Positions 1-64,000 of a DNA stretch of 64,000 bases are shown in pieces. The stretch's first letter is position 1; each line of letters begins with the position of its first letter. Below the pieces are notes generated by a model. The model made no database searches. It was not told the origin of the DNA and saw only the letters and a program-made list of their open reading frames with translations. The translations under genes and the position numbers were made by a program. The DNA comes from an uncultured Flavobacteriaceae bacterium (GTDB taxonomy: Bacteria > Bacteroidota > Bacteroidia > Flavobacteriales > Flavobacteriaceae), in the NCBI GenBank assembly GCA_947502635.1, contig CANNAN010000001.1, forward strand, positions 558,001 through 622,000. Reading direction: 5' to 3'.

Positions 1-393
1 TCACCTTGTGTGCATAGTATCCAAGCAGCTAAATTGGATAGAATGGAACAAGCATATACGTTTTATTTACAGACTTCACGTTTAGATTTAGATGATTATA
101 ATCATGAGGTACATGAAGGGTTGCATATTACTTCAATGGCAGGTACCTGGATGAGTATTGTTGAAGGTTTTGGAGGCATGCGCATTAAGGATGGAAAATT
201 ATTATTTGCTCCAAAAATCCCTAAACAGTGGGAGGAATACTCATTTAAAATAAATTTTAGAAATCATATCATAAAAGTTAACGTCACCCAAAAGCAGACC
301 TATTTTGAAATGCTGAATGGTGATGCCCTTGAAATTTTGTTCAATAACAAACCTTTGCTATTAGAAAACAATGTACTAAAAGCAATAAGTTAA
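1..393 (+). CDS. C-terminal end of GH65 family glycoside phosphorylase/hydrolase (maltose phosphorylase-like), truncated by window start
   Basis: The reading frame is open back to base 1 (SPCVHSIQAAKLDRMEQAYTFYLQTSRLDLDDYN...GLHITSMAGTWMSIVEGFGGMR), typical of the GH65 C-terminus. The listed GTG start at 10 is internal. Confidence 0.85.
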   Translation, partial: SPCVHSIQAAKLDRMEQAYTFYLQTSRLDLDDYNHEVHEGLHITSMAGTWMSIVEGFGGMRIKDGKLLFAPKIPKQWEEYSFKINFRNHIIKVNVTQKQTYFEMLNGDALEILFNNKPLLLENNVLKAIS

Positions 394-419
394 TTGAACA
401 ACATAAGGTGTATTTATAA

Positions 420-2555
<2,136 letters not shown>

Positions 2556-2562
2556 AAATATT

Positions 2563-4542
2563 ATGAAGGGATGTAACCTAAAAAAACGAAAAAATGTAAA
2601 GCCATCACTTTTGATGGGGTTACTGTGTGTATTTGTTTTAAATTTATCTTGTGAAAACCAAAATAAGATTGAGCAAGAAATAGTAAATAAAGCCCCTTTA
2701 ATAATTAATAAAAAAGATATTCGTCGTGTTGAACCCATGAATTGGTGGGTAGGTTTTAAATCAAAAACCTTGCAGCTTTTGGTACATCATCCCAATATTT
2801 CACAAAGAACTCCCGAAATTAGTTATCAAGGCGTTTCCATAAAAAAAGTACACCAGGCCGATAGTCCTAATTACCTCTTTATAGATTTAAATATTTCTGA
2901 AATTACAAAGGCAGGTAAATTTAATATTGTTTTTAAAAAAGAAGGAGCAGAAGATTTAGTGCATACATACGAGTTAAAAGCAAGAGAGAAATTGGCAGAA
3001 GACTACATGGGCTTTAACAGTTCTGATGCCATATATTTAATTACTCCAGACCGTTTTGCAAATGGAAACCCAGGAAATGATACGTTTAAAAATTTAAATG
3101 AAAAAACGATTAACAGAAAAAATGGATATGCCAGGCATGGCGGGGATATAGCAGGTATAACAAACCATTTAGATTATATTGAAGATTTGGGTTTTACAGC
3201 GATTTGGCCATGTCCACTTCTAACCAACAATATGCCTCGTGGTTCCTACCATGGTTATGCTATTACAGATTTATATGAAATAGATCCGCGTTTTGGAACG
3301 CTAGATGAATACAAAACTTTAGCCGCTAAAATGGCAGAAAAAGGTATGAAGTTAGTCATGGATCAAGTAGCAAATCATTGTGGCTTAGAGCATTGGTGGA
3401 TGAAGGATTTGCCATTTAAAGATTGGGTAAATTATCAAGAAGTTTATGAAGCACATAGTAACTCTTGGACAAATGAAAAGACCATAAGCTCTAATCATAG
3501 ACGTACCTCCAATCAAGATTTATATGCATCAGAAAAAGATAAAGAAGGTATGGTAAATGGTTGGTTTGTATCTGGAATGCCAGATTTAAATCAACGCAAT
3601 CCATTTATGGCTCAGTACATTATTCAAAATAGTATTTGGTGGATAGAAACTGTTGAGTTGGGAGGTATTCGACAAGATACGTATCCATATCCCGATAAAG
3701 ATTTTATGAGTAACTGGGCAGGAGCTATAATGAACGAATATCCAAATTTTAGTATCGTTGGCGAAGAATGGAGTTATAACCCATTGCTTATTGGATATTG
3801 GCAAGACGGCGCAAATAATAAAGACGGTTACGATTCTAATTTAAAATCGCCTATGGATTTTGCCATGCAACATACCATTGTACAAGCTTTAAATGAAACC
3901 GAATCTTGGGATAAAGGCTTAGTGAAAATGTATGAAGGATTAGCTAACGATTTTCATTATGTGAAACCAAAAGATATTATGATTTTCCCAGATAATCATG
4001 ATATGAGTCGCATTTTTACACAATTAAAAGGCGATATTGTTAATACAAAAATGGCATTAAGTTATTTGCTTACGCTGCCTAGGATTGTACAAATATATTA
4101 TGGAACAGAAATAGTGATGGACGATTTTGAAAAACCTGGAGATCACGGTTTAATACGAACAGATTTTCCTGGTGGCTGGCAAACTGATACGGTTAATGCA
4201 TTTACAGGTGTTGGTTTAACAGAAGTCCAAAGTGAGATGCAATCATATCTAAAAGCACTTTTGAATTTTAGAAAATCCAGTAAAGCAATTCATGAAGGGA
4301 AAACAGTTCATTTTTCGCCTAAAAATGGTGTTTATGTGTTATTTAGGATGACTGAAAATGAAACCGTTGTTCATATTCTGAATAAGAATGAAGAGGCCAT
4401 TGATTTAGACTTAACCAGATTCGAAGAGATTAATTTACAAGGAAAATCGCTTAAAAATATTATTTCTGGAGAAACTGTGACATGGCATGATAATTTGAAG
4501 TTGGAAACCAAGGGAAGCATTATTTTAACTACTAAATTGTAA
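2563..4542 (+). CDS. GH13 alpha-amylase family lipoprotein (SusA/cyclomaltodextrinase-like)
   Basis: DAIYLITPDRFANGNPGNDTF, VMDQVANHCG, GGIRQDTYPY, GEEW and FPDNHDMSR motifs. ATG at 2563 gives a lipoprotein signal (VLNLSC) and avoids overlap with GH97; the ORF-track GTG at 2521 is probably not the start. Confidence 0.9.
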   Translation: MKGCNLKKRKNVKPSLLMGLLCVFVLNLSCENQNKIEQEIVNKAPLIINKKDIRRVEPMNWWVGFKSKTLQLLVHHPNISQRTPEISYQGVSIKKVHQADSPNYLFIDLNISEITKAGKFNIVFKKEGAEDLVHTYELKAREKLAEDYMGFNSSDAIYLITPDRFANGNPGNDTFKNLNEKTINRKNGYARHGGDIAGITNHLDYIEDLGFTAIWPCPLLTNNMPRGSYHGYAITDLYEIDPRFGTLDEYKTLAAKMAEKGMKLVMDQVANHCGLEHWWMKDLPFKDWVNYQEVYEAHSNSWTNEKTISSNHRRTSNQDLYASEKDKEGMVNGWFVSGMPDLNQRNPFMAQYIIQNSIWWIETVELGGIRQDTYPYPDKDFMSNWAGAIMNEYPNFSIVGEEWSYNPLLIGYWQDGANNKDGYDSNLKSPMDFAMQHTIVQALNETESWDKGLVKMYEGLANDFHYVKPKDIMIFPDNHDMSRIFTQLKGDIVNTKMALSYLLTLPRIVQIYYGTEIVMDDFEKPGDHGLIRTDFPGGWQTDTVNAFTGVGLTEVQSEMQSYLKALLNFRKSSKAIHEGKTVHFSPKNGVYVLFRMTENETVVHILNKNEEAIDLDLTRFEEINLQGKSLKNIISGETVTWHDNLKLETKGSIILTTKL

Positions 4543-4544
4543 AA

Positions 4545-6005
4545 ATGAAAAAGCTAATCATCGCAACAGCATCATTAATGTTTATTTTTTCTTGTAAAAA
4601 TGAAAAAACATCAAGCCCTAAACCTGAGGTTGAAGATGCTAAAGTAGAATCAATAAGTGAAGCGCAGGAAGTAGCAACTTTAGTTGAAATAGAACCAATT
4701 AATGATGCTATTTTAGAACAAGGAATTATTTACGAAGCTAATATTCGTCAGTATTCACCAGAAGGGACTTTTAATGCATTTACCAAAGATATTCCAGAAT
4801 TAAAGCAATTAGGAGTAAAGATTATTTGGCTCATGCCCGTATTTCCAATATCCCAAACCAAGCGAAAAGCTACAGGAGGTGAATTTGCAAGCTTAATTAA
4901 AGATGAAGCAAAAAGAAAAAAAATGCTAGGTAGTTACTATGCGATTTCAGATTTTACAAAAATAAATCCAGAGTTTGGGACTATTTCAGATTTTAGAGCC
5001 TTGGTTAACGAAGCTCATAAAAATGGTATGTATGTCATTCTGGATTGGGTAGCTAATCATACAGGTTGGGATCATGAGTGGTTAAAAAATCATCTAGATT
5101 ATTATACACATAATGAGAAGGGGGATGTTATACATCCTGAAGAAACAGATTGGACAGATGTTGCCGATTTAAATTATGATAACAAAGAGATGCGTAAAAC
5201 TATGATTGCCGATATGAGCTATTGGATTACAGAAGAAGGCATTGATGGATTCAGATGTGATGTAGCAGGTTCTGTGCCCGTAGATTTTTGGCAAGAGGCT
5301 ATTCCTCAATTACGTTCGAAAAAAGATATTTTTATGTTGGCAGAAGCTTGGGAACCAGAGCTCTTAAAAGCGAACTTATTTGATATGGCTTATGCCTGGG
5401 ATGGGCATCATTTATTAAATGATATGGCTAAAGAAGAAAAGTCTTTAAAAGATTGGGATACCTATGCAACAAAAGTAGTATCAGATTATGAAAAAGATGA
5501 TATTCTTATGAATTTTGTGACAAACCACGATGAAAATTCATGGAATGGTACCATACAAGAGCGTATGGGAGATGCCTCGGAACTTATGACGGTGTTTAGT
5601 TATATAATTCCTGGTATGCCATTAATTTATTCTGGACAGGAATATAATTTAAATCACCGTTTAAAATTTTTCGAAAAAGATGCCATTCCAAAAGGGAAAG
5701 GCAATATGTGGAATGTGTTAGAAAAACTGGGAACACTTAAAAATAAAAATGTAGCCTTAAACGGAGGCAAACAAAGTGCTTCTTACCTTATTTTTGAAAC
5801 AGATAATGAAAATGTTTTAAAATATATTAGAAGTAAAGATGGTAAAAAAATAATCTTTATAGCTAATTTTTCTAGTAAGCCACAAACTTTTAAAATGACT
5901 GATGAAGGCATTTTTTTAGATTATATGGCTAATGAGGATATCCTTTTTAATAACGAAGACGTAACACTTGCCCCATGGGCCTATAAAATTTTAATTGATT
6001 TATAA
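4545..6005 (+). CDS. GH13 alpha-amylase family lipoprotein
   Basis: MFIFSC lipobox; YEANIRQYSPEGTF, VILDWVANHTGWDHEW, GFRCDVAGSVP, LAEAWEPE and NFVTNHDENSW motifs. Starts 2 nt after the previous stop. Confidence 0.9.
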   Translation: MKKLIIATASLMFIFSCKNEKTSSPKPEVEDAKVESISEAQEVATLVEIEPINDAILEQGIIYEANIRQYSPEGTFNAFTKDIPELKQLGVKIIWLMPVFPISQTKRKATGGEFASLIKDEAKRKKMLGSYYAISDFTKINPEFGTISDFRALVNEAHKNGMYVILDWVANHTGWDHEWLKNHLDYYTHNEKGDVIHPEETDWTDVADLNYDNKEMRKTMIADMSYWITEEGIDGFRCDVAGSVPVDFWQEAIPQLRSKKDIFMLAEAWEPELLKANLFDMAYAWDGHHLLNDMAKEEKSLKDWDTYATKVVSDYEKDDILMNFVTNHDENSWNGTIQERMGDASELMTVFSYIIPGMPLIYSGQEYNLNHRLKFFEKDAIPKGKGNMWNVLEKLGTLKNKNVALNGGKQSASYLIFETDNENVLKYIRSKDGKKIIFIANFSSKPQTFKMTDEGIFLDYMANEDILFNNEDVTLAPWAYKILIDL

Positions 6006-7664
6006 ATGAGATGCTTTTTATTAATATTATACTGTTTAGTATGTCTTAATTCGTGTGGTATACAAAAAAATAAAACGACTAAAACAAACAAAGAAACACC
6101 ATTTATATGGGAAGCAGCTAACCTATATTTTTTACTTACAGATCGTTTTAATAATGCAGACTTTTCTAATGATATTAATTTTAATAGAACAGCAAAAACA
6201 GCCAAGCTTCGTGGTTTTAAAGGAGGTGATATAAAAGGAATAACTCAAAAAATTAAAGCAGGGTATTTTACAAATTTAGGAATCAATGCTATTTGGTTGA
6301 CACCAATTGTTGAACAAATTCATGGAGGTACAGATGAGGGGACTGGATTAACCTACGGTTTCCATGGGTATTGGGCCAGAGATTGGACCGCTTTAGACCC
6401 AAATTTTGGTACCAAAGAAGATCTGCACGAATTAGTTGCTGCAGCACATAAAAATGGTATTAGAATTGTATTGGATGCCGTAATTAATCATATAGGGCCT
6501 ATTACAGATAAAGATCCTGTTTGGCCTGAAAATTGGGTTAGAACACATCCAAAATGTAACTATAAAACATACGATGCTACCATAACTTGTACACTTGTTG
6601 ATAATCTACCAGATATAAAAACAGAAGTCAATGCGCCAGTTAGCTTACCAGCTCAAATTATAGAAAAATGGAAAAAGGAAGGACGTTATGAGCAAGAAGT
6701 AGCTGAATTAAATGATTTTTTTAATAGAACAGGATACCCTAGGGCACCTAGGTTTTATATTATAAAGTGGTTAACCGATTATATTACCGAATTTGGAATT
6801 GATGGCTACCGTTGCGATACTGTAAAACATACCGAAGAAAATGTGTGGCAAGAATTTAAGGCCGAGTGTGATTATGCTTTTGCTGAATGGAAAAAAAATA
6901 ATCCCGATAAAGTATTGGATGATAACAACTTTTATTTAGTTGGAGAAATTTATAATTATGGAATCAACACAGGGCAATACTATGATTTTGGAGATAAAAG
7001 AGTTAATTATTTTGATAATGCATTTCAAAGTCTAATCAATTTTCAGTTTAAATGGAATGCTGCTCAACAAGATTATGAAAAACTATTTAGTAGTTATTCA
7101 AATTACTTAAAAACCGACTTAAAAGGTTTTGGCACCCTAAATTATTTAACATCACACGATGACGGGAAACCTTATGATGCATCACGTGAAAAACCTTTTG
7201 AAACGGCAACAAAGCTATTGCTCGCACCAGGAACTTCTCAGGTTTACTATGGTGACGAGTCTGCACGGCCTTTAATTATTGAAGGCACAGAAGGAGATGC
7301 CACTTTACGATCTTTTATGAATTGGGATGCCATTAAAAATGATGTAAAAACAAAAAAAATATTGTTACACTGGCAAAAATTAGGAAGGTTTAGGGTTAAT
7401 CATCCAGCCATAGGTGTAGGAATTCATCAAATGATAAACCAAGAACCTTATGTGTTTTATAGACGTTTTTCAAAAGACAATTATAATGATTTAGTGTTAG
7501 TTGGATTAGGTTTGCCAAAAGGGAAAAAAATACTGGATGTATCTGAAGTATTTAAAAATAATGAAGTGCTTCGTGATGCATATTCAAATAAGAAAGTAAA
7601 GGTTAAAAATGGAAAAGTATTGGTCGATTCCGAGTTTAGTATCGTTTTGTTAGAAAAGAAGTAA
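6006..7664 (+). CDS. GH13 alpha-amylase family lipoprotein
   Basis: VCLNSC lipobox; LYFLLTDRFNNAD, VLDAVINHIGP, GYRCDTVKH, LVGEIYNYG and LTSHDDGK motifs. ATG directly follows the previous stop codon. Confidence 0.9.
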   Translation: MRCFLLILYCLVCLNSCGIQKNKTTKTNKETPFIWEAANLYFLLTDRFNNADFSNDINFNRTAKTAKLRGFKGGDIKGITQKIKAGYFTNLGINAIWLTPIVEQIHGGTDEGTGLTYGFHGYWARDWTALDPNFGTKEDLHELVAAAHKNGIRIVLDAVINHIGPITDKDPVWPENWVRTHPKCNYKTYDATITCTLVDNLPDIKTEVNAPVSLPAQIIEKWKKEGRYEQEVAELNDFFNRTGYPRAPRFYIIKWLTDYITEFGIDGYRCDTVKHTEENVWQEFKAECDYAFAEWKKNNPDKVLDDNNFYLVGEIYNYGINTGQYYDFGDKRVNYFDNAFQSLINFQFKWNAAQQDYEKLFSSYSNYLKTDLKGFGTLNYLTSHDDGKPYDASREKPFETATKLLLAPGTSQVYYGDESARPLIIEGTEGDATLRSFMNWDAIKNDVKTKKILLHWQKLGRFRVNHPAIGVGIHQMINQEPYVFYRRFSKDNYNDLVLVGLGLPKGKKILDVSEVFKNNEVLRDAYSNKKVKVKNGKVLVDSEFSIVLLEKK

Positions 7665-7723
7665 GACATGGAGCGATTATACAGGATTTCACAATACTAC
7701 AAAATCCTCAATATGTGTTTTTG

Positions 7724-9631
7724 TTAGTCTTTAATAGAAGGTCTTAATACAGGATTTTTGCTAGTAGGAAAATCTGATGCAACGTAGTTGTCTACCTCAT
7801 TTCCACTTAACCATTGCAGCGACCGTGTCATACTTTGTTGAAAAGCAGCACAACGCATGCTAGGAGGCCATTCTTGATTATGCCATAAATGACCATATGT
7901 TGAACAGTAAACTTTCCCTTTACCATACTTAACAACCCATTCCATTGGGAAGTTTAAACCAGTTTTTTCATCTTTTGCATACGAGATTACTTTTAGGTTT
8001 TGCTTTGTACCTCTTCCATAGCGATATACTTCTATATCTGCTCCTAGCCACTTTTTTGGCATTCCAAGATGAATTGGGTGATTGCCCAGCCTAGTAATCA
8101 ATACATCTCTACGTTTACCATGTCCTGTATTTTCGCCTGTTCCTTTAGGTATAATCTTTAACTTTTCAGATTCATCAATGGTTATAGCAATACCAAAATC
8201 TTTATTACGCCAACCTAAACCTATTATGTCATTGTAGGCCTGCCAGCCTTTAAAAGCATTAGTGGCACCATGGTACATATACACACCACCACCTTCTTTA
8301 ACATATTTTTCAAATGATATTTTTACTGCATCTGGCCATTGAAGACTGGCTTCTTTATTAATATTATTACATGTTTGAATGACGACAGGATAATTTGAGA
8401 AATTAGGACGCCATTTTTCCCATTCAGATGGATTGCTCATTTGATTAGGACAGGTGCTAACTGATACATCAAATTTCCCACTAGCTTCCAATATTTTCTT
8501 CAAATACGTTGTATTCAATTGCCAATGATGATTACTAAAACCATCTACTATTAGAACAGGTATTTTTTTGGGAGTAACAAGATCACTTATTTTTTCAATT
8601 CGAATGTTGTCATATAAAATACCCCCTCCAACGGTGAGTGCTGTAGAAAACATAGAAAGTTTTACTTTCCCATTTGGCGGTGCTATAAAGTCATAAGTAA
8701 CTTCCTCCCAACGTGGTGCTTTTACTAGTTTATTGCGACTTAGACTCAATACCAATTTATCATTAAGAAAAATCTCGCCAGTAAGTGAATCTTCTTGATT
8801 CCAATATTTATGGCGAGCGTATAAAAACGATAACCTATAATTTGTTTTTGGAATCAAATGACTAACAGTTTGTGCAATGCCTCCTGGGCCATGACCACCA
8901 AGATCAATAACCCATTTTCCATGCGGAGTACCGTAATGGTCAATAGCAATAAGGTCGATGTTTTCTCTCATAATCAACCATCCAGGAAGTTGTTGACCAA
9001 AAAGATGAGGATTACTAGCATTATTATCTACTGTCATCTCAAAACTTCCATTAACCAAATGATTGCTAACAGGAGGCGCTAATGGTAAGCCTTCTTCTAT
9101 TCGAAGATTATCAATTATTAAACCCGTTTTTCCAATTGTAGTAGATACAAACTCTAGTGAGGCAACTCCTTTAGTTGATGATTTAAATGCAAAGCCAATA
9201 CCTCCAATATAGTTTGGAGCATGAGAAAGGTTACGAAGTGTCGTTATTTTTTCACCATTTACAAAAATGTCTGCAGTAGCCAAAGTTCCTGACTCATCAC
9301 GATTTCTGGTTTTTTGATCTGCATATTCGAATTTTAAAGTATAATCGCTGTTCTTTTTTAAGCCTTTAATTGTTTGTTGAATGGCTCCTGGTTGATTGCC
9401 GTTTAAATCCAGTACTTGGTTCCCGTTAGCAGCCGAAAATACTGAGCCAGTAATTAATTCTACATTACCTCTACTTACTTTCCAACCGTTTAGTTTTTTT
9501 ACAATTTGTCTTTCAGACTTAATTACTTTCTTTTCAAATGAAGCATTCTTTATTTGAGCTTGCGTAAAAATCGTGTTACTTAGCAAAATAAGATTTAACA
9601 CGATAAGTTTTTTATAACAAATGGTCTTCAT
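7724..9631 (-). CDS. ThuA domain-containing secreted protein with two N-terminal DUF642/choice-of-anchor-C-like modules
   Basis: Two tandem N-terminal modules (NASFEKKV...GNQVLDLNGNQPGAIQQTI and NGSFEMTV...GKWVIDLGGHGPGGIAQTV), then a ThuA-like domain (IPVLIVDGFSNHHWQLNTTYLKKILE...VYMYHGATNAFKGW...WLGADIEVYRYGRG). Confidence 0.8.
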   Translation of the reverse strand: MKTICYKKLIVLNLILLSNTIFTQAQIKNASFEKKVIKSERQIVKKLNGWKVSRGNVELITGSVFSAANGNQVLDLNGNQPGAIQQTIKGLKKNSDYTLKFEYADQKTRNRDESGTLATADIFVNGEKITTLRNLSHAPNYIGGIGFAFKSSTKGVASLEFVSTTIGKTGLIIDNLRIEEGLPLAPPVSNHLVNGSFEMTVDNNASNPHLFGQQLPGWLIMRENIDLIAIDHYGTPHGKWVIDLGGHGPGGIAQTVSHLIPKTNYRLSFLYARHKYWNQEDSLTGEIFLNDKLVLSLSRNKLVKAPRWEEVTYDFIAPPNGKVKLSMFSTALTVGGGILYDNIRIEKISDLVTPKKIPVLIVDGFSNHHWQLNTTYLKKILEASGKFDVSVSTCPNQMSNPSEWEKWRPNFSNYPVVIQTCNNINKEASLQWPDAVKISFEKYVKEGGGVYMYHGATNAFKGWQAYNDIIGLGWRNKDFGIAITIDESEKLKIIPKGTGENTGHGKRRDVLITRLGNHPIHLGMPKKWLGADIEVYRYGRGTKQNLKVISYAKDEKTGLNFPMEWVVKYGKGKVYCSTYGHLWHNQEWPPSMRCAAFQQSMTRSLQWLSGNEVDNYVASDFPTSKNPVLRPSIKD

Positions 9632-9806
9632 GATATAAATTTAATGTTTCTTGAAGTACATCAAAATTTCTTTGAGCACTCATTATTTGCAAATAAAGCA
9701 ATAGTAATAACAAATACCTATCTCTACATTATCTATAAACGACAATATCTTGTCATATACAACATCACTATGTGGCTAATGAGTAGTTATAAAATAGTAC
9801 TCCATA

Positions 9807-10661
9807 CTATTTCTTATATTCTTTTTTAAATTCTATAGGAGATCTTTTGGTTATAGCTCTAAATTGTTTATTAAAATTCGACAAGGTTCTAAATCCACTA
9901 GAATAACATGCTTGTGATGCATTCATTTTTTGTTCGATGAGTAGTTTGCAGGCGTAACCTATTCGTATTTCACTAAGAAAATCTGAAAACGTTTTATTAG
10001 CATGCATTTTAAAATAACGACTAAAAGAGGTGGAAGTCATATTCGTTAATTCTGCCATTTCTGAAATAGAAATTTTTTGCTTAAAGTGTTTTGTAACATA
10101 AGTGTATACTTTATTCATTCGTTCTGAATCACCTTCTTTTAATGAATTGGTATAGCCAGCACTGGTCAGTGTTTCTATTTCATCGCTTTTAGAGAGACAA
10201 TTTAAAATATTTAATAACTCTAAAACGCCATCAAAACCTTCCAGATATGGGAGGTTTAAAAGCATTTTTGTAATATCTTTTAATGTTTTACCTTTAACAG
10301 ATATCCCTCTTAAACTTAGTTTTAAGAGATGTTTCAATTTTATAACTTCTACTTTATTAAAAAAAATGTTATCCATAAAATTATCATGGAAATAGACTAC
10401 AATGCCTTCAGACCAATCTTGAGGGCTTTCATAATCGCTACGCCAAAGATGCGGTAAATTAGGGCCAGTAAAGGTTACACTTCCTTCTTTATATCGTTCT
10501 ATATTATCACCAATAAATCGTGTTCCACTTCCCTTTAAAACAATAAAAAGTTGATATTCTGAATGAAAGTGCCAATTGGGGTCAAAAAAAGGCTGTTTAA
10601 GCTTTTCGACAATATAAATACGTGTTTTTGGTATGGGTGATTTTTGTAAAGCCGATTTCAT
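9807..10661 (-). CDS. AraC family transcriptional regulator (cupin sensor plus HTH)
   Basis: FFDPNWHFHSEYQLFIVLKGSGTRFIGD (cupin) and SISEMAELTNMTSTSFSRYFKMHANKTFSDFL...SQACYSSGFRTLSNFNKQFRAITKRSPIEFKKEY (HTH_18). Confidence 0.92.
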   Translation of the reverse strand: MKSALQKSPIPKTRIYIVEKLKQPFFDPNWHFHSEYQLFIVLKGSGTRFIGDNIERYKEGSVTFTGPNLPHLWRSDYESPQDWSEGIVVYFHDNFMDNIFFNKVEVIKLKHLLKLSLRGISVKGKTLKDITKMLLNLPYLEGFDGVLELLNILNCLSKSDEIETLTSAGYTNSLKEGDSERMNKVYTYVTKHFKQKISISEMAELTNMTSTSFSRYFKMHANKTFSDFLSEIRIGYACKLLIEQKMNASQACYSSGFRTLSNFNKQFRAITKRSPIEFKKEYKK

Positions 10662-10819
10662 TTAAATAATGGTAGAATTTCAATAAGAGAGATAAGTCTT
10701 ACGCCCTGTGCGTTAGTAAGATGCTAATTTATCATTAAATTTTATAAACAAAAGTTTTTATGATATAATAAAGTCTATTATGGGTAAAAAACAGTTCTTT
10801 TTCTTACAAGGAATTGAAT

Positions 10820-10827
10820 TAATTTTG
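10820..10827 (+). promoter_or_regulatory. Candidate Bacteroidetes -7 element TAATTTTG upstream of the PQQ-DUF1080 gene
   Basis: Matches TAnnTTTG, about 90 bp upstream of the start codon. Confidence 0.35.
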
Positions 10828-10917
10828 TCACGAAATCATGAAAACTATTATTCTAATAAGAAGGTTTGAATTAAATCTTGCAACTTTAATATGTTAAAAT
10901 CATATTACATATATACT

Positions 10918-13743
10918 ATGAGATACATTTTTTTACTGTCTGCCTTTTTTATGATAGGATGTTTAGAAGAAGAAAAAACAAAGCATCGTAATGATGTGGT
11001 TCATGAACAAGATGCGCAACAAAAAACAGATTATACTAACTGGCAGGTATATCGAGGAGATAAAAAAGGCAACCAGTTTGCAGAATTAGCGCAAATTCAT
11101 GCAGCAAATGTTAATAAATTAGAACTTGCCTGGCAATACCGCACTGGAGATGCAAGTGAGCGCTCATCCATGCAGTGTAACCCTATTATGATTGATGGTC
11201 TATTATATTTTTCTACATCAACTTTAAAAGCTATTGCTCTGGACGCTACTACAGGTAAAGAAGCTTGGGTTTTTGAATCTTCAAAGTATAACAAAGACGG
11301 AAAGGTTTTTAGAGGTAGAAGCCGAGGGGTTACTTATTGGCAATCAAAAGATGGTACAGACCGTCGTATATTCCATTATGTTAAAAATAGAGTGTATGCA
11401 ATTAATGCAAAAACGGGAGAGCTTATAGAATCTTTCGGCTCAAATAACAAAGGTTTTATTGATTTACGAGAACATTTGGATATGGAACTAGGTAAAGCTT
11501 CCATTGAAGTTACCACGCCTGGAATTGTATATAAAAATACATTAATAGTAGCATCAAGGGTTCCAGAAGGCTATAAATCTACACCAGGTCATATTAGGGC
11601 TTTTGATGCTATTACTGGACAATTTAAATGGATATTTCATACCATACCAAAAGAAGGTGAGTTTGGTTATGATACTTGGGAGTTTGTGGAAGGAGAAACT
11701 TATGGAGGAGCCAACGCATGGGGAGGATTTACTTTAGATGAAAAAAGAGGTTGGGTATTTTGTGCAACAGGCTCGCCAGCATACGATTTCTATGGAGGTC
11801 ATAGAAAAGGACAAAACTTATTTGGTAATTGTGTGTTAGCCTTAAATGTTGAAACAGGAGAACGTGTTTGGCATTATCAAACTGTACACCATGACTTATG
11901 GGATTATGATAATCCATCAGCTCCCATATTGGTAACTATAAGAGATGAAGGGAAGCAAAAAGACGCCGTTGTACAATTAACAAAAATGGGACTTACTTTC
12001 GTTTTAGATCGTGAAACAGGAAAACCAATATTTCCTGTAGAAGAAATGGAAGCACCCCCATCAACTCTTGAAGGAGAAGAAGCTTTTCCTACACAGCCCA
12101 TACCTCTTAAACCACTACCATTAACCCATTTGGGAATGACTGAGGCTAATTTAACAAATGTGTCTCCAGAAGCAAGAGCAGCTGTACTTAAAAAGTTTTC
12201 AAAGCTAATACCTGGAGTTTTATACGAACCGCCTTCAGAGGTAGGTACTATTTCTGCTCCTGGAACACTAGGAGGTGTCGAATGGCAAGGGGGATCTTTT
12301 GATCCTTACTCAAACATTTTATATGTAAATTCTAATAATGGCGCTTCTATTTTAAAAATGAAAAAAGTAAAGGATTTAAAGAATAAGAAGCTATCAAAAC
12401 TCCAACAAGGCCGTCAATTGTATGTGCAAAATTGTGCGTCTTGTCATGGTATTGAAAGGGAAGGGGTACCACCTGTATATCCTAGTTTGCTAAATCTAAA
12501 AAAATCAAAGGAGGAGATTACTGAAGTTATTAAAAATGGACGAAATATCATGCCTGCATTTCCTCAGTTTAAGAAAGAAGAATTTGTTTTGTTAGCTGAT
12601 TATTTGTCTAGTAATAAGGTTGTTAAAGATACTGCTGTAACCAGTGAAGGAGCGGTGAGGTATCACCATACGGGGTATGCTAATTTTTTAGACCATCAAG
12701 GGTATCCAGGAGTTGCTCCGCCTTGGGGGACTTTAAATGGTATTGATTTAGCTACAGGTAATTTTGTTTGGAGAAAGACTTTAGGCGAATACCCCGAACT
12801 TGTAAAACAGGGGATACGCAATACAGGCACAATGAATTACGGAGGAGCAGTAGCTACTTCTGGTGGCGTTATTTTTATAGCAGCTACAGCCGATGAAAAG
12901 ATTAGAGCTTTTGAAAAAAGCCGAGGTAAATTATTATGGGAGTATAAGCTCCCCGCTGGGGGGTATGCAACGCCGACTATTTATATGAAAGATGGTAAAC
13001 AATATGTTGTTATTGTTGCTGGAGGCGGTGGCAAAAACGGTACGCCATCTAGTGATCATGTTATGGCGTTTGCACTCCCTGATAATTACTTAAATACCAC
13101 TAAAGTAGATTTAGAAGGAAAAAAGGACAACCAAGGCTGGATTTCACTTTTTAATGGAAAAAATTTGGATGGTTGGGTGCATATGAATGGATCTCATAAG
13201 TATAGAGTTGAAAATGGTGCTATTATAGGAAGAACAACTCCAGAAAGCCAAAATTCTTTCCTGTGTTCATTGCAGGAATTTGATGATTTCGAATTTGAGT
13301 GTGATGTTATGGTAGATGATATTACGAATCAAGGCATACAATTTAGATCTTCCGCACGACCTGTCACAGAAAAAGACCATAGTCTTTTTAGAGCTGGACG
13401 GGTATGGGGGCCGCAACTTGAGATTAGACGTAAAATGGGAGAAGGCAAGGTGACAACGGGTTTAATTTATGGTGAAGCTATGGGAATAGGCTTCCTTTCT
13501 TCGGAAGAAAAAGTAAAAAACAGTCATGACTTCTATATCTCTGAGGGGTGGAACAAAATCCGTATTGTAGCAAAAGGGCCAAGGGTACAAACTTTTTTGA
13601 ATGGACATCAAATAGATGATGTTGTTAATGAAGAAGTATATAAGACACACCCCAAAGGTTTTATAGGCTTGCAAATACATGGAATGAAAGGTAAGAAGCA
13701 GTTTACTATGGGGTGGAAAAATATAAAAATAAAACCCATTTAA
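10918..13743 (+). CDS. PQQ-dependent dehydrogenase with internal cytochrome c domain and C-terminal DUF1080 (3-keto-disaccharide hydrolase-like) domain, lipoprotein
   Basis: Quinoprotein propeller repeats (WQYRTGD, ALDATTGKEAWVFES, HHDLWDYDNPSAPIL, YGGAVATSGGVIFIAATADEKIRAFEKSRGKLLWEYKLPAGGYATPTIY); CASCH heme c motif; DUF1080 (GWISLFNGKNLDGWVHMNG...FDDFEFECDVMVDDITNQGIQFRS...GFIGLQIHG). ATG at 10918 gives a lipoprotein signal (MIGC). Confidence 0.88.
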   Translation: MRYIFLLSAFFMIGCLEEEKTKHRNDVVHEQDAQQKTDYTNWQVYRGDKKGNQFAELAQIHAANVNKLELAWQYRTGDASERSSMQCNPIMIDGLLYFSTSTLKAIALDATTGKEAWVFESSKYNKDGKVFRGRSRGVTYWQSKDGTDRRIFHYVKNRVYAINAKTGELIESFGSNNKGFIDLREHLDMELGKASIEVTTPGIVYKNTLIVASRVPEGYKSTPGHIRAFDAITGQFKWIFHTIPKEGEFGYDTWEFVEGETYGGANAWGGFTLDEKRGWVFCATGSPAYDFYGGHRKGQNLFGNCVLALNVETGERVWHYQTVHHDLWDYDNPSAPILVTIRDEGKQKDAVVQLTKMGLTFVLDRETGKPIFPVEEMEAPPSTLEGEEAFPTQPIPLKPLPLTHLGMTEANLTNVSPEARAAVLKKFSKLIPGVLYEPPSEVGTISAPGTLGGVEWQGGSFDPYSNILYVNSNNGASILKMKKVKDLKNKKLSKLQQGRQLYVQNCASCHGIEREGVPPVYPSLLNLKKSKEEITEVIKNGRNIMPAFPQFKKEEFVLLADYLSSNKVVKDTAVTSEGAVRYHHTGYANFLDHQGYPGVAPPWGTLNGIDLATGNFVWRKTLGEYPELVKQGIRNTGTMNYGGAVATSGGVIFIAATADEKIRAFEKSRGKLLWEYKLPAGGYATPTIYMKDGKQYVVIVAGGGGKNGTPSSDHVMAFALPDNYLNTTKVDLEGKKDNQGWISLFNGKNLDGWVHMNGSHKYRVENGAIIGRTTPESQNSFLCSLQEFDDFEFECDVMVDDITNQGIQFRSSARPVTEKDHSLFRAGRVWGPQLEIRRKMGEGKVTTGLIYGEAMGIGFLSSEEKVKNSHDFYISEGWNKIRIVAKGPRVQTFLNGHQIDDVVNEEVYKTHPKGFIGLQIHGMKGKKQFTMGWKNIKIKPI

Positions 13744-14007
13744 TTGTTTTGTAAGACCTTTTAAATCGTATTTCAAAAGTATTTTTTTTAACCTAAGTTC
13801 ATTGTTTGGGCATAAAATTCATGGAATTTTGTCGATTAGTTATCCTTTTTGTTTTAAAAAGCATTGATCAGTGTTTTTTAATTTAAATAGTTTTCATTTT
13901 AAATAAGTTTAATTAAAAAAGAAGTTATGAATACAAGTTAGAAAGTGAAAAAACAAAAACGCAAAAAATTAAATTATTAATTCTTTAAATAAACCCCAAA
14001 TATTATC

Positions 14008-15690
14008 ATGAAGTATTTAAAAGTAAATAAGTCATTAGCAAAAAGAGCTTTTGTCTTACTAGTATTATTTTTTATCAATTTTGTATCTGCAAGAACCTAT
14101 TATGTTGACAAAGACAACAGATTTGGAAATGGAGCACGAAATGATTGGCCTGGAACAAAAGAACAACCAAAACGTGATTTTGACGGCTCTTGGTTTAAGA
14201 ATAATTTACAGCCAGGAGATACCGTTATAGTCAGAGAAGCTTCATCATCTTATAAAGCGATGTCTTTTGAAACAAGTGAAGGAAGCGAAGGGAATCCTAT
14301 TGTTATAATGGCTTACCCTGGTGAGACTATTATATTCGATAACAGGAAAAATTCAGGTCCTTTTGCTATAAAAATAGCCTCAGGGCTATCAAACATAAAT
14401 TTAGAAGGTCCTTTTTTTATCTCTCATAAAGATAAATCACTTAGTGTTTTAGGAAATTGCAAGAATATAAACTTCTCCAATGCTAAAATTACTAATGGAG
14501 GGCATGGACCTCGTTTAGAAGGTCTGGTAAATGGTGTTTTTAAAAACTTAGAAATAAGCCATCTTTCAGCAAATGGATTACAGTGTAGAGGATCTATTTC
14601 AACTCATAAAGGAAACCCTTGTCGAAATCTACGTTTTGAAAATATTAAAGTTTATGATGTTGATGATGGAAAACACCCTTCAAGTAGTGATGCAGATGGA
14701 TTTGTTAGCTCTGCAGGAGACAATTTGGTTTTTATAAATTGTACTACATGGGGTAATAGAGAAGATGGCTTCGATTTAGCTAGTAATTCTATAATGATTA
14801 ATTGTAAAGCTTATGATAATGTAGGATCTGGCTTAAAAGTGTGGAGAAGGTCTGGCGATAGTTATAAAGAGAAGACGGTAACTGTAATTAATGGCGTTTT
14901 TGCAAATAATGGTCATCATTATGATGATACCAATCCAGGTGTAAAAGTAAGCCGAGGTGCAGGGCTCAATTTATATAACTCTGTAGTATCAGGAGGCCAT
15001 GATCAAGGAATAAATATAAAAGTGTCTAAATCTGATGATCCTTCAGGATTGAATTATTTACCAGTAAGAGTATATAATACAATTGTTACTAATACGACCA
15101 ATGGGGCAGCTATTAAAGATGGTGGTAAGTCAATAGGGATTAGTATTTTAGAATCTGATTATAATCTTTATTATGGCAATGTTAGAGTAAATGATGGGTT
15201 CGAAATTGGAGATCATTCTATTATTAGCAAAGATCCATTATTTGTAGATGAAGATCATGTTGATTTCAAGTTAGAACCTGGTAGTCCTGCCATTAATTCT
15301 GGAACAAATATTGCTGCTTTTGATAGTGATTATGCAACACATGGTATGAAAGATTATGAAGGGAAATCAAGACCTGCTGGAGGTGGTTTTGATATAGGAG
15401 CTTTTGAAAGTTCTGGTACTTTGTCTTCTCCTAATATAGACTTAGAAGAAAGTATAACTGCTTACCCTAACCCAACAAGTACAGGTGTTAAAGTTGTTGT
15501 GCCTAGTACGGTTAATGATAGTAAAGTATCGATATCCGTACACAATATTTTAGGAACAATGGTGTCGGAAGAGCTCTATGAAATATCTAATGACCAAGTA
15601 TATGTACCAATGAACAATTTATATAAAGGTGTATATTTTGTAAAGTTAAGTTATGAAAATTCAAAAGCAATTAGAATAATCAAGCGTTGA
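14008..15690 (+). CDS. Secreted right-handed parallel beta-helix protein (polysaccharide lyase-like), T9SS C-terminal sorting domain
   Basis: Signal peptide; ARTYYVDKDNRFGNGARNDWPGTKEQPKRDF...LQPGDTVIVREA; repeated helix rungs; DPLFVDEDHVDFKLEPGSPAINSGTNIAAFDSDYATHGM...GGGFDIGAFES; C-terminal ITAYPNPTS...YKGVYFVKLSYENSKAIRIIKR. Confidence 0.82.
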   Translation: MKYLKVNKSLAKRAFVLLVLFFINFVSARTYYVDKDNRFGNGARNDWPGTKEQPKRDFDGSWFKNNLQPGDTVIVREASSSYKAMSFETSEGSEGNPIVIMAYPGETIIFDNRKNSGPFAIKIASGLSNINLEGPFFISHKDKSLSVLGNCKNINFSNAKITNGGHGPRLEGLVNGVFKNLEISHLSANGLQCRGSISTHKGNPCRNLRFENIKVYDVDDGKHPSSSDADGFVSSAGDNLVFINCTTWGNREDGFDLASNSIMINCKAYDNVGSGLKVWRRSGDSYKEKTVTVINGVFANNGHHYDDTNPGVKVSRGAGLNLYNSVVSGGHDQGINIKVSKSDDPSGLNYLPVRVYNTIVTNTTNGAAIKDGGKSIGISILESDYNLYYGNVRVNDGFEIGDHSIISKDPLFVDEDHVDFKLEPGSPAINSGTNIAAFDSDYATHGMKDYEGKSRPAGGGFDIGAFESSGTLSSPNIDLEESITAYPNPTSTGVKVVVPSTVNDSKVSISVHNILGTMVSEELYEISNDQVYVPMNNLYKGVYFVKLSYENSKAIRIIKR

Positions 15691-15735
15691 TTTTTTCTGT
15701 GGTGTAGTCTTTAAAAGACTACGTTAGTGGTTGCT

Positions 15736-15770
15736 AAGGTGGGTTTAAAAGCCCACCTTATTTTTTTATT
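15736..15770 (+). terminator. Rho-independent terminator after the beta-helix gene
   Basis: AAGGTGGG-TTTAAAAG-CCCACCTT hairpin followed by ATTTTTTTATT. Confidence 0.85.
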
Positions 15771-15793
15771 ATAAATACTTAATAATTTATAAC

Positions 15794-16996
15794 TTAAAAC
15801 TTTGGAATAAGATTCAAACTTACCCCGAGTACTTTTTGACTAATTGCGTTGAGATCTTCAAAAGAACCTTCAAAATGATAAGTTGTATGTTTATGGTACA
15901 TCGTTTCATTTGTATTAAGTTCTTTCGCGCTAGATGATGTTTCAAACTCATAAAATGGCCAGTTTCTATCTAAGGGTTCATTAACTTCACCATTAAAAAT
16001 ATTGGTTACATCACCATCGTAAGGCGTTTCATTTTTAGGTAATGAGTTTACATACAAAGAATCGTTTTTAAAAGTAAATTTTACAATATTTAAAAGATTA
16101 TTTTTTTCAGAATAACTACCTATAATGTTTTTAGATAAATCTGATTTTATCCCAATCTTATTTACCCCATCTGCATCAGCTTTATAAAAAACGACACGAT
16201 CTTTTGTAACCAACCTATCTGAGGTTACAGGGGTAAAATATCCAGTAACCGAATCGGTTTCTTTTTGAACAGGTATAATTACTCTATTATCAGGACTTGT
16301 ATGCATGCATCCTAATTCCCAAATGCATAGAAGACCATTTTCTTTACGCCATTGTTCGCCTAAGTTTTTCACATTTGTTTCAGCACTAAACCCAACAAAA
16401 GTAGTATGGTTGTTTAAAAAAATATTTAAATCGTTTTCAATTTGAGACTTTGTTAAAAGTGAAATTTTTCGCTTGGCATTAATATTAAAAATATAACCGT
16501 AATTGTTTCTTATTTGTAAATCGGCTCCATAGGTTGCAGATAATTTGTCCTTTTCAATTAAAGAAAACTTTTTAGAGTCTAAATCGGGAGAAATTTTCAT
16601 GTTTTCAATCTCTCGTTTTATCCCTTCATCAAAAAAAACAGAATATTTACCAAACTCAGGACCAAACCATAATCTGCTCTCTCCACCTAATTTAGACATA
16701 GTATGTCCATGGACGCCTTCATCAAACAATTTCCAATTAATGTAACCATAAGATTTTCCATTTAAACCATTGGAAGTACTTGTAAATACTTTAGCTTGGT
16801 AGCTCCCAGAAAAAGCAATAGCAGCATTACCGTGCTCTAAAACTTGTAAGTCATTTATAACGGCAAGTTTTTTTACATCATCAGCAAAGTTTGTGCTATT
16901 GGAAACTTTAGTTTCAGGGTTTTTACAATTAAAAAATGATGTTATTACAAGTATGAGAAGTACAGTGTTAGTAATTATATTATGTTTTTGAGTCAT
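15794..16996 (-). CDS. Lipoprotein of unknown function (possibly DUF6786 family)
   Basis: 400 aa, lipobox TSFFNC, full-length ORF with no recognised catalytic motif. Confidence 0.6.
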   Translation of the reverse strand: MTQKHNIITNTVLLILVITSFFNCKNPETKVSNSTNFADDVKKLAVINDLQVLEHGNAAIAFSGSYQAKVFTSTSNGLNGKSYGYINWKLFDEGVHGHTMSKLGGESRLWFGPEFGKYSVFFDEGIKREIENMKISPDLDSKKFSLIEKDKLSATYGADLQIRNNYGYIFNINAKRKISLLTKSQIENDLNIFLNNHTTFVGFSAETNVKNLGEQWRKENGLLCIWELGCMHTSPDNRVIIPVQKETDSVTGYFTPVTSDRLVTKDRVVFYKADADGVNKIGIKSDLSKNIIGSYSEKNNLLNIVKFTFKNDSLYVNSLPKNETPYDGDVTNIFNGEVNEPLDRNWPFYEFETSSSAKELNTNETMYHKHTTYHFEGSFEDLNAISQKVLGVSLNLIPKF

Positions 16997-17153
16997 TAGT
17001 TTTTTATTAAAGTAGACTAAAGATACATTTTAAATTCAAAAAGATAATAAAGAAGCTAATTCTTAGGAGAATTGAGCTATTTAAATAAAAACCATCCCAA
17101 ACTTTTTAAGGTTTGAAATGGTTTTAAAGTATAGAGGTTTGGTTGACTTAAAT

Positions 17154-17882
17154 CTATTGTTTTTTTACACTGCCAGAAGAGCTGTTGTTTGTATCAACTT
17201 TTTCTGGATTTCCATAATATTTTATATCACCACCACTTGTTGCTTTTGCTGTAAGTTCTTTAGAGGTGTTTACTGTAATATCGGCACCACTTGTAGCCTT
17301 TACATGGCTGGATTCTGCTATTAAATCGGCCGCCTTAATATCACTACCACTAGTGGCTTCTACGATAAGTTTTACTGTTTTTCCAGATAACCGTAAATCA
17401 CTACCGCTAGTAGATTTGCAATTCAATACAGACGTATCGACTTCAAGTTTCATATCGCTGCCACTGGTTGATTTAAGATCTAAATTTTTAGTAGTTATAA
17501 CATTTGTAGAGTATACATCACTTCCGCTAGTAGATATAATACTTGAAATATCTTTAAAACTTACCAAGACTTTTTTAGACTTAGCGCGACCTATACTTTC
17601 TCTGGTATGTATTTTTAAAACACCATTTTCAACTTCTACCATAATAAGATCGTGTAAATTTTCATCAGCTTCAACCGTAATACTTTCGTTATCGCTTTGT
17701 GTTAAATATACATCTAAACCTTCGGTAGCTTTAATGGTTGAAAAAGGTTCGTGAATGGTTCTTTCCTCAGTTATAACATTTCCGTTTCCGCTAACTCCAG
17801 CACTGAAATTCATATCGAAGTTGCATGAAAAGAGTGTTAAACTTAAAATAGTCGCTAAAATAAATTTTACTAGTGTTGTCAT
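17154..17882 (-). CDS. Head GIN domain (DUF2807) lipoprotein
   Basis: LFSCNF lipobox; GNGNVITEERTIHEPFSTIKATEGLDVYLTQSDNESITVEADENL, followed by six TSG(S/A/G)D repeats. Start set to the internal MTTLVKF. Confidence 0.85.
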   Translation of the reverse strand: MTTLVKFILATILSLTLFSCNFDMNFSAGVSGNGNVITEERTIHEPFSTIKATEGLDVYLTQSDNESITVEADENLHDLIMVEVENGVLKIHTRESIGRAKSKKVLVSFKDISSIISTSGSDVYSTNVITTKNLDLKSTSGSDMKLEVDTSVLNCKSTSGSDLRLSGKTVKLIVEATSGSDIKAADLIAESSHVKATSGADITVNTSKELTAKATSGGDIKYYGNPEKVDTNNSSSGSVKKQ

Positions 17883-17988
17883 AATTGTTCGTTTTTTGAT
17901 TGATGATTTTTTATTATTCAAATATCTAATTAAATATGGTTGATTAGTAATTTAACTATCTGAATTGTATGTTTTTATAGATGAATTG

Positions 17989-19815
17989 TTATTTGTCTTT
18001 TGATTTTATATTGATACCGTCTGAATCTATTTTAACTTCAACAGTATCATCTTCTCCTGTAACACCTTTTCCGTTCACTTTTATATTGACATCATCATCT
18101 TTTATCTCTAAGCCAGTACTGTCTATTTTGACGCTGGATTTATCATCATGAACATCAATTTCTACTTTGTAAGGTTTTTCAACAGGACAATCCAAACATT
18201 TAATACCATCGTGTATGATTTGTAAATAGTGGTTGGCATCACCAGACGATACAATATTTCCGTTATAGGTTCTGTAATTTAAAAATGACTTGGTGCTATT
18301 ACTAAAATTAACAATACTTCCTTCTGGCAAATAGAGAATAACAACAATCTCTTGATCACTAAATTTATTTTCAGAAAGCGTAGATAAATAAGAGTCTAAT
18401 AATAATTCGCTCCCATTAAAAGTATAGTTGTAGCTTATGTTTTTAGCACGTTTAATAGCTTTTTCATAATTACTTCCGTCGGCTCTTTTCTCAATACCAA
18501 TTTTGGCTAAAGAATCGTTAGTGGATTTAACTATGATTTTTATGTCTGATCTATAAAGAGTTTTTTCCCCATTTTCATTATTTAATACCTTAAAGGAGTC
18601 GCTTCTATAAAGATTATTCATATAAAGATCGTTTTCTGCCATTTTAACTCTTAAAGTATCATTTGCAGCTATATTTAATTCCTGTTTTACAATAACACGT
18701 TCATTAAAAGTATGTTCACTTGCTTGTCGTATGCCCATAACAACCAGACCAATAGTGCCTATTATCCACAAGCCTAATAAAGTGAATTTAGCAATATTAC
18801 CAATTGATTTTAAGTTGTTTATCAGTATTTTTAATCCTAGATAGAAAAGAAAAAAGAAAGGAATCCCAACTGTAAAAAAGATAAATAGAGATACTAACCA
18901 AACTGGTGTATTTCCTGCATTAAGAACATCGACCAGATCAAGACCTGGAATATGAATAACATTAAAAACACCTAAAGAGAACAATGCAATTATTAGGCAT
19001 ATAATGGCTATGGCTCCAGCAAACATAAGTATAACACCAATAAATTTTGAGAATATCTTAAGGAAGAACATGATAACCTCTCCAAGTGTGTCGAAAAATG
19101 TTTTAGAACTTGATTTAATCTTGTTACCTTGTTTCTGAAAATCTACATTTTTGGCTGCATTTGAAACAGATTCCGAAACATTTTTAGCAGCAGCTCCCAC
19201 TGAATCGGTAACATTTTTAGCAACATCTGTAACGTTTTCAAAACCGTCTTTAATTTTTTTTTCAATGTTGCTAATGTTAACAGGTTCTCCTGTCATCATT
19301 ATTTTCTCTGCTGTAGTTTTTGCTTCTGGTACTAAAACCCACAGTAAAATATAAAGTAAAATACCTGTTCCAGCGGCGCTAAACAATATGATCCAAGCTA
19401 AACGAATCCAAATAGCGTCAATACCAAAATAATGTCCTAACCCAGAAGATACCCCACCAATATAAGAGTTGTCTGTATCTCTGAATAGTTTTTTAGAAGG
19501 CGACGTTTTACGCTTGTAAGAGGTTTGAGGCTCATCTTCAAAAATTTCATCGTCAACCAAATAATCTTCTGGTTGTCCCATGATTGAAATAACTTCGTCT
19601 ACCTCTTTAATACGTATAACCTCTTTATTGTTTTGAACACGCTCATTAAAGAGTTCTGCAATGCGCGCCTCAATATCTGATATAATTTCAGAACGTCCTT
19701 GAGAATCTGTAAATGAACGTTTTATAGCCTCAAGATAGCGTTGTAATTTTAAGTATGCATCTTCATCAATATGAAAAAAGATACCAGCTAAATTTATGTT
19801 GACAGTTTTATTCAT
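17989..19815 (-). CDS. PspC domain-containing membrane protein
   Basis: KKLFRDTDNSYIGGVSSGLGHYFGIDAIWIRLAWIILFSAAGTGILLYILLWVLVPEA (PspC), multiple TM segments and a C-terminal GIN-like region. Confidence 0.9.
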   Translation of the reverse strand: MNKTVNINLAGIFFHIDEDAYLKLQRYLEAIKRSFTDSQGRSEIISDIEARIAELFNERVQNNKEVIRIKEVDEVISIMGQPEDYLVDDEIFEDEPQTSYKRKTSPSKKLFRDTDNSYIGGVSSGLGHYFGIDAIWIRLAWIILFSAAGTGILLYILLWVLVPEAKTTAEKIMMTGEPVNISNIEKKIKDGFENVTDVAKNVTDSVGAAAKNVSESVSNAAKNVDFQKQGNKIKSSSKTFFDTLGEVIMFFLKIFSKFIGVILMFAGAIAIICLIIALFSLGVFNVIHIPGLDLVDVLNAGNTPVWLVSLFIFFTVGIPFFFLFYLGLKILINNLKSIGNIAKFTLLGLWIIGTIGLVVMGIRQASEHTFNERVIVKQELNIAANDTLRVKMAENDLYMNNLYRSDSFKVLNNENGEKTLYRSDIKIIVKSTNDSLAKIGIEKRADGSNYEKAIKRAKNISYNYTFNGSELLLDSYLSTLSENKFSDQEIVVILYLPEGSIVNFSNSTKSFLNYRTYNGNIVSSGDANHYLQIIHDGIKCLDCPVEKPYKVEIDVHDDKSSVKIDSTGLEIKDDDVNIKVNGKGVTGEDDTVEVKIDSDGINIKSKDK

Positions 19816-20153
19816 TTTTTTGTTGTTTTTTGGCTTGTTACTATATTCACTGCGTTTTGCAATTCGCTCCAGGTTGTATTCAATTCTTTAAGAAACAATT
19901 TTCCAGTTTCTGTTAATCCATAATATTTCCTTGGCGGTCCAGAGGTGGACTCTTCCCATCTGTAGTTTAAGAGTCCTGCATTTTTAAGTCGGGTAAGTAG
20001 TGGGTATATAGTACCTTCTACTACAAGCAACTTAGCGTCTTTAAGCGTGCTTAAAATTTCGGCTACATAGGCATCATCGTCCTTTAAGACAGAAAGTATG
20101 CAAAATTCTAATACACCTTTACGCATTTGTGCTTTTGTGTTTTCTATCTTCAT
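19812..20153 (-). CDS. PadR family transcriptional regulator
   Basis: MRKGVLEFCILSVLKDDDAYVAEILSTLKDAKLLVVEGTIYPLLTRLKNAGLLNYRWEESTSGPPRKYYGLTETGK. Overlaps the pspC-like start by 4 nt. Confidence 0.95.
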   Translation of the reverse strand: MKIENTKAQMRKGVLEFCILSVLKDDDAYVAEILSTLKDAKLLVVEGTIYPLLTRLKNAGLLNYRWEESTSGPPRKYYGLTETGKLFLKELNTTWSELQNAVNIVTSQKTTKK

Positions 20154-20234
20154 ATTCTAAAGCGTTTTAATATTAAGAAACTGTTCATTTTTTGATTGAT
20201 TATTGATGAAATACTGAAACTAATTCAGCATATG

Positions 20235-20681
20235 TTATTTTAAAAAGTTGATGGTTAATGGATATTTATAAAGTTCGCCATCTCTAGCTTTTAAACTAGC
20301 ATTGATAATAAAAACAAGCTCTAGAATGAAGCCTATAATTGCTAAGGCACCTAAACCACCACCAATATAAAGTAGGGGAGAAGGCTTGCCAATATTAATA
20401 TGGAAATTATTAAACCCATGAAAATCTATAAAATCAATGCCGTTAAAGATTTTAAAAATAAAAAAGGGAATAGTTAAAGTTCCTAAAACTAGTGCATATA
20501 GTAAAATACTAATTTGAAAATTAATAGCTTGTTTACCATGTGTGTCTATAAACTCAGATTTTTCCTTATTGGCTATCCAAAGAATAATAGGACCAATAAA
20601 GTTTCCGAATGGAATTATAAACCTGCTAAAGGTTGATAAATGAATAAATGTGGCGATGTTTTTTTGATGATTGTCTAGCAT
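20235..20681 (-). CDS. DUF4870 domain-containing membrane protein
   Basis: HLSTFSRFIIPFGNFIGPIILWIANKEKSEFIDTHGKQAINFQISILLY. Confidence 0.88.
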   Translation of the reverse strand: MLDNHQKNIATFIHLSTFSRFIIPFGNFIGPIILWIANKEKSEFIDTHGKQAINFQISILLYALVLGTLTIPFFIFKIFNGIDFIDFHGFNNFHINIGKPSPLLYIGGGLGALAIIGFILELVFIINASLKARDGELYKYPLTINFLK

Positions 20682-20828
20682 GATTTTAAAACATATAATA
20701 GTTTCTTATACAAATATATGTCTAAAAGAAGGTATTATGTTACGCATAGTACTTAATTTTAACATAATATTAACATTTAATGCTGACTAATAATTTTATA
20801 ACTTAGTAAAAAAATAAACTGGTACATA

Positions 20829-21284
20829 ATGAACATAACACCCAGAAAACTAAATACTTTCATAATATTTAAATTGCCTGCAGCCTATTTTTGTGGGGTT
20901 AGAACAAAACATATTGATGATTCTAAATGCATTGTATCGGTAAGGTATAAATGGATAAATCAAAACCCATTTAAATCTATGTTTTGGGCTGTACAGGGTA
21001 TGGCGGCAGAATTTTCTACAGGAGCTTTGATGATTTCTAAAATTAAAGCATCAGGAAAGCGTGTCTCCATGTTAGTGACCTCCAATAAAGCCATATTTAC
21101 TAAAAAAGCAACTGGTAGAATAACATTTACTTGTAATGATGGCCATCTTATAGATGCTGCTATAAAAGAAGCGATAGAAACAAGGGAAGGACAAACTATT
21201 TGGGTTAAATCTATAGGTGTCAATGAAGAAGGGGTAGACGTTTCAACTTTTGATTTTGAATGGAGTATTAAAGTGAAGCAGTAG
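20829..21284 (+). CDS. DUF4442 domain-containing (hotdog-fold thioesterase-like) protein
   Basis: LPAAYFCGVRTKHIDDSKCIVSVRYKWINQNPFKSMFWAVQGMAAEFSTGALMI. Confidence 0.8.
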   Translation: MNITPRKLNTFIIFKLPAAYFCGVRTKHIDDSKCIVSVRYKWINQNPFKSMFWAVQGMAAEFSTGALMISKIKASGKRVSMLVTSNKAIFTKKATGRITFTCNDGHLIDAAIKEAIETREGQTIWVKSIGVNEEGVDVSTFDFEWSIKVKQ

Positions 21285-21423
21285 TTCAGTATTCAGTCTC
21301 AGTGTTAAGTGAGCAGTGTTTGGTATTTGGAACTTGAAATTTAAAACATTGGAATTTCATAAATAGTGTAACAAAACTTAAAAAAAAATAACATATAAAC
21401 GAATCAACAAAAAACAATAAAAA

Positions 21424-22224
21424 ATGACAGCACACGAAATTGATTATAGAATTTATGGAGAAGAAATGCAATATGTGGAAATTGAACTTGACCCACAAGA
21501 AGGCGTTATAGCAGAAGCGGGTAGTTTTATGATGATGGACGATGGTATAAAAATGGAAACTATTTTTGGTGATGGTTCTCAAAAAGACTCCGGGTTTTTA
21601 GGTAAAATTTTAGGAGCAGGAAAACGTATTCTTACAGGTGAGAGTTTATTTATGACGGCTTTTTATAATAATTTGGTAGGTAAAAGAAACGTTTCCTTTG
21701 CTTCTCCATATCCAGGAAAAATTTTGCCAATAGACTTAACAGCATTTGGAGGGAAGTTTATTTGCCAAAAAGATGCTTTTCTATGTGCAGCCAAAGGGGT
21801 GAGTGTAGGTATTGAGTTTTCGAAAAAACTAGGAAGGGGCTTATTTGGTGGCGAAGGTTTTATTATGCAAAAACTAGAAGGTGATGGTATGGCATTTGTT
21901 CATGCGGGTGGCACCATGGCCAAAAAAGAGTTATTAGCAGGAGAAACCTTAAAAGTAGATACAGGATGTATTGTTGGTTTTACACAAGGCGTAGATTACG
22001 ATATAGAATTTGTTGGGGGGATTAAAAATACCATTTTTGGAGGTGAAGGTCTATTCTTTGCAAAATTACAAGGACCAGGAACCGTTTATATTCAATCATT
22101 ACCATTTAGTAGATTGGCGGGACGTGTTTTGGCTTCTGCTTCACAAGGTGGTGGAAAACGTAAAGGAGAAGGAAGTGTTTTAGGTGGCTTAGGAGATTTA
22201 TTAGATGGGGATAATAGTTTCTAA
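21424..22224 (+). CDS. TIGR00266 / AIM24 family protein
   Basis: [37 protein letters not shown]...[19 protein letters not shown]...[32 protein letters not shown]. Confidence 0.92.
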
Positions 22225-22350
22225 AATGTTAAATTTACATTAAACGAAAAAACTTATGTAATTTTTCATTAATTTTAGAGTTCATTAATGAAAAGACATA
22301 GCCTATAAAAAGATCTACTTTTACAAACCTATAAACCTTATAAACAAATT

Positions 22351-22548
22351 ATGGCAAGAGCAATGCTAGAGTATACCAAAACAATACTAGGAAAAGTTAG
22401 TTTTGATTCATCACTGTTTTGCAAAGAAGTACAAAAGGCAGTACAGCGTTTACTACCTTATGAGCTAGAAGAGCTTAAAATATATATTCTTTCTCTCGTA
22501 CAGCAAAACCCAGAGTTAAATCAATGTTTAATTTATTTAAAAGCATAA
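22351..22548 (+). CDS. Small conserved-type hypothetical protein (65 aa)
   Basis: Short ORF starting ATGGCAAGAGC and followed by a strong terminator. It resembles small flavobacterial hypotheticals, with no functional motif. Confidence 0.6.
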   Translation: MARAMLEYTKTILGKVSFDSSLFCKEVQKAVQRLLPYELEELKIYILSLVQQNPELNQCLIYLKA

Positions 22549-22580
22549 AAAAAATCAAATAGAATAAAACCCCAAATAAT

Positions 22581-22621
22581 AAATAAAACGAGCCCGATTC
22601 TAAATCGGGCTCGTTTTATTT
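22581..22621 (+). terminator. Perfect 18-bp stem terminator, potentially bidirectional
   Basis: AAATAAAACGAGCCCGAT-TCTAA-ATCGGGCTCGTTTTATTT. Confidence 0.93.
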
Positions 22622-22810
22622 TTCCTAATTATTATCATTTGCTGAAACAAGAATATGAAATGCCAAAAAAGGAAGAAAAAAAAAGACACCGTGTTATCTG
22701 GTTATTTATTTTGAGATTTCATTAACAAACATATATAGAATAACAAAATCTTACAGTTTTGTATTTAATTTCGAGTTTGAAATAGGCATAATATATAATA
22801 ACGAAATGGC

Positions 22811-22834
22811 TTAGTTTTCACTAGTGGAAACTAA
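22811..22834. repeat. 24-bp near-perfect palindrome TTAGTTTTCACTAGTGGAAACTAA
   Basis: Self-complementary except for one symmetrical mismatch pair; intergenic, upstream of the GIY-YIG-like ORF. Confidence 0.7.
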
Positions 22835-22949
22835 TTTTGGAATTTCAGGAGCATTAGCAAAGAGAGAATTTTACTAACCTTTAAAAAGGCGCTTTAATTT
22901 ACTTTAAGCCTGATAGCATTAACAAAATAATTAGAATTTATTTAAAAAA

Positions 22950-23285
22950 ATGAAAACAAAAAAAGAACTTAAGGACGAATACAAACAAATGAAGTTTCCA
23001 ATAGGCGTTTTTCAAGTAAAGAATATTTGTAATAATAAAGTCCTAATTGACTACAGTCTGGATATGGAGTCGAAGTGGAACAGACATAAGATAGAACTTA
23101 AATTTGGGAATCATAGAAACAAGGATTTTCAAAATGACTGGAACGAATATGGAGAGGATAATTTTGTTTTTGAAGTTTTATCCGAACTTAAGGAAAAAGA
23201 TGGGGAAAATATAAATTACAATAAAGAATTAAAAACGCTTCAAAGTTTAGTAATTGAAGAACTTAGTGTTGAAAATTTTTATTAA
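22950..23285 (+). CDS. GIY-YIG nuclease family-like protein with degenerate motif
   Basis: MKTKKELKDEYKQMKFPIGVFQVKN...WNRHKIELKFGNHRNKDFQNDWNEYGEDNFVFEVLSELKE resembles flavobacterial GIY-YIG family proteins. The canonical second half of the motif reads VLIDYS. Confidence 0.65.
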   Translation: MKTKKELKDEYKQMKFPIGVFQVKNICNNKVLIDYSLDMESKWNRHKIELKFGNHRNKDFQNDWNEYGEDNFVFEVLSELKEKDGENINYNKELKTLQSLVIEELSVENFY

Positions 23286-23447
23286 AAAAATAGCATAAGT
23301 ATCTATTTTAGAGTTTTTTATTTTGGTTTTCATGTCATCACAATCTAAGTTTTATAGGATATAGTATAAAAAATCACTGAATTCAGGGTAGTTTACTATA
23401 TACAGTATCATGTAAATTAGCAGCGATAAACCCAAAAAACATAGAAA

Positions 23448-24458
23448 ATGAAAAAAGAAAAAATTGGAGAAATAAAAGGAATAAAAGGAATAGAAGAAAT
23501 ACGTAAGCATATTGGAATACACCAAATTAATCTGGCTGGGGCTAACAATGAGTTAGAATTACAGGATGACATGCCTATTTTTATTTTTGATTATTTGTCC
23601 ATGGATAAGTCTTTACGTACCCGGTTATCGATCTATACTTGCGAACTTAGTGGTAATAAATTTGGTTCATTAGATGTCGTATGGGTTGATGGATATGATA
23701 AGATATTAAAAGAGGATTTAAGTTCCTTAGAAAATGACAGCTATTTTTGGTTTTGGGATCGTAACGGTCTTATTCCTTTTGCTTATATAGGTAAGGGAGC
23801 AGAAAAAGGCCCTTTTAATGAACATGAAGGTGTTTTATTTTTGGATGCAACAAATAATTTCAGGTTTGAAGAAAATCATACAGGATTTGAGGACATGCCA
23901 ATTGTACTGCTTAATGTAGAAAAAGATAATGTCAAGCTAGTGCCTATTGCAGATAATTTTAATGCCTTAAAAATTGCTAAAAATAATACAGATCGCCAAC
24001 TTTCCGAACAAATAAAACAAGAAGGCAATGCTTTATTTGGAGAAGGTGATTTTGAAGCCGCCGCTGAAAAATTTTATGAAGCCATGCAAGCCGATTACAC
24101 AAATCCCAATGCCTATAATAATCTAGGTATGATTTCTCAAATAACTAATGAGTATTTAGATAGAGGCGAAGCTTTTTTTCAATTATCTTTTTTAGTAGAT
24201 CCTGAGTTTACCCATGGAATGAGAGGTTATATTAGTTTTCCTACCAGTAGAGGAGATTTTGAAAGCGCGATAAAAATCATGACCAAGTGTATTGAGATTG
24301 AAAAAGACGCATTAAATTATGCTATTTTGAGTCGTTTATACTTAGATAACGATGATATAGAAACCGCCGAAAAATTTTATGAGGAAGGGCTAGAAATTGA
24401 TCCAGACCATCCAGAATTGCTTAAAGTGGAGGAAAGATTAGAAGAGCATTCGCTTTAG
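23448..24458 (+). CDS. TPR repeat-containing protein
   Basis: C-terminal TPR units (KQEGNALFGEGDFEAAAEKFYEAMQADYTNPNAYNNLGMI, AILSRLYLDNDDIETAEKFYEEGLEIDPDHPELL). Confidence 0.75.
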   Translation: MKKEKIGEIKGIKGIEEIRKHIGIHQINLAGANNELELQDDMPIFIFDYLSMDKSLRTRLSIYTCELSGNKFGSLDVVWVDGYDKILKEDLSSLENDSYFWFWDRNGLIPFAYIGKGAEKGPFNEHEGVLFLDATNNFRFEENHTGFEDMPIVLLNVEKDNVKLVPIADNFNALKIAKNNTDRQLSEQIKQEGNALFGEGDFEAAAEKFYEAMQADYTNPNAYNNLGMISQITNEYLDRGEAFFQLSFLVDPEFTHGMRGYISFPTSRGDFESAIKIMTKCIEIEKDALNYAILSRLYLDNDDIETAEKFYEEGLEIDPDHPELLKVEERLEEHSL

Positions 24459-24484
24459 GTGTTATTAAAAAATAATAAAAGTTA

Positions 24485-24574
24485 GGCTGTATTAAAAGTA
24501 AGTGCATTATCGCATTGAATGTAATCGAAGTGCTCAAGCTGTACAACTAAATTACAGAGACTTTTTATACAGCG
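24485..24574. repeat. Palindromic intergenic element A between convergent genes
   Basis: GGCTGTATTAAAAGT (24485-24499) pairs with ACTTTTTATACAGCG (24560-24574). Confidence 0.65.
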
Positions 24575-24737
24575 CAATTTTTATTATAAGTGGTATTCGA
24601 AAAAGGGCTTACTAAACGCCCTCGAATTAATAGTCTATTTACGCAACCTTTTGATTTTTTAATAGCTTATGTGTAAAAACCAATATTTAAGCTTCAAAAA
24701 ACAAATACTAAATTCCAAAATATTAATAGCAGATAGT

Positions 24738-26285
24738 TTATAGTTTGGTTACTTTCATAAAAACAATATCATTTTCATTCAAATTAATTACATGCTCCCA
24801 CTTACCACTTTTAATTTCCACGACCTTTTGTTCAATAGGCTGATTATTGGAAGCTCTTTTGAGGTCGTTTAGGATACCGTTAGAAAGTACTGATGGCTGT
24901 CCCATCTCATAATAAGCAGTATAGGCATCATTGTGTTTGTATCCTGTTTTATGTACTTCTAGGGTATACAGTCCATCTTCCATATTACTAACTTTGATGT
25001 TTACGGATGCCTTCTGTTTAGATGCTATATTTTCTTTATAAAAAGTCTGGTTGCTTTTACTACCTTGATCTAGATAGGTATAGTCCCAGAACAATAACTG
25101 TAAATCGTGTCCTTGCTTGCAGACCCAAGATTCTGCATCCGAGTTTTGTAATTCAATATCTCCTAACTGGTTTAAATAATGATAAGAGTAATAAGTCGGT
25201 TTTTTTATGCCTTGAAGATTCATCAACCCAAACCCTCCATGAAAAGGTGTTGTTGGAATGCCCGATTCTTCAAAAATATCGGTAAAAACCCAATAAGACA
25301 TGGAGTTGGCTATACCTTCAACATTTTTTAGTGTGTTAAGTACAAATGCAGCATTTATATAAGTATCATGTATAGGATCTCTCGAGCTATATGAAGAAGA
25401 CCATTCTGTAAAATGCAACTCTGTACCCTTAAATTTTGAATCTTGAATTTTTTTATAGGCATATTTTACACCATTTATTACCTGAGGATATTTTCTTAGC
25501 TTAAGTTGCTTGTCCCCAAATTCATCTAAAAAACCATTTACATTATACGAATGTGTTGAGACGAAATCAATCGGGACATCATTATTATCTAAATAATCAA
25601 GAAAATCTTTTACCCAACCAACGCCAGCTGTTGAAGGACCTCCAACTTTATAATTTGAAGAAACTTCTTTAATTGCATTTACAGCATTTTTATATATTTT
25701 AAAATAATCTTCTTTAGAGCCAGAGAAAAAACTTGAATGATTAGGCTCGTTCCATACCTCGAAATACCATGTTTTTAATTCCTCTTCACCATAACGCACT
25801 GTAAGATGAGATATAAATGCCTTAATAAAATTGCGATACTTTTCATAGGATTTTGGAGGTGTTACATTAGCTTTCCACCAAAATACAGTTTGTTTGCCAC
25901 TTGCCAGTGCTTTTGGCATAAAAGATAATTCAATAAATGGTTTCATCCCGATTTTAAGAATAAAGTCATATAGTTTATCAATGTATTGCCAGTTGTAAAC
26001 AGCCCGCCCGTCTTTAGTTTCAGTATAAACGCCCATGTCATCATGAAAAATACCATGAAAACGAATGTATTTAAAGCCACACCCTTGTTTCACTATTTTT
26101 AATTGATTTTGCCAATCAGCTCTTAACCCTTCATTTGCTCTACCAGCACCAATACATTCGTTAAAGAATTTATTGTGTTTTCCTTTCTCTTTTTGAAAAT
26201 CAATATCAATATGCCTGACTTGTTGCGCGCTTAAAGTTGAAAATAGAAGAAATATGAAATTGCAAATTAAAACGAATCGTTTCAT
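24738..26285 (-). CDS. GH39 family glycoside hydrolase (beta-xylosidase-like), secreted
   Basis: YIRFHGIFHDDMGVY, FIELSFMPKALASGKQTVFWWKANVTPPKSYEKY, WYFEVWNEPN (acid/base) and ELHFTEWSSSYSSRDPIHDTY. Start set to the internal MKRFVLICNF. Confidence 0.9.
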   Translation of the reverse strand: MKRFVLICNFIFLLFSTLSAQQVRHIDIDFQKEKGKHNKFFNECIGAGRANEGLRADWQNQLKIVKQGCGFKYIRFHGIFHDDMGVYTETKDGRAVYNWQYIDKLYDFILKIGMKPFIELSFMPKALASGKQTVFWWKANVTPPKSYEKYRNFIKAFISHLTVRYGEEELKTWYFEVWNEPNHSSFFSGSKEDYFKIYKNAVNAIKEVSSNYKVGGPSTAGVGWVKDFLDYLDNNDVPIDFVSTHSYNVNGFLDEFGDKQLKLRKYPQVINGVKYAYKKIQDSKFKGTELHFTEWSSSYSSRDPIHDTYINAAFVLNTLKNVEGIANSMSYWVFTDIFEESGIPTTPFHGGFGLMNLQGIKKPTYYSYHYLNQLGDIELQNSDAESWVCKQGHDLQLLFWDYTYLDQGSKSNQTFYKENIASKQKASVNIKVSNMEDGLYTLEVHKTGYKHNDAYTAYYEMGQPSVLSNGILNDLKRASNNQPIEQKVVEIKSGKWEHVINLNENDIVFMKVTKL

Positions 26286-26511
26286 TTTTATAGTTACGTT
26301 AAGTGTCATTTATTTGAAATTAGGATAGATAGAGGTGCTTAAAATTAAATCTTAACAACTAATTTTAATTGTTAAGATTATTTTAGAATCTATCTTAAAT
26401 TTGTAGAAAACGTCTTGTAAATTGTTTAGAAAATGTTTTGTTTTTTATTTAAAATAAATACCTATATCATTCAGGTTTTAACGTCTCGAAAATAATAAAG
26501 ATCAAATAGAA

Positions 26512-26567
26512 AGAGGGTGTCTAAAAAGTCAAAATGATATGCCATTTTGTCTTTTTAGACACCCTCT
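26512..26567. terminator. Long palindromic element B / terminator of yceI
   Basis: AGAGGGTGTCTAAAAAGTCAAAATG-ATATGC-CATTTTGTCTTTTTAGACACCCTCT; 25-bp stem with one mismatch. Confidence 0.8.
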
Positions 26568-26599
26568 AGGTATAAATAAGAAAAAATTAGTTTTTGAAA

Positions 26600-27223
26600 T
26601 TAATTCTTACGAAGAAAAGTACTTACTTCAATAGCGACGTCTTCCCAAGTTTTGCTAACACCATCAGCTCCTTTGTGTAAATCAAAACAAGCTTTGTTGA
26701 TTGATTCTAAGGCACCTAAGGCATTCCAATCTTTAAGATTCATCGTGCCAGTCATACTTACACGCCTTTCTTCTGTAATACTAACCTCTAGAGGTAAATC
26801 GTTAGTAACCCCATTCATGGTAATTGAAGCAACATAGGCATCATTAGCATATTTAATGGTGCCTTTTAGAAACTCAGTATCTAACATGGCTCCAAAGAAA
26901 AACTCTTTTAATTTAGCATCACGGCTTTCATCTTTAGTAATAAGGCTACTAATAGGGATTGAAAAGCTTAAATTATTTAAAGCTTCCTGAGGTGTATTAC
27001 CTTCTTTATTTTCAAAATTTAGAGTAGTAAATTCACCACCTACACCTTTTTTTTCAGTGGTCTTATAGGCAGTCCATTTTACGGATGTTGCTTCAGGTTT
27101 TACTACAAATTTTTCTGCTGCTTCTACCTGAGCAGGTACTTCTGGTTTAGGGTCTTTTTTTTCTTGTTTACAAGAAGTTGTTCCTATAAAAACAACAATT
27201 AATAAGGCGATTATTCTTTTCAT
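26600..27223 (-). CDS. YceI family lipoprotein
   Basis: TTSC lipobox; FVVKPEATSVKWTAYKTTEKKGVGGEFTTLNFE, LTMNGVTNDLPLEVSITEE-like region. Start set to MKRIIALLIVV. Confidence 0.85.
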   Translation of the reverse strand: MKRIIALLIVVFIGTTSCKQEKKDPKPEVPAQVEAAEKFVVKPEATSVKWTAYKTTEKKGVGGEFTTLNFENKEGNTPQEALNNLSFSIPISSLITKDESRDAKLKEFFFGAMLDTEFLKGTIKYANDAYVASITMNGVTNDLPLEVSITEERRVSMTGTMNLKDWNALGALESINKACFDLHKGADGVSKTWEDVAIEVSTFLRKN

Positions 27224-27283
27224 TTTTTTTATTTTTTGGAGATGTGAAATTAAGGAATAATAATCGAATTGCAAATATTCACT

Positions 27284-27297
27284 ATGACATATATCAT
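27284..27297. promoter_or_regulatory. Fnr/Crp-type palindrome ATGACATATATCAT upstream of hemN
   Basis: ATGAY-N4-RTCAT pattern; centre is 29.5 bp upstream of the TACTTTTG -7 element at 27320-27327. Confidence 0.7.
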
Positions 27298-27319
27298 ATT
27301 TTTAAAGCTGTGTATACTA

Positions 27320-27327
27320 TACTTTTG
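27320..27327 (+). promoter_or_regulatory. -7 promoter element TACTTTTG for hemN
   Basis: Exact match to TAnnTTTG, 9-18 bp before the candidate start codons. Confidence 0.6.
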
Positions 27328-27335
27328 AAATATAA

Positions 27336-28709
27336 ATGTTAGGTATGTTAAATTCGTTAGTAAATAAGTATAATATTGCGGGACCTCGTTATACGAGTTA
27401 TCCAACTGTTCCTTACTGGGACAATGAGACGTTTTCTTTAAAAAAATGGAAATCATCTTTGATAAGATCATTTAAGGAAAGTAATTCCGAGGAAGGTATA
27501 AGCCTTTATATTCATTTACCTTATTGCGAGAGTTTGTGTACGTTTTGTGGGTGTAATAAGCGTATAACAAAGCAACACGGTGTGGAGTCTCCATATATAA
27601 CTGCTGTTCTAAAAGAATGGGATTTATATTTAGAATTATTTGATGAAAAACCAATAATAAAAGAATTGCATTTAGGAGGTGGTACACCAACCTTTTTTAG
27701 TCCTGAAAATTTACAGCGCTTAATTAATGGTATTTTGAGACGTTCTACCCTTGCCGATAAGTATGAGTTTAGCTTTGAAGGACATCCTAATAACACGACT
27801 CGAGAACATTTACAAGCACTTTATGATGTTGGATTTAGGCGGGTAAGCTATGGTGTACAGGATTATAATGAAACAGTGCAAAAAGCGATACATAGAATCC
27901 AGCCTTTTGAACATGTAAAACGAGCAACCGATATGGCTAGAGCTATTGGTTATACATCGGTAGGTCACGATATTATTTTTGGACTGCCTTTTCAAACGTT
28001 AGCGCATGTAAAAGAAACTATTTTAAAAACGAAAACATTATTACCAGATAGACTGGCATTTTATAGTTATGCACATGTGCCATGGATTAAAGGTAATGGG
28101 CAACGAGGATTTAATGATTCCGATTTACCATCAGCCGAATTGAAAAGACAGCAATATGAATTGGGGAAACAATTACTTTCCGAAGTTGGTTATAGAGAGA
28201 TAGGGATGGATCATTTTGCTTTAACAACAGATTCATTATATGGGTCTATGGTAAATGGGAATTTACATAGAAATTTTATGGGCTATACTGCCTCAAAAAC
28301 TCAGGCTATGATTGGTTTAGGTGTATCATCAATTAGTGATAGTTGGTATGGATTTGCACAAAATGTTAAAAGTATTGAAGCGTATTACGATTTACTAAAA
28401 GACCATATTTTACCAGTTTATAGAGGACATATTCTTAAAGAGGAAGACCTAATTATAAGAAAACATATTCTTAATTTAATGTGTCGTTTTAAAACAGTAT
28501 GGGGGCAAGACGATCTTTATTTTGATGACATATCGGAGGTTATTGATCGATTAAAAGAAATGGAAGTAGACGGATTACTCAATGTGGGTTCAAATACCAT
28601 TGAGGTGACTAAAAAAGGCCAACCATTTGTTAGAAACATTTGTATGGCTTTCGATTTATTACTGCAAAGAAAACAACCAAACACCCAGTTGTTCTCTATG
28701 ACAGTTTAA
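27336..28709 (+). CDS. hemN: Oxygen-independent coproporphyrinogen III oxidase
   Basis: PRYTSYPTVPYW, LYIHLPYCESLCTFCGCNKRIT (radical SAM CxxxCxxC), ELHLGGGTPTFFSPENL, RVSYGVQDYNETVQKAIHRIQPF. Confidence 0.95.
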   Translation: MLGMLNSLVNKYNIAGPRYTSYPTVPYWDNETFSLKKWKSSLIRSFKESNSEEGISLYIHLPYCESLCTFCGCNKRITKQHGVESPYITAVLKEWDLYLELFDEKPIIKELHLGGGTPTFFSPENLQRLINGILRRSTLADKYEFSFEGHPNNTTREHLQALYDVGFRRVSYGVQDYNETVQKAIHRIQPFEHVKRATDMARAIGYTSVGHDIIFGLPFQTLAHVKETILKTKTLLPDRLAFYSYAHVPWIKGNGQRGFNDSDLPSAELKRQQYELGKQLLSEVGYREIGMDHFALTTDSLYGSMVNGNLHRNFMGYTASKTQAMIGLGVSSISDSWYGFAQNVKSIEAYYDLLKDHILPVYRGHILKEEDLIIRKHILNLMCRFKTVWGQDDLYFDDISEVIDRLKEMEVDGLLNVGSNTIEVTKKGQPFVRNICMAFDLLLQRKQPNTQLFSMTV

Positions 28710-28794
28710 CAAAAGAGGAATACCTAAATATTTAATAAAGAGGTGTTTTTTAAATTAACCCTTCCCTTAAAAAGGAATCTAAACCTACAAAATT

Positions 28795-29625
28795 ATGAAG
28801 AAGATTATTGTACCAATTGATTTTTCAGAATATTCAGAATATGCTTTAAAAACAGCTTCTAAACTGGCTAGAAACAACAATGCTGAGTTGTTGGTATTGC
28901 ATATGCTGGAAATGTCTGAAGTTATGCTCACAGCTAGCGGAGAAGAACCTCAAAAAGTAATTTATTTTTTAAAGCTAGCAGAGCAAAGATTTGAGGATTT
29001 TCTTAAAAAAGATTATTTAGAAGATATTAAAGTAACCCCAATTGTTAAACATTTTAAAGTGTTTAGTGAAGTTAATGAAATTGCAAAAAAATATGATGCA
29101 GATCTTATCGTCATGGGATCACATGGCGCAAGTGGTGTTAAGGAGTTTTTTGTTGGCTCTAATACAGAACGGGTTGTAAGGCATGCAGACATTCCAGTAT
29201 TGGTGGTTAAGAATGATTTATCTCAAGTTAATTTTGAAGTTGTTGCATACGCATGCGATTTTTCAGAAGCATCTATTACAGCTTACTTAAAAGCAGTTAA
29301 AATGTTTGAAAAGATGGGCTCTAAGTTGTATTTGGTTTATGTGAATTTACCAAATGATAAGTTTAAGAATTCTTTAGAAATTGAAAAATTGGCGGTTAAT
29401 TTCTTTACCAAAGCAGAAGGGAATTTAGATAAAATGGATGTTGTTTATTACACATCAGATTACACCGTAGAGGATGGGATTTTAAGTTCAGCAATAAAAA
29501 TAGGAGCAGATTTAATTGCTATTCCAACGCATGGAAGAAAAGGCTTGTCTCATTTTTTCGAGGGGAGCGTAGGAGAGGATGTTGCAAATCATTCAACATT
29601 ACCAGTAATCACATTTAAAATATAG
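28795..29625 (+). CDS. Universal stress protein (two USP domains)
   Basis: KKIIVPIDFSEYSEYALKTASKLA, IVMGSHGASGVKEFFVGSNTERVVRHADIPVLVVK, AIPTHGRKGLSHFFEGSVGEDVANHSTLPVITF. Confidence 0.95.
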   Translation: MKKIIVPIDFSEYSEYALKTASKLARNNNAELLVLHMLEMSEVMLTASGEEPQKVIYFLKLAEQRFEDFLKKDYLEDIKVTPIVKHFKVFSEVNEIAKKYDADLIVMGSHGASGVKEFFVGSNTERVVRHADIPVLVVKNDLSQVNFEVVAYACDFSEASITAYLKAVKMFEKMGSKLYLVYVNLPNDKFKNSLEIEKLAVNFFTKAEGNLDKMDVVYYTSDYTVEDGILSSAIKIGADLIAIPTHGRKGLSHFFEGSVGEDVANHSTLPVITFKI

Positions 29626-29653
29626 GTTAATAGTTAGCCATTTATTTTTGTGA

Positions 29654-29695
29654 ACAGACGATCTAAGCTACTTGTTTTAGGTCGTCTGTTTTTTT
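29654..29695 (+). terminator. Rho-independent terminator after the usp gene
   Basis: ACAGACGATCTAA...TTAGGTCGTCTGT followed by TTTTTT. Confidence 0.85.
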
Positions 29696-29718
29696 GTGCT
29701 AATAGAAAAATATCAATA

Positions 29719-30555
29719 TTATTTTTCATCTTCAGTTACAATAGCAACAATTCTTAAAGGTGCTCCAGTGCCTCCTTTTATTTTCATGGGTAATGCAATT
29801 ATTTCAAATCCATTTAAAGGCAATCTGTCCAGGTTGGTAAGGTTTTCGAAAACAGGAATGTTTTCCTCAAGAAGTATAACATGACTTTTAAAGTATTCAG
29901 ATTGGCCATAATCAATACTAGGTGTATCAATACCAATAGATTTAATATTACGATTTTTAACTAGCCATTCGGCAGCTTCTGGTGAAAGTCCTGGGAAATG
30001 CAAGAGTTTAACCGCATGCTCACCACGTTTATCCGTTCCTAAGTATTTGACTTTATCTGGATAATATTTCGAAAAACCAGTTTGTAATAAAACAATACTA
30101 CCATCAGGAATTGTACTACCTTGCCTTTTTTCCCAAGCCTTAATATCTTGTATGCTTACTAAATAGTCAGGGTTATTAATGGCTGTTGAATATATATCAA
30201 TCTTAATAGCAGGCCCAATTAATTTCTCAAGAGGTATTTCATCTACTGTTAGTCCGTTTTTTGCAAAGTGAATCGGAGCATCTATGTGGGTTCCACCATG
30301 TTCTGAAGTACTAAAATTATTCGCTGAATAATAATAGCCTTTATCTGTTTGCCCTTCAAAAACAGTATCCAATTTAAATTCCTTAGAGGTTACCCAATAG
30401 ATAGTTTCATCAGAATAAGAATGAGATAAATCAATAATCTTTTTTTGAGAAGCTTTAGGTGGTGGTGTCGTATGGGGTTTTTCTGTAGAGGTTGGCTTAT
30501 TATTACACGCCATGAAGACTAAAAATAATAGTAAATAATAAAGAAGTGTTTTCAT
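29719..30555 (-). CDS. Cyclase family (kynurenine formamidase-like) lipoprotein
   Basis: IIDLSHSYSDETIYW, STSEHGGTHIDAPIHFAKNG, SIGIDTPSIDYG; lipobox FMAC. Confidence 0.88.
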   Translation of the reverse strand: MKTLLYYLLLFLVFMACNNKPTSTEKPHTTPPPKASQKKIIDLSHSYSDETIYWVTSKEFKLDTVFEGQTDKGYYYSANNFSTSEHGGTHIDAPIHFAKNGLTVDEIPLEKLIGPAIKIDIYSTAINNPDYLVSIQDIKAWEKRQGSTIPDGSIVLLQTGFSKYYPDKVKYLGTDKRGEHAVKLLHFPGLSPEAAEWLVKNRNIKSIGIDTPSIDYGQSEYFKSHVILLEENIPVFENLTNLDRLPLNGFEIIALPMKIKGGTGAPLRIVAIVTEDEK

Positions 30556-30764
30556 TTTAATAGTTATTTATAAAATACAATGACAATTCCATTATACATT
30601 ATACGTGTTTGCCTACAAATTTAAGGTATTTATGATTAATCTAAAATCATTTTTTTTGAAAAAAACAGATGGTTTCTCAAAATTACCATTCTTTATCCTT
30701 TTATAACAGTTAGTTGATTAAATACCTGTTCTATTTTTGCGGTATTAATTTAAAACATAAAAAA

Positions 30765-31514
30765 ATGAATAAAAGAGCATTAATTATAGGAGGAAGTAGC
30801 GGAATTGGTAAAGCAACCGCACAAAATTTATTAAACGAAGGTGTAGAGGTACATGTGGTAGGAACTAACGATGCAAAGTTAGAAGCATTTAAAAATGAAG
30901 CTGGATCAAATTTACACACACACAAAGTAGATATTACTAACGAAGCTGAGGTTGCTAAATTAAATGAAGCAATTAATGGATTAGATAATTTAGATTATTT
31001 AGTAAATGCTTCAGGTATTTTTGGACCTAAAGCATTTTTAGAACACACAACTCAAGATTACAACTCTTATCAGGATCTTAATAGAGGATTCTTTTTTATC
31101 ACACAAGCAGCAGCTAAAAAAATGTCTGCAACTAAAGGTGGTGCCATTGTAAATGTTGGTTCTATGTGGGCTAAGCAATCGGTTAAAGCAACACCTTCTT
31201 CTGCATATTCAATGCAAAAAGCTGGTTTACATAGTTTAACACAGCACTTGGCAATGGAATTAGCAGATCACAAAATTCGTGTCAATGCAGTATCTCCAGC
31301 AGTAGTTGAAACACCTGTTTACGAAAGTGTATTTGGAGGGAAAGAAGAGGCACATGATGCATTGCAAAGTTTTCATGGTTTTCACCCAATAGGAAGAAAT
31401 GGTAAAGCACAAGATGTTGCAGATACTATTTCATTTTTATTGTCTGATAAAGCATCATGGGTAACGGGAGCTATCTGGGATACAGATGGAGGTGTTATGT
31501 CTGGTAGAAACTAA
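30765..31514 (+). CDS. SDR family oxidoreductase
   Basis: [58 protein letters not shown]. Start set to [10 protein letters not shown]. Confidence 0.92.
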
Positions 31515-31537
31515 AAATAAATATAAAATTTTAATAA

Positions 31538-31653
31538 GATTGTTTAAAAAGTATTCATAATTTGATATGTCAGATTGTGTACTTTAATAAGTACTGAACT
31601 GAGAGCGTAGCGAAAGTGCTCAATATGACATTGAACTTACTTTTTAAACAGTC
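31538..31653. repeat. Palindromic intergenic element C
   Basis: GATTGTTTAAAAAGTA (31538-31553) pairs with TACTTTTTAAACAGTC (31638-31653), followed by TTTTTT. Confidence 0.7.
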
Positions 31654-31678
31654 TTTTTTATTTAAAAAACTTTTGATT

Positions 31679-31981
31679 ATGTACGATATGAACAACCTAA
31701 AAAAATTAGGTACACTAGGGAAGCATGCAGAAAATGCTATGAAAGCTTTTCAATCTTTAGATAAAGAAGCATTGGCTGATGGTGCAATTCCTAAAAAATA
31801 TAAAGAATTAATAGCTATAGCAGTCGCTTTAACAACACAGTGCCCTTATTGCCTTGAAATTCATGAGAAACATGCTATTGAAGCAGGGGCTACTCAAGAA
31901 GAATTGGCGGAAGTTACTTTTGTAGCTGCAGCGTTGAGAGCGGGAGCAGCTGTTGTTCACGGTACACATTTGATGCGCTAA
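31679..31981 (+). CDS. Carboxymuconolactone decarboxylase / AhpD-like family protein
   Basis: IPKKYKELIAIAVALTTQCPYCLEIHEKHAIEAGATQEELAEVTFVAAALRAGAAVVHG (CxxC). ORF-track start 31616 lies in element C; MYDMNNLKK at 31679 preferred. Confidence 0.9.
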   Translation: MYDMNNLKKLGTLGKHAENAMKAFQSLDKEALADGAIPKKYKELIAIAVALTTQCPYCLEIHEKHAIEAGATQEELAEVTFVAAALRAGAAVVHGTHLMR

Positions 31982-31986
31982 TTTTA

Positions 31987-33036
31987 ATGAAAATAAAACA
32001 CTCAAAATATATCATTATTGGAGCTGGTTTATCTGGCTTAACAACCGCTTACCAGCTAAAAAAAGCAGGGGAGGATGATTTCATTATTTTGGAAGGACGT
32101 TCTCAATTTGGAGGAAGAATTAAAACCGATCATGGGGTTGAATTAGGAGCCACATGGTTTCAAAAACATCACACATATTTAAATGCTTTGTTAGATGAGC
32201 TGAAAGTACCTAGTTTTCCTCAGTTTACTAATGGGAAAAGTGTTTTGGTTTATAGTTCGATGGCCCCTGCTCATTATTTTGAAGTGGATAAAAATACGCC
32301 ACCAGCTAATAGGATAGCTGGTGGTTCTATTGCTTTAATAGAAAGGTTGTCTGAACTATTAAAAGACAACATCACTTTAGACTCTAAAGTGATGGAGTTT
32401 ATAGATCAAGACAATAAAATTGTTATAAATACAGATAAGAACACGACATATTCTGCAGAAAAGGTGATTGTAACTGTACCTCCAAAATTAACATCGGCAT
32501 TGAAGTTTATACCAGAATTACCTAGTCACTTCATAGAGACCATGGAGCAAACACATACTTGGATGAGTAATGCTATTAAGGTGGGACTGACTTTCAATAC
32601 ACCATTTTGGAGAAAGAATAAATTTTCTGGAACTGTAATAGGGCAAATTGGACCCGTGACCGAACTATATGATCATTGTTCTGCAAATGATAAAATTTAT
32701 GCCTTAAAAGGGTTTGTAAATGAAGGACTAAGAGATGAATCTTCAGAAGTTAGAAAAGAACGTATTTTAAGTTATTTAGAATCTTATTTGGGTAAAGACG
32801 TTAGATTGTACACAAATTATTTTGAGAAAGATTGGTCTCAGGATAATTTTACTTCGTGTGAAGAATTAAAATCGGTTTACATGAGTCCTCAATACGGAAA
32901 TAAATTATTTAATGAGTTTTATATGCAGGGTAAATTATTCTTTTCAGGTACAGAAACGTCTCCTGTCCATGGCGGCTATTTGGACGGTGCTGTGTATAGT
33001 GGATTAAGAGCAGCAGAGTATATTCTCAATAATTAG
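31987..33036 (+). CDS. FAD-dependent flavin monoamine oxidase family protein
   Basis: YIIIGAGLSGLTTAYQLKKAGEDDFIILEGRSQFGGRIKT, VELGATWFQKHH, LFFSGTETSPVHGGYLDGAVYSGLRAAEYIL. Confidence 0.9.
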   Translation: MKIKHSKYIIIGAGLSGLTTAYQLKKAGEDDFIILEGRSQFGGRIKTDHGVELGATWFQKHHTYLNALLDELKVPSFPQFTNGKSVLVYSSMAPAHYFEVDKNTPPANRIAGGSIALIERLSELLKDNITLDSKVMEFIDQDNKIVINTDKNTTYSAEKVIVTVPPKLTSALKFIPELPSHFIETMEQTHTWMSNAIKVGLTFNTPFWRKNKFSGTVIGQIGPVTELYDHCSANDKIYALKGFVNEGLRDESSEVRKERILSYLESYLGKDVRLYTNYFEKDWSQDNFTSCEELKSVYMSPQYGNKLFNEFYMQGKLFFSGTETSPVHGGYLDGAVYSGLRAAEYILNN

Positions 33037-33065
33037 TTTAACTTTGAAGTTAAAGATTATTAGTA

Positions 33066-33950
33066 TTGGATAAAGACTCAACAAAAATAGAGCAATATCA
33101 TCTTCATAAAGGGCATCCTGAAAAACTTCAATTTGAAGTTCATAATTTGAAAGATTATTTAGAGACTAGTGGCGTGCATGCACAGTTACCTCACTCGCAT
33201 AGTTTTTATCAAATTTTATGGGTCTATAATGAAGGCGGTGTCCATTTTATAGATTTTGATGCACATCCAGTAAAAACAAATTCTATATTCTTTATTTCTA
33301 AAAATCAAATTCATTATTTTGATAAAGCGGCTAATCATGAAGGGGTTCTTATCCATTTTAATGAAAGCTTTTTAATGCAATCTGATGTCGATATTTTCCT
33401 CAAATATAATGTGTTTAATAATCAAGGCAAGCCTTGCTATTGTATTACTGATGATATTATTGATTTGGCAAATTCATATATCAGTCTTATTAAAAAAGAG
33501 AAAATTAAAGCGACTGGTTTTGGACATCAACAAGTCATCAGGTATTTATTGAAATCATTGCTTATTGTTTTAGAAAGAGCACACCGACAAAATGATGAAG
33601 AAAATATTCATTTAACGAAACAATACGAACTACAATATTTACAATTTAGAGAGTTGATCGAGCAGTATTATAATAAAAACTATACAGTTAGCGACTATGC
33701 CGATTTATTGCACATTTCTACTAAAACACTCACAACAATTACTAAGGCCATTACAACAAAACCACCTTCAGCACTAATATCAGAGCGGATTATTCTAGAA
33801 GCGGAGCGTTTATTAGCTTTTACTTCTTTGAAAATTAATGAAATAGCTTATGAATTAGGGTTTGAAGATGCTTCATATTTTGTAAAGTATTTTAAAAGGC
33901 ATCTTAAGAAATCACCGACGCAGTACAGGGAGTTAATACTTAATACTTGA
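33066..33950 (+). CDS. AraC family transcriptional regulator
   Basis: N-terminal cupin-like HSHSFYQILWVYNEGGVHFIDF; C-terminal YTVSDYADLLHISTKTLTTITKAITTKPPSALI...INEIAYELGFEDASYFVKYFKRHLKKSPTQYR. Start codon appears to be TTG/GTG-type. Confidence 0.9.
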   Translation: MDKDSTKIEQYHLHKGHPEKLQFEVHNLKDYLETSGVHAQLPHSHSFYQILWVYNEGGVHFIDFDAHPVKTNSIFFISKNQIHYFDKAANHEGVLIHFNESFLMQSDVDIFLKYNVFNNQGKPCYCITDDIIDLANSYISLIKKEKIKATGFGHQQVIRYLLKSLLIVLERAHRQNDEENIHLTKQYELQYLQFRELIEQYYNKNYTVSDYADLLHISTKTLTTITKAITTKPPSALISERIILEAERLLAFTSLKINEIAYELGFEDASYFVKYFKRHLKKSPTQYRELILNT

Positions 33951-33963
33951 TACTTGTACATTT

Positions 33964-34665
33964 TTAATGGCACTCAATACCACTAGAAACACTATCTATC
34001 ACAGGAGCAGGGGATAGGTAAGGTATTCCGAGGCCTAAACCACGAATAATAAAAAGAAGACCTACACAGACTATGAAAACAGGAATTACCTTTTGTATTT
34101 TTTGTCTGGCTGTTCCTTTTAAAAAATTGCTAAAGTAAATAGCAGTGGTCATTAAAGGTATAGTTCCTAAACCAAAAAGGATCATATAGAAACTACCTTT
34201 CAATATATCCCCACCAGCAATAGCACCAAATAAAGCCATGTAAACAAGACCACAAGGTAAAAAACCATTTAAGAAACCGATAGTTAGAAAGGTATCGGGT
34301 GTTTTCTTCTTTAGAGCATTGCCTAAAGCCGATTTTACTTTCGATATGAGTTTGTAAATAGGTTTGGAAACATTGTATTTGTTAAATGTCTTTTGGGGAA
34401 TTAAAACAATTAAAATCATTAAAAGCCCAGTTATAATAGAGAGTTGTTGTTGGAATCCGAAAATATACAAGCTCTTACCAATTAGCCCAAAAATTAAACC
34501 AATAATACCGTATGCTAATAGCCTACCAGCATGATAAATTGTAATTTGTGATACTTTCTTATAAGCATTTGTTCGATTTAAAGGAAGCATGAAAGCAATG
34601 GGTCCACACATGCCTAGACAGTGAAAACTTCCTAAAAGCCCTAATATAAATGCTGAAATTAGCAT
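33964..34665 (-). CDS. Sulfite exporter TauE/SafE-like family membrane protein (cbb3-associated)
   Basis: AFILGLLGSFHCLGMCGPIAFMLP...GFLNGFLPCGLVYMALFGAIA. Confidence 0.9.
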   Translation of the reverse strand: MLISAFILGLLGSFHCLGMCGPIAFMLPLNRTNAYKKVSQITIYHAGRLLAYGIIGLIFGLIGKSLYIFGFQQQLSIITGLLMILIVLIPQKTFNKYNVSKPIYKLISKVKSALGNALKKKTPDTFLTIGFLNGFLPCGLVYMALFGAIAGGDILKGSFYMILFGLGTIPLMTTAIYFSNFLKGTARQKIQKVIPVFIVCVGLLFIIRGLGLGIPYLSPAPVIDSVSSGIECH

Positions 34666-34689
34666 ACTTAATAGTTCATGTTTTTTTTA

Positions 34690-34846
34690 TAAATAATAAA
34701 TTCCGTTATATTGTCAACGAATTTAATGTTCCAACGACCATCTACCAAACAATTGTCAGGTATGAGCAAAGTGGGTTTAGATAATGAAACAATATCAAAA
34801 TCTAAGTGTTTGATAGATGGCCTGTATAGGAACATTTTTCTAGTAT
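34690..34846 (-). pseudogene. Decayed tandem copy of the fixH 3' region
   Basis: Reads FLYRPSIKHLDFDIVSLSKPTLLIPDNCLVDGRWNIK versus fixH FLYRPSNKHLDFDTTISLSKPNLLIPDNRLVDGRWNIK immediately upstream. Confidence 0.88.
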
Positions 34847-34849
34847 AAT

Positions 34850-35299
34850 TTAATAATTAATGGACTCTTTAAATAAATAAGAAACACCATTATATTGCCA
34901 ATCAATTTTAATGTTCCAGCGACCATCTACCAAACGATTGTCAGGTATGAGCAAATTGGGTTTAGATAATGAAATAGTAGTATCAAAATCTAAGTGTTTG
35001 TTAGATGGTCTATATAGGAACACTTTTCCAGTGATCTTTTTAATGTCTATAGTTTCAGGAAATTGAATAATTAAGCCCTCAGCTGTTTTTTTATAAGTGA
35101 TATTTTTGTTTAAATTTTTAGCATTTTTTAGTTTATCAATATCTTTTTGATAGTCTAATTCTTCAGCATAATAATCCTCGGTCACTAAATCATGATCGTA
35201 TGCATCGTCTACATTCATTGTAATAATGAAGTACATTATAAAGCTTATAAAACCTATAAAAGCAATTATAATACCTGTTCCCCAATTTATTTTCATCAC
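34850..35299 (-). CDS. FixH family protein (CcoH-like)
   Basis: NWGTGIIIAFIGFISFIMYFIITMNVDDAYDHDLVTEDYYAEELDYQKDIDKL; cbb3 cluster context. Confidence 0.9.
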   Translation of the reverse strand: MMKINWGTGIIIAFIGFISFIMYFIITMNVDDAYDHDLVTEDYYAEELDYQKDIDKLKNAKNLNKNITYKKTAEGLIIQFPETIDIKKITGKVFLYRPSNKHLDFDTTISLSKPNLLIPDNRLVDGRWNIKIDWQYNGVSYLFKESINY

Positions 35300-35399
35300 T
35301 TATATTTTTTATTCTCTCGGTGAAGAGAATCTTATTAATTTTTATTTCAAAACCTCTCAAGAGACAGTTAACTAAATACTATTAACTCTTTTTATTATA

Positions 35400-35480
35400 G
35401 CATTCCCTTTCAGGTCAGGCTTTCTGCTATATCTTTTTTGCTTTAAGGGCAAAAAAGGATGCCGCTTCAATCCCTAATGC
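35400..35480 (-). ncRNA. Candidate structured RNA / structured intergenic repeat
   Basis: Minus strand begins GCATT and ends AATGC (pairing ends), with an internal TTTTTTGC-CCTTAAA-GCAAAAAA hairpin flanked by further pairing (ATC/GAT). Confidence 0.5.
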
Positions 35481-35589
35481 ACCTATCCGCCAGAGGTACT
35501 TCTTATTTCTAGCCTTATTAAAATCCTATAAGATTTTTAAAACCTTACAGGAAACTACTAACTGATGACTGAACACTACCAACTGAACA

Positions 35590-37014
35590 CTATTTATAAC
35601 TCCTGGGTCCTAAAAAATTAGCTGTTGTCGTTTCAATTAATTTACCTTCTTCGTATACGCCTATTTTTATTTTATTTCTATCACCAGTTAAGGCTGAGTT
35701 GTTAATCTCTATAAACAATGTCCCTTCTGCAATTCCTTGACTAGGTACCACAAAACTATCGTGTGTTGCTACCAGTTTTAAATTACCTTTATGTGACATT
35801 AATTTAAAACTGACATTATCAATATCGTTCGTTGTTTTATTAACTAATTTATAGGTAAATACATTACTAATTATATTGTTTTCTTTGTGTTCATACAATT
35901 GCCCTGGTAGTCTTAAAACATTTGCTTCAACATCATTTCTCAAGAATAACATACCAGTTAGTAAGCCAATTAAAATAGAAAGTACTGCAATGTAGCCTTT
36001 CATTCTAGCTGTTAATTCAAAAGGTGTTTTCTTCTCAATATTATCTTCGCTAGCATATCTAATTAAACCTTTTGGAAGATTAATGCTTTCCATTATATGA
36101 TCGCATTCGTCAATACAAGCCGTACAGTTTACACATTCCAGTTGTGTGCCGTTTCTAATATCTATTCCTGTAGGACATACATTTACACATTGAAAACAGT
36201 CAATACAATCACCGTGACCTAAAGCCTGTCTGTCTTCATTTTTTCTGAATTTCTTTCTACCATTTTCTGCTTCACCGCGTTTATGGTCATAAGCTACTAC
36301 CACAGACTTTGTATCTAAAAGCACGCCTTGCAGTCTACCATAGGGACAAGCGATAATACATACCTGTTCTCTAAACCATGCAAAAACAAAATAAAATACT
36401 GCCGTAAAAATGATTAACGAAATAAGGGTGCTTACATGGCTAAAAGGACCGTCAGTTATATATTGAATGAGTTTGTCACTTCCTATTAAGTAAGCTAAAA
36501 ACACATTAGCAATAATGAAAGAAATGATAAGGAATATAATTAATTTTAAACCTTTTTTTCTGATTTTTTCGGTATTCCATGGCTGTTTAGATAGCCTTAT
36601 TTGTTTCCCTCTATCACCTTCAATCCAATATTCTATTCTACGGAATACCATTTCCATGAAAATGGTTTGCGGACAAATCCATCCACAAAAAATACGACCG
36701 AAAGCAACAGTAAAAAGAGTAATAAAAATAATACCAATAATCATGGATACCACAAACAAATGAAAGTCTTGCGGCCAAAATGGAAATCCGAAAATATTAA
36801 AACGACGTTCTAAAACATTGAACATTAAAAATTGATTCCCGTTTACTTTTATAAAAGGAGACAGTAATAAAAAAGCTAACAATCCATAACTTACCCATTT
36901 TCGATATTTATAAAATTTCCCACTTGGTTTTTTTGGAAATACCCAAGCACGCTTACCTTCTTCGGTAACCGTGCCTATAGAGTCTCTGAACGTTTCGTTT
37001 TCTGGGGTTTCCAA
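35590..37014 (-). CDS. ccoG: Cytochrome c oxidase accessory protein CcoG (FixG)
   Basis: FGRIFCGWICPQTIFMEMVFRRIEYWIEGDRG, CIIACPYGRLQGVLLD, GDCIDCFQCVNVCPTGIDIRNGTQLECVNCTACIDECD. Confidence 0.96.
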   Translation of the reverse strand: METPENETFRDSIGTVTEEGKRAWVFPKKPSGKFYKYRKWVSYGLLAFLLLSPFIKVNGNQFLMFNVLERRFNIFGFPFWPQDFHLFVVSMIIGIIFITLFTVAFGRIFCGWICPQTIFMEMVFRRIEYWIEGDRGKQIRLSKQPWNTEKIRKKGLKLIIFLIISFIIANVFLAYLIGSDKLIQYITDGPFSHVSTLISLIIFTAVFYFVFAWFREQVCIIACPYGRLQGVLLDTKSVVVAYDHKRGEAENGRKKFRKNEDRQALGHGDCIDCFQCVNVCPTGIDIRNGTQLECVNCTACIDECDHIMESINLPKGLIRYASEDNIEKKTPFELTARMKGYIAVLSILIGLLTGMLFLRNDVEANVLRLPGQLYEHKENNIISNVFTYKLVNKTTNDIDNVSFKLMSHKGNLKLVATHDSFVVPSQGIAEGTLFIEINNSALTGDRNKIKIGVYEEGKLIETTTANFLGPRSYK

Positions 37015-37068
37015 TGTTTTTTAGATTTAAAACCTGCCAAATTTCATAAACCTGACAGGTTTTTCAAT

Positions 37069-38013
37069 TTAGTTTAGTTTAGTAGTTTGTGTTGAATCTA
37101 TAGTAATTTCATTAACAGTTTCTGTTGTTACTTCAGCATTTACATCTACCCATACATCTCCTTCTGGAGCTTTAGGGTTGGCAGGTGTTGTGCCTTGTAA
37201 TGTTAAAACATAACTTGCCACTTGTGCGATTTGTAAAGGTTTTAGTTGTTGTTTCCAAGCAATCATTCCTTTACCAGAACGACCTCCTTCTGAAACTGTT
37301 TTAAAAATATTTTTAATACCACCTCCTAAGATCCAATTTGGATCTGTTAAATTTGGGCCAATACCACCGCCGCCATCTGCCATATGACAAGCAACACATG
37401 TGGTTTCGAATATTGCTTTACCAGCATTTAAATCTGCCGCATCAGTTAGTTGAGTTACCGTATTAATATCTACTAAATTCTTAGCCGTTTTTTTATAAGC
37501 TTCTATAGCAGTTTTTGCTTCAGCCAATTCGGTTTCTAACTCGTCAATTTGATTATCACCATTAAAAACGTGGTATTTCAATAAATAAACAGCAGCGAAA
37601 ACAATAGAGATGTAAAAACCATATAACCACCAAGGTGGGAGGTTATTATCTAACTCTTTTATACCATCATAATTATGGTCTAAGATAATTTCCCCTTCTT
37701 CTTCAAGCGGCTTTTGTCCAAGAAGTTTTTTATATGTGTTTTTTAACCAAGTAAATTCATACGATTTCTCTTTGTCTGCTAAATAAATAGCCTTAGCATC
37801 ATCATCTAGTTTCTTAAACAATATATCTTCTAATATATTACCAATAGCTTCTATAGCAACTAAAATTAAAAGCACTAAGACTAGAAAAAGCAGAATTATA
37901 GGATATTCAATAAACGCTGGTTTTTCTCCAGAATCTATAAAAAATTCTATAACTCCAAAAATGATGAAGAGTATCGTAGGGATTCTTACCCAGGCTGGTA
38001 TTGATTTTTTCAT
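37069..38013 (-). CDS. ccoP: cbb3-type cytochrome c oxidase subunit III (mono-heme CcoP)
   Basis: DHNYDGIKELDNNLPPWWLYGFYISIVFAAVYLL, one CVACH motif, IGPNLTDPNWILGGG. Confidence 0.95.
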   Translation of the reverse strand: MKKSIPAWVRIPTILFIIFGVIEFFIDSGEKPAFIEYPIILLFLVLVLLILVAIEAIGNILEDILFKKLDDDAKAIYLADKEKSYEFTWLKNTYKKLLGQKPLEEEGEIILDHNYDGIKELDNNLPPWWLYGFYISIVFAAVYLLKYHVFNGDNQIDELETELAEAKTAIEAYKKTAKNLVDINTVTQLTDAADLNAGKAIFETTCVACHMADGGGGIGPNLTDPNWILGGGIKNIFKTVSEGGRSGKGMIAWKQQLKPLQIAQVASYVLTLQGTTPANPKAPEGDVWVDVNAEVTTETVNEITIDSTQTTKLN

Positions 38014-38119
38014 TTGATGGCTTTTTTTGTTATTTAATGGACATACTTCAACTGCGTTCTGAACAAGTTGTAACCTGCAATTCTATTCAGATGTAAATTC
38101 ATATTTTGAACAGTCGGTT

Positions 38120-38305
38120 TCATAATATATCGTCGTTTTGGTTGTCTAATGGAATATTACTTACGGTTTTTATATAGTCTTTTTTAGCAGTGATTACCCA
38201 CCAAAAAAGGGCTACAAAAAAGATGAAAAAGATAAGTAAAGAGATCATCGGATAAATTTCGATCCCTGTAATACTCTCCATATGGTTTTTTACAAATTTT
38301 AACAT
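38120..38305 (-). CDS. CcoQ/FixQ-like cbb3 small subunit
   Basis: 61-aa single-TM protein (IYPMISLLIFFIFFVALFWWVITAKKDYI) between ccoNO and ccoP. Confidence 0.85.
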   Translation of the reverse strand: MLKFVKNHMESITGIEIYPMISLLIFFIFFVALFWWVITAKKDYIKTVSNIPLDNQNDDIL

Positions 38306-38324
38306 GTTTGTTCGTTTTTGATGG

Positions 38325-40517
38325 TTATTGTTGTGCTGTTTCTACTTTAATATCGGTTCCTAAACGCTGCAAATAGGCTATAAGAGCTACAATTTCTCTG
38401 TTCTTCATTTCAACAAATTTTTCACCATTTTCAGAAGCATATTTTTTATCGGCTTCATAAGTTTTTGCGAAATCAGGATCTGTATAAAGGTTTTGCTCTA
38501 TTTGTGCTCCTTGTACTAACATCGCTTTCTGGGCATTAGTAATGTCTTCTTCCGTATAAGGAACTCCTAATGATACCATAGCTTCCATTTTGGCTTCGGT
38601 CATCGATTTATCCAATTCACTACTGCTACCAGTTATTAACCAAGGATAACGCGGCATGATAGATCCTGATGATGTACTTTGTGGGTCGTACATGTGGTTA
38701 AAGTGCCAATTATCAGAATATTTGCCACCTAATCTATGTAAATCTGGTCCCGTACGTTTACTTCCCCAAAGGAATGGATGGTCGTAAACAAATTCACCTG
38801 CTTTTGAGTATTCTCCATAGCGTTCTACTTCACTTCTAAAAGGTCGAATCATTTGCGAATGACAACCAACGCACCCCTCACGAATGTAAATATCACGTCC
38901 TTCTAACTCAAGTGGTGTATAAGGTTTCACACTGGCTATGGTTGGAATATTAGATTTCACCATAATGGTTGGTACAATTTGAATAATACCACCAATTAAA
39001 ATAGCTACTGTTGCTAAAAGCGTTAATTGAACAGGTCTACGCTCTAACCAAGTATGCCATCCTTCGCTTGCAGTACGTCTTTTAGTAACACGTTCCAGAG
39101 CTGGAGCTTCAGCTAGTTCGTTTTCAACTTTACTACCTTGTCTAATAGTTACAATAACATTGTAAACCATAATAAGCATCCCTATAAGGAATAATGTACC
39201 TCCAATAGCACGCATCCAGTACATAGGCATAATTTCTGTTACAGTTTCTAAGAAGTTACCATATACTAATGTGCCGTCAGGATTGAATTGTTTCCACATA
39301 CTTGCTTGTGTAAATCCTGCAACATACATTGGTAAAGCATACATGATGATACCTAGTGTGCCTATCCAGAAATGTAAATTTGCTAATCCAATAGAGAATA
39401 ATTTTGTTTTGAAAAGTCTAGGGACTAACCAATATATCATACCAAAAGTTAGGAACCCATTCCATGCAAGGGCACCTACGTGTACGTGAGCAATAATCCA
39501 ATCTGTAAAGTGGGCAATAGCATTCACATTTTTAAGCGATAACATCGGCCCTTCAAATGTTGCCATACCGTAACCTGTAATAGCTACTACCATAAATTTT
39601 AAAACAGGGTCTGTACGTACTTTATCCCAAGCACCTCTAAGTGTTAAAAGCCCGTTTATCATACCGCCCCAAGATGGCATTAATAACATGATTGAAAATG
39701 CAACACCTAAGTTTTGTGCCCATTCAGGTAATGCTGTATATAATAAGTGATGAGGCCCTGCCCAGATATATATAAATATTAATGACCAGAAGTGAACAAT
39801 AGATAATCTATATGAGTATACAGGTCGGTTAGCCGCTTTAGGAATAAAATAATACATCAATCCTAAAAATGGCGTGGTTAAAAAGAATGCCACAGCATTA
39901 TGTCCATACCACCATTGTACTAAAGCATCTTGTACCCCTGCGTATACCGAGTAACTTTTTAAAGCACTAACTGGTAATTCTAAACTATTAAAAATATGAA
40001 GTACAGCAACAGTAACAAAAGTTGCTATATAAAACCAAATAGCAACATATAAGTGGCGTTGTCTTCTTTTTAGAATAGTACCAATTAAATTCCATCCAAA
40101 AACAACCCAAATAATAGCAATAGCAATATCAAAAGGCCATTCTAATTCGGCATATTCTTTAGATGTTGTATAACCTAAAGGTAATGTGATTGCTGCGCCT
40201 ACTATAATAAGTTGCCAACCCCAAAAGTTAATCTTGCTTAAAGTGTCATTAAACATTCTGGCTTTTAATAAACGTTGTGTAGAGTAATACACCCCCGCAA
40301 AAATGGCATTACCAACAAAAGCAAAAATAACGGCATTGGTGTGTAACGGTCTTAATCGACCAAAACTAAGCCAAGAAATGCCATCTGTTAGATTAGGGAA
40401 TAAAAACATAAATGCTAGTAGTAAGCCTACCAACATGCCCACAACACCCCAAAGCATGGTGGCATAAATGAAATTTTTAACGATCTTATTATCGTAATGA
40501 AATTGCTGCATTTCCAT
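38325..40517 (-). CDS. ccoN: Fused cbb3-type cytochrome c oxidase subunits I and II (CcoN-CcoO)
   Basis: RPLHTNAVIFAFVGN, VQWWYGHNAVAFFLTTPFLG, IAHVHVGALAWNGF (CcoN); C-terminal EGRDIYIREGCVGCHSQMIRPFRSEVERYGEYSKAGEFVYDHPFLWGSKRTGPDLHR (CcoO). Confidence 0.97.
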   Translation of the reverse strand: MEMQQFHYDNKIVKNFIYATMLWGVVGMLVGLLLAFMFLFPNLTDGISWLSFGRLRPLHTNAVIFAFVGNAIFAGVYYSTQRLLKARMFNDTLSKINFWGWQLIIVGAAITLPLGYTTSKEYAELEWPFDIAIAIIWVVFGWNLIGTILKRRQRHLYVAIWFYIATFVTVAVLHIFNSLELPVSALKSYSVYAGVQDALVQWWYGHNAVAFFLTTPFLGLMYYFIPKAANRPVYSYRLSIVHFWSLIFIYIWAGPHHLLYTALPEWAQNLGVAFSIMLLMPSWGGMINGLLTLRGAWDKVRTDPVLKFMVVAITGYGMATFEGPMLSLKNVNAIAHFTDWIIAHVHVGALAWNGFLTFGMIYWLVPRLFKTKLFSIGLANLHFWIGTLGIIMYALPMYVAGFTQASMWKQFNPDGTLVYGNFLETVTEIMPMYWMRAIGGTLFLIGMLIMVYNVIVTIRQGSKVENELAEAPALERVTKRRTASEGWHTWLERRPVQLTLLATVAILIGGIIQIVPTIMVKSNIPTIASVKPYTPLELEGRDIYIREGCVGCHSQMIRPFRSEVERYGEYSKAGEFVYDHPFLWGSKRTGPDLHRLGGKYSDNWHFNHMYDPQSTSSGSIMPRYPWLITGSSSELDKSMTEAKMEAMVSLGVPYTEEDITNAQKAMLVQGAQIEQNLYTDPDFAKTYEADKKYASENGEKFVEMKNREIVALIAYLQRLGTDIKVETAQQ

Positions 40518-40526
40518 AATTATAGT

Positions 40527-40712
40527 TTAATCTTTTTTGGTTAGTATTGTTTTTTTGGAATTGTCTTTTACGAGTTCGTCTTCAAATAGCATTCTTACAG
40601 AAGGCGTATAACTGTCATCATACTGTCCTTTTTTTACAGCTATAATAAAGGCTATAAAAAAACTAACAGCTACAATAATACTTATAGCCAATAAAATATA
40701 AATAACACTCAT
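40527..40712 (-). CDS. ccoS: cbb3-type cytochrome oxidase assembly protein CcoS
   Basis: MSVIYILLAISIIVAVSFFIAFIIAVKKGQYDDSYTPSVRMLFEDE. Confidence 0.94.
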   Translation of the reverse strand: MSVIYILLAISIIVAVSFFIAFIIAVKKGQYDDSYTPSVRMLFEDELVKDNSKKTILTKKD

Positions 40713-40732
40713 ACCTACTTGAAGTTATGGTT

Positions 40733-40740
40733 CAAAATTA
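40733..40740 (-). promoter_or_regulatory. -7 promoter element TAATTTTG for ccoS operon
   Basis: Plus strand CAAAATTA; exact TAnnTTTG on the minus strand. Confidence 0.6.
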
Positions 40741-40762
40741 CTGTCATACCTATTGTTAAAAA

Positions 40763-40776
40763 ATGACTTTTGTCAT
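40763..40776. promoter_or_regulatory. Fnr/Crp-type palindrome ATGACTTTTGTCAT upstream of ccoS operon
   Basis: Perfect ATGAC-N4-GTCAT; centre is 29.5 bp upstream of the TAATTTTG element. Confidence 0.75.
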
Positions 40777-40786
40777 GTTCTATTCT

Positions 40787-43162
40787 TTAATTTAGTTTTT
40801 TACCTAAAATGTTTGTTGCTATCGTTGTAAATGCGACGATACTAATAGAACTAAGCGGCATCAAAATAGCTGCTACCACTGGTTCTAACTGGCCTGTTAC
40901 GGCAAAATAGAGTCCGATGCTATTATATATGAATGAGAGTAAAAAACTCCATTTAATAATTTTTATAGCGGATTTAGATATTTTTATATAATTAAATAAT
41001 TGATTGAATTTTGAGGCATCTAAGATAGCATCACAAGCAGGGGAAAAGACATTCACATTCTCCGAAATAGCAATACCTACATTGCTTTGGGCCAAGGCAC
41101 CAGCATCATTTAATCCATCACCAATCATTAATACATTGGCGCCTTCGTTTTGATGGTATTTAATGTATTCTAATTTGTCTTCTGGTTTTTGATTGAAAAG
41201 TAACTTTGTTTTAGTTGGAAGCAGTTTTGTCAAGTTGTCTTTTTCACCAGCATTATCGCCAGAGAGAATGACCAGATCATACTCTTTTTTAAGCGTGTTA
41301 AATAGTTGAGAAATCCCTTTTCTATAGGTATTATAGAATGTAAACTTACCTTTGTACTTATTATTAGTGCTTATATGAACAGCAGTATTCAATGTTGTAG
41401 TTTCTGTTGTATGGCCAACAAAAGGGGCAGAGCCTATTTTTATGTTATGGCCTTTGTATTTTGCTTCAATTCCTTTTCCTAAAAATTCTTCATAAGTATC
41501 TAAAGTAAGAATGTCATGTTTATTTAGGATACTATATAAGGATCTGCTTAATGGATGATTAGATCCTCGTAATGTACTCTTTAATAAAGTTTCTTCATCT
41601 AAAGAAAGTTCAGAGCCTTCGTAGTTTATAGACGTTTCTTTATTGGCAGTTATAGTACCTGTTTTGTCAAAAATAATAGTGTTTATTTTAGCTAATTGTT
41701 CAATGACACTGGCATTTTTTAGATAGCATTTTTTCTTACCTAAAATCCGTAATATATTCCCAAAAGTGAAAGGTGCAGATAATGCAATGGCACATGGACA
41801 TGCGATGATTAATACTGAAGTAAAAACATTTAATGCTTTACTTGAGTCTGTTAATAGCCAAAATGTGGTAGCTATTAATGCAATTAATAAAATGACAATT
41901 GTAAAACGCTTACTAATACTATTGGTAATATTAGTAAACGATAATTCTTTGTCTTTTTTAAATACATCATTACTCCAAAGTTGTGTTAAATAACTTTGCT
42001 CAACCGATTTTAATACATCGACTTCAATACTACCCTCTAACTGTTTACCTCCTGCAAATAATTTATCACCTGATTGTTTTGATACCGTTTTAGATTCACC
42101 TGTTACAAAACTATAATCGATACGAGCTGTTCCTTTTATTAAAATACAATCGACAGGAATAAGTTCCTCGTTTCTAATAAGTAACCGATCGCCTTTTTCA
42201 ATATCATATACTTGGACGGATTCTTCTGTGCCTTCTGTTGTTATTTTCGTAATACCGATAGGGAAATACGATTTGTAATCGCGCTCAAAAGATAAAAACG
42301 TATATGTCTTTTGTTGAAAAAACTTCCCTAATAATAAAAAGAAGATGAGTCCTGTTAAGCTATCAAAAAAGCCAGAACCTGCATCGAAAATGATTTCAGC
42401 AGAACTTCTAACAAATAATACCAAAACACCTAAAGCAATTGGAACATCAATATTTAAAATTTTAGATCGTAGTCCTTTAAAAGCAGAAATAAAATAATCT
42501 TGTGCTGAATAGAAAACAACGGGAAGTGAAAAGAAAAACATCAGCCATCTAAAAAGAGGTTTATACTTTTCTATCCAAAAGCCATCGACTTGAAAGTACT
42601 CTGGAAAAGATAAAAACATGACATTTCCAAAAGCAAAACCTGCGATTCCTAATTTATATATTAAGGAGCGGTCAACATGCTTTTTTCCAATACTATAATC
42701 GTCTAAACTTATAAAAGGTTCGTAGCCAATACTACTTAATAATGCGACAAGGTTTTTTAATGTTAGTGATTCGCTGTTAAAAGAGACGCGCACATTTTTT
42801 TTGCCAAAATTGACTATAGATGTGCTTATCGCAGGATTTAGTTTGTTTAAATTTTCTAAAATCCAGATGCAGGAACTACAATGAATATGTGGAATATATA
42901 ATGTGACTATTTGAGTTGTATCATTATTAAATTCTAATAATTGCTCAACAATTTTAGCGTTATCTAAAAAGTTATATTTACCTTCAATATCTTTAGGAGT
43001 CGCTCCTGGGGCTTGTTGTAAATCGTAATAACAAGTTAAATCATTTACTGAAAAAATTTCGTAGACAGTTTTACAACCATTACAACAAAATGATTTATCA
43101 TCAAATGTAATTGTAGAAGAAGTAGCATCTAACCCACAATGAAAACATGTGTTGTTGCCCAT
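40787..43162 (-). CDS. ccoI: Heavy-metal-translocating P-type ATPase (CcoI/FixI-type)
   Basis: CFHCGL, FCCNGCKTVYEIF, CSSCIWILE, ACPCAIALS, DKTGTITANKE, MIGDGLNDAGALAQSNVGIAIS. ATG at 43162 (MGNNTC) is preferred over 43210. Confidence 0.94.
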   Translation of the reverse strand: MGNNTCFHCGLDATSSTITFDDKSFCCNGCKTVYEIFSVNDLTCYYDLQQAPGATPKDIEGKYNFLDNAKIVEQLLEFNNDTTQIVTLYIPHIHCSSCIWILENLNKLNPAISTSIVNFGKKNVRVSFNSESLTLKNLVALLSSIGYEPFISLDDYSIGKKHVDRSLIYKLGIAGFAFGNVMFLSFPEYFQVDGFWIEKYKPLFRWLMFFFSLPVVFYSAQDYFISAFKGLRSKILNIDVPIALGVLVLFVRSSAEIIFDAGSGFFDSLTGLIFFLLLGKFFQQKTYTFLSFERDYKSYFPIGITKITTEGTEESVQVYDIEKGDRLLIRNEELIPVDCILIKGTARIDYSFVTGESKTVSKQSGDKLFAGGKQLEGSIEVDVLKSVEQSYLTQLWSNDVFKKDKELSFTNITNSISKRFTIVILLIALIATTFWLLTDSSKALNVFTSVLIIACPCAIALSAPFTFGNILRILGKKKCYLKNASVIEQLAKINTIIFDKTGTITANKETSINYEGSELSLDEETLLKSTLRGSNHPLSRSLYSILNKHDILTLDTYEEFLGKGIEAKYKGHNIKIGSAPFVGHTTETTTLNTAVHISTNNKYKGKFTFYNTYRKGISQLFNTLKKEYDLVILSGDNAGEKDNLTKLLPTKTKLLFNQKPEDKLEYIKYHQNEGANVLMIGDGLNDAGALAQSNVGIAISENVNVFSPACDAILDASKFNQLFNYIKISKSAIKIIKWSFLLSFIYNSIGLYFAVTGQLEPVVAAILMPLSSISIVAFTTIATNILGKKLN

Positions 43163-43218
43163 TATTTTTTGCTCATTTATACCTGCAACAAAAGTCATAA
43201 ATGATTTCACTTTATAAT

Positions 43219-43232
43219 ATGATAATTGTCAT
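43219..43232. promoter_or_regulatory. Fnr/Crp-type palindrome ATGATAATTGTCAT between ccoI and the fnr-like gene
   Basis: ATGAY-N4-RTCAT; centre is 29.5 bp from GACTTTTG (minus strand, 43196-43189). Confidence 0.65.
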
Positions 43233-43269
43233 GTTTTATTTATTTTTACAGAACTTCAATTAATATATT

Positions 43270-43947
43270 ATGGGTAAATGTGAACAATGCATTATCAAAC
43301 AGTTTAATTCACTTAAGTCTTTGACTAAAGATGAGTTGGTGCGTATTTCTAATTGTAAAACGTCTCACATTATAAAAAAAGGGACTGTTATTTTTGAAGA
43401 GGGAGATGCTGTAAATGGCGTGTACTGTGTTAAAGATGGCATTTGTAAACTTTCTAAGTTGAGTGAAAATGGTAAAGATCAAATAGTCAAAATGGTTGTT
43501 AAAGGCCAATTACTTGGTCAGCGCTCTCTTGTAAGTGATGAGAATTCTAATTTACAGGCAACAGCTTTAAATGATATGGAAGTTTGTTTTATTCCTAAAA
43601 GTGAAATAATGGCGGATCTTCAAAAGAATCCCAAATTTTCATTTGATGTTTTGAAAGACATGGCCCATGATTTAAAAGAAGCTGACGATATTATAGTTAA
43701 CATGGCTCAAAAATCTGTAAGACAACGTTTGGCAGAAGCATTAATTTATATACATGATAGCTTTGGGGTTAACCCAGATGGTACACTTAGTGTTTTGTTA
43801 TCTCGTGAAGATTTTGCTAATATAGTCGGTACTGCTACAGAGTCGGCAATAAGAGTTTTGTCTCAGTTTAAAAAAGAAGGTCTTATTTCTACTATAGGGA
43901 AACAAATTAAGATTGAAAGCTTAGAAGGGCTAAAACGAATTGAATAG
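43270..43947 (+). CDS. Crp/Fnr family transcriptional regulator
   Basis: CEQCIIKQFNSLKSL, GTVIFEEGDAVNGVYCVKDGICKLSK, LLSREDFANIVGTATESAIRVLSQFKKEGLI. Confidence 0.95.
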   Translation: MGKCEQCIIKQFNSLKSLTKDELVRISNCKTSHIIKKGTVIFEEGDAVNGVYCVKDGICKLSKLSENGKDQIVKMVVKGQLLGQRSLVSDENSNLQATALNDMEVCFIPKSEIMADLQKNPKFSFDVLKDMAHDLKEADDIIVNMAQKSVRQRLAEALIYIHDSFGVNPDGTLSVLLSREDFANIVGTATESAIRVLSQFKKEGLISTIGKQIKIESLEGLKRIE

Positions 43948-43961
43948 TTATTAAATATAAA

Positions 43962-44067
43962 AGAGGCTGTCTCAAAAGGTAAATAAAAATATAATGTCCA
44001 GTTGAGCGCAGTCGAAACCTCTTTCTTTAAATGAGGTGCTTTAGTTCTCGACTGCGCTCGAACGGAC
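43962..44067. repeat. Palindromic intergenic element D between convergent genes
   Basis: GAGGCTGTCTCAAAAGGT-like left arm plus internal GTCCAGTTGAGCGCAGTCGA (43996-44015) / TCGACTGCGCTCGAACGGAC (44048-44067). Confidence 0.65.
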
Positions 44068-44101
44068 AAAAATTAGATTTTTCTGAACGTTTTTACTTTT
44101 T

Positions 44102-46048
44102 TTAACTTGCTGTTTCCGCTTCCATTTCTTTTACAGGAATTTCACCATCTATAGGAATATTTTCTTTTTTAAGATAAGTATCCAGAAATTTAAGAATACT
44201 ACTGTAAGCTTCAATTTGATTTTCTTTCTTTACAAAACCATGACCTTCATCTTCAAATAAAACATATTCAACAGGGACCCCATTTTTACGAACACCAGCA
44301 ACGATTTCATCAGACTCTACTTGTAAAACTCTAGGGTCTGTGGCGCCTTGTAAAACAATTAAAGGTTTAGTTACTTTATCGGTATGAAATAAAGGAGATA
44401 TTTTATGCAGTCTTATAGAATCTGCTGTATGAGGATTTCCTAATTCTTTATAAAGAGCCTCTTTAAAAGATTCCCACCATGGCGGGATACTTTTTAGTGT
44501 ACGAATCCAGTTTGTAACTCCAAATAAATTAACACCTACAGCAAATTCTTCTGGCGTATAGGTTAATGCGGCCATCGTCACATAGCCACCATAAGATCCA
44601 CCCATAATACCAATTTTATCAGCATCAATTTCTGGCTGTGCGGCTAGCCAATTTTTACCTTCTACACAATCTTGTAAATCTTTTTCACCATGATTTAGAT
44701 CGTCCATTTGATAAAATGTTTTTCCATAACCACTACTTCCACGGTTATTTACAGCGAGTACTGCATAACCATGGTTGACAAGATATTGTGTTAAAGAACT
44801 AAAATTTTGTCTACTTTGTCCACCTGGTCCGCCGTGTACTAAAACAAGCGCAGGTACTTTATCTTCAGCAGATGCCTTATGTGGTAAATAATAAATGGCG
44901 GGAATTTCTAAACTATCAAAGGATTTATATCTAATGACTTTAGCGGTTACTAAATGATTGACATCTATATCTTTATTAAGTACATTAGTGAGTTGGTGTT
45001 GTTCTTTGTTGGCGAGATTGTATGTGAATAAATTTGAAGGGCTATTAGAACCGCCAACATACATACGCATCATAGTTTCGTCTCTAGAAAGACCAACACT
45101 CGTTATACTTCCATTTTGAAAATCTGGAAGTTCTATATTTTCACCTGAACCCATATCCAATATTTCTATGGCGTTTTTGGCATCTTCATTTATAAAACTT
45201 ACCATGTATTTCTCATTGTGAGTAAAATAAATACCATTTATGTCCCAAGGTTTTTCTAAAACTTTTTCCTTTTTTTCTGTAGCAATGTCATATTTCATCA
45301 CATATGAAAACTCCGCACCATCATCTGTGGTATAATAAAGTGTTTTGTTGTTTAAAGTGAAGTCCTGAGCAGAATTACCACTTTGATTTTCGTTTATTTT
45401 TGTTAGCGATTTGTCAGTTCTATTATAAATAAAAATATCACTATCATTTGTGTTTATGACTTTACTTAAAGCCAAGAGGTTCTTATTACTAGAAATAGCG
45501 TTAAAATTGTAACCTTCATCATTTTGGTAAATGAGTTCGGAAGACATATTTCCAATGGTCATTTCATAAACGTCCATATAACGTTTGTCTCTTTTATTAG
45601 AGCCATACATAAAACTCTTGCCATCATGAGACCAACCGTAAAAAGAAGCTCTGGCGCCTTCATCTGGGGTTAGTTCTGTAATGGTACTATCAATGTCCCG
45701 TAAGTATAAATGATAAATTTCATCACCATTATTATCGGCTCTATATAACATACGTCCATCATTTGGAAAATAAGAAATGCCAAAAATTGATGAAGAATCT
45801 GAAGCCGTGATAGGCATAAAGTCACCTCCTGTTGTAGGAACCGTATACATATTATAAATTCCAGATCGATTACTAGAGACTAATAATTTAGATTTGTCAG
45901 GAGAAAAACTTCCTCCACCCACAGCTTCATTATCCATGAACTGTTCAATCGTGTACTCTTTTAAATTAAGAGCGATTTCTTTTGTTTGTTTTTCTTTTTT
46001 ACAAGAGATAAACAAAACCAAAAGGACTAAGGTTACCAGTTTATTCAT
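44102..46048 (-). CDS. S9 family peptidase (prolyl oligopeptidase-like) lipoprotein
   Basis: LVHGGPGGQSRQNFSSLTQYLVNHGYAVLAVNNRGSSGYGKTFYQMDD, GIMGGSYGGYVTMAAL, VLFEDEGHGF; lipobox LFISC. Confidence 0.95.
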   Translation of the reverse strand: MNKLVTLVLLVLFISCKKEKQTKEIALNLKEYTIEQFMDNEAVGGGSFSPDKSKLLVSSNRSGIYNMYTVPTTGGDFMPITASDSSSIFGISYFPNDGRMLYRADNNGDEIYHLYLRDIDSTITELTPDEGARASFYGWSHDGKSFMYGSNKRDKRYMDVYEMTIGNMSSELIYQNDEGYNFNAISSNKNLLALSKVINTNDSDIFIYNRTDKSLTKINENQSGNSAQDFTLNNKTLYYTTDDGAEFSYVMKYDIATEKKEKVLEKPWDINGIYFTHNEKYMVSFINEDAKNAIEILDMGSGENIELPDFQNGSITSVGLSRDETMMRMYVGGSNSPSNLFTYNLANKEQHQLTNVLNKDIDVNHLVTAKVIRYKSFDSLEIPAIYYLPHKASAEDKVPALVLVHGGPGGQSRQNFSSLTQYLVNHGYAVLAVNNRGSSGYGKTFYQMDDLNHGEKDLQDCVEGKNWLAAQPEIDADKIGIMGGSYGGYVTMAALTYTPEEFAVGVNLFGVTNWIRTLKSIPPWWESFKEALYKELGNPHTADSIRLHKISPLFHTDKVTKPLIVLQGATDPRVLQVESDEIVAGVRKNGVPVEYVLFEDEGHGFVKKENQIEAYSSILKFLDTYLKKENIPIDGEIPVKEMEAETAS

Positions 46049-46050
46049 AT

Positions 46051-49000
46051 TTAATTGATTTTAAATGATTTCACATCTTTAAATGGGGATAATTGTATGT
46101 TTTCTATCGAATTTTTGTAGGTTTTCCAGTCTTCATTAAAAAATGTATTTGTTTTGTCAAGTCCATTTTTTAGAGCCTCTTTTGCATGTTTTATAAGTGC
46201 GGTTTCAGTTGAGGTTAATCCATTCTGTCTGGATCTTACATAACCCTTTGCTGAATTAATACGTTGATTAATATTAACTTCAGGGTTCCGTGTAATACCT
46301 TGTCTTTTATCTTCTTTTCCTAAAAATAGATTAATAATAGTATCAATTTTCTTAGTAATATCCTTCGAAACTTTTATTTGATCTTTGTATAATTCCTTAT
46401 CCAATTTTTTAAAATCAGATTGATACTTTTTGGCAATTTGTTTGCTTTCAACTAACTGTTTTACTACATCTGCCATAGTTTGTATCATGTTTTCAATATC
46501 TTTAGAAGCCTCGTAGACTTCATTAATTGCTTCATCAGATTTATTTAAACGTGGATCGTTCTTAACAAGAATCATTTCTTCAGAGGTCTGGTCTCCAAAA
46601 CTTAATACTATTTTATAAGTGCCTGGTTTAACTTTAACGCCTCCAGGTTCATTTTTATTTTTACTAATTTTTCGAGAAGGGCTTTCAGGACCTTTTTCAT
46701 TCATGTACCAAGTCCATTTATGCATCCCCGTTTCTTTAGGTGCTTTTTTCTTTAATGTTCTTATTAAACGGTCTCCATCATAAATTTTCATAGTTAAAGA
46801 ATCCCATTTGACTACATTTTTGTCGTCAGCCTGAACTTGTTTCAGGGGTTCATCGTCTTTTTCATCATCATCTTCATCCGCTTCCTTGTTTTTATCAGAC
46901 GTCTCTTTTTTATCAATGGTTACATAATAGGATATTTGTGCTCCAGACTTTCTGTTTTCTCCATGATATATGGCATCGCCACCAAAACGACTTCCAGTAG
47001 GTTGTAGATAAGCAGCTAGGTAAGTAGTTGGAGGTTGAAATAATTCTAATTTTTGATTAAGGATTTGTTGATTTTTCGAAATATCTCTCAATGGACGAAT
47101 ATCATCTAAAACCCAGGCTGCACGACCAAAGGTTCCAATAATTAAATCATGTTCACGTGGGTGAATAACTAAATCTTTTACTGGAACTGTAGGGAACCCT
47201 TGAGTCCATTTAATCCATTTATTTCCAGCGTTTAATGATATGTATAAACCATCATCTGTTCCTAAAAACAACAAGTTTGGGTTTTCAATGTCTTCTACTA
47301 TTGATAATGTATAGCTTTTTACATCCTTAGCATCAACAATACGTTGCCATGTTTTACCATAATTCTTAGTTCTGTAAGCATAAGGTGTGTAGTTAAAACG
47401 TCTATAATCATTAGCTATTAAAAGTGCTTCTCCTTTGTTTTTATTGGAAGCTTTTATTTGAGGAATCCAACTTCCAGAAGGTAGATCTTTAATATTTTTT
47501 GTAACATCGGTGTAGGTTTGTCCACCGTTTTGAGTAATATGAACACGCCCATCATCCGTACCAATCCATAGCATGTCTTTTTCTACAGGAGAAGGTTCAA
47601 TTACTAAAATAGTACAGTGGTTTTCTGCTCCTGTAGCATCCAAAGTCAGTCCGCCACTATCACTTTGTTTTTGTTTTTCAGGATCGTTTGTTGTTAAATC
47701 TTCAGAAATGATCTGCCAGGTTAAACCTTTGTTGGTAGATTTATGAACAAATTGACTTCCAAAATAGATAGTGCTAGAATTAAATGGGTCTATGTTAATA
47801 GCGGCATTCCAGTTAAACCTAAGTTTTACATTAGCATTGGGATGTGTTGGTTTTACTGTATAATTATTTCCAGTTTCAGAATCGTATCTACTTACATAAC
47901 CTTGTTGGCTCATAGACCAACCAAAACGAGCATCTTCTTTATCTGGAATTACATCAAAACCATCACCAAAACTTATTTCTTGCCAGTAAGAATTTCTAAT
48001 ACCTTGCGAACGCCAAACATAAGCAGGACCTTTCCAGGAACCATTATCTTGCATACCACCATAGACATTGTATGGAATGTCATTATCCACATTAATATGA
48101 TAAAATTGAGCTACAGGCAAGTTCCCTATAAATCGCCAGGTTTTACCACCATCTTTAGTGATGTTTAATCCGCCATCATTACCATCTATCATAAAATCAC
48201 CGTTTGCAGGATGTATCCACCAGGCATGATGATCTGGATGAATGCCATTATTAGCTCCATAGGCTGGCATAAGTTGCGAAAAGTTTTTTCCGCCATCTTC
48301 GCTAACGTTTACATAGGTATATATGGAGTAAAGACGATTTTCATTTTGTGGGTCTACGTAGATTTCAGAATAGTAGAAAGGACGATTGCCAATATCACTT
48401 TTATCATTTATTTTTTTCCATTTAAAGCCTCCATCTTCACTTTTATATAGCGCATTTTTTTTAGCTTCAATAAGCGCATAAATAATATTGGGTTTATTTG
48501 GAGCGATAGCGATACCAATACGTCCCAGATTTCCTTTTGGTAAGCCGTCCGCATCACTTAGTTTCTTCCAGGTTTCACCACCATCATGCGTGATGTGCAA
48601 TCCAGAGCCTTCACCACCCGAATTAAAAAACCAGGGATCACGTTTATGTTCCCACATAGCTGCGATAAGTTTATTTGGATTTGTTGGATCCATGACTAAA
48701 TCTGCTGCTCCAGTTTTATTATTGATGAATAATATATTATTCCAGGTTTTACCACCATCGGTCGTTTTATAAATACCGCGTTCTGCATGTTCCCCCCACG
48801 GAGAACCAATAGCAGCAACATAAACAGTATCTGGGCTTGTTGGATCAATAACAACACGATGTATATGACGCGTTTGTTCTAAGCCCATTAGCTCCCAGTT
48901 TTTTCCGCCATCTAAAGATTTGTATATACCATAACCGCCATTTAAGCTATTTCTAGGGTTTCCTTCACCAGTTCCAGCCCAAATAACACTAGGGTTTGAT

Positions 49001-49281
49001 TGTTGAATGGCAAGAGCTCCAATAGAAGAGGTGATTTCTTCATCAAAAATAGGTTGCCACTTAATGCCCCCAGAAGTAGACTTCCATAAACCACCAGAAG
49101 CAGTGCCTACATACATGATATCAGGATTAGAATTTACAACGTCAATAGCTGTAACGCGACCAGACATACCACCAGGGCCAATATTACGTGGCTGCATGTT
49201 TTTTAATAAGTCCATTGAAAATTCTTGAGATAATACAGAAATTGATGCGAATAGCATCAAGAGGCAAAGTACTTGTTTCAT
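46051..49281 (-). CDS. Sortilin/VPS10-like BNR-repeat beta-propeller protein (secreted, 1076 aa)
   Basis: Repeated GGLWKSTSGGIKWQPI, GIYKSLDGGKNWELMGL, GIYKTTDGGKTWNNI, LYKSEDGGFKWKKI, RVHITQNGGQTYTDVT units; signal peptide. Confidence 0.92.
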   Translation of the reverse strand: MKQVLCLLMLFASISVLSQEFSMDLLKNMQPRNIGPGGMSGRVTAIDVVNSNPDIMYVGTASGGLWKSTSGGIKWQPIFDEEITSSIGALAIQQSNPSVIWAGTGEGNPRNSLNGGYGIYKSLDGGKNWELMGLEQTRHIHRVVIDPTSPDTVYVAAIGSPWGEHAERGIYKTTDGGKTWNNILFINNKTGAADLVMDPTNPNKLIAAMWEHKRDPWFFNSGGEGSGLHITHDGGETWKKLSDADGLPKGNLGRIGIAIAPNKPNIIYALIEAKKNALYKSEDGGFKWKKINDKSDIGNRPFYYSEIYVDPQNENRLYSIYTYVNVSEDGGKNFSQLMPAYGANNGIHPDHHAWWIHPANGDFMIDGNDGGLNITKDGGKTWRFIGNLPVAQFYHINVDNDIPYNVYGGMQDNGSWKGPAYVWRSQGIRNSYWQEISFGDGFDVIPDKEDARFGWSMSQQGYVSRYDSETGNNYTVKPTHPNANVKLRFNWNAAINIDPFNSSTIYFGSQFVHKSTNKGLTWQIISEDLTTNDPEKQKQSDSGGLTLDATGAENHCTILVIEPSPVEKDMLWIGTDDGRVHITQNGGQTYTDVTKNIKDLPSGSWIPQIKASNKNKGEALLIANDYRRFNYTPYAYRTKNYGKTWQRIVDAKDVKSYTLSIVEDIENPNLLFLGTDDGLYISLNAGNKWIKWTQGFPTVPVKDLVIHPREHDLIIGTFGRAAWVLDDIRPLRDISKNQQILNQKLELFQPPTTYLAAYLQPTGSRFGGDAIYHGENRKSGAQISYYVTIDKKETSDKNKEADEDDDEKDDEPLKQVQADDKNVVKWDSLTMKIYDGDRLIRTLKKKAPKETGMHKWTWYMNEKGPESPSRKISKNKNEPGGVKVKPGTYKIVLSFGDQTSEEMILVKNDPRLNKSDEAINEVYEASKDIENMIQTMADVVKQLVESKQIAKKYQSDFKKLDKELYKDQIKVSKDITKKIDTIINLFLGKEDKRQGITRNPEVNINQRINSAKGYVRSRQNGLTSTETALIKHAKEALKNGLDKTNTFFNEDWKTYKNSIENIQLSPFKDVKSFKIN

Positions 49282-49386
49282 TTATTAATTGATTAGTTTT
49301 AATAAAGATAAGAAAAACTAGTTGTGAGATTCTTAACGAGATGTTAATATCACTTTTTAGAAAAAATATAGTATTTTTATACGGCT

Positions 49387-50517
49387 ATGAAACACAATGA
49401 AACTATAAGAAAAGGGTTTGTATTTAAAAAATATGAAACACCTTACCAATCTCCTTTTGATAAAATTTTTGAAGTTTTCAAAGAACTCATTACACATACG
49501 TCGGGTGATTTTGATGAAGCTATTGACTGGTTGCGGGAATTAGATAAAGAATATAAACTGAGTACAGAGGACTATACCATTGATGATTTTATTGAAGACT
49601 TAAAAAAGAAAGGCTATATAAAAGAAGAAATAGATCCAGATGGTAATGGAGGTGGTATGGCTATTACAGCAAAAACAGAACGCGCTATTCGACAGCAAGC
49701 ACTGGATCATATATTCGGGAAAATTAAACGTAGTGGACAAGGAAACCATAAAAGTAAGAGCCCAGGAATAGGAGATGAGCATACAGGCGATTTTCGAAAT
49801 TATCAATTTGGAGATGCTTTAGATAAAGTGTCCATAACAGAGAGTTTAAAAAATGCCCAAATCAATCATGGTATTGGAGACTTTAGTTTGTCTGAAGAAG
49901 ATTTAGTCGTTGAGGAGACACTCCATAAATCTCAGATGAGTACTGTTTTAATGATTGATATTAGCCATAGTATGATTCTTTATGGAGAAGACCGAATTAC
50001 ACCAGCAAAAAGAGTAGCCATGGCATTAGCTGAGTTGATTACAACACGTTACCCAAAAGATACTTTAGATATTTTAGTGTTTGGAAATGATGCGTGGCAG
50101 ATTGAAATTAAAGATTTGCCTTATTTAAAAGTAGGACCATATCATACTAATACTGTAGCTGGTTTACAATTGGCTATGGATTTACTCCGAAGAAAAAGAA
50201 ATACTAACAAACAAATTTTTATGATTACTGATGGAAAACCAAGCTGTTTGCGTTTACCAGATGGTCAGTACTATAAAAACAGTAATGGATTAGATAAACA
50301 CATTGTAAATAAGTGTTATGCGATGGCACAGCAAGCTAGACGTTTGCATATTCCCATTACAACGTTTATGATTGCACAGGATAGTTATTTGATGCAATTT
50401 GTTAGAGAGTTTACTTATGCTAATCAAGGAAAAGCATTTTATACAGGATTGAAAGGATTGGGTGAAATGATTTTTGAAGATTACGAAACGAATAGGAAAA
50501 AAAGAATTAGAGGGTAA
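49387..50517 (+). CDS. VWA domain-containing protein
   Basis: STVLMIDISHSMILYGEDRITPAKRVAMALAELI, QIFMITDGKPSC (MIDAS). Confidence 0.9.
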   Translation: MKHNETIRKGFVFKKYETPYQSPFDKIFEVFKELITHTSGDFDEAIDWLRELDKEYKLSTEDYTIDDFIEDLKKKGYIKEEIDPDGNGGGMAITAKTERAIRQQALDHIFGKIKRSGQGNHKSKSPGIGDEHTGDFRNYQFGDALDKVSITESLKNAQINHGIGDFSLSEEDLVVEETLHKSQMSTVLMIDISHSMILYGEDRITPAKRVAMALAELITTRYPKDTLDILVFGNDAWQIEIKDLPYLKVGPYHTNTVAGLQLAMDLLRRKRNTNKQIFMITDGKPSCLRLPDGQYYKNSNGLDKHIVNKCYAMAQQARRLHIPITTFMIAQDSYLMQFVREFTYANQGKAFYTGLKGLGEMIFEDYETNRKKRIRG

Positions 50518-50660
50518 TCCCCTTCCAACCTCCTCGAAAAGGAGGAACCAATATCCACTATCAGTTTTAAAAAAGAAAATTTTAGTAGAAATAATATAAA
50601 GTTAAATTATAATATACCCATAGCAATTCTCTCTCCTTTGGAGAGGGTTAGGGTGAGGAA
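50518..50660. repeat. Composite intercistronic hairpin element, copy 1
   Basis: CCTCCTcgaaAAGGAGG hairpin near the VWA stop and CTCTCCTTTGGAGAGGGTTAGGGTGAGG just before the MoxR ATG. Confidence 0.7.
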
Positions 50661-50663
50661 AAA

Positions 50664-52124
50664 ATGAAAAACATAAAAACATTAGGCGACTTAAAAAAGT
50701 CAGGTTACCAATCAAAATCAATTAAAGATGAATTGAGAGAAAACCTCATTCAGAAAATAAAAAATAAAGAAACGACTTTTGAAGGCGTTCATGGTTATGA
50801 AAATACCGTGATTCCTGAGTTGGAACGTGCCATTTTATCACGTCATAACATCAATCTTTTAGGGTTGCGAGGACAGGCAAAAACCCGTTTGGCCCGTTTG
50901 ATGCTAAATTTATTAGACGACTATATTCCTTATGTGGAAGGTTCCGAAATTAACGATGATCCGTTACAACCTATTTCAAGGTTTGCAGTCGAACTGATAA
51001 AAGAAAAAGGAGATGATACGCCTATTTCCTGGTTGCATAACAGTGAACGTTTTGCAGAAAAGCTAGCAACTCCCGACGTTACAGTAGCCGATATTATTGG
51101 GGATGTAGATCCCATTAAAGCTGCTAATCTAAAATTAAGTTATGCTGATGATAGAGTGATTCATTATGGGATGATACCTAGAGCGAATCGCTGTATTTTT
51201 GTAATTAATGAATTACCTGATTTGCAAGCTAGAATCCAAGTAGCGTTATTTAATATTTTGCAAGAAGGTGATATTCAAATTAGAGGTTTTAAATTACGAT
51301 TACCGCTAGATATTCAATTTTTATTTACAGCAAACCCTGAAGATTATACCAATAGAGGGAGTATTGTAACACCTTTAAAAGATCGAATTGGTTCTCAAAT
51401 TTTAACGCATTACCCAGTAGATATCGAAACGGCTCGTTTAATAACAGAACAAGAAGCTAAACTGGTTGAAGGGCAAAAGCAAACTGTTTTGGTACCTGAT
51501 CTAGCTAGAGATTTATTAGAACAGATTGTATTTGAAGCTCGTGAAAATGATTTTATTGATGCCAAAAGTGGTGTCAGTGCTCGATTGAGTATTACCGCCT
51601 TAGAGAATTTGCTAAGTACTGCCGAACGTAGGGCTTTGATATCGGGCGATAAAATTACCATGTTACGTTTAAGCGATTTTGTTGGTATTATTCCATCCAT
51701 TACAGGAAAGGTAGAATTGGTTTATGAAGGCGAGCAGGAGGGGGCAGCTGTTGTTGCTTATAATTTAATAGGTGAAGCTGTTAAGAGTTTATTTGGTGAA
51801 TTTTTTCCTAAGCTTGAAAAACTAAAAAAGCAAGAAGATGAAAGTCCTTATGATGATATTATATCTTGGTTTTTTAATCAAAAAGATGGTTTTGAGATGT
51901 TAGATGATTTGCGTGATAAAGAATATAGAAACTTATTAGATTCTATTAGCCCTCTAGATGATTTGTTAGGCGAATATCAACCTAATTTATCTAAGCCAGA
52001 TAGCTATTTTGTAAAGGAATTTGTGCTTTGGGCCTTGGTAGAATTTAAACAGTTAAGTAAACAACGATTTACAGAGGGTATTCAGTTTAAAGACCCCTAT
52101 GGAAGTTTTATAAGCGGGATTTAG
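50664..52124 (+). CDS. MoxR/magnesium-chelatase-like AAA+ ATPase
   Basis: INLLGLRGQAKTRLARLML (Walker A-like), CIFVINELPDLQARIQVALFNILQEGDIQIRG, LFTANPEDYTNRGSIVTPLKDRIGSQI. Confidence 0.92.
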   Translation: MKNIKTLGDLKKSGYQSKSIKDELRENLIQKIKNKETTFEGVHGYENTVIPELERAILSRHNINLLGLRGQAKTRLARLMLNLLDDYIPYVEGSEINDDPLQPISRFAVELIKEKGDDTPISWLHNSERFAEKLATPDVTVADIIGDVDPIKAANLKLSYADDRVIHYGMIPRANRCIFVINELPDLQARIQVALFNILQEGDIQIRGFKLRLPLDIQFLFTANPEDYTNRGSIVTPLKDRIGSQILTHYPVDIETARLITEQEAKLVEGQKQTVLVPDLARDLLEQIVFEARENDFIDAKSGVSARLSITALENLLSTAERRALISGDKITMLRLSDFVGIIPSITGKVELVYEGEQEGAAVVAYNLIGEAVKSLFGEFFPKLEKLKKQEDESPYDDIISWFFNQKDGFEMLDDLRDKEYRNLLDSISPLDDLLGEYQPNLSKPDSYFVKEFVLWALVEFKQLSKQRFTEGIQFKDPYGSFISGI

Positions 52125-52395
52125 TATTTGTTGAAGTTACTACTATTTAAAAAGATTTAAATGCTGTAGGGAATCGTTTGTTTTTCTTGCAGCATTTTTG
52201 CTTTTTTATAATTATCAAATATTCAAAAACTTAGGAGCCATTTTTATGAATTCATAATCTATTACCTTCTATTTGTCACATTCAGATTACTTATCATAAT
52301 AGGCCAATTTTACTTGGTTTTCATACTTGAAAGCTTTATTTTTTTTACCAAATGGATGTTTAAATTATCAATAAAAACTAAAAAACAATCTCCAT

Positions 52396-54480
52396 ATGGA
52401 TCAAAATGAAGACAATATTGCAAACAATATCGGGCTTCTTTCATTCGATATTGATAACACATTAATAGATTTTCATACGTACAAAAGTAATTTTCGTAAA
52501 ATATGGGAGAAGTATAGACCAGAAGATGTTTTGCTTACCTATAACACAGGGCGTTTAATCGATGATGTTCTTAATTTAATCAATAAAGGAATTCTGCCAG
52601 AACCAGATTATATAATTTCGGGTGTGGGAACACATATCTATAATTATAATAATAAAAGCGTAGTCAAAGAATTTAATGATGTCCTTGACGAGGGTTGGGA
52701 TCTTAAATCTGTAGAGCAAGTTATTCAAAATATAAACCATCCCATAATTGAGCAGCCTACAAAATTTCAACATGCTTATAAAAGAAGCTATTTTTTCCAT
52801 GATGCAAGCCCCGAACTAATCGCTAGCGTTGAACAGGGTTTTGCCGATGTCAACATGCATATTAATGTGGTCTATTCTGGTGATAAGTTTTTAGATATTC
52901 TTCCAAAGTTTGCCAATAAAGGAAATGCATTGTTGTGGCTGCTTAAAAAATTAGATATTAAATCTAATAAGGTAATGGTAGCAGGAGATAGTGGTAATGA
53001 CTCTGCCATGTTTGATGTAAAAGAAGTGAAAGGTATAGTAGTTGCAAATGCCCATGAAGAACTTTACAGATATACAAAGCACCGACAGGTTTATCATTCG
53101 GAAAAAGAAAAAAGTAATGGTATTATAGAAGGTTTAGTTTATTATGGCGTGTTGCCAGAAGATGCTATAGTTGATACCAATGTTGATCATACGGATGACT
53201 TTTTTATAAAGCAAGAGCTAAGCAACCTGGCATTGGAGAATGATAATGAAAAAGTAGCCTTAATTCTTGAGGGTTATGAAAAAGCGATCGAGGCTTTAAA
53301 AAAAAACATCACACCCCTTGGCTTTTCAGCGTGTTCTATAAAAGATAATGTGGCTCATGGTACCGATGAAAATTATTATAGCGTTTGGGCACGTGATGGA
53401 GCTATAACTGTTATTGGTTCTTTACCATTGGTTCATGATGAAGAAATCCATCAATGTCAACGCCAAACGTTATTAACCTTATTTGAGCATATTTCTCATA
53501 ATGGTCAAATTCCATCCAATGTCCGTATTAAAGATAATGTACCAGATTATTCGGGAGTTGGGGGTATCTGTTCTATTGATAGTGGAATTTGGGTGGTTAT
53601 TGCATTCTACGAATATGTTAATGTTACCAAAGATATTGAGTTTTTAAGAACACATATTTCAGATATTAAAGAAACAATGCGTTGGCTCGGCGCTCATGAT
53701 AGTAATAATGATGCATTATTGGAAATACCAGAAGCAGGAGATTGGACAGATTTATTTGGTAGAAGTTATAACATCCTTTACGATGAAATTCTTTGGTATC
53801 GTGCTAATGTATGTTTTGGTCGTATGATGGAAATGTTAGGCGATCACAAACAAGCGGGCGAGTATATTAGATGGTCTCAAGTTATTAAGAAAGAGATATT
53901 AAATAATTTTTGGCCTTCAACGCAACAGCAATTATTCCAATCGGTTTCTTTTGCTGAAAAACAATTCACATTGGGAGACACCTCCTACTTAATAGCACAA
54001 ACAACACCGTTTGATTTCAGTTGGCGTTGTGATGTTCTAGGAAATGTTCTTGCATTTTTACATGGAACTATTGATTCTGAAAAGGCACATCAAACTTTTA
54101 AATTTATGTTGGGAGTTGGAGTTAACGATCCTTTTCCTGTGGCGAATGTGTATCCTGTAGTAAGTCCTGGTGATCCAGACTGGAGACCTTATTATACTGT
54201 GAATCTTTTAAACTTGCCTAATCACTATCATAATGGAGGTATATGGCCTTTTGTAGGTGGTTTTTGGGTTAAATTCATCAATAAACTAGGACTAAAGGAT
54301 ATTGCTATTGCCGAATTACACAAGTTGGCTTTAATAAATAAAGAAGGCATAAATGTAGAATGGGAGTTTACAGAATGGGCTCACGGAACAACTGGTAAAC
54401 CTATGGGTAAAGCATATCAGGCATGGTCTGCGGCACAGTATATTTCTGCTTGTCATGATTTGAAAATAATAAAAAAATAA
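52396..54480 (+). CDS. Fusion: HAD sucrose-6-phosphate phosphatase-like domain plus (alpha/alpha)6 glycosidase domain (GH100/amylo-alpha-1,6-glucosidase-like)
   Basis: LSFDIDNTLIDF, YNTGR, KGNALLWLLKKLDIKSNKVMVAGDSGNDSAMFD (S6PP-like HAD); YYSVWARDGAITVIGSL, NGQIPSNVRIKDNVPDYSGVGGICSIDSGIWVVIAFYEY, PEAGDWTDLFGRSYNILYDEILWYRA (glycosidase). Confidence 0.82.
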   Translation: MDQNEDNIANNIGLLSFDIDNTLIDFHTYKSNFRKIWEKYRPEDVLLTYNTGRLIDDVLNLINKGILPEPDYIISGVGTHIYNYNNKSVVKEFNDVLDEGWDLKSVEQVIQNINHPIIEQPTKFQHAYKRSYFFHDASPELIASVEQGFADVNMHINVVYSGDKFLDILPKFANKGNALLWLLKKLDIKSNKVMVAGDSGNDSAMFDVKEVKGIVVANAHEELYRYTKHRQVYHSEKEKSNGIIEGLVYYGVLPEDAIVDTNVDHTDDFFIKQELSNLALENDNEKVALILEGYEKAIEALKKNITPLGFSACSIKDNVAHGTDENYYSVWARDGAITVIGSLPLVHDEEIHQCQRQTLLTLFEHISHNGQIPSNVRIKDNVPDYSGVGGICSIDSGIWVVIAFYEYVNVTKDIEFLRTHISDIKETMRWLGAHDSNNDALLEIPEAGDWTDLFGRSYNILYDEILWYRANVCFGRMMEMLGDHKQAGEYIRWSQVIKKEILNNFWPSTQQQLFQSVSFAEKQFTLGDTSYLIAQTTPFDFSWRCDVLGNVLAFLHGTIDSEKAHQTFKFMLGVGVNDPFPVANVYPVVSPGDPDWRPYYTVNLLNLPNHYHNGGIWPFVGGFWVKFINKLGLKDIAIAELHKLALINKEGINVEWEFTEWAHGTTGKPMGKAYQAWSAAQYISACHDLKIIKK

Positions 54481-54495
54481 CTAAAACTTAAAACT

Positions 54496-55770
54496 ATGAA
54501 ATCTATATTAATGATCTCTTTACATGGCTATGTAGCTGCGAATCCAGAATTAGGAAAACCAGATACAGGAGGACAAGTTGTTTACGTACTGGAACTTGCA
54601 GACCGATTTAGTAGATTGGGAAAAAGAGTAGATTTGGTAACACGGCAGTTTGAAGATCAGCCAGAATATGATTTCGTAGACGAAAATTTTAGCGTATGGC
54701 GAATTCCTTTTGGCGGAAAAGAGTTTATAAGGAAAGAGGACATGCACGACTATTTAAAGAAGTTCGTTACCAATACTTTGGCTGCTATTAAAAAAGAACG
54801 CAAAAAGTACGATATTGTATATTCACATTATTGGGATGCTGGCTGGGCTGGACAAAAAATAGCTGAAGAACTAGGGATTTCTCATGTACATACACCACAT
54901 TCTTTGGGATGGTGGAAACAGCACACTATGGGAAACGATATGGACGAAAAGAAGATGGAAAAAACATATCGATTCAAAGAACGTATCAGAAAAGAATATT
55001 TTGTGTTTCAAATGTGTAACCATGTTATCGCTACTACATTGCCTCAGGTAGACTTGCTAACACAACAATATGATGTATTGCCGCGTAATTGTAACATGAT
55101 TCCTCCTGGGATAGATGAAAATCGTTTTTATCCAGTGCCTACCAAAGAGAACGATAAAATCAGGGCGAAGTACGATATACATCCAACCGATATTTTAGCA
55201 TTGGGAAGAATGGCCCACAACAAAGGTTACGATTTGCTTATTAAATCATTACCAACTGTTTTTGAGTTATGCCAAGAAGCAAGATTGGTAGTGGCTATTG
55301 GGGGAGATTCAGAGCAAGACAAACAAGGTATTGCCAAATTAAAAAAACTAGCAAATGAACTTGGTGTAAAAGACAAAATAAAATGGAAAAACTATATTGC
55401 AGACGAAGATTTAGCGAATGTGTACCGTTCAGCTAATATTTTTGCAATGCCTTCAAGGTATGAACCTTTCGGCATGGTTGCGATCGAAGCTATGGCTTGT
55501 GGAACCCCAAGTATAATAACAGTACATGGTGGTTTATATGATTTAATTGATTTTGGAAATCAGGCTTTATTTGCAGATCCACATAGACCAGTAGAGTTTG
55601 GAGCCATGATGTCCATGCCTCTTTTGTACCCAAATTTAAGAAATGAACTATCCGTTGAAGGTGCTCGTTTTGCACGTCGTAATTTTGGTTGGACTGGTAT
55701 AGCAAAAAGAATGCTTCAGGTCTTTAGAAACTCTATTAATCAACGTACTATGGAATCTAATATTTACTAA
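54496..55770 (+). CDS. Sucrose-phosphate synthase-like GT4 glycosyltransferase
   Basis: ISLHGYVAANPELGKPDTGGQVVYVLELADRFSRLGKRVDLVTRQF, HYWDAGWAGQKIAEELGISHVHTPHSLGWWKQ, PPGIDENRFYP, PSRYEPFGMVAIEAMACGTPSIIT. Confidence 0.85.
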   Translation: MKSILMISLHGYVAANPELGKPDTGGQVVYVLELADRFSRLGKRVDLVTRQFEDQPEYDFVDENFSVWRIPFGGKEFIRKEDMHDYLKKFVTNTLAAIKKERKKYDIVYSHYWDAGWAGQKIAEELGISHVHTPHSLGWWKQHTMGNDMDEKKMEKTYRFKERIRKEYFVFQMCNHVIATTLPQVDLLTQQYDVLPRNCNMIPPGIDENRFYPVPTKENDKIRAKYDIHPTDILALGRMAHNKGYDLLIKSLPTVFELCQEARLVVAIGGDSEQDKQGIAKLKKLANELGVKDKIKWKNYIADEDLANVYRSANIFAMPSRYEPFGMVAIEAMACGTPSIITVHGGLYDLIDFGNQALFADPHRPVEFGAMMSMPLLYPNLRNELSVEGARFARRNFGWTGIAKRMLQVFRNSINQRTMESNIY

Positions 55771-55791
55771 AATATTTTTAAAGTAAGGTTT

Positions 55792-56673
55792 ATGTCAGAT
55801 ATAGTTTGCTATGGTGAAGTATTGTGGGATATTTTTCCCAACAAAAAGAAAGTGGGAGGTGCGCCACTAAATGTTGCCATGAGATTGAATTCTTTTAACC
55901 ATAATGCTACTATAATTAGTGCGGTTGGGAAAGATGCTCTTGGAAATGAATTGCTAGCATACCTAGATGAGAATAATGTAAATATAACTTGCGTTGAAAT
56001 TCTTGATGCATACCATACGGGAGAGGTCAATGTTAAGTTGAATGATAAGGGGGCAGCTACTTATGAAATTATGTGCCCGAGAGCTTGGGATAAAATAAGT
56101 TTAACAGAAGCTATTGAAAACACAGTAAAAGAATCGGATGCTTTAGTATTTGGAAGTTTGATTACCAGGGATGAGGTTTCCAGAAAAACACTTTATAAGA
56201 TTCTAAAAGTAGCAAAGTACAAGATTTTCGATGTTAATTTAAGACCTCCACATTATACTTGGGATATTCTTCTTCGACTTATGAAAAAAGCTGATTTTAT
56301 TAAATTTAATGACGATGAACTTTATAAGGTCGGTCATTATTTGGGTTCAAAAAATCGTTCCTTGGAACAAAACCTACATTTTATAGCAGAACAAACCAAT
56401 ACAGAACATATTTGTGTAACAAAGGGAGAACATGGAGCTGTTTTGTTGTACAATAATACACTATATTATAACAGCGGTTATAAAATAAAAGTAGTGGATA
56501 CTGTTGGAGCAGGTGATTCTTTTTTAGGAGCCTTAATTAGTCAATTGTTGAATAATATAAATCCGCAGCAAGCCATTAATTTCGCTTGTGGTGTTGGTGC
56601 ATTGGTTGCACAAAGTGAGGGTGCTAATCCTACATTGGAGCTTTCGGATATTGAAACTTTTATTAATCCATAA
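55792..56673 (+). CDS. PfkB family carbohydrate kinase (fructokinase-like)
   Basis: CYGEVLWDIFPNKKKVGGAPLNVAMRLNSF, VVDTVGAGDSFLGALISQLL. Confidence 0.9.
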   Translation: MSDIVCYGEVLWDIFPNKKKVGGAPLNVAMRLNSFNHNATIISAVGKDALGNELLAYLDENNVNITCVEILDAYHTGEVNVKLNDKGAATYEIMCPRAWDKISLTEAIENTVKESDALVFGSLITRDEVSRKTLYKILKVAKYKIFDVNLRPPHYTWDILLRLMKKADFIKFNDDELYKVGHYLGSKNRSLEQNLHFIAEQTNTEHICVTKGEHGAVLLYNNTLYYNSGYKIKVVDTVGAGDSFLGALISQLLNNINPQQAINFACGVGALVAQSEGANPTLELSDIETFINP

Positions 56674-56808
56674 TTTTAGTGTTGATATTGAAATTCGAGA
56701 TTTAAAAAGTATTCATTTAGGTCTAACAAAATTGCTAGTTCAAATAAGAAATGATGTAAAATCTATTTCATAGATTATTATCGTATATACATAAAAAAAT
56801 ACCTACTT

Positions 56809-58206
56809 ATGAATAAACGTTATCCTACACTCGTTTACCTTTTACTTTTATTGATTAACTTTTCTAATGCCCAAATTTCGGAAGTGAGTTTTCTGAATAG
56901 GGATTATGATTATGGCATACAGCCAACAAATATTCAAGCTAATGATTTATATGATGTCTATGTCGCATGGCGAAATGCTTTTGCAACACCATGCACAAAT
57001 GGGAGATATAGAATAAAATTTGATACACCTACCGAGACAGTTTCAGAAGGTGTGGCCTATGGTATGCTATTGTCTGCTTATGCAAACGATAAAGAACTTT
57101 TTGATGGTTTATGGCTTTATTATCAGGATTTTTCCAATGCAAATGGCGTTATGAACTGGAAAATAGATGGCTGTTCCAGCGTTATTGGCCAAAATGGTGC
57201 TACTGATGCCGAATTAGATGCTGCAATTGCCCTGATTGTAGCAGAAAAGCGTTGGGGAAATACAGGAGCTATACATTATCAAAATGATGCAAAAACGTTA
57301 ATAGCAGCTATAAAAAATCATGAAGTTGAAGCTAATACAAATGTTTTAAAGCCAGGTGATGCCTGGGGAGGGAGTGTTAACACAAATCCATCCTATTTTA
57401 CAACAGGTTATTTTAGAGTATTTGGAGAATATACAAACGATATTCCATTTTGGAATGACGTTGCCGATAAAAGTTATGATATTATTAATGCTAATTTGTC
57501 TAAACATAATGCGGTTTACAATTTAGTATCGGATTGGAGTGAAGCAGATGGTGATTATTCAACTATTGTTTCTTGGGCTTATGATGAAGGAAAATCTTAT
57601 TATTATGATGCAGCAAGAACACCATGGCGAATCGCTATAGATTATGTATGGTACGGCAGTTCGAAGGCACTAGACTATTCCGTTTTATGTAATAACTTCG
57701 TAACAGATAAAGGTGGCTTTGATCAAATATATCCAGGTTATAATCAAGCTGGTGTTGCGATTAACACAACTTATAAAGACCCAACATTTACAGGCGCTTA
57801 TGCCACAGCCGCCATGTCTTCTAGCACCCAAAGTTTTGTGAATAATGGTTATGCTGAATTGAAAAATCAATCGACCAGTGCTTACTTCGGAGCTACATTG
57901 AGAGCTATTTATATGTTTGCCCTTTCAGGTAATGCTTATAATCCATTAAAGGAGTCTGTTTTGAACATAACAGAACTGGATGATCTGTCTTTTGAAATAT
58001 ATCCTAACCCAGTTTCAGATTATTTATTTGTGGATTTTAGATCTTTTTCAAGACCAAAAACGATTAGTCTGTATTCAATTAATGGTAAAAAGTTGTTAAG
58101 TAAACCTATTAATACCTCAGAAATAAAATTAGACATTAGCCATCTAAACACGGGTATTTACCTTTTAAACATTGATGAGGAAAATTTTAAGATCGTAAAA
58201 CTATAG
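56809..58206 (+). CDS. GH8 family glycosyl hydrolase with T9SS C-terminal sorting domain
   Basis: TPTETVSEGVAYGMLLSAYANDKELFDGLWLYYQ, GATDAELDAAIALIVAEKRWG, WSEADGDYS; C-terminal FEIYPNPVSDYLFVDF...LNTGIYLLNIDEENFKIVKL. Confidence 0.92.
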   Translation: MNKRYPTLVYLLLLLINFSNAQISEVSFLNRDYDYGIQPTNIQANDLYDVYVAWRNAFATPCTNGRYRIKFDTPTETVSEGVAYGMLLSAYANDKELFDGLWLYYQDFSNANGVMNWKIDGCSSVIGQNGATDAELDAAIALIVAEKRWGNTGAIHYQNDAKTLIAAIKNHEVEANTNVLKPGDAWGGSVNTNPSYFTTGYFRVFGEYTNDIPFWNDVADKSYDIINANLSKHNAVYNLVSDWSEADGDYSTIVSWAYDEGKSYYYDAARTPWRIAIDYVWYGSSKALDYSVLCNNFVTDKGGFDQIYPGYNQAGVAINTTYKDPTFTGAYATAAMSSSTQSFVNNGYAELKNQSTSAYFGATLRAIYMFALSGNAYNPLKESVLNITELDDLSFEIYPNPVSDYLFVDFRSFSRPKTISLYSINGKKLLSKPINTSEIKLDISHLNTGIYLLNIDEENFKIVKL

Positions 58207-58211
58207 ATCTT

Positions 58212-58784
58212 TTACCAATTACCTCTATCTTTTATATTCGCATTGCAGAGTTTTATAATTTCTGCAATGCGTTTTTGTTTGGTTTCTTCTCTTTTAGCTT
58301 GATTCAGCCAATATAAATAGCCTTTTTTGTATGAAGGCGCAAAGTTTTGATAATTTTTAAATGCTATTGGGTTTTTATTAAAGGCCAATTGAAGGGTTTC
58401 TGGGATGATGCCTTTTTCTACATCATCCTGAGCAGTCCAGCTGCCATTTTGCTTTCCAATTTCAATAATTTTAAGACCGCTTTCATGCATTAAATTATTG
58501 GCAGTTAACTCTTTTATGTACCTTTTGTTTAGGGCACTCCATACACTTTTTTGTTTCCTTGGTGTGAAGCGTTGTTGACGCTTTCCATTTCCTAAGCTTT
58601 TTGCTGTAGAATCTATCCAGCCATAACAAAGGGCAACTTTTACAGCTTCTTCCCATCGCATGGATGGTTCTTTGTTTTCTACTTTATAAAAAATAAGATA
58701 CACACCCTTAGAAATATCATGGTTTTCATGTAACCAGTTACGCCATTCAGTATCTGTCTTAAAATAGAGTTCTTTAATTTCCAA
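58212..58784 (-). CDS. YdeI/OmpD-associated family protein
   Basis: TEWRNWLHENHDISKGVYLIFYK...SMRWEEAVKVALCYGWIDSTAKSLGNGKRQQRFTPRKQKSVWSALNKRYI. Confidence 0.92.
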   Translation of the reverse strand: MEIKELYFKTDTEWRNWLHENHDISKGVYLIFYKVENKEPSMRWEEAVKVALCYGWIDSTAKSLGNGKRQQRFTPRKQKSVWSALNKRYIKELTANNLMHESGLKIIEIGKQNGSWTAQDDVEKGIIPETLQLAFNKNPIAFKNYQNFAPSYKKGYLYWLNQAKREETKQKRIAEIIKLCNANIKDRGNW

Positions 58785-58789
58785 TAGAG

Positions 58790-60454
58790 TTAGAGTTTAT
58801 TTACTTCAATATAAAAATCGCGATCCACTTCAAAAGATATGATTTTTAATTCTGATGTTATTGTTTTCCAATCAGATTTCGGAAAGAGCCATTGGTCATT
58901 TCCATTAATAGTCACTTGAACTGGCATATCAAATTTATCAACAATGTGTGTCCAACGATATTTCAATTCATTATTGTCAATAGAATATTCCAATGTTGGA
59001 ATTTTTGTTGTCCTTAGATATTGATTAAAAAATTCTGTTAGATCAATACCTGTTTGTTTACTTAAGTAATTTTCGATTTGTTGTGTAGTAACTGTTTGGT
59101 GAAAGAAATCTTTATTTAATCCACGTAAAATTTGGCGCCACTTTTCATCATCTTCAATAAGTTGTCTGAGCGTATGCAGCATGTTGGCACCTTTAAAATA
59201 CATATCACTTGAACCTCCATTATTAACATTATAATGTCCTATTAAAGGTCTGTCGTTTAAGATTTTTCTACGTGTACCAATAACATACTCAGCTGCCGCT
59301 TTTTTACCATAATAGTAATCCAAAAACAGGTTTTCAGAATAGGTTGTAAAGCTTTCATGAATCCACATGTCTGCTATATCTTTACTAGTAATATTATTAG
59401 CAAACCATTCATGTCCAGATTCATGTATAATAATAAAATCAAATTTCAACCCCCATCCTGTATCAGATAAATCACTGCCTAAATAACCTTTTTTATATTG
59501 ATTACCGTAGGTTATACAGCTTTGATGCTCCATGCCCAAATAAGGCACTTCTACCAATTTAAAACTATCGGCATAAAAAGGATACTGGCCAAACCAATGC
59601 TCGAAAGCTTTCATCATTTTAGGGGCATCTTTAAAATGTTCTTTGGCTTTGTCTAAGTTATCTTTTAAAACATAATAATTAAGATCCAAGCGACCTCCTT
59701 GTCCATTATAAACCTCAGAAAAATTAACATAGTCACCAATGTTTATATTGACTCCGTAATTATTTATAGGGTTTTTAACAAACCAACGGTATGTTTTTGA
59801 ATCTGTATATTGTTCTACACGTTTTAATCTGCCATTAGAAATATTCATCAAACCTTTGGGAACATTAACGCTAATAAGCATACTATCTACTTCATCATAC
59901 ATATGATCTTTGCAAGGCCACCATACACTAGCTCCGAGACCTTGACAAGATGAAGCTATAAAATGGTTACCATTTTGGTCTTTTTTCCATGAAATTCCAC
60001 CATCCCAAGGCGCTCTAACAGCTTCTTTAGGAGTGCCTTCATAATGAACTTCAATAGTATTTATAGTACCTGTTTTTTGCTTTTCAAGAAGATTTATAAA
60101 ATGAGCATTACCATCATGTTTTATACTTAATTCTTTACCATTTTGAATGGCTTTGGTAAGGTTTAATGGTGTTTGTAAATCAATTTGCATCACCGAATAA
60201 TCTTCTAAAACAGTATAATGAATGGTGTTTTTTCCTGAAATAAATTTTTTGTCAGGATCTACTTTGATATCCAGATGATAATAGTTTAAATCCCACCAAG
60301 AGCGTTCAGGAGTTATAGAACCTCTTAAAGTATCTTGTCTTGTGAAATTATTTTTCTCTGAAAGTATTTCTTGAGCACTCAAAGAAAAACATGAAATTAT
60401 TGAAAAAAAGAGTAGTAGATGTAAACGATCGAACATTATTTTTACTTTGTTCAA
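58790..60454 (-). CDS. M1 family metallopeptidase
   Basis: YLGMEHQSCITYGN (GxMEN-like) and FIIIHESGHEWFANNITSKDIADMWIHESFTTYSENL (HExxH-18-E). Confidence 0.95.
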   Translation of the reverse strand: MNKVKIMFDRLHLLLFFSIISCFSLSAQEILSEKNNFTRQDTLRGSITPERSWWDLNYYHLDIKVDPDKKFISGKNTIHYTVLEDYSVMQIDLQTPLNLTKAIQNGKELSIKHDGNAHFINLLEKQKTGTINTIEVHYEGTPKEAVRAPWDGGISWKKDQNGNHFIASSCQGLGASVWWPCKDHMYDEVDSMLISVNVPKGLMNISNGRLKRVEQYTDSKTYRWFVKNPINNYGVNINIGDYVNFSEVYNGQGGRLDLNYYVLKDNLDKAKEHFKDAPKMMKAFEHWFGQYPFYADSFKLVEVPYLGMEHQSCITYGNQYKKGYLGSDLSDTGWGLKFDFIIIHESGHEWFANNITSKDIADMWIHESFTTYSENLFLDYYYGKKAAAEYVIGTRRKILNDRPLIGHYNVNNGGSSDMYFKGANMLHTLRQLIEDDEKWRQILRGLNKDFFHQTVTTQQIENYLSKQTGIDLTEFFNQYLRTTKIPTLEYSIDNNELKYRWTHIVDKFDMPVQVTINGNDQWLFPKSDWKTITSELKIISFEVDRDFYIEVNKL

Positions 60455-60491
60455 AATTAAATAAAAAGGTTCTTAATAGTTTGTTAATGTT

Positions 60492-61826
60492 TTAATCTCT
60501 AAAAACTTTATTGGGAAATACCACAACACTTTCGAATTCGTTTTCACTAATAGAAGCTATTCCGAAAAAATAATTATCAATAATAATACCATCTAGTGTG
60601 AATTCTGAAACATCTCCAACATACCTACTATGATCCCAAGTGGCTGAAGTAGTGTCTCTCCAGTAAATTTTATAACCTTTAGCTCCGTCGACTTTTTTCC
60701 ATTTAAATTTTACAGAAGGTGCTACGATCCCTCCAATACTAACATTTTGTGGCGCTGGAGGAGCAGAAGCTAAACTAGCCATGTTTATAGCGTTTACAGA
60801 GGTGAGCTTTTTGGCATAATCGAAATTCACATGCTCAATAACATCACCATATTTTATACCATTTTCTTCACGAATATCTTGATGTTGTTGTGTGTAATTT
60901 TCATGAGCTTCCATGATACGAATACCAGCATAACCTAAGTCATTAAAGGGACGATGATGACCACCACGACCAAACCTGTCTAACCTATATATCATCATAG
61001 GATTCATTTCAGGCATATATGCTTTTGTGGTTTTATAAACATAACGCGCCAATTGGCGGGAAATACCATCTATTTCACCACCATAAAATCTGCGGAGTCT
61101 CCTTTCCTGCTCTGTTTCGTTTGGAGGAACAGGTTCGGAAAATATTCTAAAAGTTCTATTATCAATCACACCATCAACACCTTTAATATTGCCTATCATA
61201 TCATTGTTAAAAACTCCAATAATGTCCCATTTTTTTTCTTGAGCGTATTTTGCTAATCCTGCACCACCAAAAAGACCCTGCTCTTCACCAGATAAGCCTA
61301 CATAAATTATGCTACTATCAAATTTATATTTAGATAAAACTCTGGCAGTTTCAATAGTCCCAGCCATACCAGAAGCATTATCATTTGCCCCAGGAGCATC
61401 GGTAGTAAAATCCATGGTATTGCTGGCACGGGAATCAATATCACCACTCATAATGATATATCGATTCGGATATTTAGTACCCTTTTGAATAGCTATAACA
61501 TTAACCACCCAGGCATCATGAGGCACACGATCATTATTTTTTTTGGTAACAAAATCTTTTTGAAAAAAGACATTCAGACAATTATTACAGTCTTTTGATA
61601 TGGTTTCAAATTCTGATTTTATCCACCGTCTCGCAGCTCCTATACCTCTGGTGTTTGAAATGGTGTCACTAAAAGTATTTCTTGTTCCAAAATTTACTAA
61701 AGTTTGAATATCTTGCTTAATACGTTCAGATGAAACAGTGTTAATAATATCATACAGTAGTTCGTTGGTTTGTGCAGATAAGAACGAACTAAAAAATAGC
61801 AATAAGCTCATAATAGTTAGTTTCAT
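60492..61826 (-). CDS. M28 family metallopeptidase with C-terminal fibronectin type III-like region
   Basis: YIIMSGDIDSRASNTMDFTTDAPGANDNASGMAGTIETARVLSKYKFDSSIIYVGLSGEEQGLFGG; C-terminal FKWKKVDGAKGYKIYWRDT. Confidence 0.93.
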   Translation of the reverse strand: MKLTIMSLLLFFSSFLSAQTNELLYDIINTVSSERIKQDIQTLVNFGTRNTFSDTISNTRGIGAARRWIKSEFETISKDCNNCLNVFFQKDFVTKKNNDRVPHDAWVVNVIAIQKGTKYPNRYIIMSGDIDSRASNTMDFTTDAPGANDNASGMAGTIETARVLSKYKFDSSIIYVGLSGEEQGLFGGAGLAKYAQEKKWDIIGVFNNDMIGNIKGVDGVIDNRTFRIFSEPVPPNETEQERRLRRFYGGEIDGISRQLARYVYKTTKAYMPEMNPMMIYRLDRFGRGGHHRPFNDLGYAGIRIMEAHENYTQQHQDIREENGIKYGDVIEHVNFDYAKKLTSVNAINMASLASAPPAPQNVSIGGIVAPSVKFKWKKVDGAKGYKIYWRDTTSATWDHSRYVGDVSEFTLDGIIIDNYFFGIASISENEFESVVVFPNKVFRD

Positions 61827-61900
61827 ATTTTATCTAATTTATTTAGTATAATGAGGGTTTAACATAACTAGATTTAAAAGATACAGTAATGTGAAATATA

Positions 61901-61942
61901 AAAAAAATAAAAGCGCCCCGAAAATAAATCCAAAGCGCTTTT
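61901..61942 (-). terminator. Rho-independent terminator of acyl-CoA dehydrogenase (minus strand)
   Basis: AAAAGCGC (61909-61916) / GCGCTTTT (61935-61942); on the minus strand the stem is followed by ATTTTTTT. Confidence 0.75.
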
Positions 61943-61976
61943 AAAATTGAGTTAGTCACAAATTATGTCATTTATA

Positions 61977-63788
61977 CTAAAAACAGTATTTATTTTCTTT
62001 AATCACTTTTTCGGCAATAATATGTCTTAATTCAATGATGTTTGGCATATTAACATACTTGATATAACGTTTCAATCCCATAAGCATCATACGTTGCTCA
62101 TCGCCAGTAGAGAATGAAATGATGGAGTGTTTGCCAGCTGTTTCAATAACATCAATAGCATGGAATAAGTTTAGTTTTGCCATAGCTATTTGCTCTTTAG
62201 CATGGTCTTCACCTTCTTTTTTTGCTATTTTCTCTGCACGGAGAATGGCAGATTCAGCTAAATAGATTTGAATTAATATATCTGATGCAGCCAACATTAA
62301 TTGCTGCTGTTCTTCAATTTTTTCACCGTATTTCTGTAAAGCGGCTCCAGCTACCATTAAGAAGAGTTTTTTTAGATTCTTTATGATATTTTTTTCTTCA
62401 GAAAATAATTCAGAATAATCAGGTACGTCAAAAGATGGAATACCTACCAATTCATCTTTAACTGCCATGGCAGGTGTTAAAACATCTACATGCCCTTTCA
62501 TAGCTTTTTTGATAAGCATACCTATTGAAAGCATTCTGTTTATTTCATTGGTACCTTCGTAAATTCTTGCTATACGGGCATCCCTCCATGCAGATTCAAT
62601 TGGCGTTTCTTCCGAAAAGCCCATGCCTCCAAAGATTTGAATACCTTCATCTGTACACCTTTGCGTATATTCTGAAACAGCCACTTTTAGAATAGAACAT
62701 TCAATAGCATATTCTTCTACACCTTTTAGTTCAGCTTCTTGATGTGTATCCTTTCCATTATTTTTTCTAAGGTCAATACGCTCTTCAATATTTTTCGCAG
62801 CTCTATAACTACCAGCTTCACCAACCCAACAATTAGTAGCCATTTCTGCTATTTTCTGGCGAATTGCACCAAAACTGGAAATGGGTGTTTTAAATTGAAT
62901 TCGTTCATTGGCATATTTAACAGATTCTGTAATAGTACGCCTTTGGGCATCTAAACATGCAGCTGCTAATTTAATTCTGCCTACATTTAAAGCATTCATA
63001 GCTATTTTGAAGCCATTTCCTCTTGTAGATAACATATTTTCAATAGGAACGACAGTGTCATTGAAGAATACTTGTCTTGTTGACGATGCGCGAATCCCTA
63101 ATTTGTGTTCTTCTTCACCCATGGTAATGCCATTAGGTTTTTCTGGGTCATATTCAACAATAAATCCTGTAATATTTTTATCGTCTTCGATACGTGCAAA
63201 AACGATCATTAAACTACAAAAACCAGCATTAGAAATCCACATTTTTTGTCCAGTAATACTGTAACTTTTTCCATCAGCAGCAAGTACTGCTTTGGTTTTA
63301 CCAGAATTGGCATCACTACCAGCGCTAGGTTCTGTTAAGCAATAGGCGCCAAACCATTCACCAGAAGCCAATTTTGGAACATATTTTTGCTTTTGCTCTT
63401 CGGTACCATAAAGAGTAATAGGCATCGTTCCTATTCCAGTATGTGCTCCAAATGCCGTACTAAACGAGCCGGTAGCTCCAGAAATATAATCACAAACTAG
63501 CATGGTATCTACAAAGCCCATACCCATACCACCGTATGCTTCGGGAACTGAAACACTTAAAAATCCGAGCTCTCCAGCTTTTCGCATACAGGATTCGGTT
63601 AATGCATAATCCTTTTTTTCAAATTGTGCTTTATTAACCCAAATTTCTCTATCAACAAATTCAGTGACAGCTTCTTTCATCATCAGCTGATCTTCATTGA
63701 AATCTTCGGGGGTGAATATATCTTCACAATTGGTTTCTTTAACTAAGAATTGTCCGCCGCGTAAAATATCTTTTTTTGTTGCTTCCAT
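61977..63788 (-). CDS. Acyl-CoA dehydrogenase family protein
   Basis: GAYCLTEPSAGSDANSGKTKA, KMWISNAGF, GRIKLAAACLDAQRRT, GIQIFGGMGFSEETPIESAWRDARIARIYEGTNEINRML. Confidence 0.97.
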   Translation of the reverse strand: MEATKKDILRGGQFLVKETNCEDIFTPEDFNEDQLMMKEAVTEFVDREIWVNKAQFEKKDYALTESCMRKAGELGFLSVSVPEAYGGMGMGFVDTMLVCDYISGATGSFSTAFGAHTGIGTMPITLYGTEEQKQKYVPKLASGEWFGAYCLTEPSAGSDANSGKTKAVLAADGKSYSITGQKMWISNAGFCSLMIVFARIEDDKNITGFIVEYDPEKPNGITMGEEEHKLGIRASSTRQVFFNDTVVPIENMLSTRGNGFKIAMNALNVGRIKLAAACLDAQRRTITESVKYANERIQFKTPISSFGAIRQKIAEMATNCWVGEAGSYRAAKNIEERIDLRKNNGKDTHQEAELKGVEEYAIECSILKVAVSEYTQRCTDEGIQIFGGMGFSEETPIESAWRDARIARIYEGTNEINRMLSIGMLIKKAMKGHVDVLTPAMAVKDELVGIPSFDVPDYSELFSEEKNIIKNLKKLFLMVAGAALQKYGEKIEEQQQLMLAASDILIQIYLAESAILRAEKIAKKEGEDHAKEQIAMAKLNLFHAIDVIETAGKHSIISFSTGDEQRMMLMGLKRYIKYVNMPNIIELRHIIAEKVIKENKYCF

Positions 63789-63789
63789 T

Positions 63790-63895
63790 TTTCCTAACCC
63801 TAACCCTTTCCAAAGGAAAGAGAACTTGTGGGTGCTTTTTAATTAATAATTTATTTTCAATTGTTCCTCCCTTTAGGGGAGGTTAGGTGGGGCTT
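63790..63895. repeat. Composite intercistronic hairpin element, copy 2
   Basis: Minus strand CCCCACCTAACCTCCCCTAAAGGGAGGAAC...CTCTTTCCTTTGGAAAGGGTTAGGGTTAGGAAAA-ATG. Confidence 0.7.
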
Positions 63896-64000
63896 CTAAT
63901 TTAAAAATTCGAAAATCCCACAAGCGCCTTGACCAGTACCTACGCACATGGTGACAGCACCATATTTTCCTTTCATATCGCGTTTACGCATTTCATCAAA
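63896..64000 (-). CDS. C-terminal end of acetyl-CoA C-acyltransferase (thiolase), truncated by window end
   Basis: Minus-strand translation FDEMRKRDMKGKYGAVTMCVGTGQGACGIFEFLN*; thiolase C-terminal CVGTGQGACGIFE motif. Not in the ORF track. Confidence 0.88.
   Translation of the reverse strand, partial: FDEMRKRDMKGKYGAVTMCVGTGQGACGIFEFLN

Follow-up and report, generated by a model that had tools for sequence, protein, structure and literature searches.

A lipoprotein joining a PQQ-dehydrogenase propeller, an inserted cytochrome c and a DUF1080 domain in one chain, a candidate for oxidative glycoside cleavage

To our knowledge, oxidative glycoside cleavage has so far been tied to FAD and NAD dehydrogenases that act with separate cleaving enzymes. 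LacA is an FAD enzyme of the GMC type. Genetics link the DUF1080 protein CCNA_01705 to the hydrolysis of 3-keto-disaccharides alongside LacABC, and BT2157, also a DUF1080 protein, is a 3-ketotrehalose hydrolase (PMC9007349); the association of DUF1080 with 3-keto-glycosides that was made when the present locus was read from its letters is borne out by these reports. Among the papers listed in a literature search, none names DUF1080 together with PQQ. The locus described here was found in an uncultured Flavobacteriaceae bacterium, in a window of 64,000 nucleotides (the whole stretch of DNA that was analysed), and encodes a single chain that may join steps normally split among separate proteins.

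The gene is contained in an uninterrupted open reading frame on the forward strand (positions 10891-13743, 950 aa, no internal stops). Its true start is probably at 10918 (Met10) rather than at 10891, because a clean lipoprotein signal (MRYIFLLSAFFMIGC, Cys24) then results. Directly after Cys24, an acidic stretch, LEEE, was observed. Acidic residues serve as export signals of Bacteroidetes lipoproteins (PMC5080379), and those behind Cys24 are similar to the published signal, with no exact match. From these features, the protein is predicted to be a membrane lipoprotein exposed on the periplasmic or surface side. The description of a single lipoprotein with three parts, as given in the sequence-only reading, was upheld by this signal and by Pfam matches above cut-off, and all three domains were recovered when their boundaries were checked with Pfam and structure prediction (Table 1). 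A frameshift or annotation artefact was ruled out by the single open frame and by the further fused loci described below. A scan for promoters and terminators gave a yield no higher than in shuffled sequence.

Table 1. Features of the fused gene and of its neighbours (window coordinates; residue numbers in brackets).
Feature	Position	Strand	Basis
Three-part lipoprotein gene	10918..13743	+	Longest ORF from 10891; Met at 10918 suits signal peptide
Lipoprotein signal peptide ending at Cys24	10918..10962	+	Sequence
PQQ propeller, N-terminal part (aa 51-505)	11041..12405	+	Pfam PF01011; fold match
Predicted catalytic Asp338 (= Gcd Asp466)	11902..11904	+	Gcd alignment; invariant 47/47
Predicted PQQ-contacting Lys365 (= Gcd Lys493)	11983..11985	+	Gcd alignment; invariant 47/47
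Inserted cytochrome c domain (aa 504-572), distal Met554	12400..12606	+	Pfam PF13442; ligands invariant
Heme c attachment motif CASCH (aa 515-519)	12433..12447	+	Sequence
Last propeller blades (aa 591-730), including Asp668 (= Gcd Asp730)	12661..13080	+	Pfam, alignment
DUF1080 / 3-keto-disaccharide hydrolase domain (aa 749-948), subfamily with GRVWGPQLEIRR	13135..13734	+	Pfam PF06439
Divergent AraC-type regulator	9807..10661	-	Pfam HTH_18
ThuA-domain secreted protein	7724..9631	-	Pfam; homologue directly upstream of fused gene in G131 (L140)

The PQQ propeller family PF01011 matched the protein with 626 bits, and PQQ_2 blades were detected at residues 613-706. Active-site residues were assigned by alignment with Escherichia coli Gcd, using what we take to be the numbers of its PQQ-contact residues; in addition to D338, K365 and D668, W277 was found to correspond to Gcd W404 and R145 to Gcd R266. 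The alignment of PQQ-coordinating residues that had been suggested as a check was favourable, as the catalytic residues were present and D338, K365, W277, R145 and D668 were all invariant among 47 related propellers. At the position of Gcd Asp354 the protein has E226, with E or D being found there in 44 of the 47. By these residues, the active site of the propeller is intact.

In the same alignment, the positions of Gcd H775 and H262 were not conserved; therefore, glucose specificity is no safe assumption, and a glucose enzyme like E. coli Gcd was dropped as a candidate. The top NCBIfam match was nevertheless the glucose/quinate/shikimate dehydrogenase subfamily TIGR03074, with 480 bits under a cut-off of 832.65 and starting from model position 122; the N-terminal membrane region of that model is missing, and a single lipoprotein signal stands in its place. 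This match would favour an aldose dehydrogenase of the usual kind, acting at C1 as glucose dehydrogenases do, with the DUF1080 domain as a carbohydrate-binding module that anchors the enzyme to polysaccharide, whereas the unreached subfamily cut-off and the missing H775 argue against it. Taken with the evidence on the DUF1080 domain itself, given below, we consider this explanation unlikely.

The inserted cytochrome c domain was matched by PF13442 with 52 bits, and its heme c ligands C515, C518, H519 and M554 were invariant in 47 of 47 relatives. The insertion precedes the final blades of the propeller, at a point where the aligned E. coli Gcd has a gap, and the placement of the cytochrome within the propeller, ahead of its last blades, that had first been noticed from the sequence was confirmed both by this gap and by the Pfam positions. 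The heme c module is near the PQQ site in sequence. The protein does not have the C-terminal heme c domain of a type II quinohemoprotein alcohol dehydrogenase, its heme domain being located ahead of the last blades.

The supply of the cofactor was followed through PqqC. This protein was not found in the genome of the window, a search of 398 phylum members at the curated cut-off gave none either, and none was detected in nine fusion-bearing genomes (MAGs, some incomplete), whereas G551 and G552, used as positive control, gave PqqC matches of 314-319 bits. With PqqC missing from the genomes examined, the PQQ would have to be imported, or else the enzyme would be empty. The assumption of a PQQ-dependent enzyme was sustained by the residues of the PQQ site but not by PqqC in the host or in the nine fusion-bearing genomes. 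The absence of PqqC across the phylum and in the tested fusion genomes, together with a weak match to the NCBIfam 'acido-empty-quinoproteins' family, could also be explained by an empty or seldom-loaded quinoprotein, retained mainly for its heme or its DUF1080 part. We regard this as very improbable, as the catalytic and PQQ-contacting residues are invariant, which would be needless in an empty propeller, and E. coli, which makes no PQQ, has a PQQ-dependent Gcd.

The C-terminal domain was matched by PF06439 over its full length (model positions 1-187 of 187), with 119.7 bits against a cut-off of 26.8. The predicted pocket residues N813, Q817, R819, Q842, E844, Y860, E862 and H930 are common to canonical DUF1080 members, whereas the canonical motif GYQxEIDP is replaced by GPQLEIRR. 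The Asp of this motif is missing across the fused DUF1080 subfamily and its close solo relatives, and is present in the canonical solo members compared. In the alignment of DUF1080 residues asked for in the sequence-only reading, the predicted pocket was retained, and this Asp, a possible catalytic residue, was not. When a solo DUF1080 protein of the same genome was used as the query of a structure search, only weak matches were obtained.

An AlphaFold model of the protein had a mean pLDDT of 83.6 and a pTM of 0.83, with low pLDDT in the DUF1080 loops 822-838 and 860-873. The model matched PQQ alcohol dehydrogenases with TMt values of 0.57-0.74, and PQQ dehydrogenases acting on C3 of deoxynivalenol were among its structure matches. 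Its C-terminal domain separately matched the DUF1080 domain of BT3469 (4jqt), with an rmsd of 2.9 over 202 columns.

The proposal of a carbohydrate-binding module is favoured by the overlap between DUF1080 and CBM66 annotations (PMC5673643), by weak matches of DUF1080 to the CBM66 chains of levanases and by the absence of one conserved Asp from the fused subfamily. It is opposed by the retention of all the predicted pocket residues listed above, by the occurrence of the close unfused DUF1080 relatives as solo proteins, and by a conservation of the domain equal to that of the propeller. In this respect, the mean identity among the fusions was 66% for DUF1080, 66 and 71% for the propeller, 44% for the cytochrome and 11-18% for the flanking linkers. 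The contrast between DUF1080 and the linkers indicates that the domain is strongly constrained, and it appears, from these identities, to be held under selection equal to that acting on the propeller.

To place the protein among its relatives, 85,462 species genomes were scanned and the best 80 loci retained, so that the counts that follow are lower bounds. Among these 80 loci, at least 10 further fused loci were found, in Bacteroidota, Verrucomicrobiota and Acidobacteriota, the hosts being Saprospiraceae, Lewinella, other Bacteroidia, Opitutaceae, another Verrucomicrobiota bacterium and Acidobacteria including Bryobacterales. Two of the fused loci are incomplete in form, L046 being broken into two frames and L051 reaching the end of its contig. 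In the family of the window, 150 other genomes were covered; the unfused PQQ-cytochrome protein was common in them, and only G131 had the full fusion (68% identity). A further fusion was found neither in the phylum of the window (397 other genomes) nor in Verrucomicrobiota, the phylum of L050 (242 other genomes). The survey of the architecture suggested in the sequence-only reading therefore showed it to recur in three phyla, and the fusion is rare yet widely scattered. Because relatives carry the whole architecture in a conserved clade, a chance joining of domains was rejected; the architecture is real, conserved and apparently undescribed.

In a tree, all the fused proteins fell within one clade of 18 rows with a support of 100/98. 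This clade also includes a subgroup of six rows without a fused DUF1080 (three Cyclobacterium, G321, L047 and L131), to which the fused L045 is sister. A single fusion with later loss would be the most economical history, and repeated fusion a less simple alternative. Four of the six unfused members carry DUF1080 as an adjoining co-directional gene: in the three Cyclobacterium species a DUF1080-DUF6807 gene is located immediately downstream of the PQQ-cytochrome gene, and in G321 the DUF1080, DUF6807 and PQQ-cytochrome genes are consecutive. As the DUF1080 of the Cyclobacterium neighbour is of the canonical type, with its Asp kept (EVDP), it is a replacement and not the product of a simple split. 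The propeller of L131 (G506:C108), about 61% identical to that of the window, lacks both cytochrome c and DUF1080 and is placed inside the fused clade.

In the window, the AraC-type regulator probably controls the fused gene, as suggested by its divergent position. The ThuA-domain protein also contains choice-of-anchor C repeats, and in G131 its homologue is encoded on the same strand as the fused gene. A starch utilisation locus (SusC, SusD, SusE/F, GH97 and several GH13; window 438-7664 and L169) immediately precedes the ThuA gene, and the fused gene follows downstream of that locus, with the AraC and ThuA genes in between. A DUF6786 protein is encoded at 15794-16996 (375 bits). In the window, the fused gene has AraC, ThuA, GH97 and GH13 genes as neighbours, and genes of a 3-keto-glycoside pathway (Gfo/Idh, xylose-isomerase-like, DUF1080) were not found next to it. 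Elsewhere in the same genome, a cluster (L141, C2:588000-606000) encodes a GMC oxidase, a gluconate 2-dehydrogenase subunit 3, DUF1080, a xylose-isomerase-like protein and Gfo/Idh, similar to the LacABC type (LacA/LacC-like).

The majority of DUF1080 genes, and of PQQ-cytochrome genes, are unlinked: among the best 80 loci, DUF1080 was found within 3 kb of only 5 of 73 unfused genes, three of these five being from Cyclobacterium. Outside the fused clade, adjacency was observed in L133 and in Edaphobacter (L110), where the DUF1080 and PQQ-cytochrome genes are followed by those for a transporter, Gfo/Idh and a xylose-isomerase-like protein, in a row like those of 3-keto-sugar loci. The fused L058 has a xylose-isomerase-like gene alongside, and L044, one of the fused or split loci, an additional DUF1080 protein just upstream. 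A second type of fusion, DUF7133 with cytochrome c and DUF1080, was identified in L134, L135 and L137 by Pfam and in L136 by HMM only; these proteins have roughly 900-1100 aa and come from genomes of the window's phylum. The coupling of dehydrogenase and DUF1080 proposed at the outset is, therefore, a recurrent one, either as a fusion or as adjoining genes. DUF6807 (PF14100) was repeatedly seen, either encoded next to the PQQ-cytochrome gene or joined with DUF1080 in the adjoining protein (L138:7515-8507, L045:163-1080, L047:832-1782, L049:9980-11776), and it possibly belongs to the same pathway.

Sulfatase genes were observed near the fused or split loci L140, L046, L049, L054 and L138, which may point to sulfated glycans as the substrates at these loci. 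The glycan breakdown suggested by such genes would fit a reverse order of events, in which a glycan not yet oxidised is first hydrolysed by DUF1080 and the freed sugar is then oxidised by the propeller. Work cited by PMC9007349 reports endo-xanthanase/lichenase activity for one DUF1080 protein, THTE_1561 (see also PMC5673643). This order is nevertheless judged distinctly unlikely, as keto-sugars are the substrates of other DUF1080 proteins for which there is evidence (PMC9007349) and as DUF1080 is combined with a dehydrogenase time and again.

Our preferred reading, to which we assign a probability of about one half, is that of a membrane-anchored quinohemoprotein whose single chain would both activate and cleave a glycoside. 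Once charged with PQQ from outside, the propeller would oxidise a secondary hydroxyl of the glycoside, most likely at C3; electrons would pass from PQQ to heme c and then to an external cytochrome acceptor; and the tethered DUF1080 would cleave the activated keto-glycoside into a leaving sugar or aglycone and a keto-sugar. We infer this chemistry, its site at C3 and the sequence of the steps. The reading is favoured by the invariant catalytic and heme residues, by the recurrence of the fusion and of adjoining genes, by the parallel DUF7133 fusion, by the equal conservation of DUF1080 and by the GMC oxidase cluster of the same genome; against it stand the absence of PqqC from the genomes searched, the missing Asp of the fused DUF1080 subfamily, the rarity of linkage among unfused genes and the starch locus around the fused gene. 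The C3 position is suggested by the evidence on the DUF1080 proteins BT2157 and CCNA_01705 (PMC9007349) and by PQQ dehydrogenases known to convert deoxynivalenol, by oxidation of its secondary alcohol at C3, into the 3-keto form. More tentatively, and with the odds somewhat against it, this could be the first case of one chain producing a 3-keto-glycoside by means of PQQ and then cleaving it, with a built-in heme wire; it would occur in three phyla or more and draw its PQQ from neighbours. If true, the oxidative glycoside-cleavage pathway would have a quinoprotein branch, channelling of the unstable keto-sugar would be suggested, sugar use in these bacteria would depend on PQQ from other organisms, and a direct, testable handle would be gained on what the many PQQ-cytochrome dehydrogenases of Bacteroidota act on.

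Compared with known systems, the protein shares with E. coli Gcd (TIGR03074) its propeller sequence, the catalytic Asp, the Lys, Trp and Arg, and a host that does not make PQQ, but differs in having a lipoprotein anchor, an inserted heme c and an extra DUF1080, and in lacking the N-terminal membrane helices and H775. Quinohemoprotein alcohol dehydrogenases (1kb0, 1yiq, 8gy2) likewise combine a PQQ propeller and a c-type heme in one chain, although their heme domain is C-terminal instead of preceding the last blades, and identity is about 20%. PQQ-cytochrome c dehydrogenases such as L052 and L055 have the same propeller with the inserted cytochrome, at 40-50% identity, without DUF1080. In the DUF7133-cytochrome c-DUF1080 proteins (L134, L135, L137), DUF1080 also follows cytochrome c in one chain, but the N-terminal domain is DUF7133, and L135 retains the canonical GYQxEIDP. 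The two-domain DUF1080 protein BT3469 (4jqt) has the same DUF1080 fold and most of the conserved pocket residues, whereas it lacks redox parts and retains the EIDP Asp. Finally, LacABC with its separate DUF1080 hydrolase (Caulobacter CCNA_01705) is a periplasmic sugar dehydrogenase functionally coupled to DUF1080 (PMC9007349), a coupling that is proposed here too. The LacABC parts are separate genes, whereas here the PQQ propeller, cytochrome c and DUF1080 form one chain, and by this analogy the fused protein would be the PQQ-based counterpart of LacABC working with a separate DUF1080 hydrolase.
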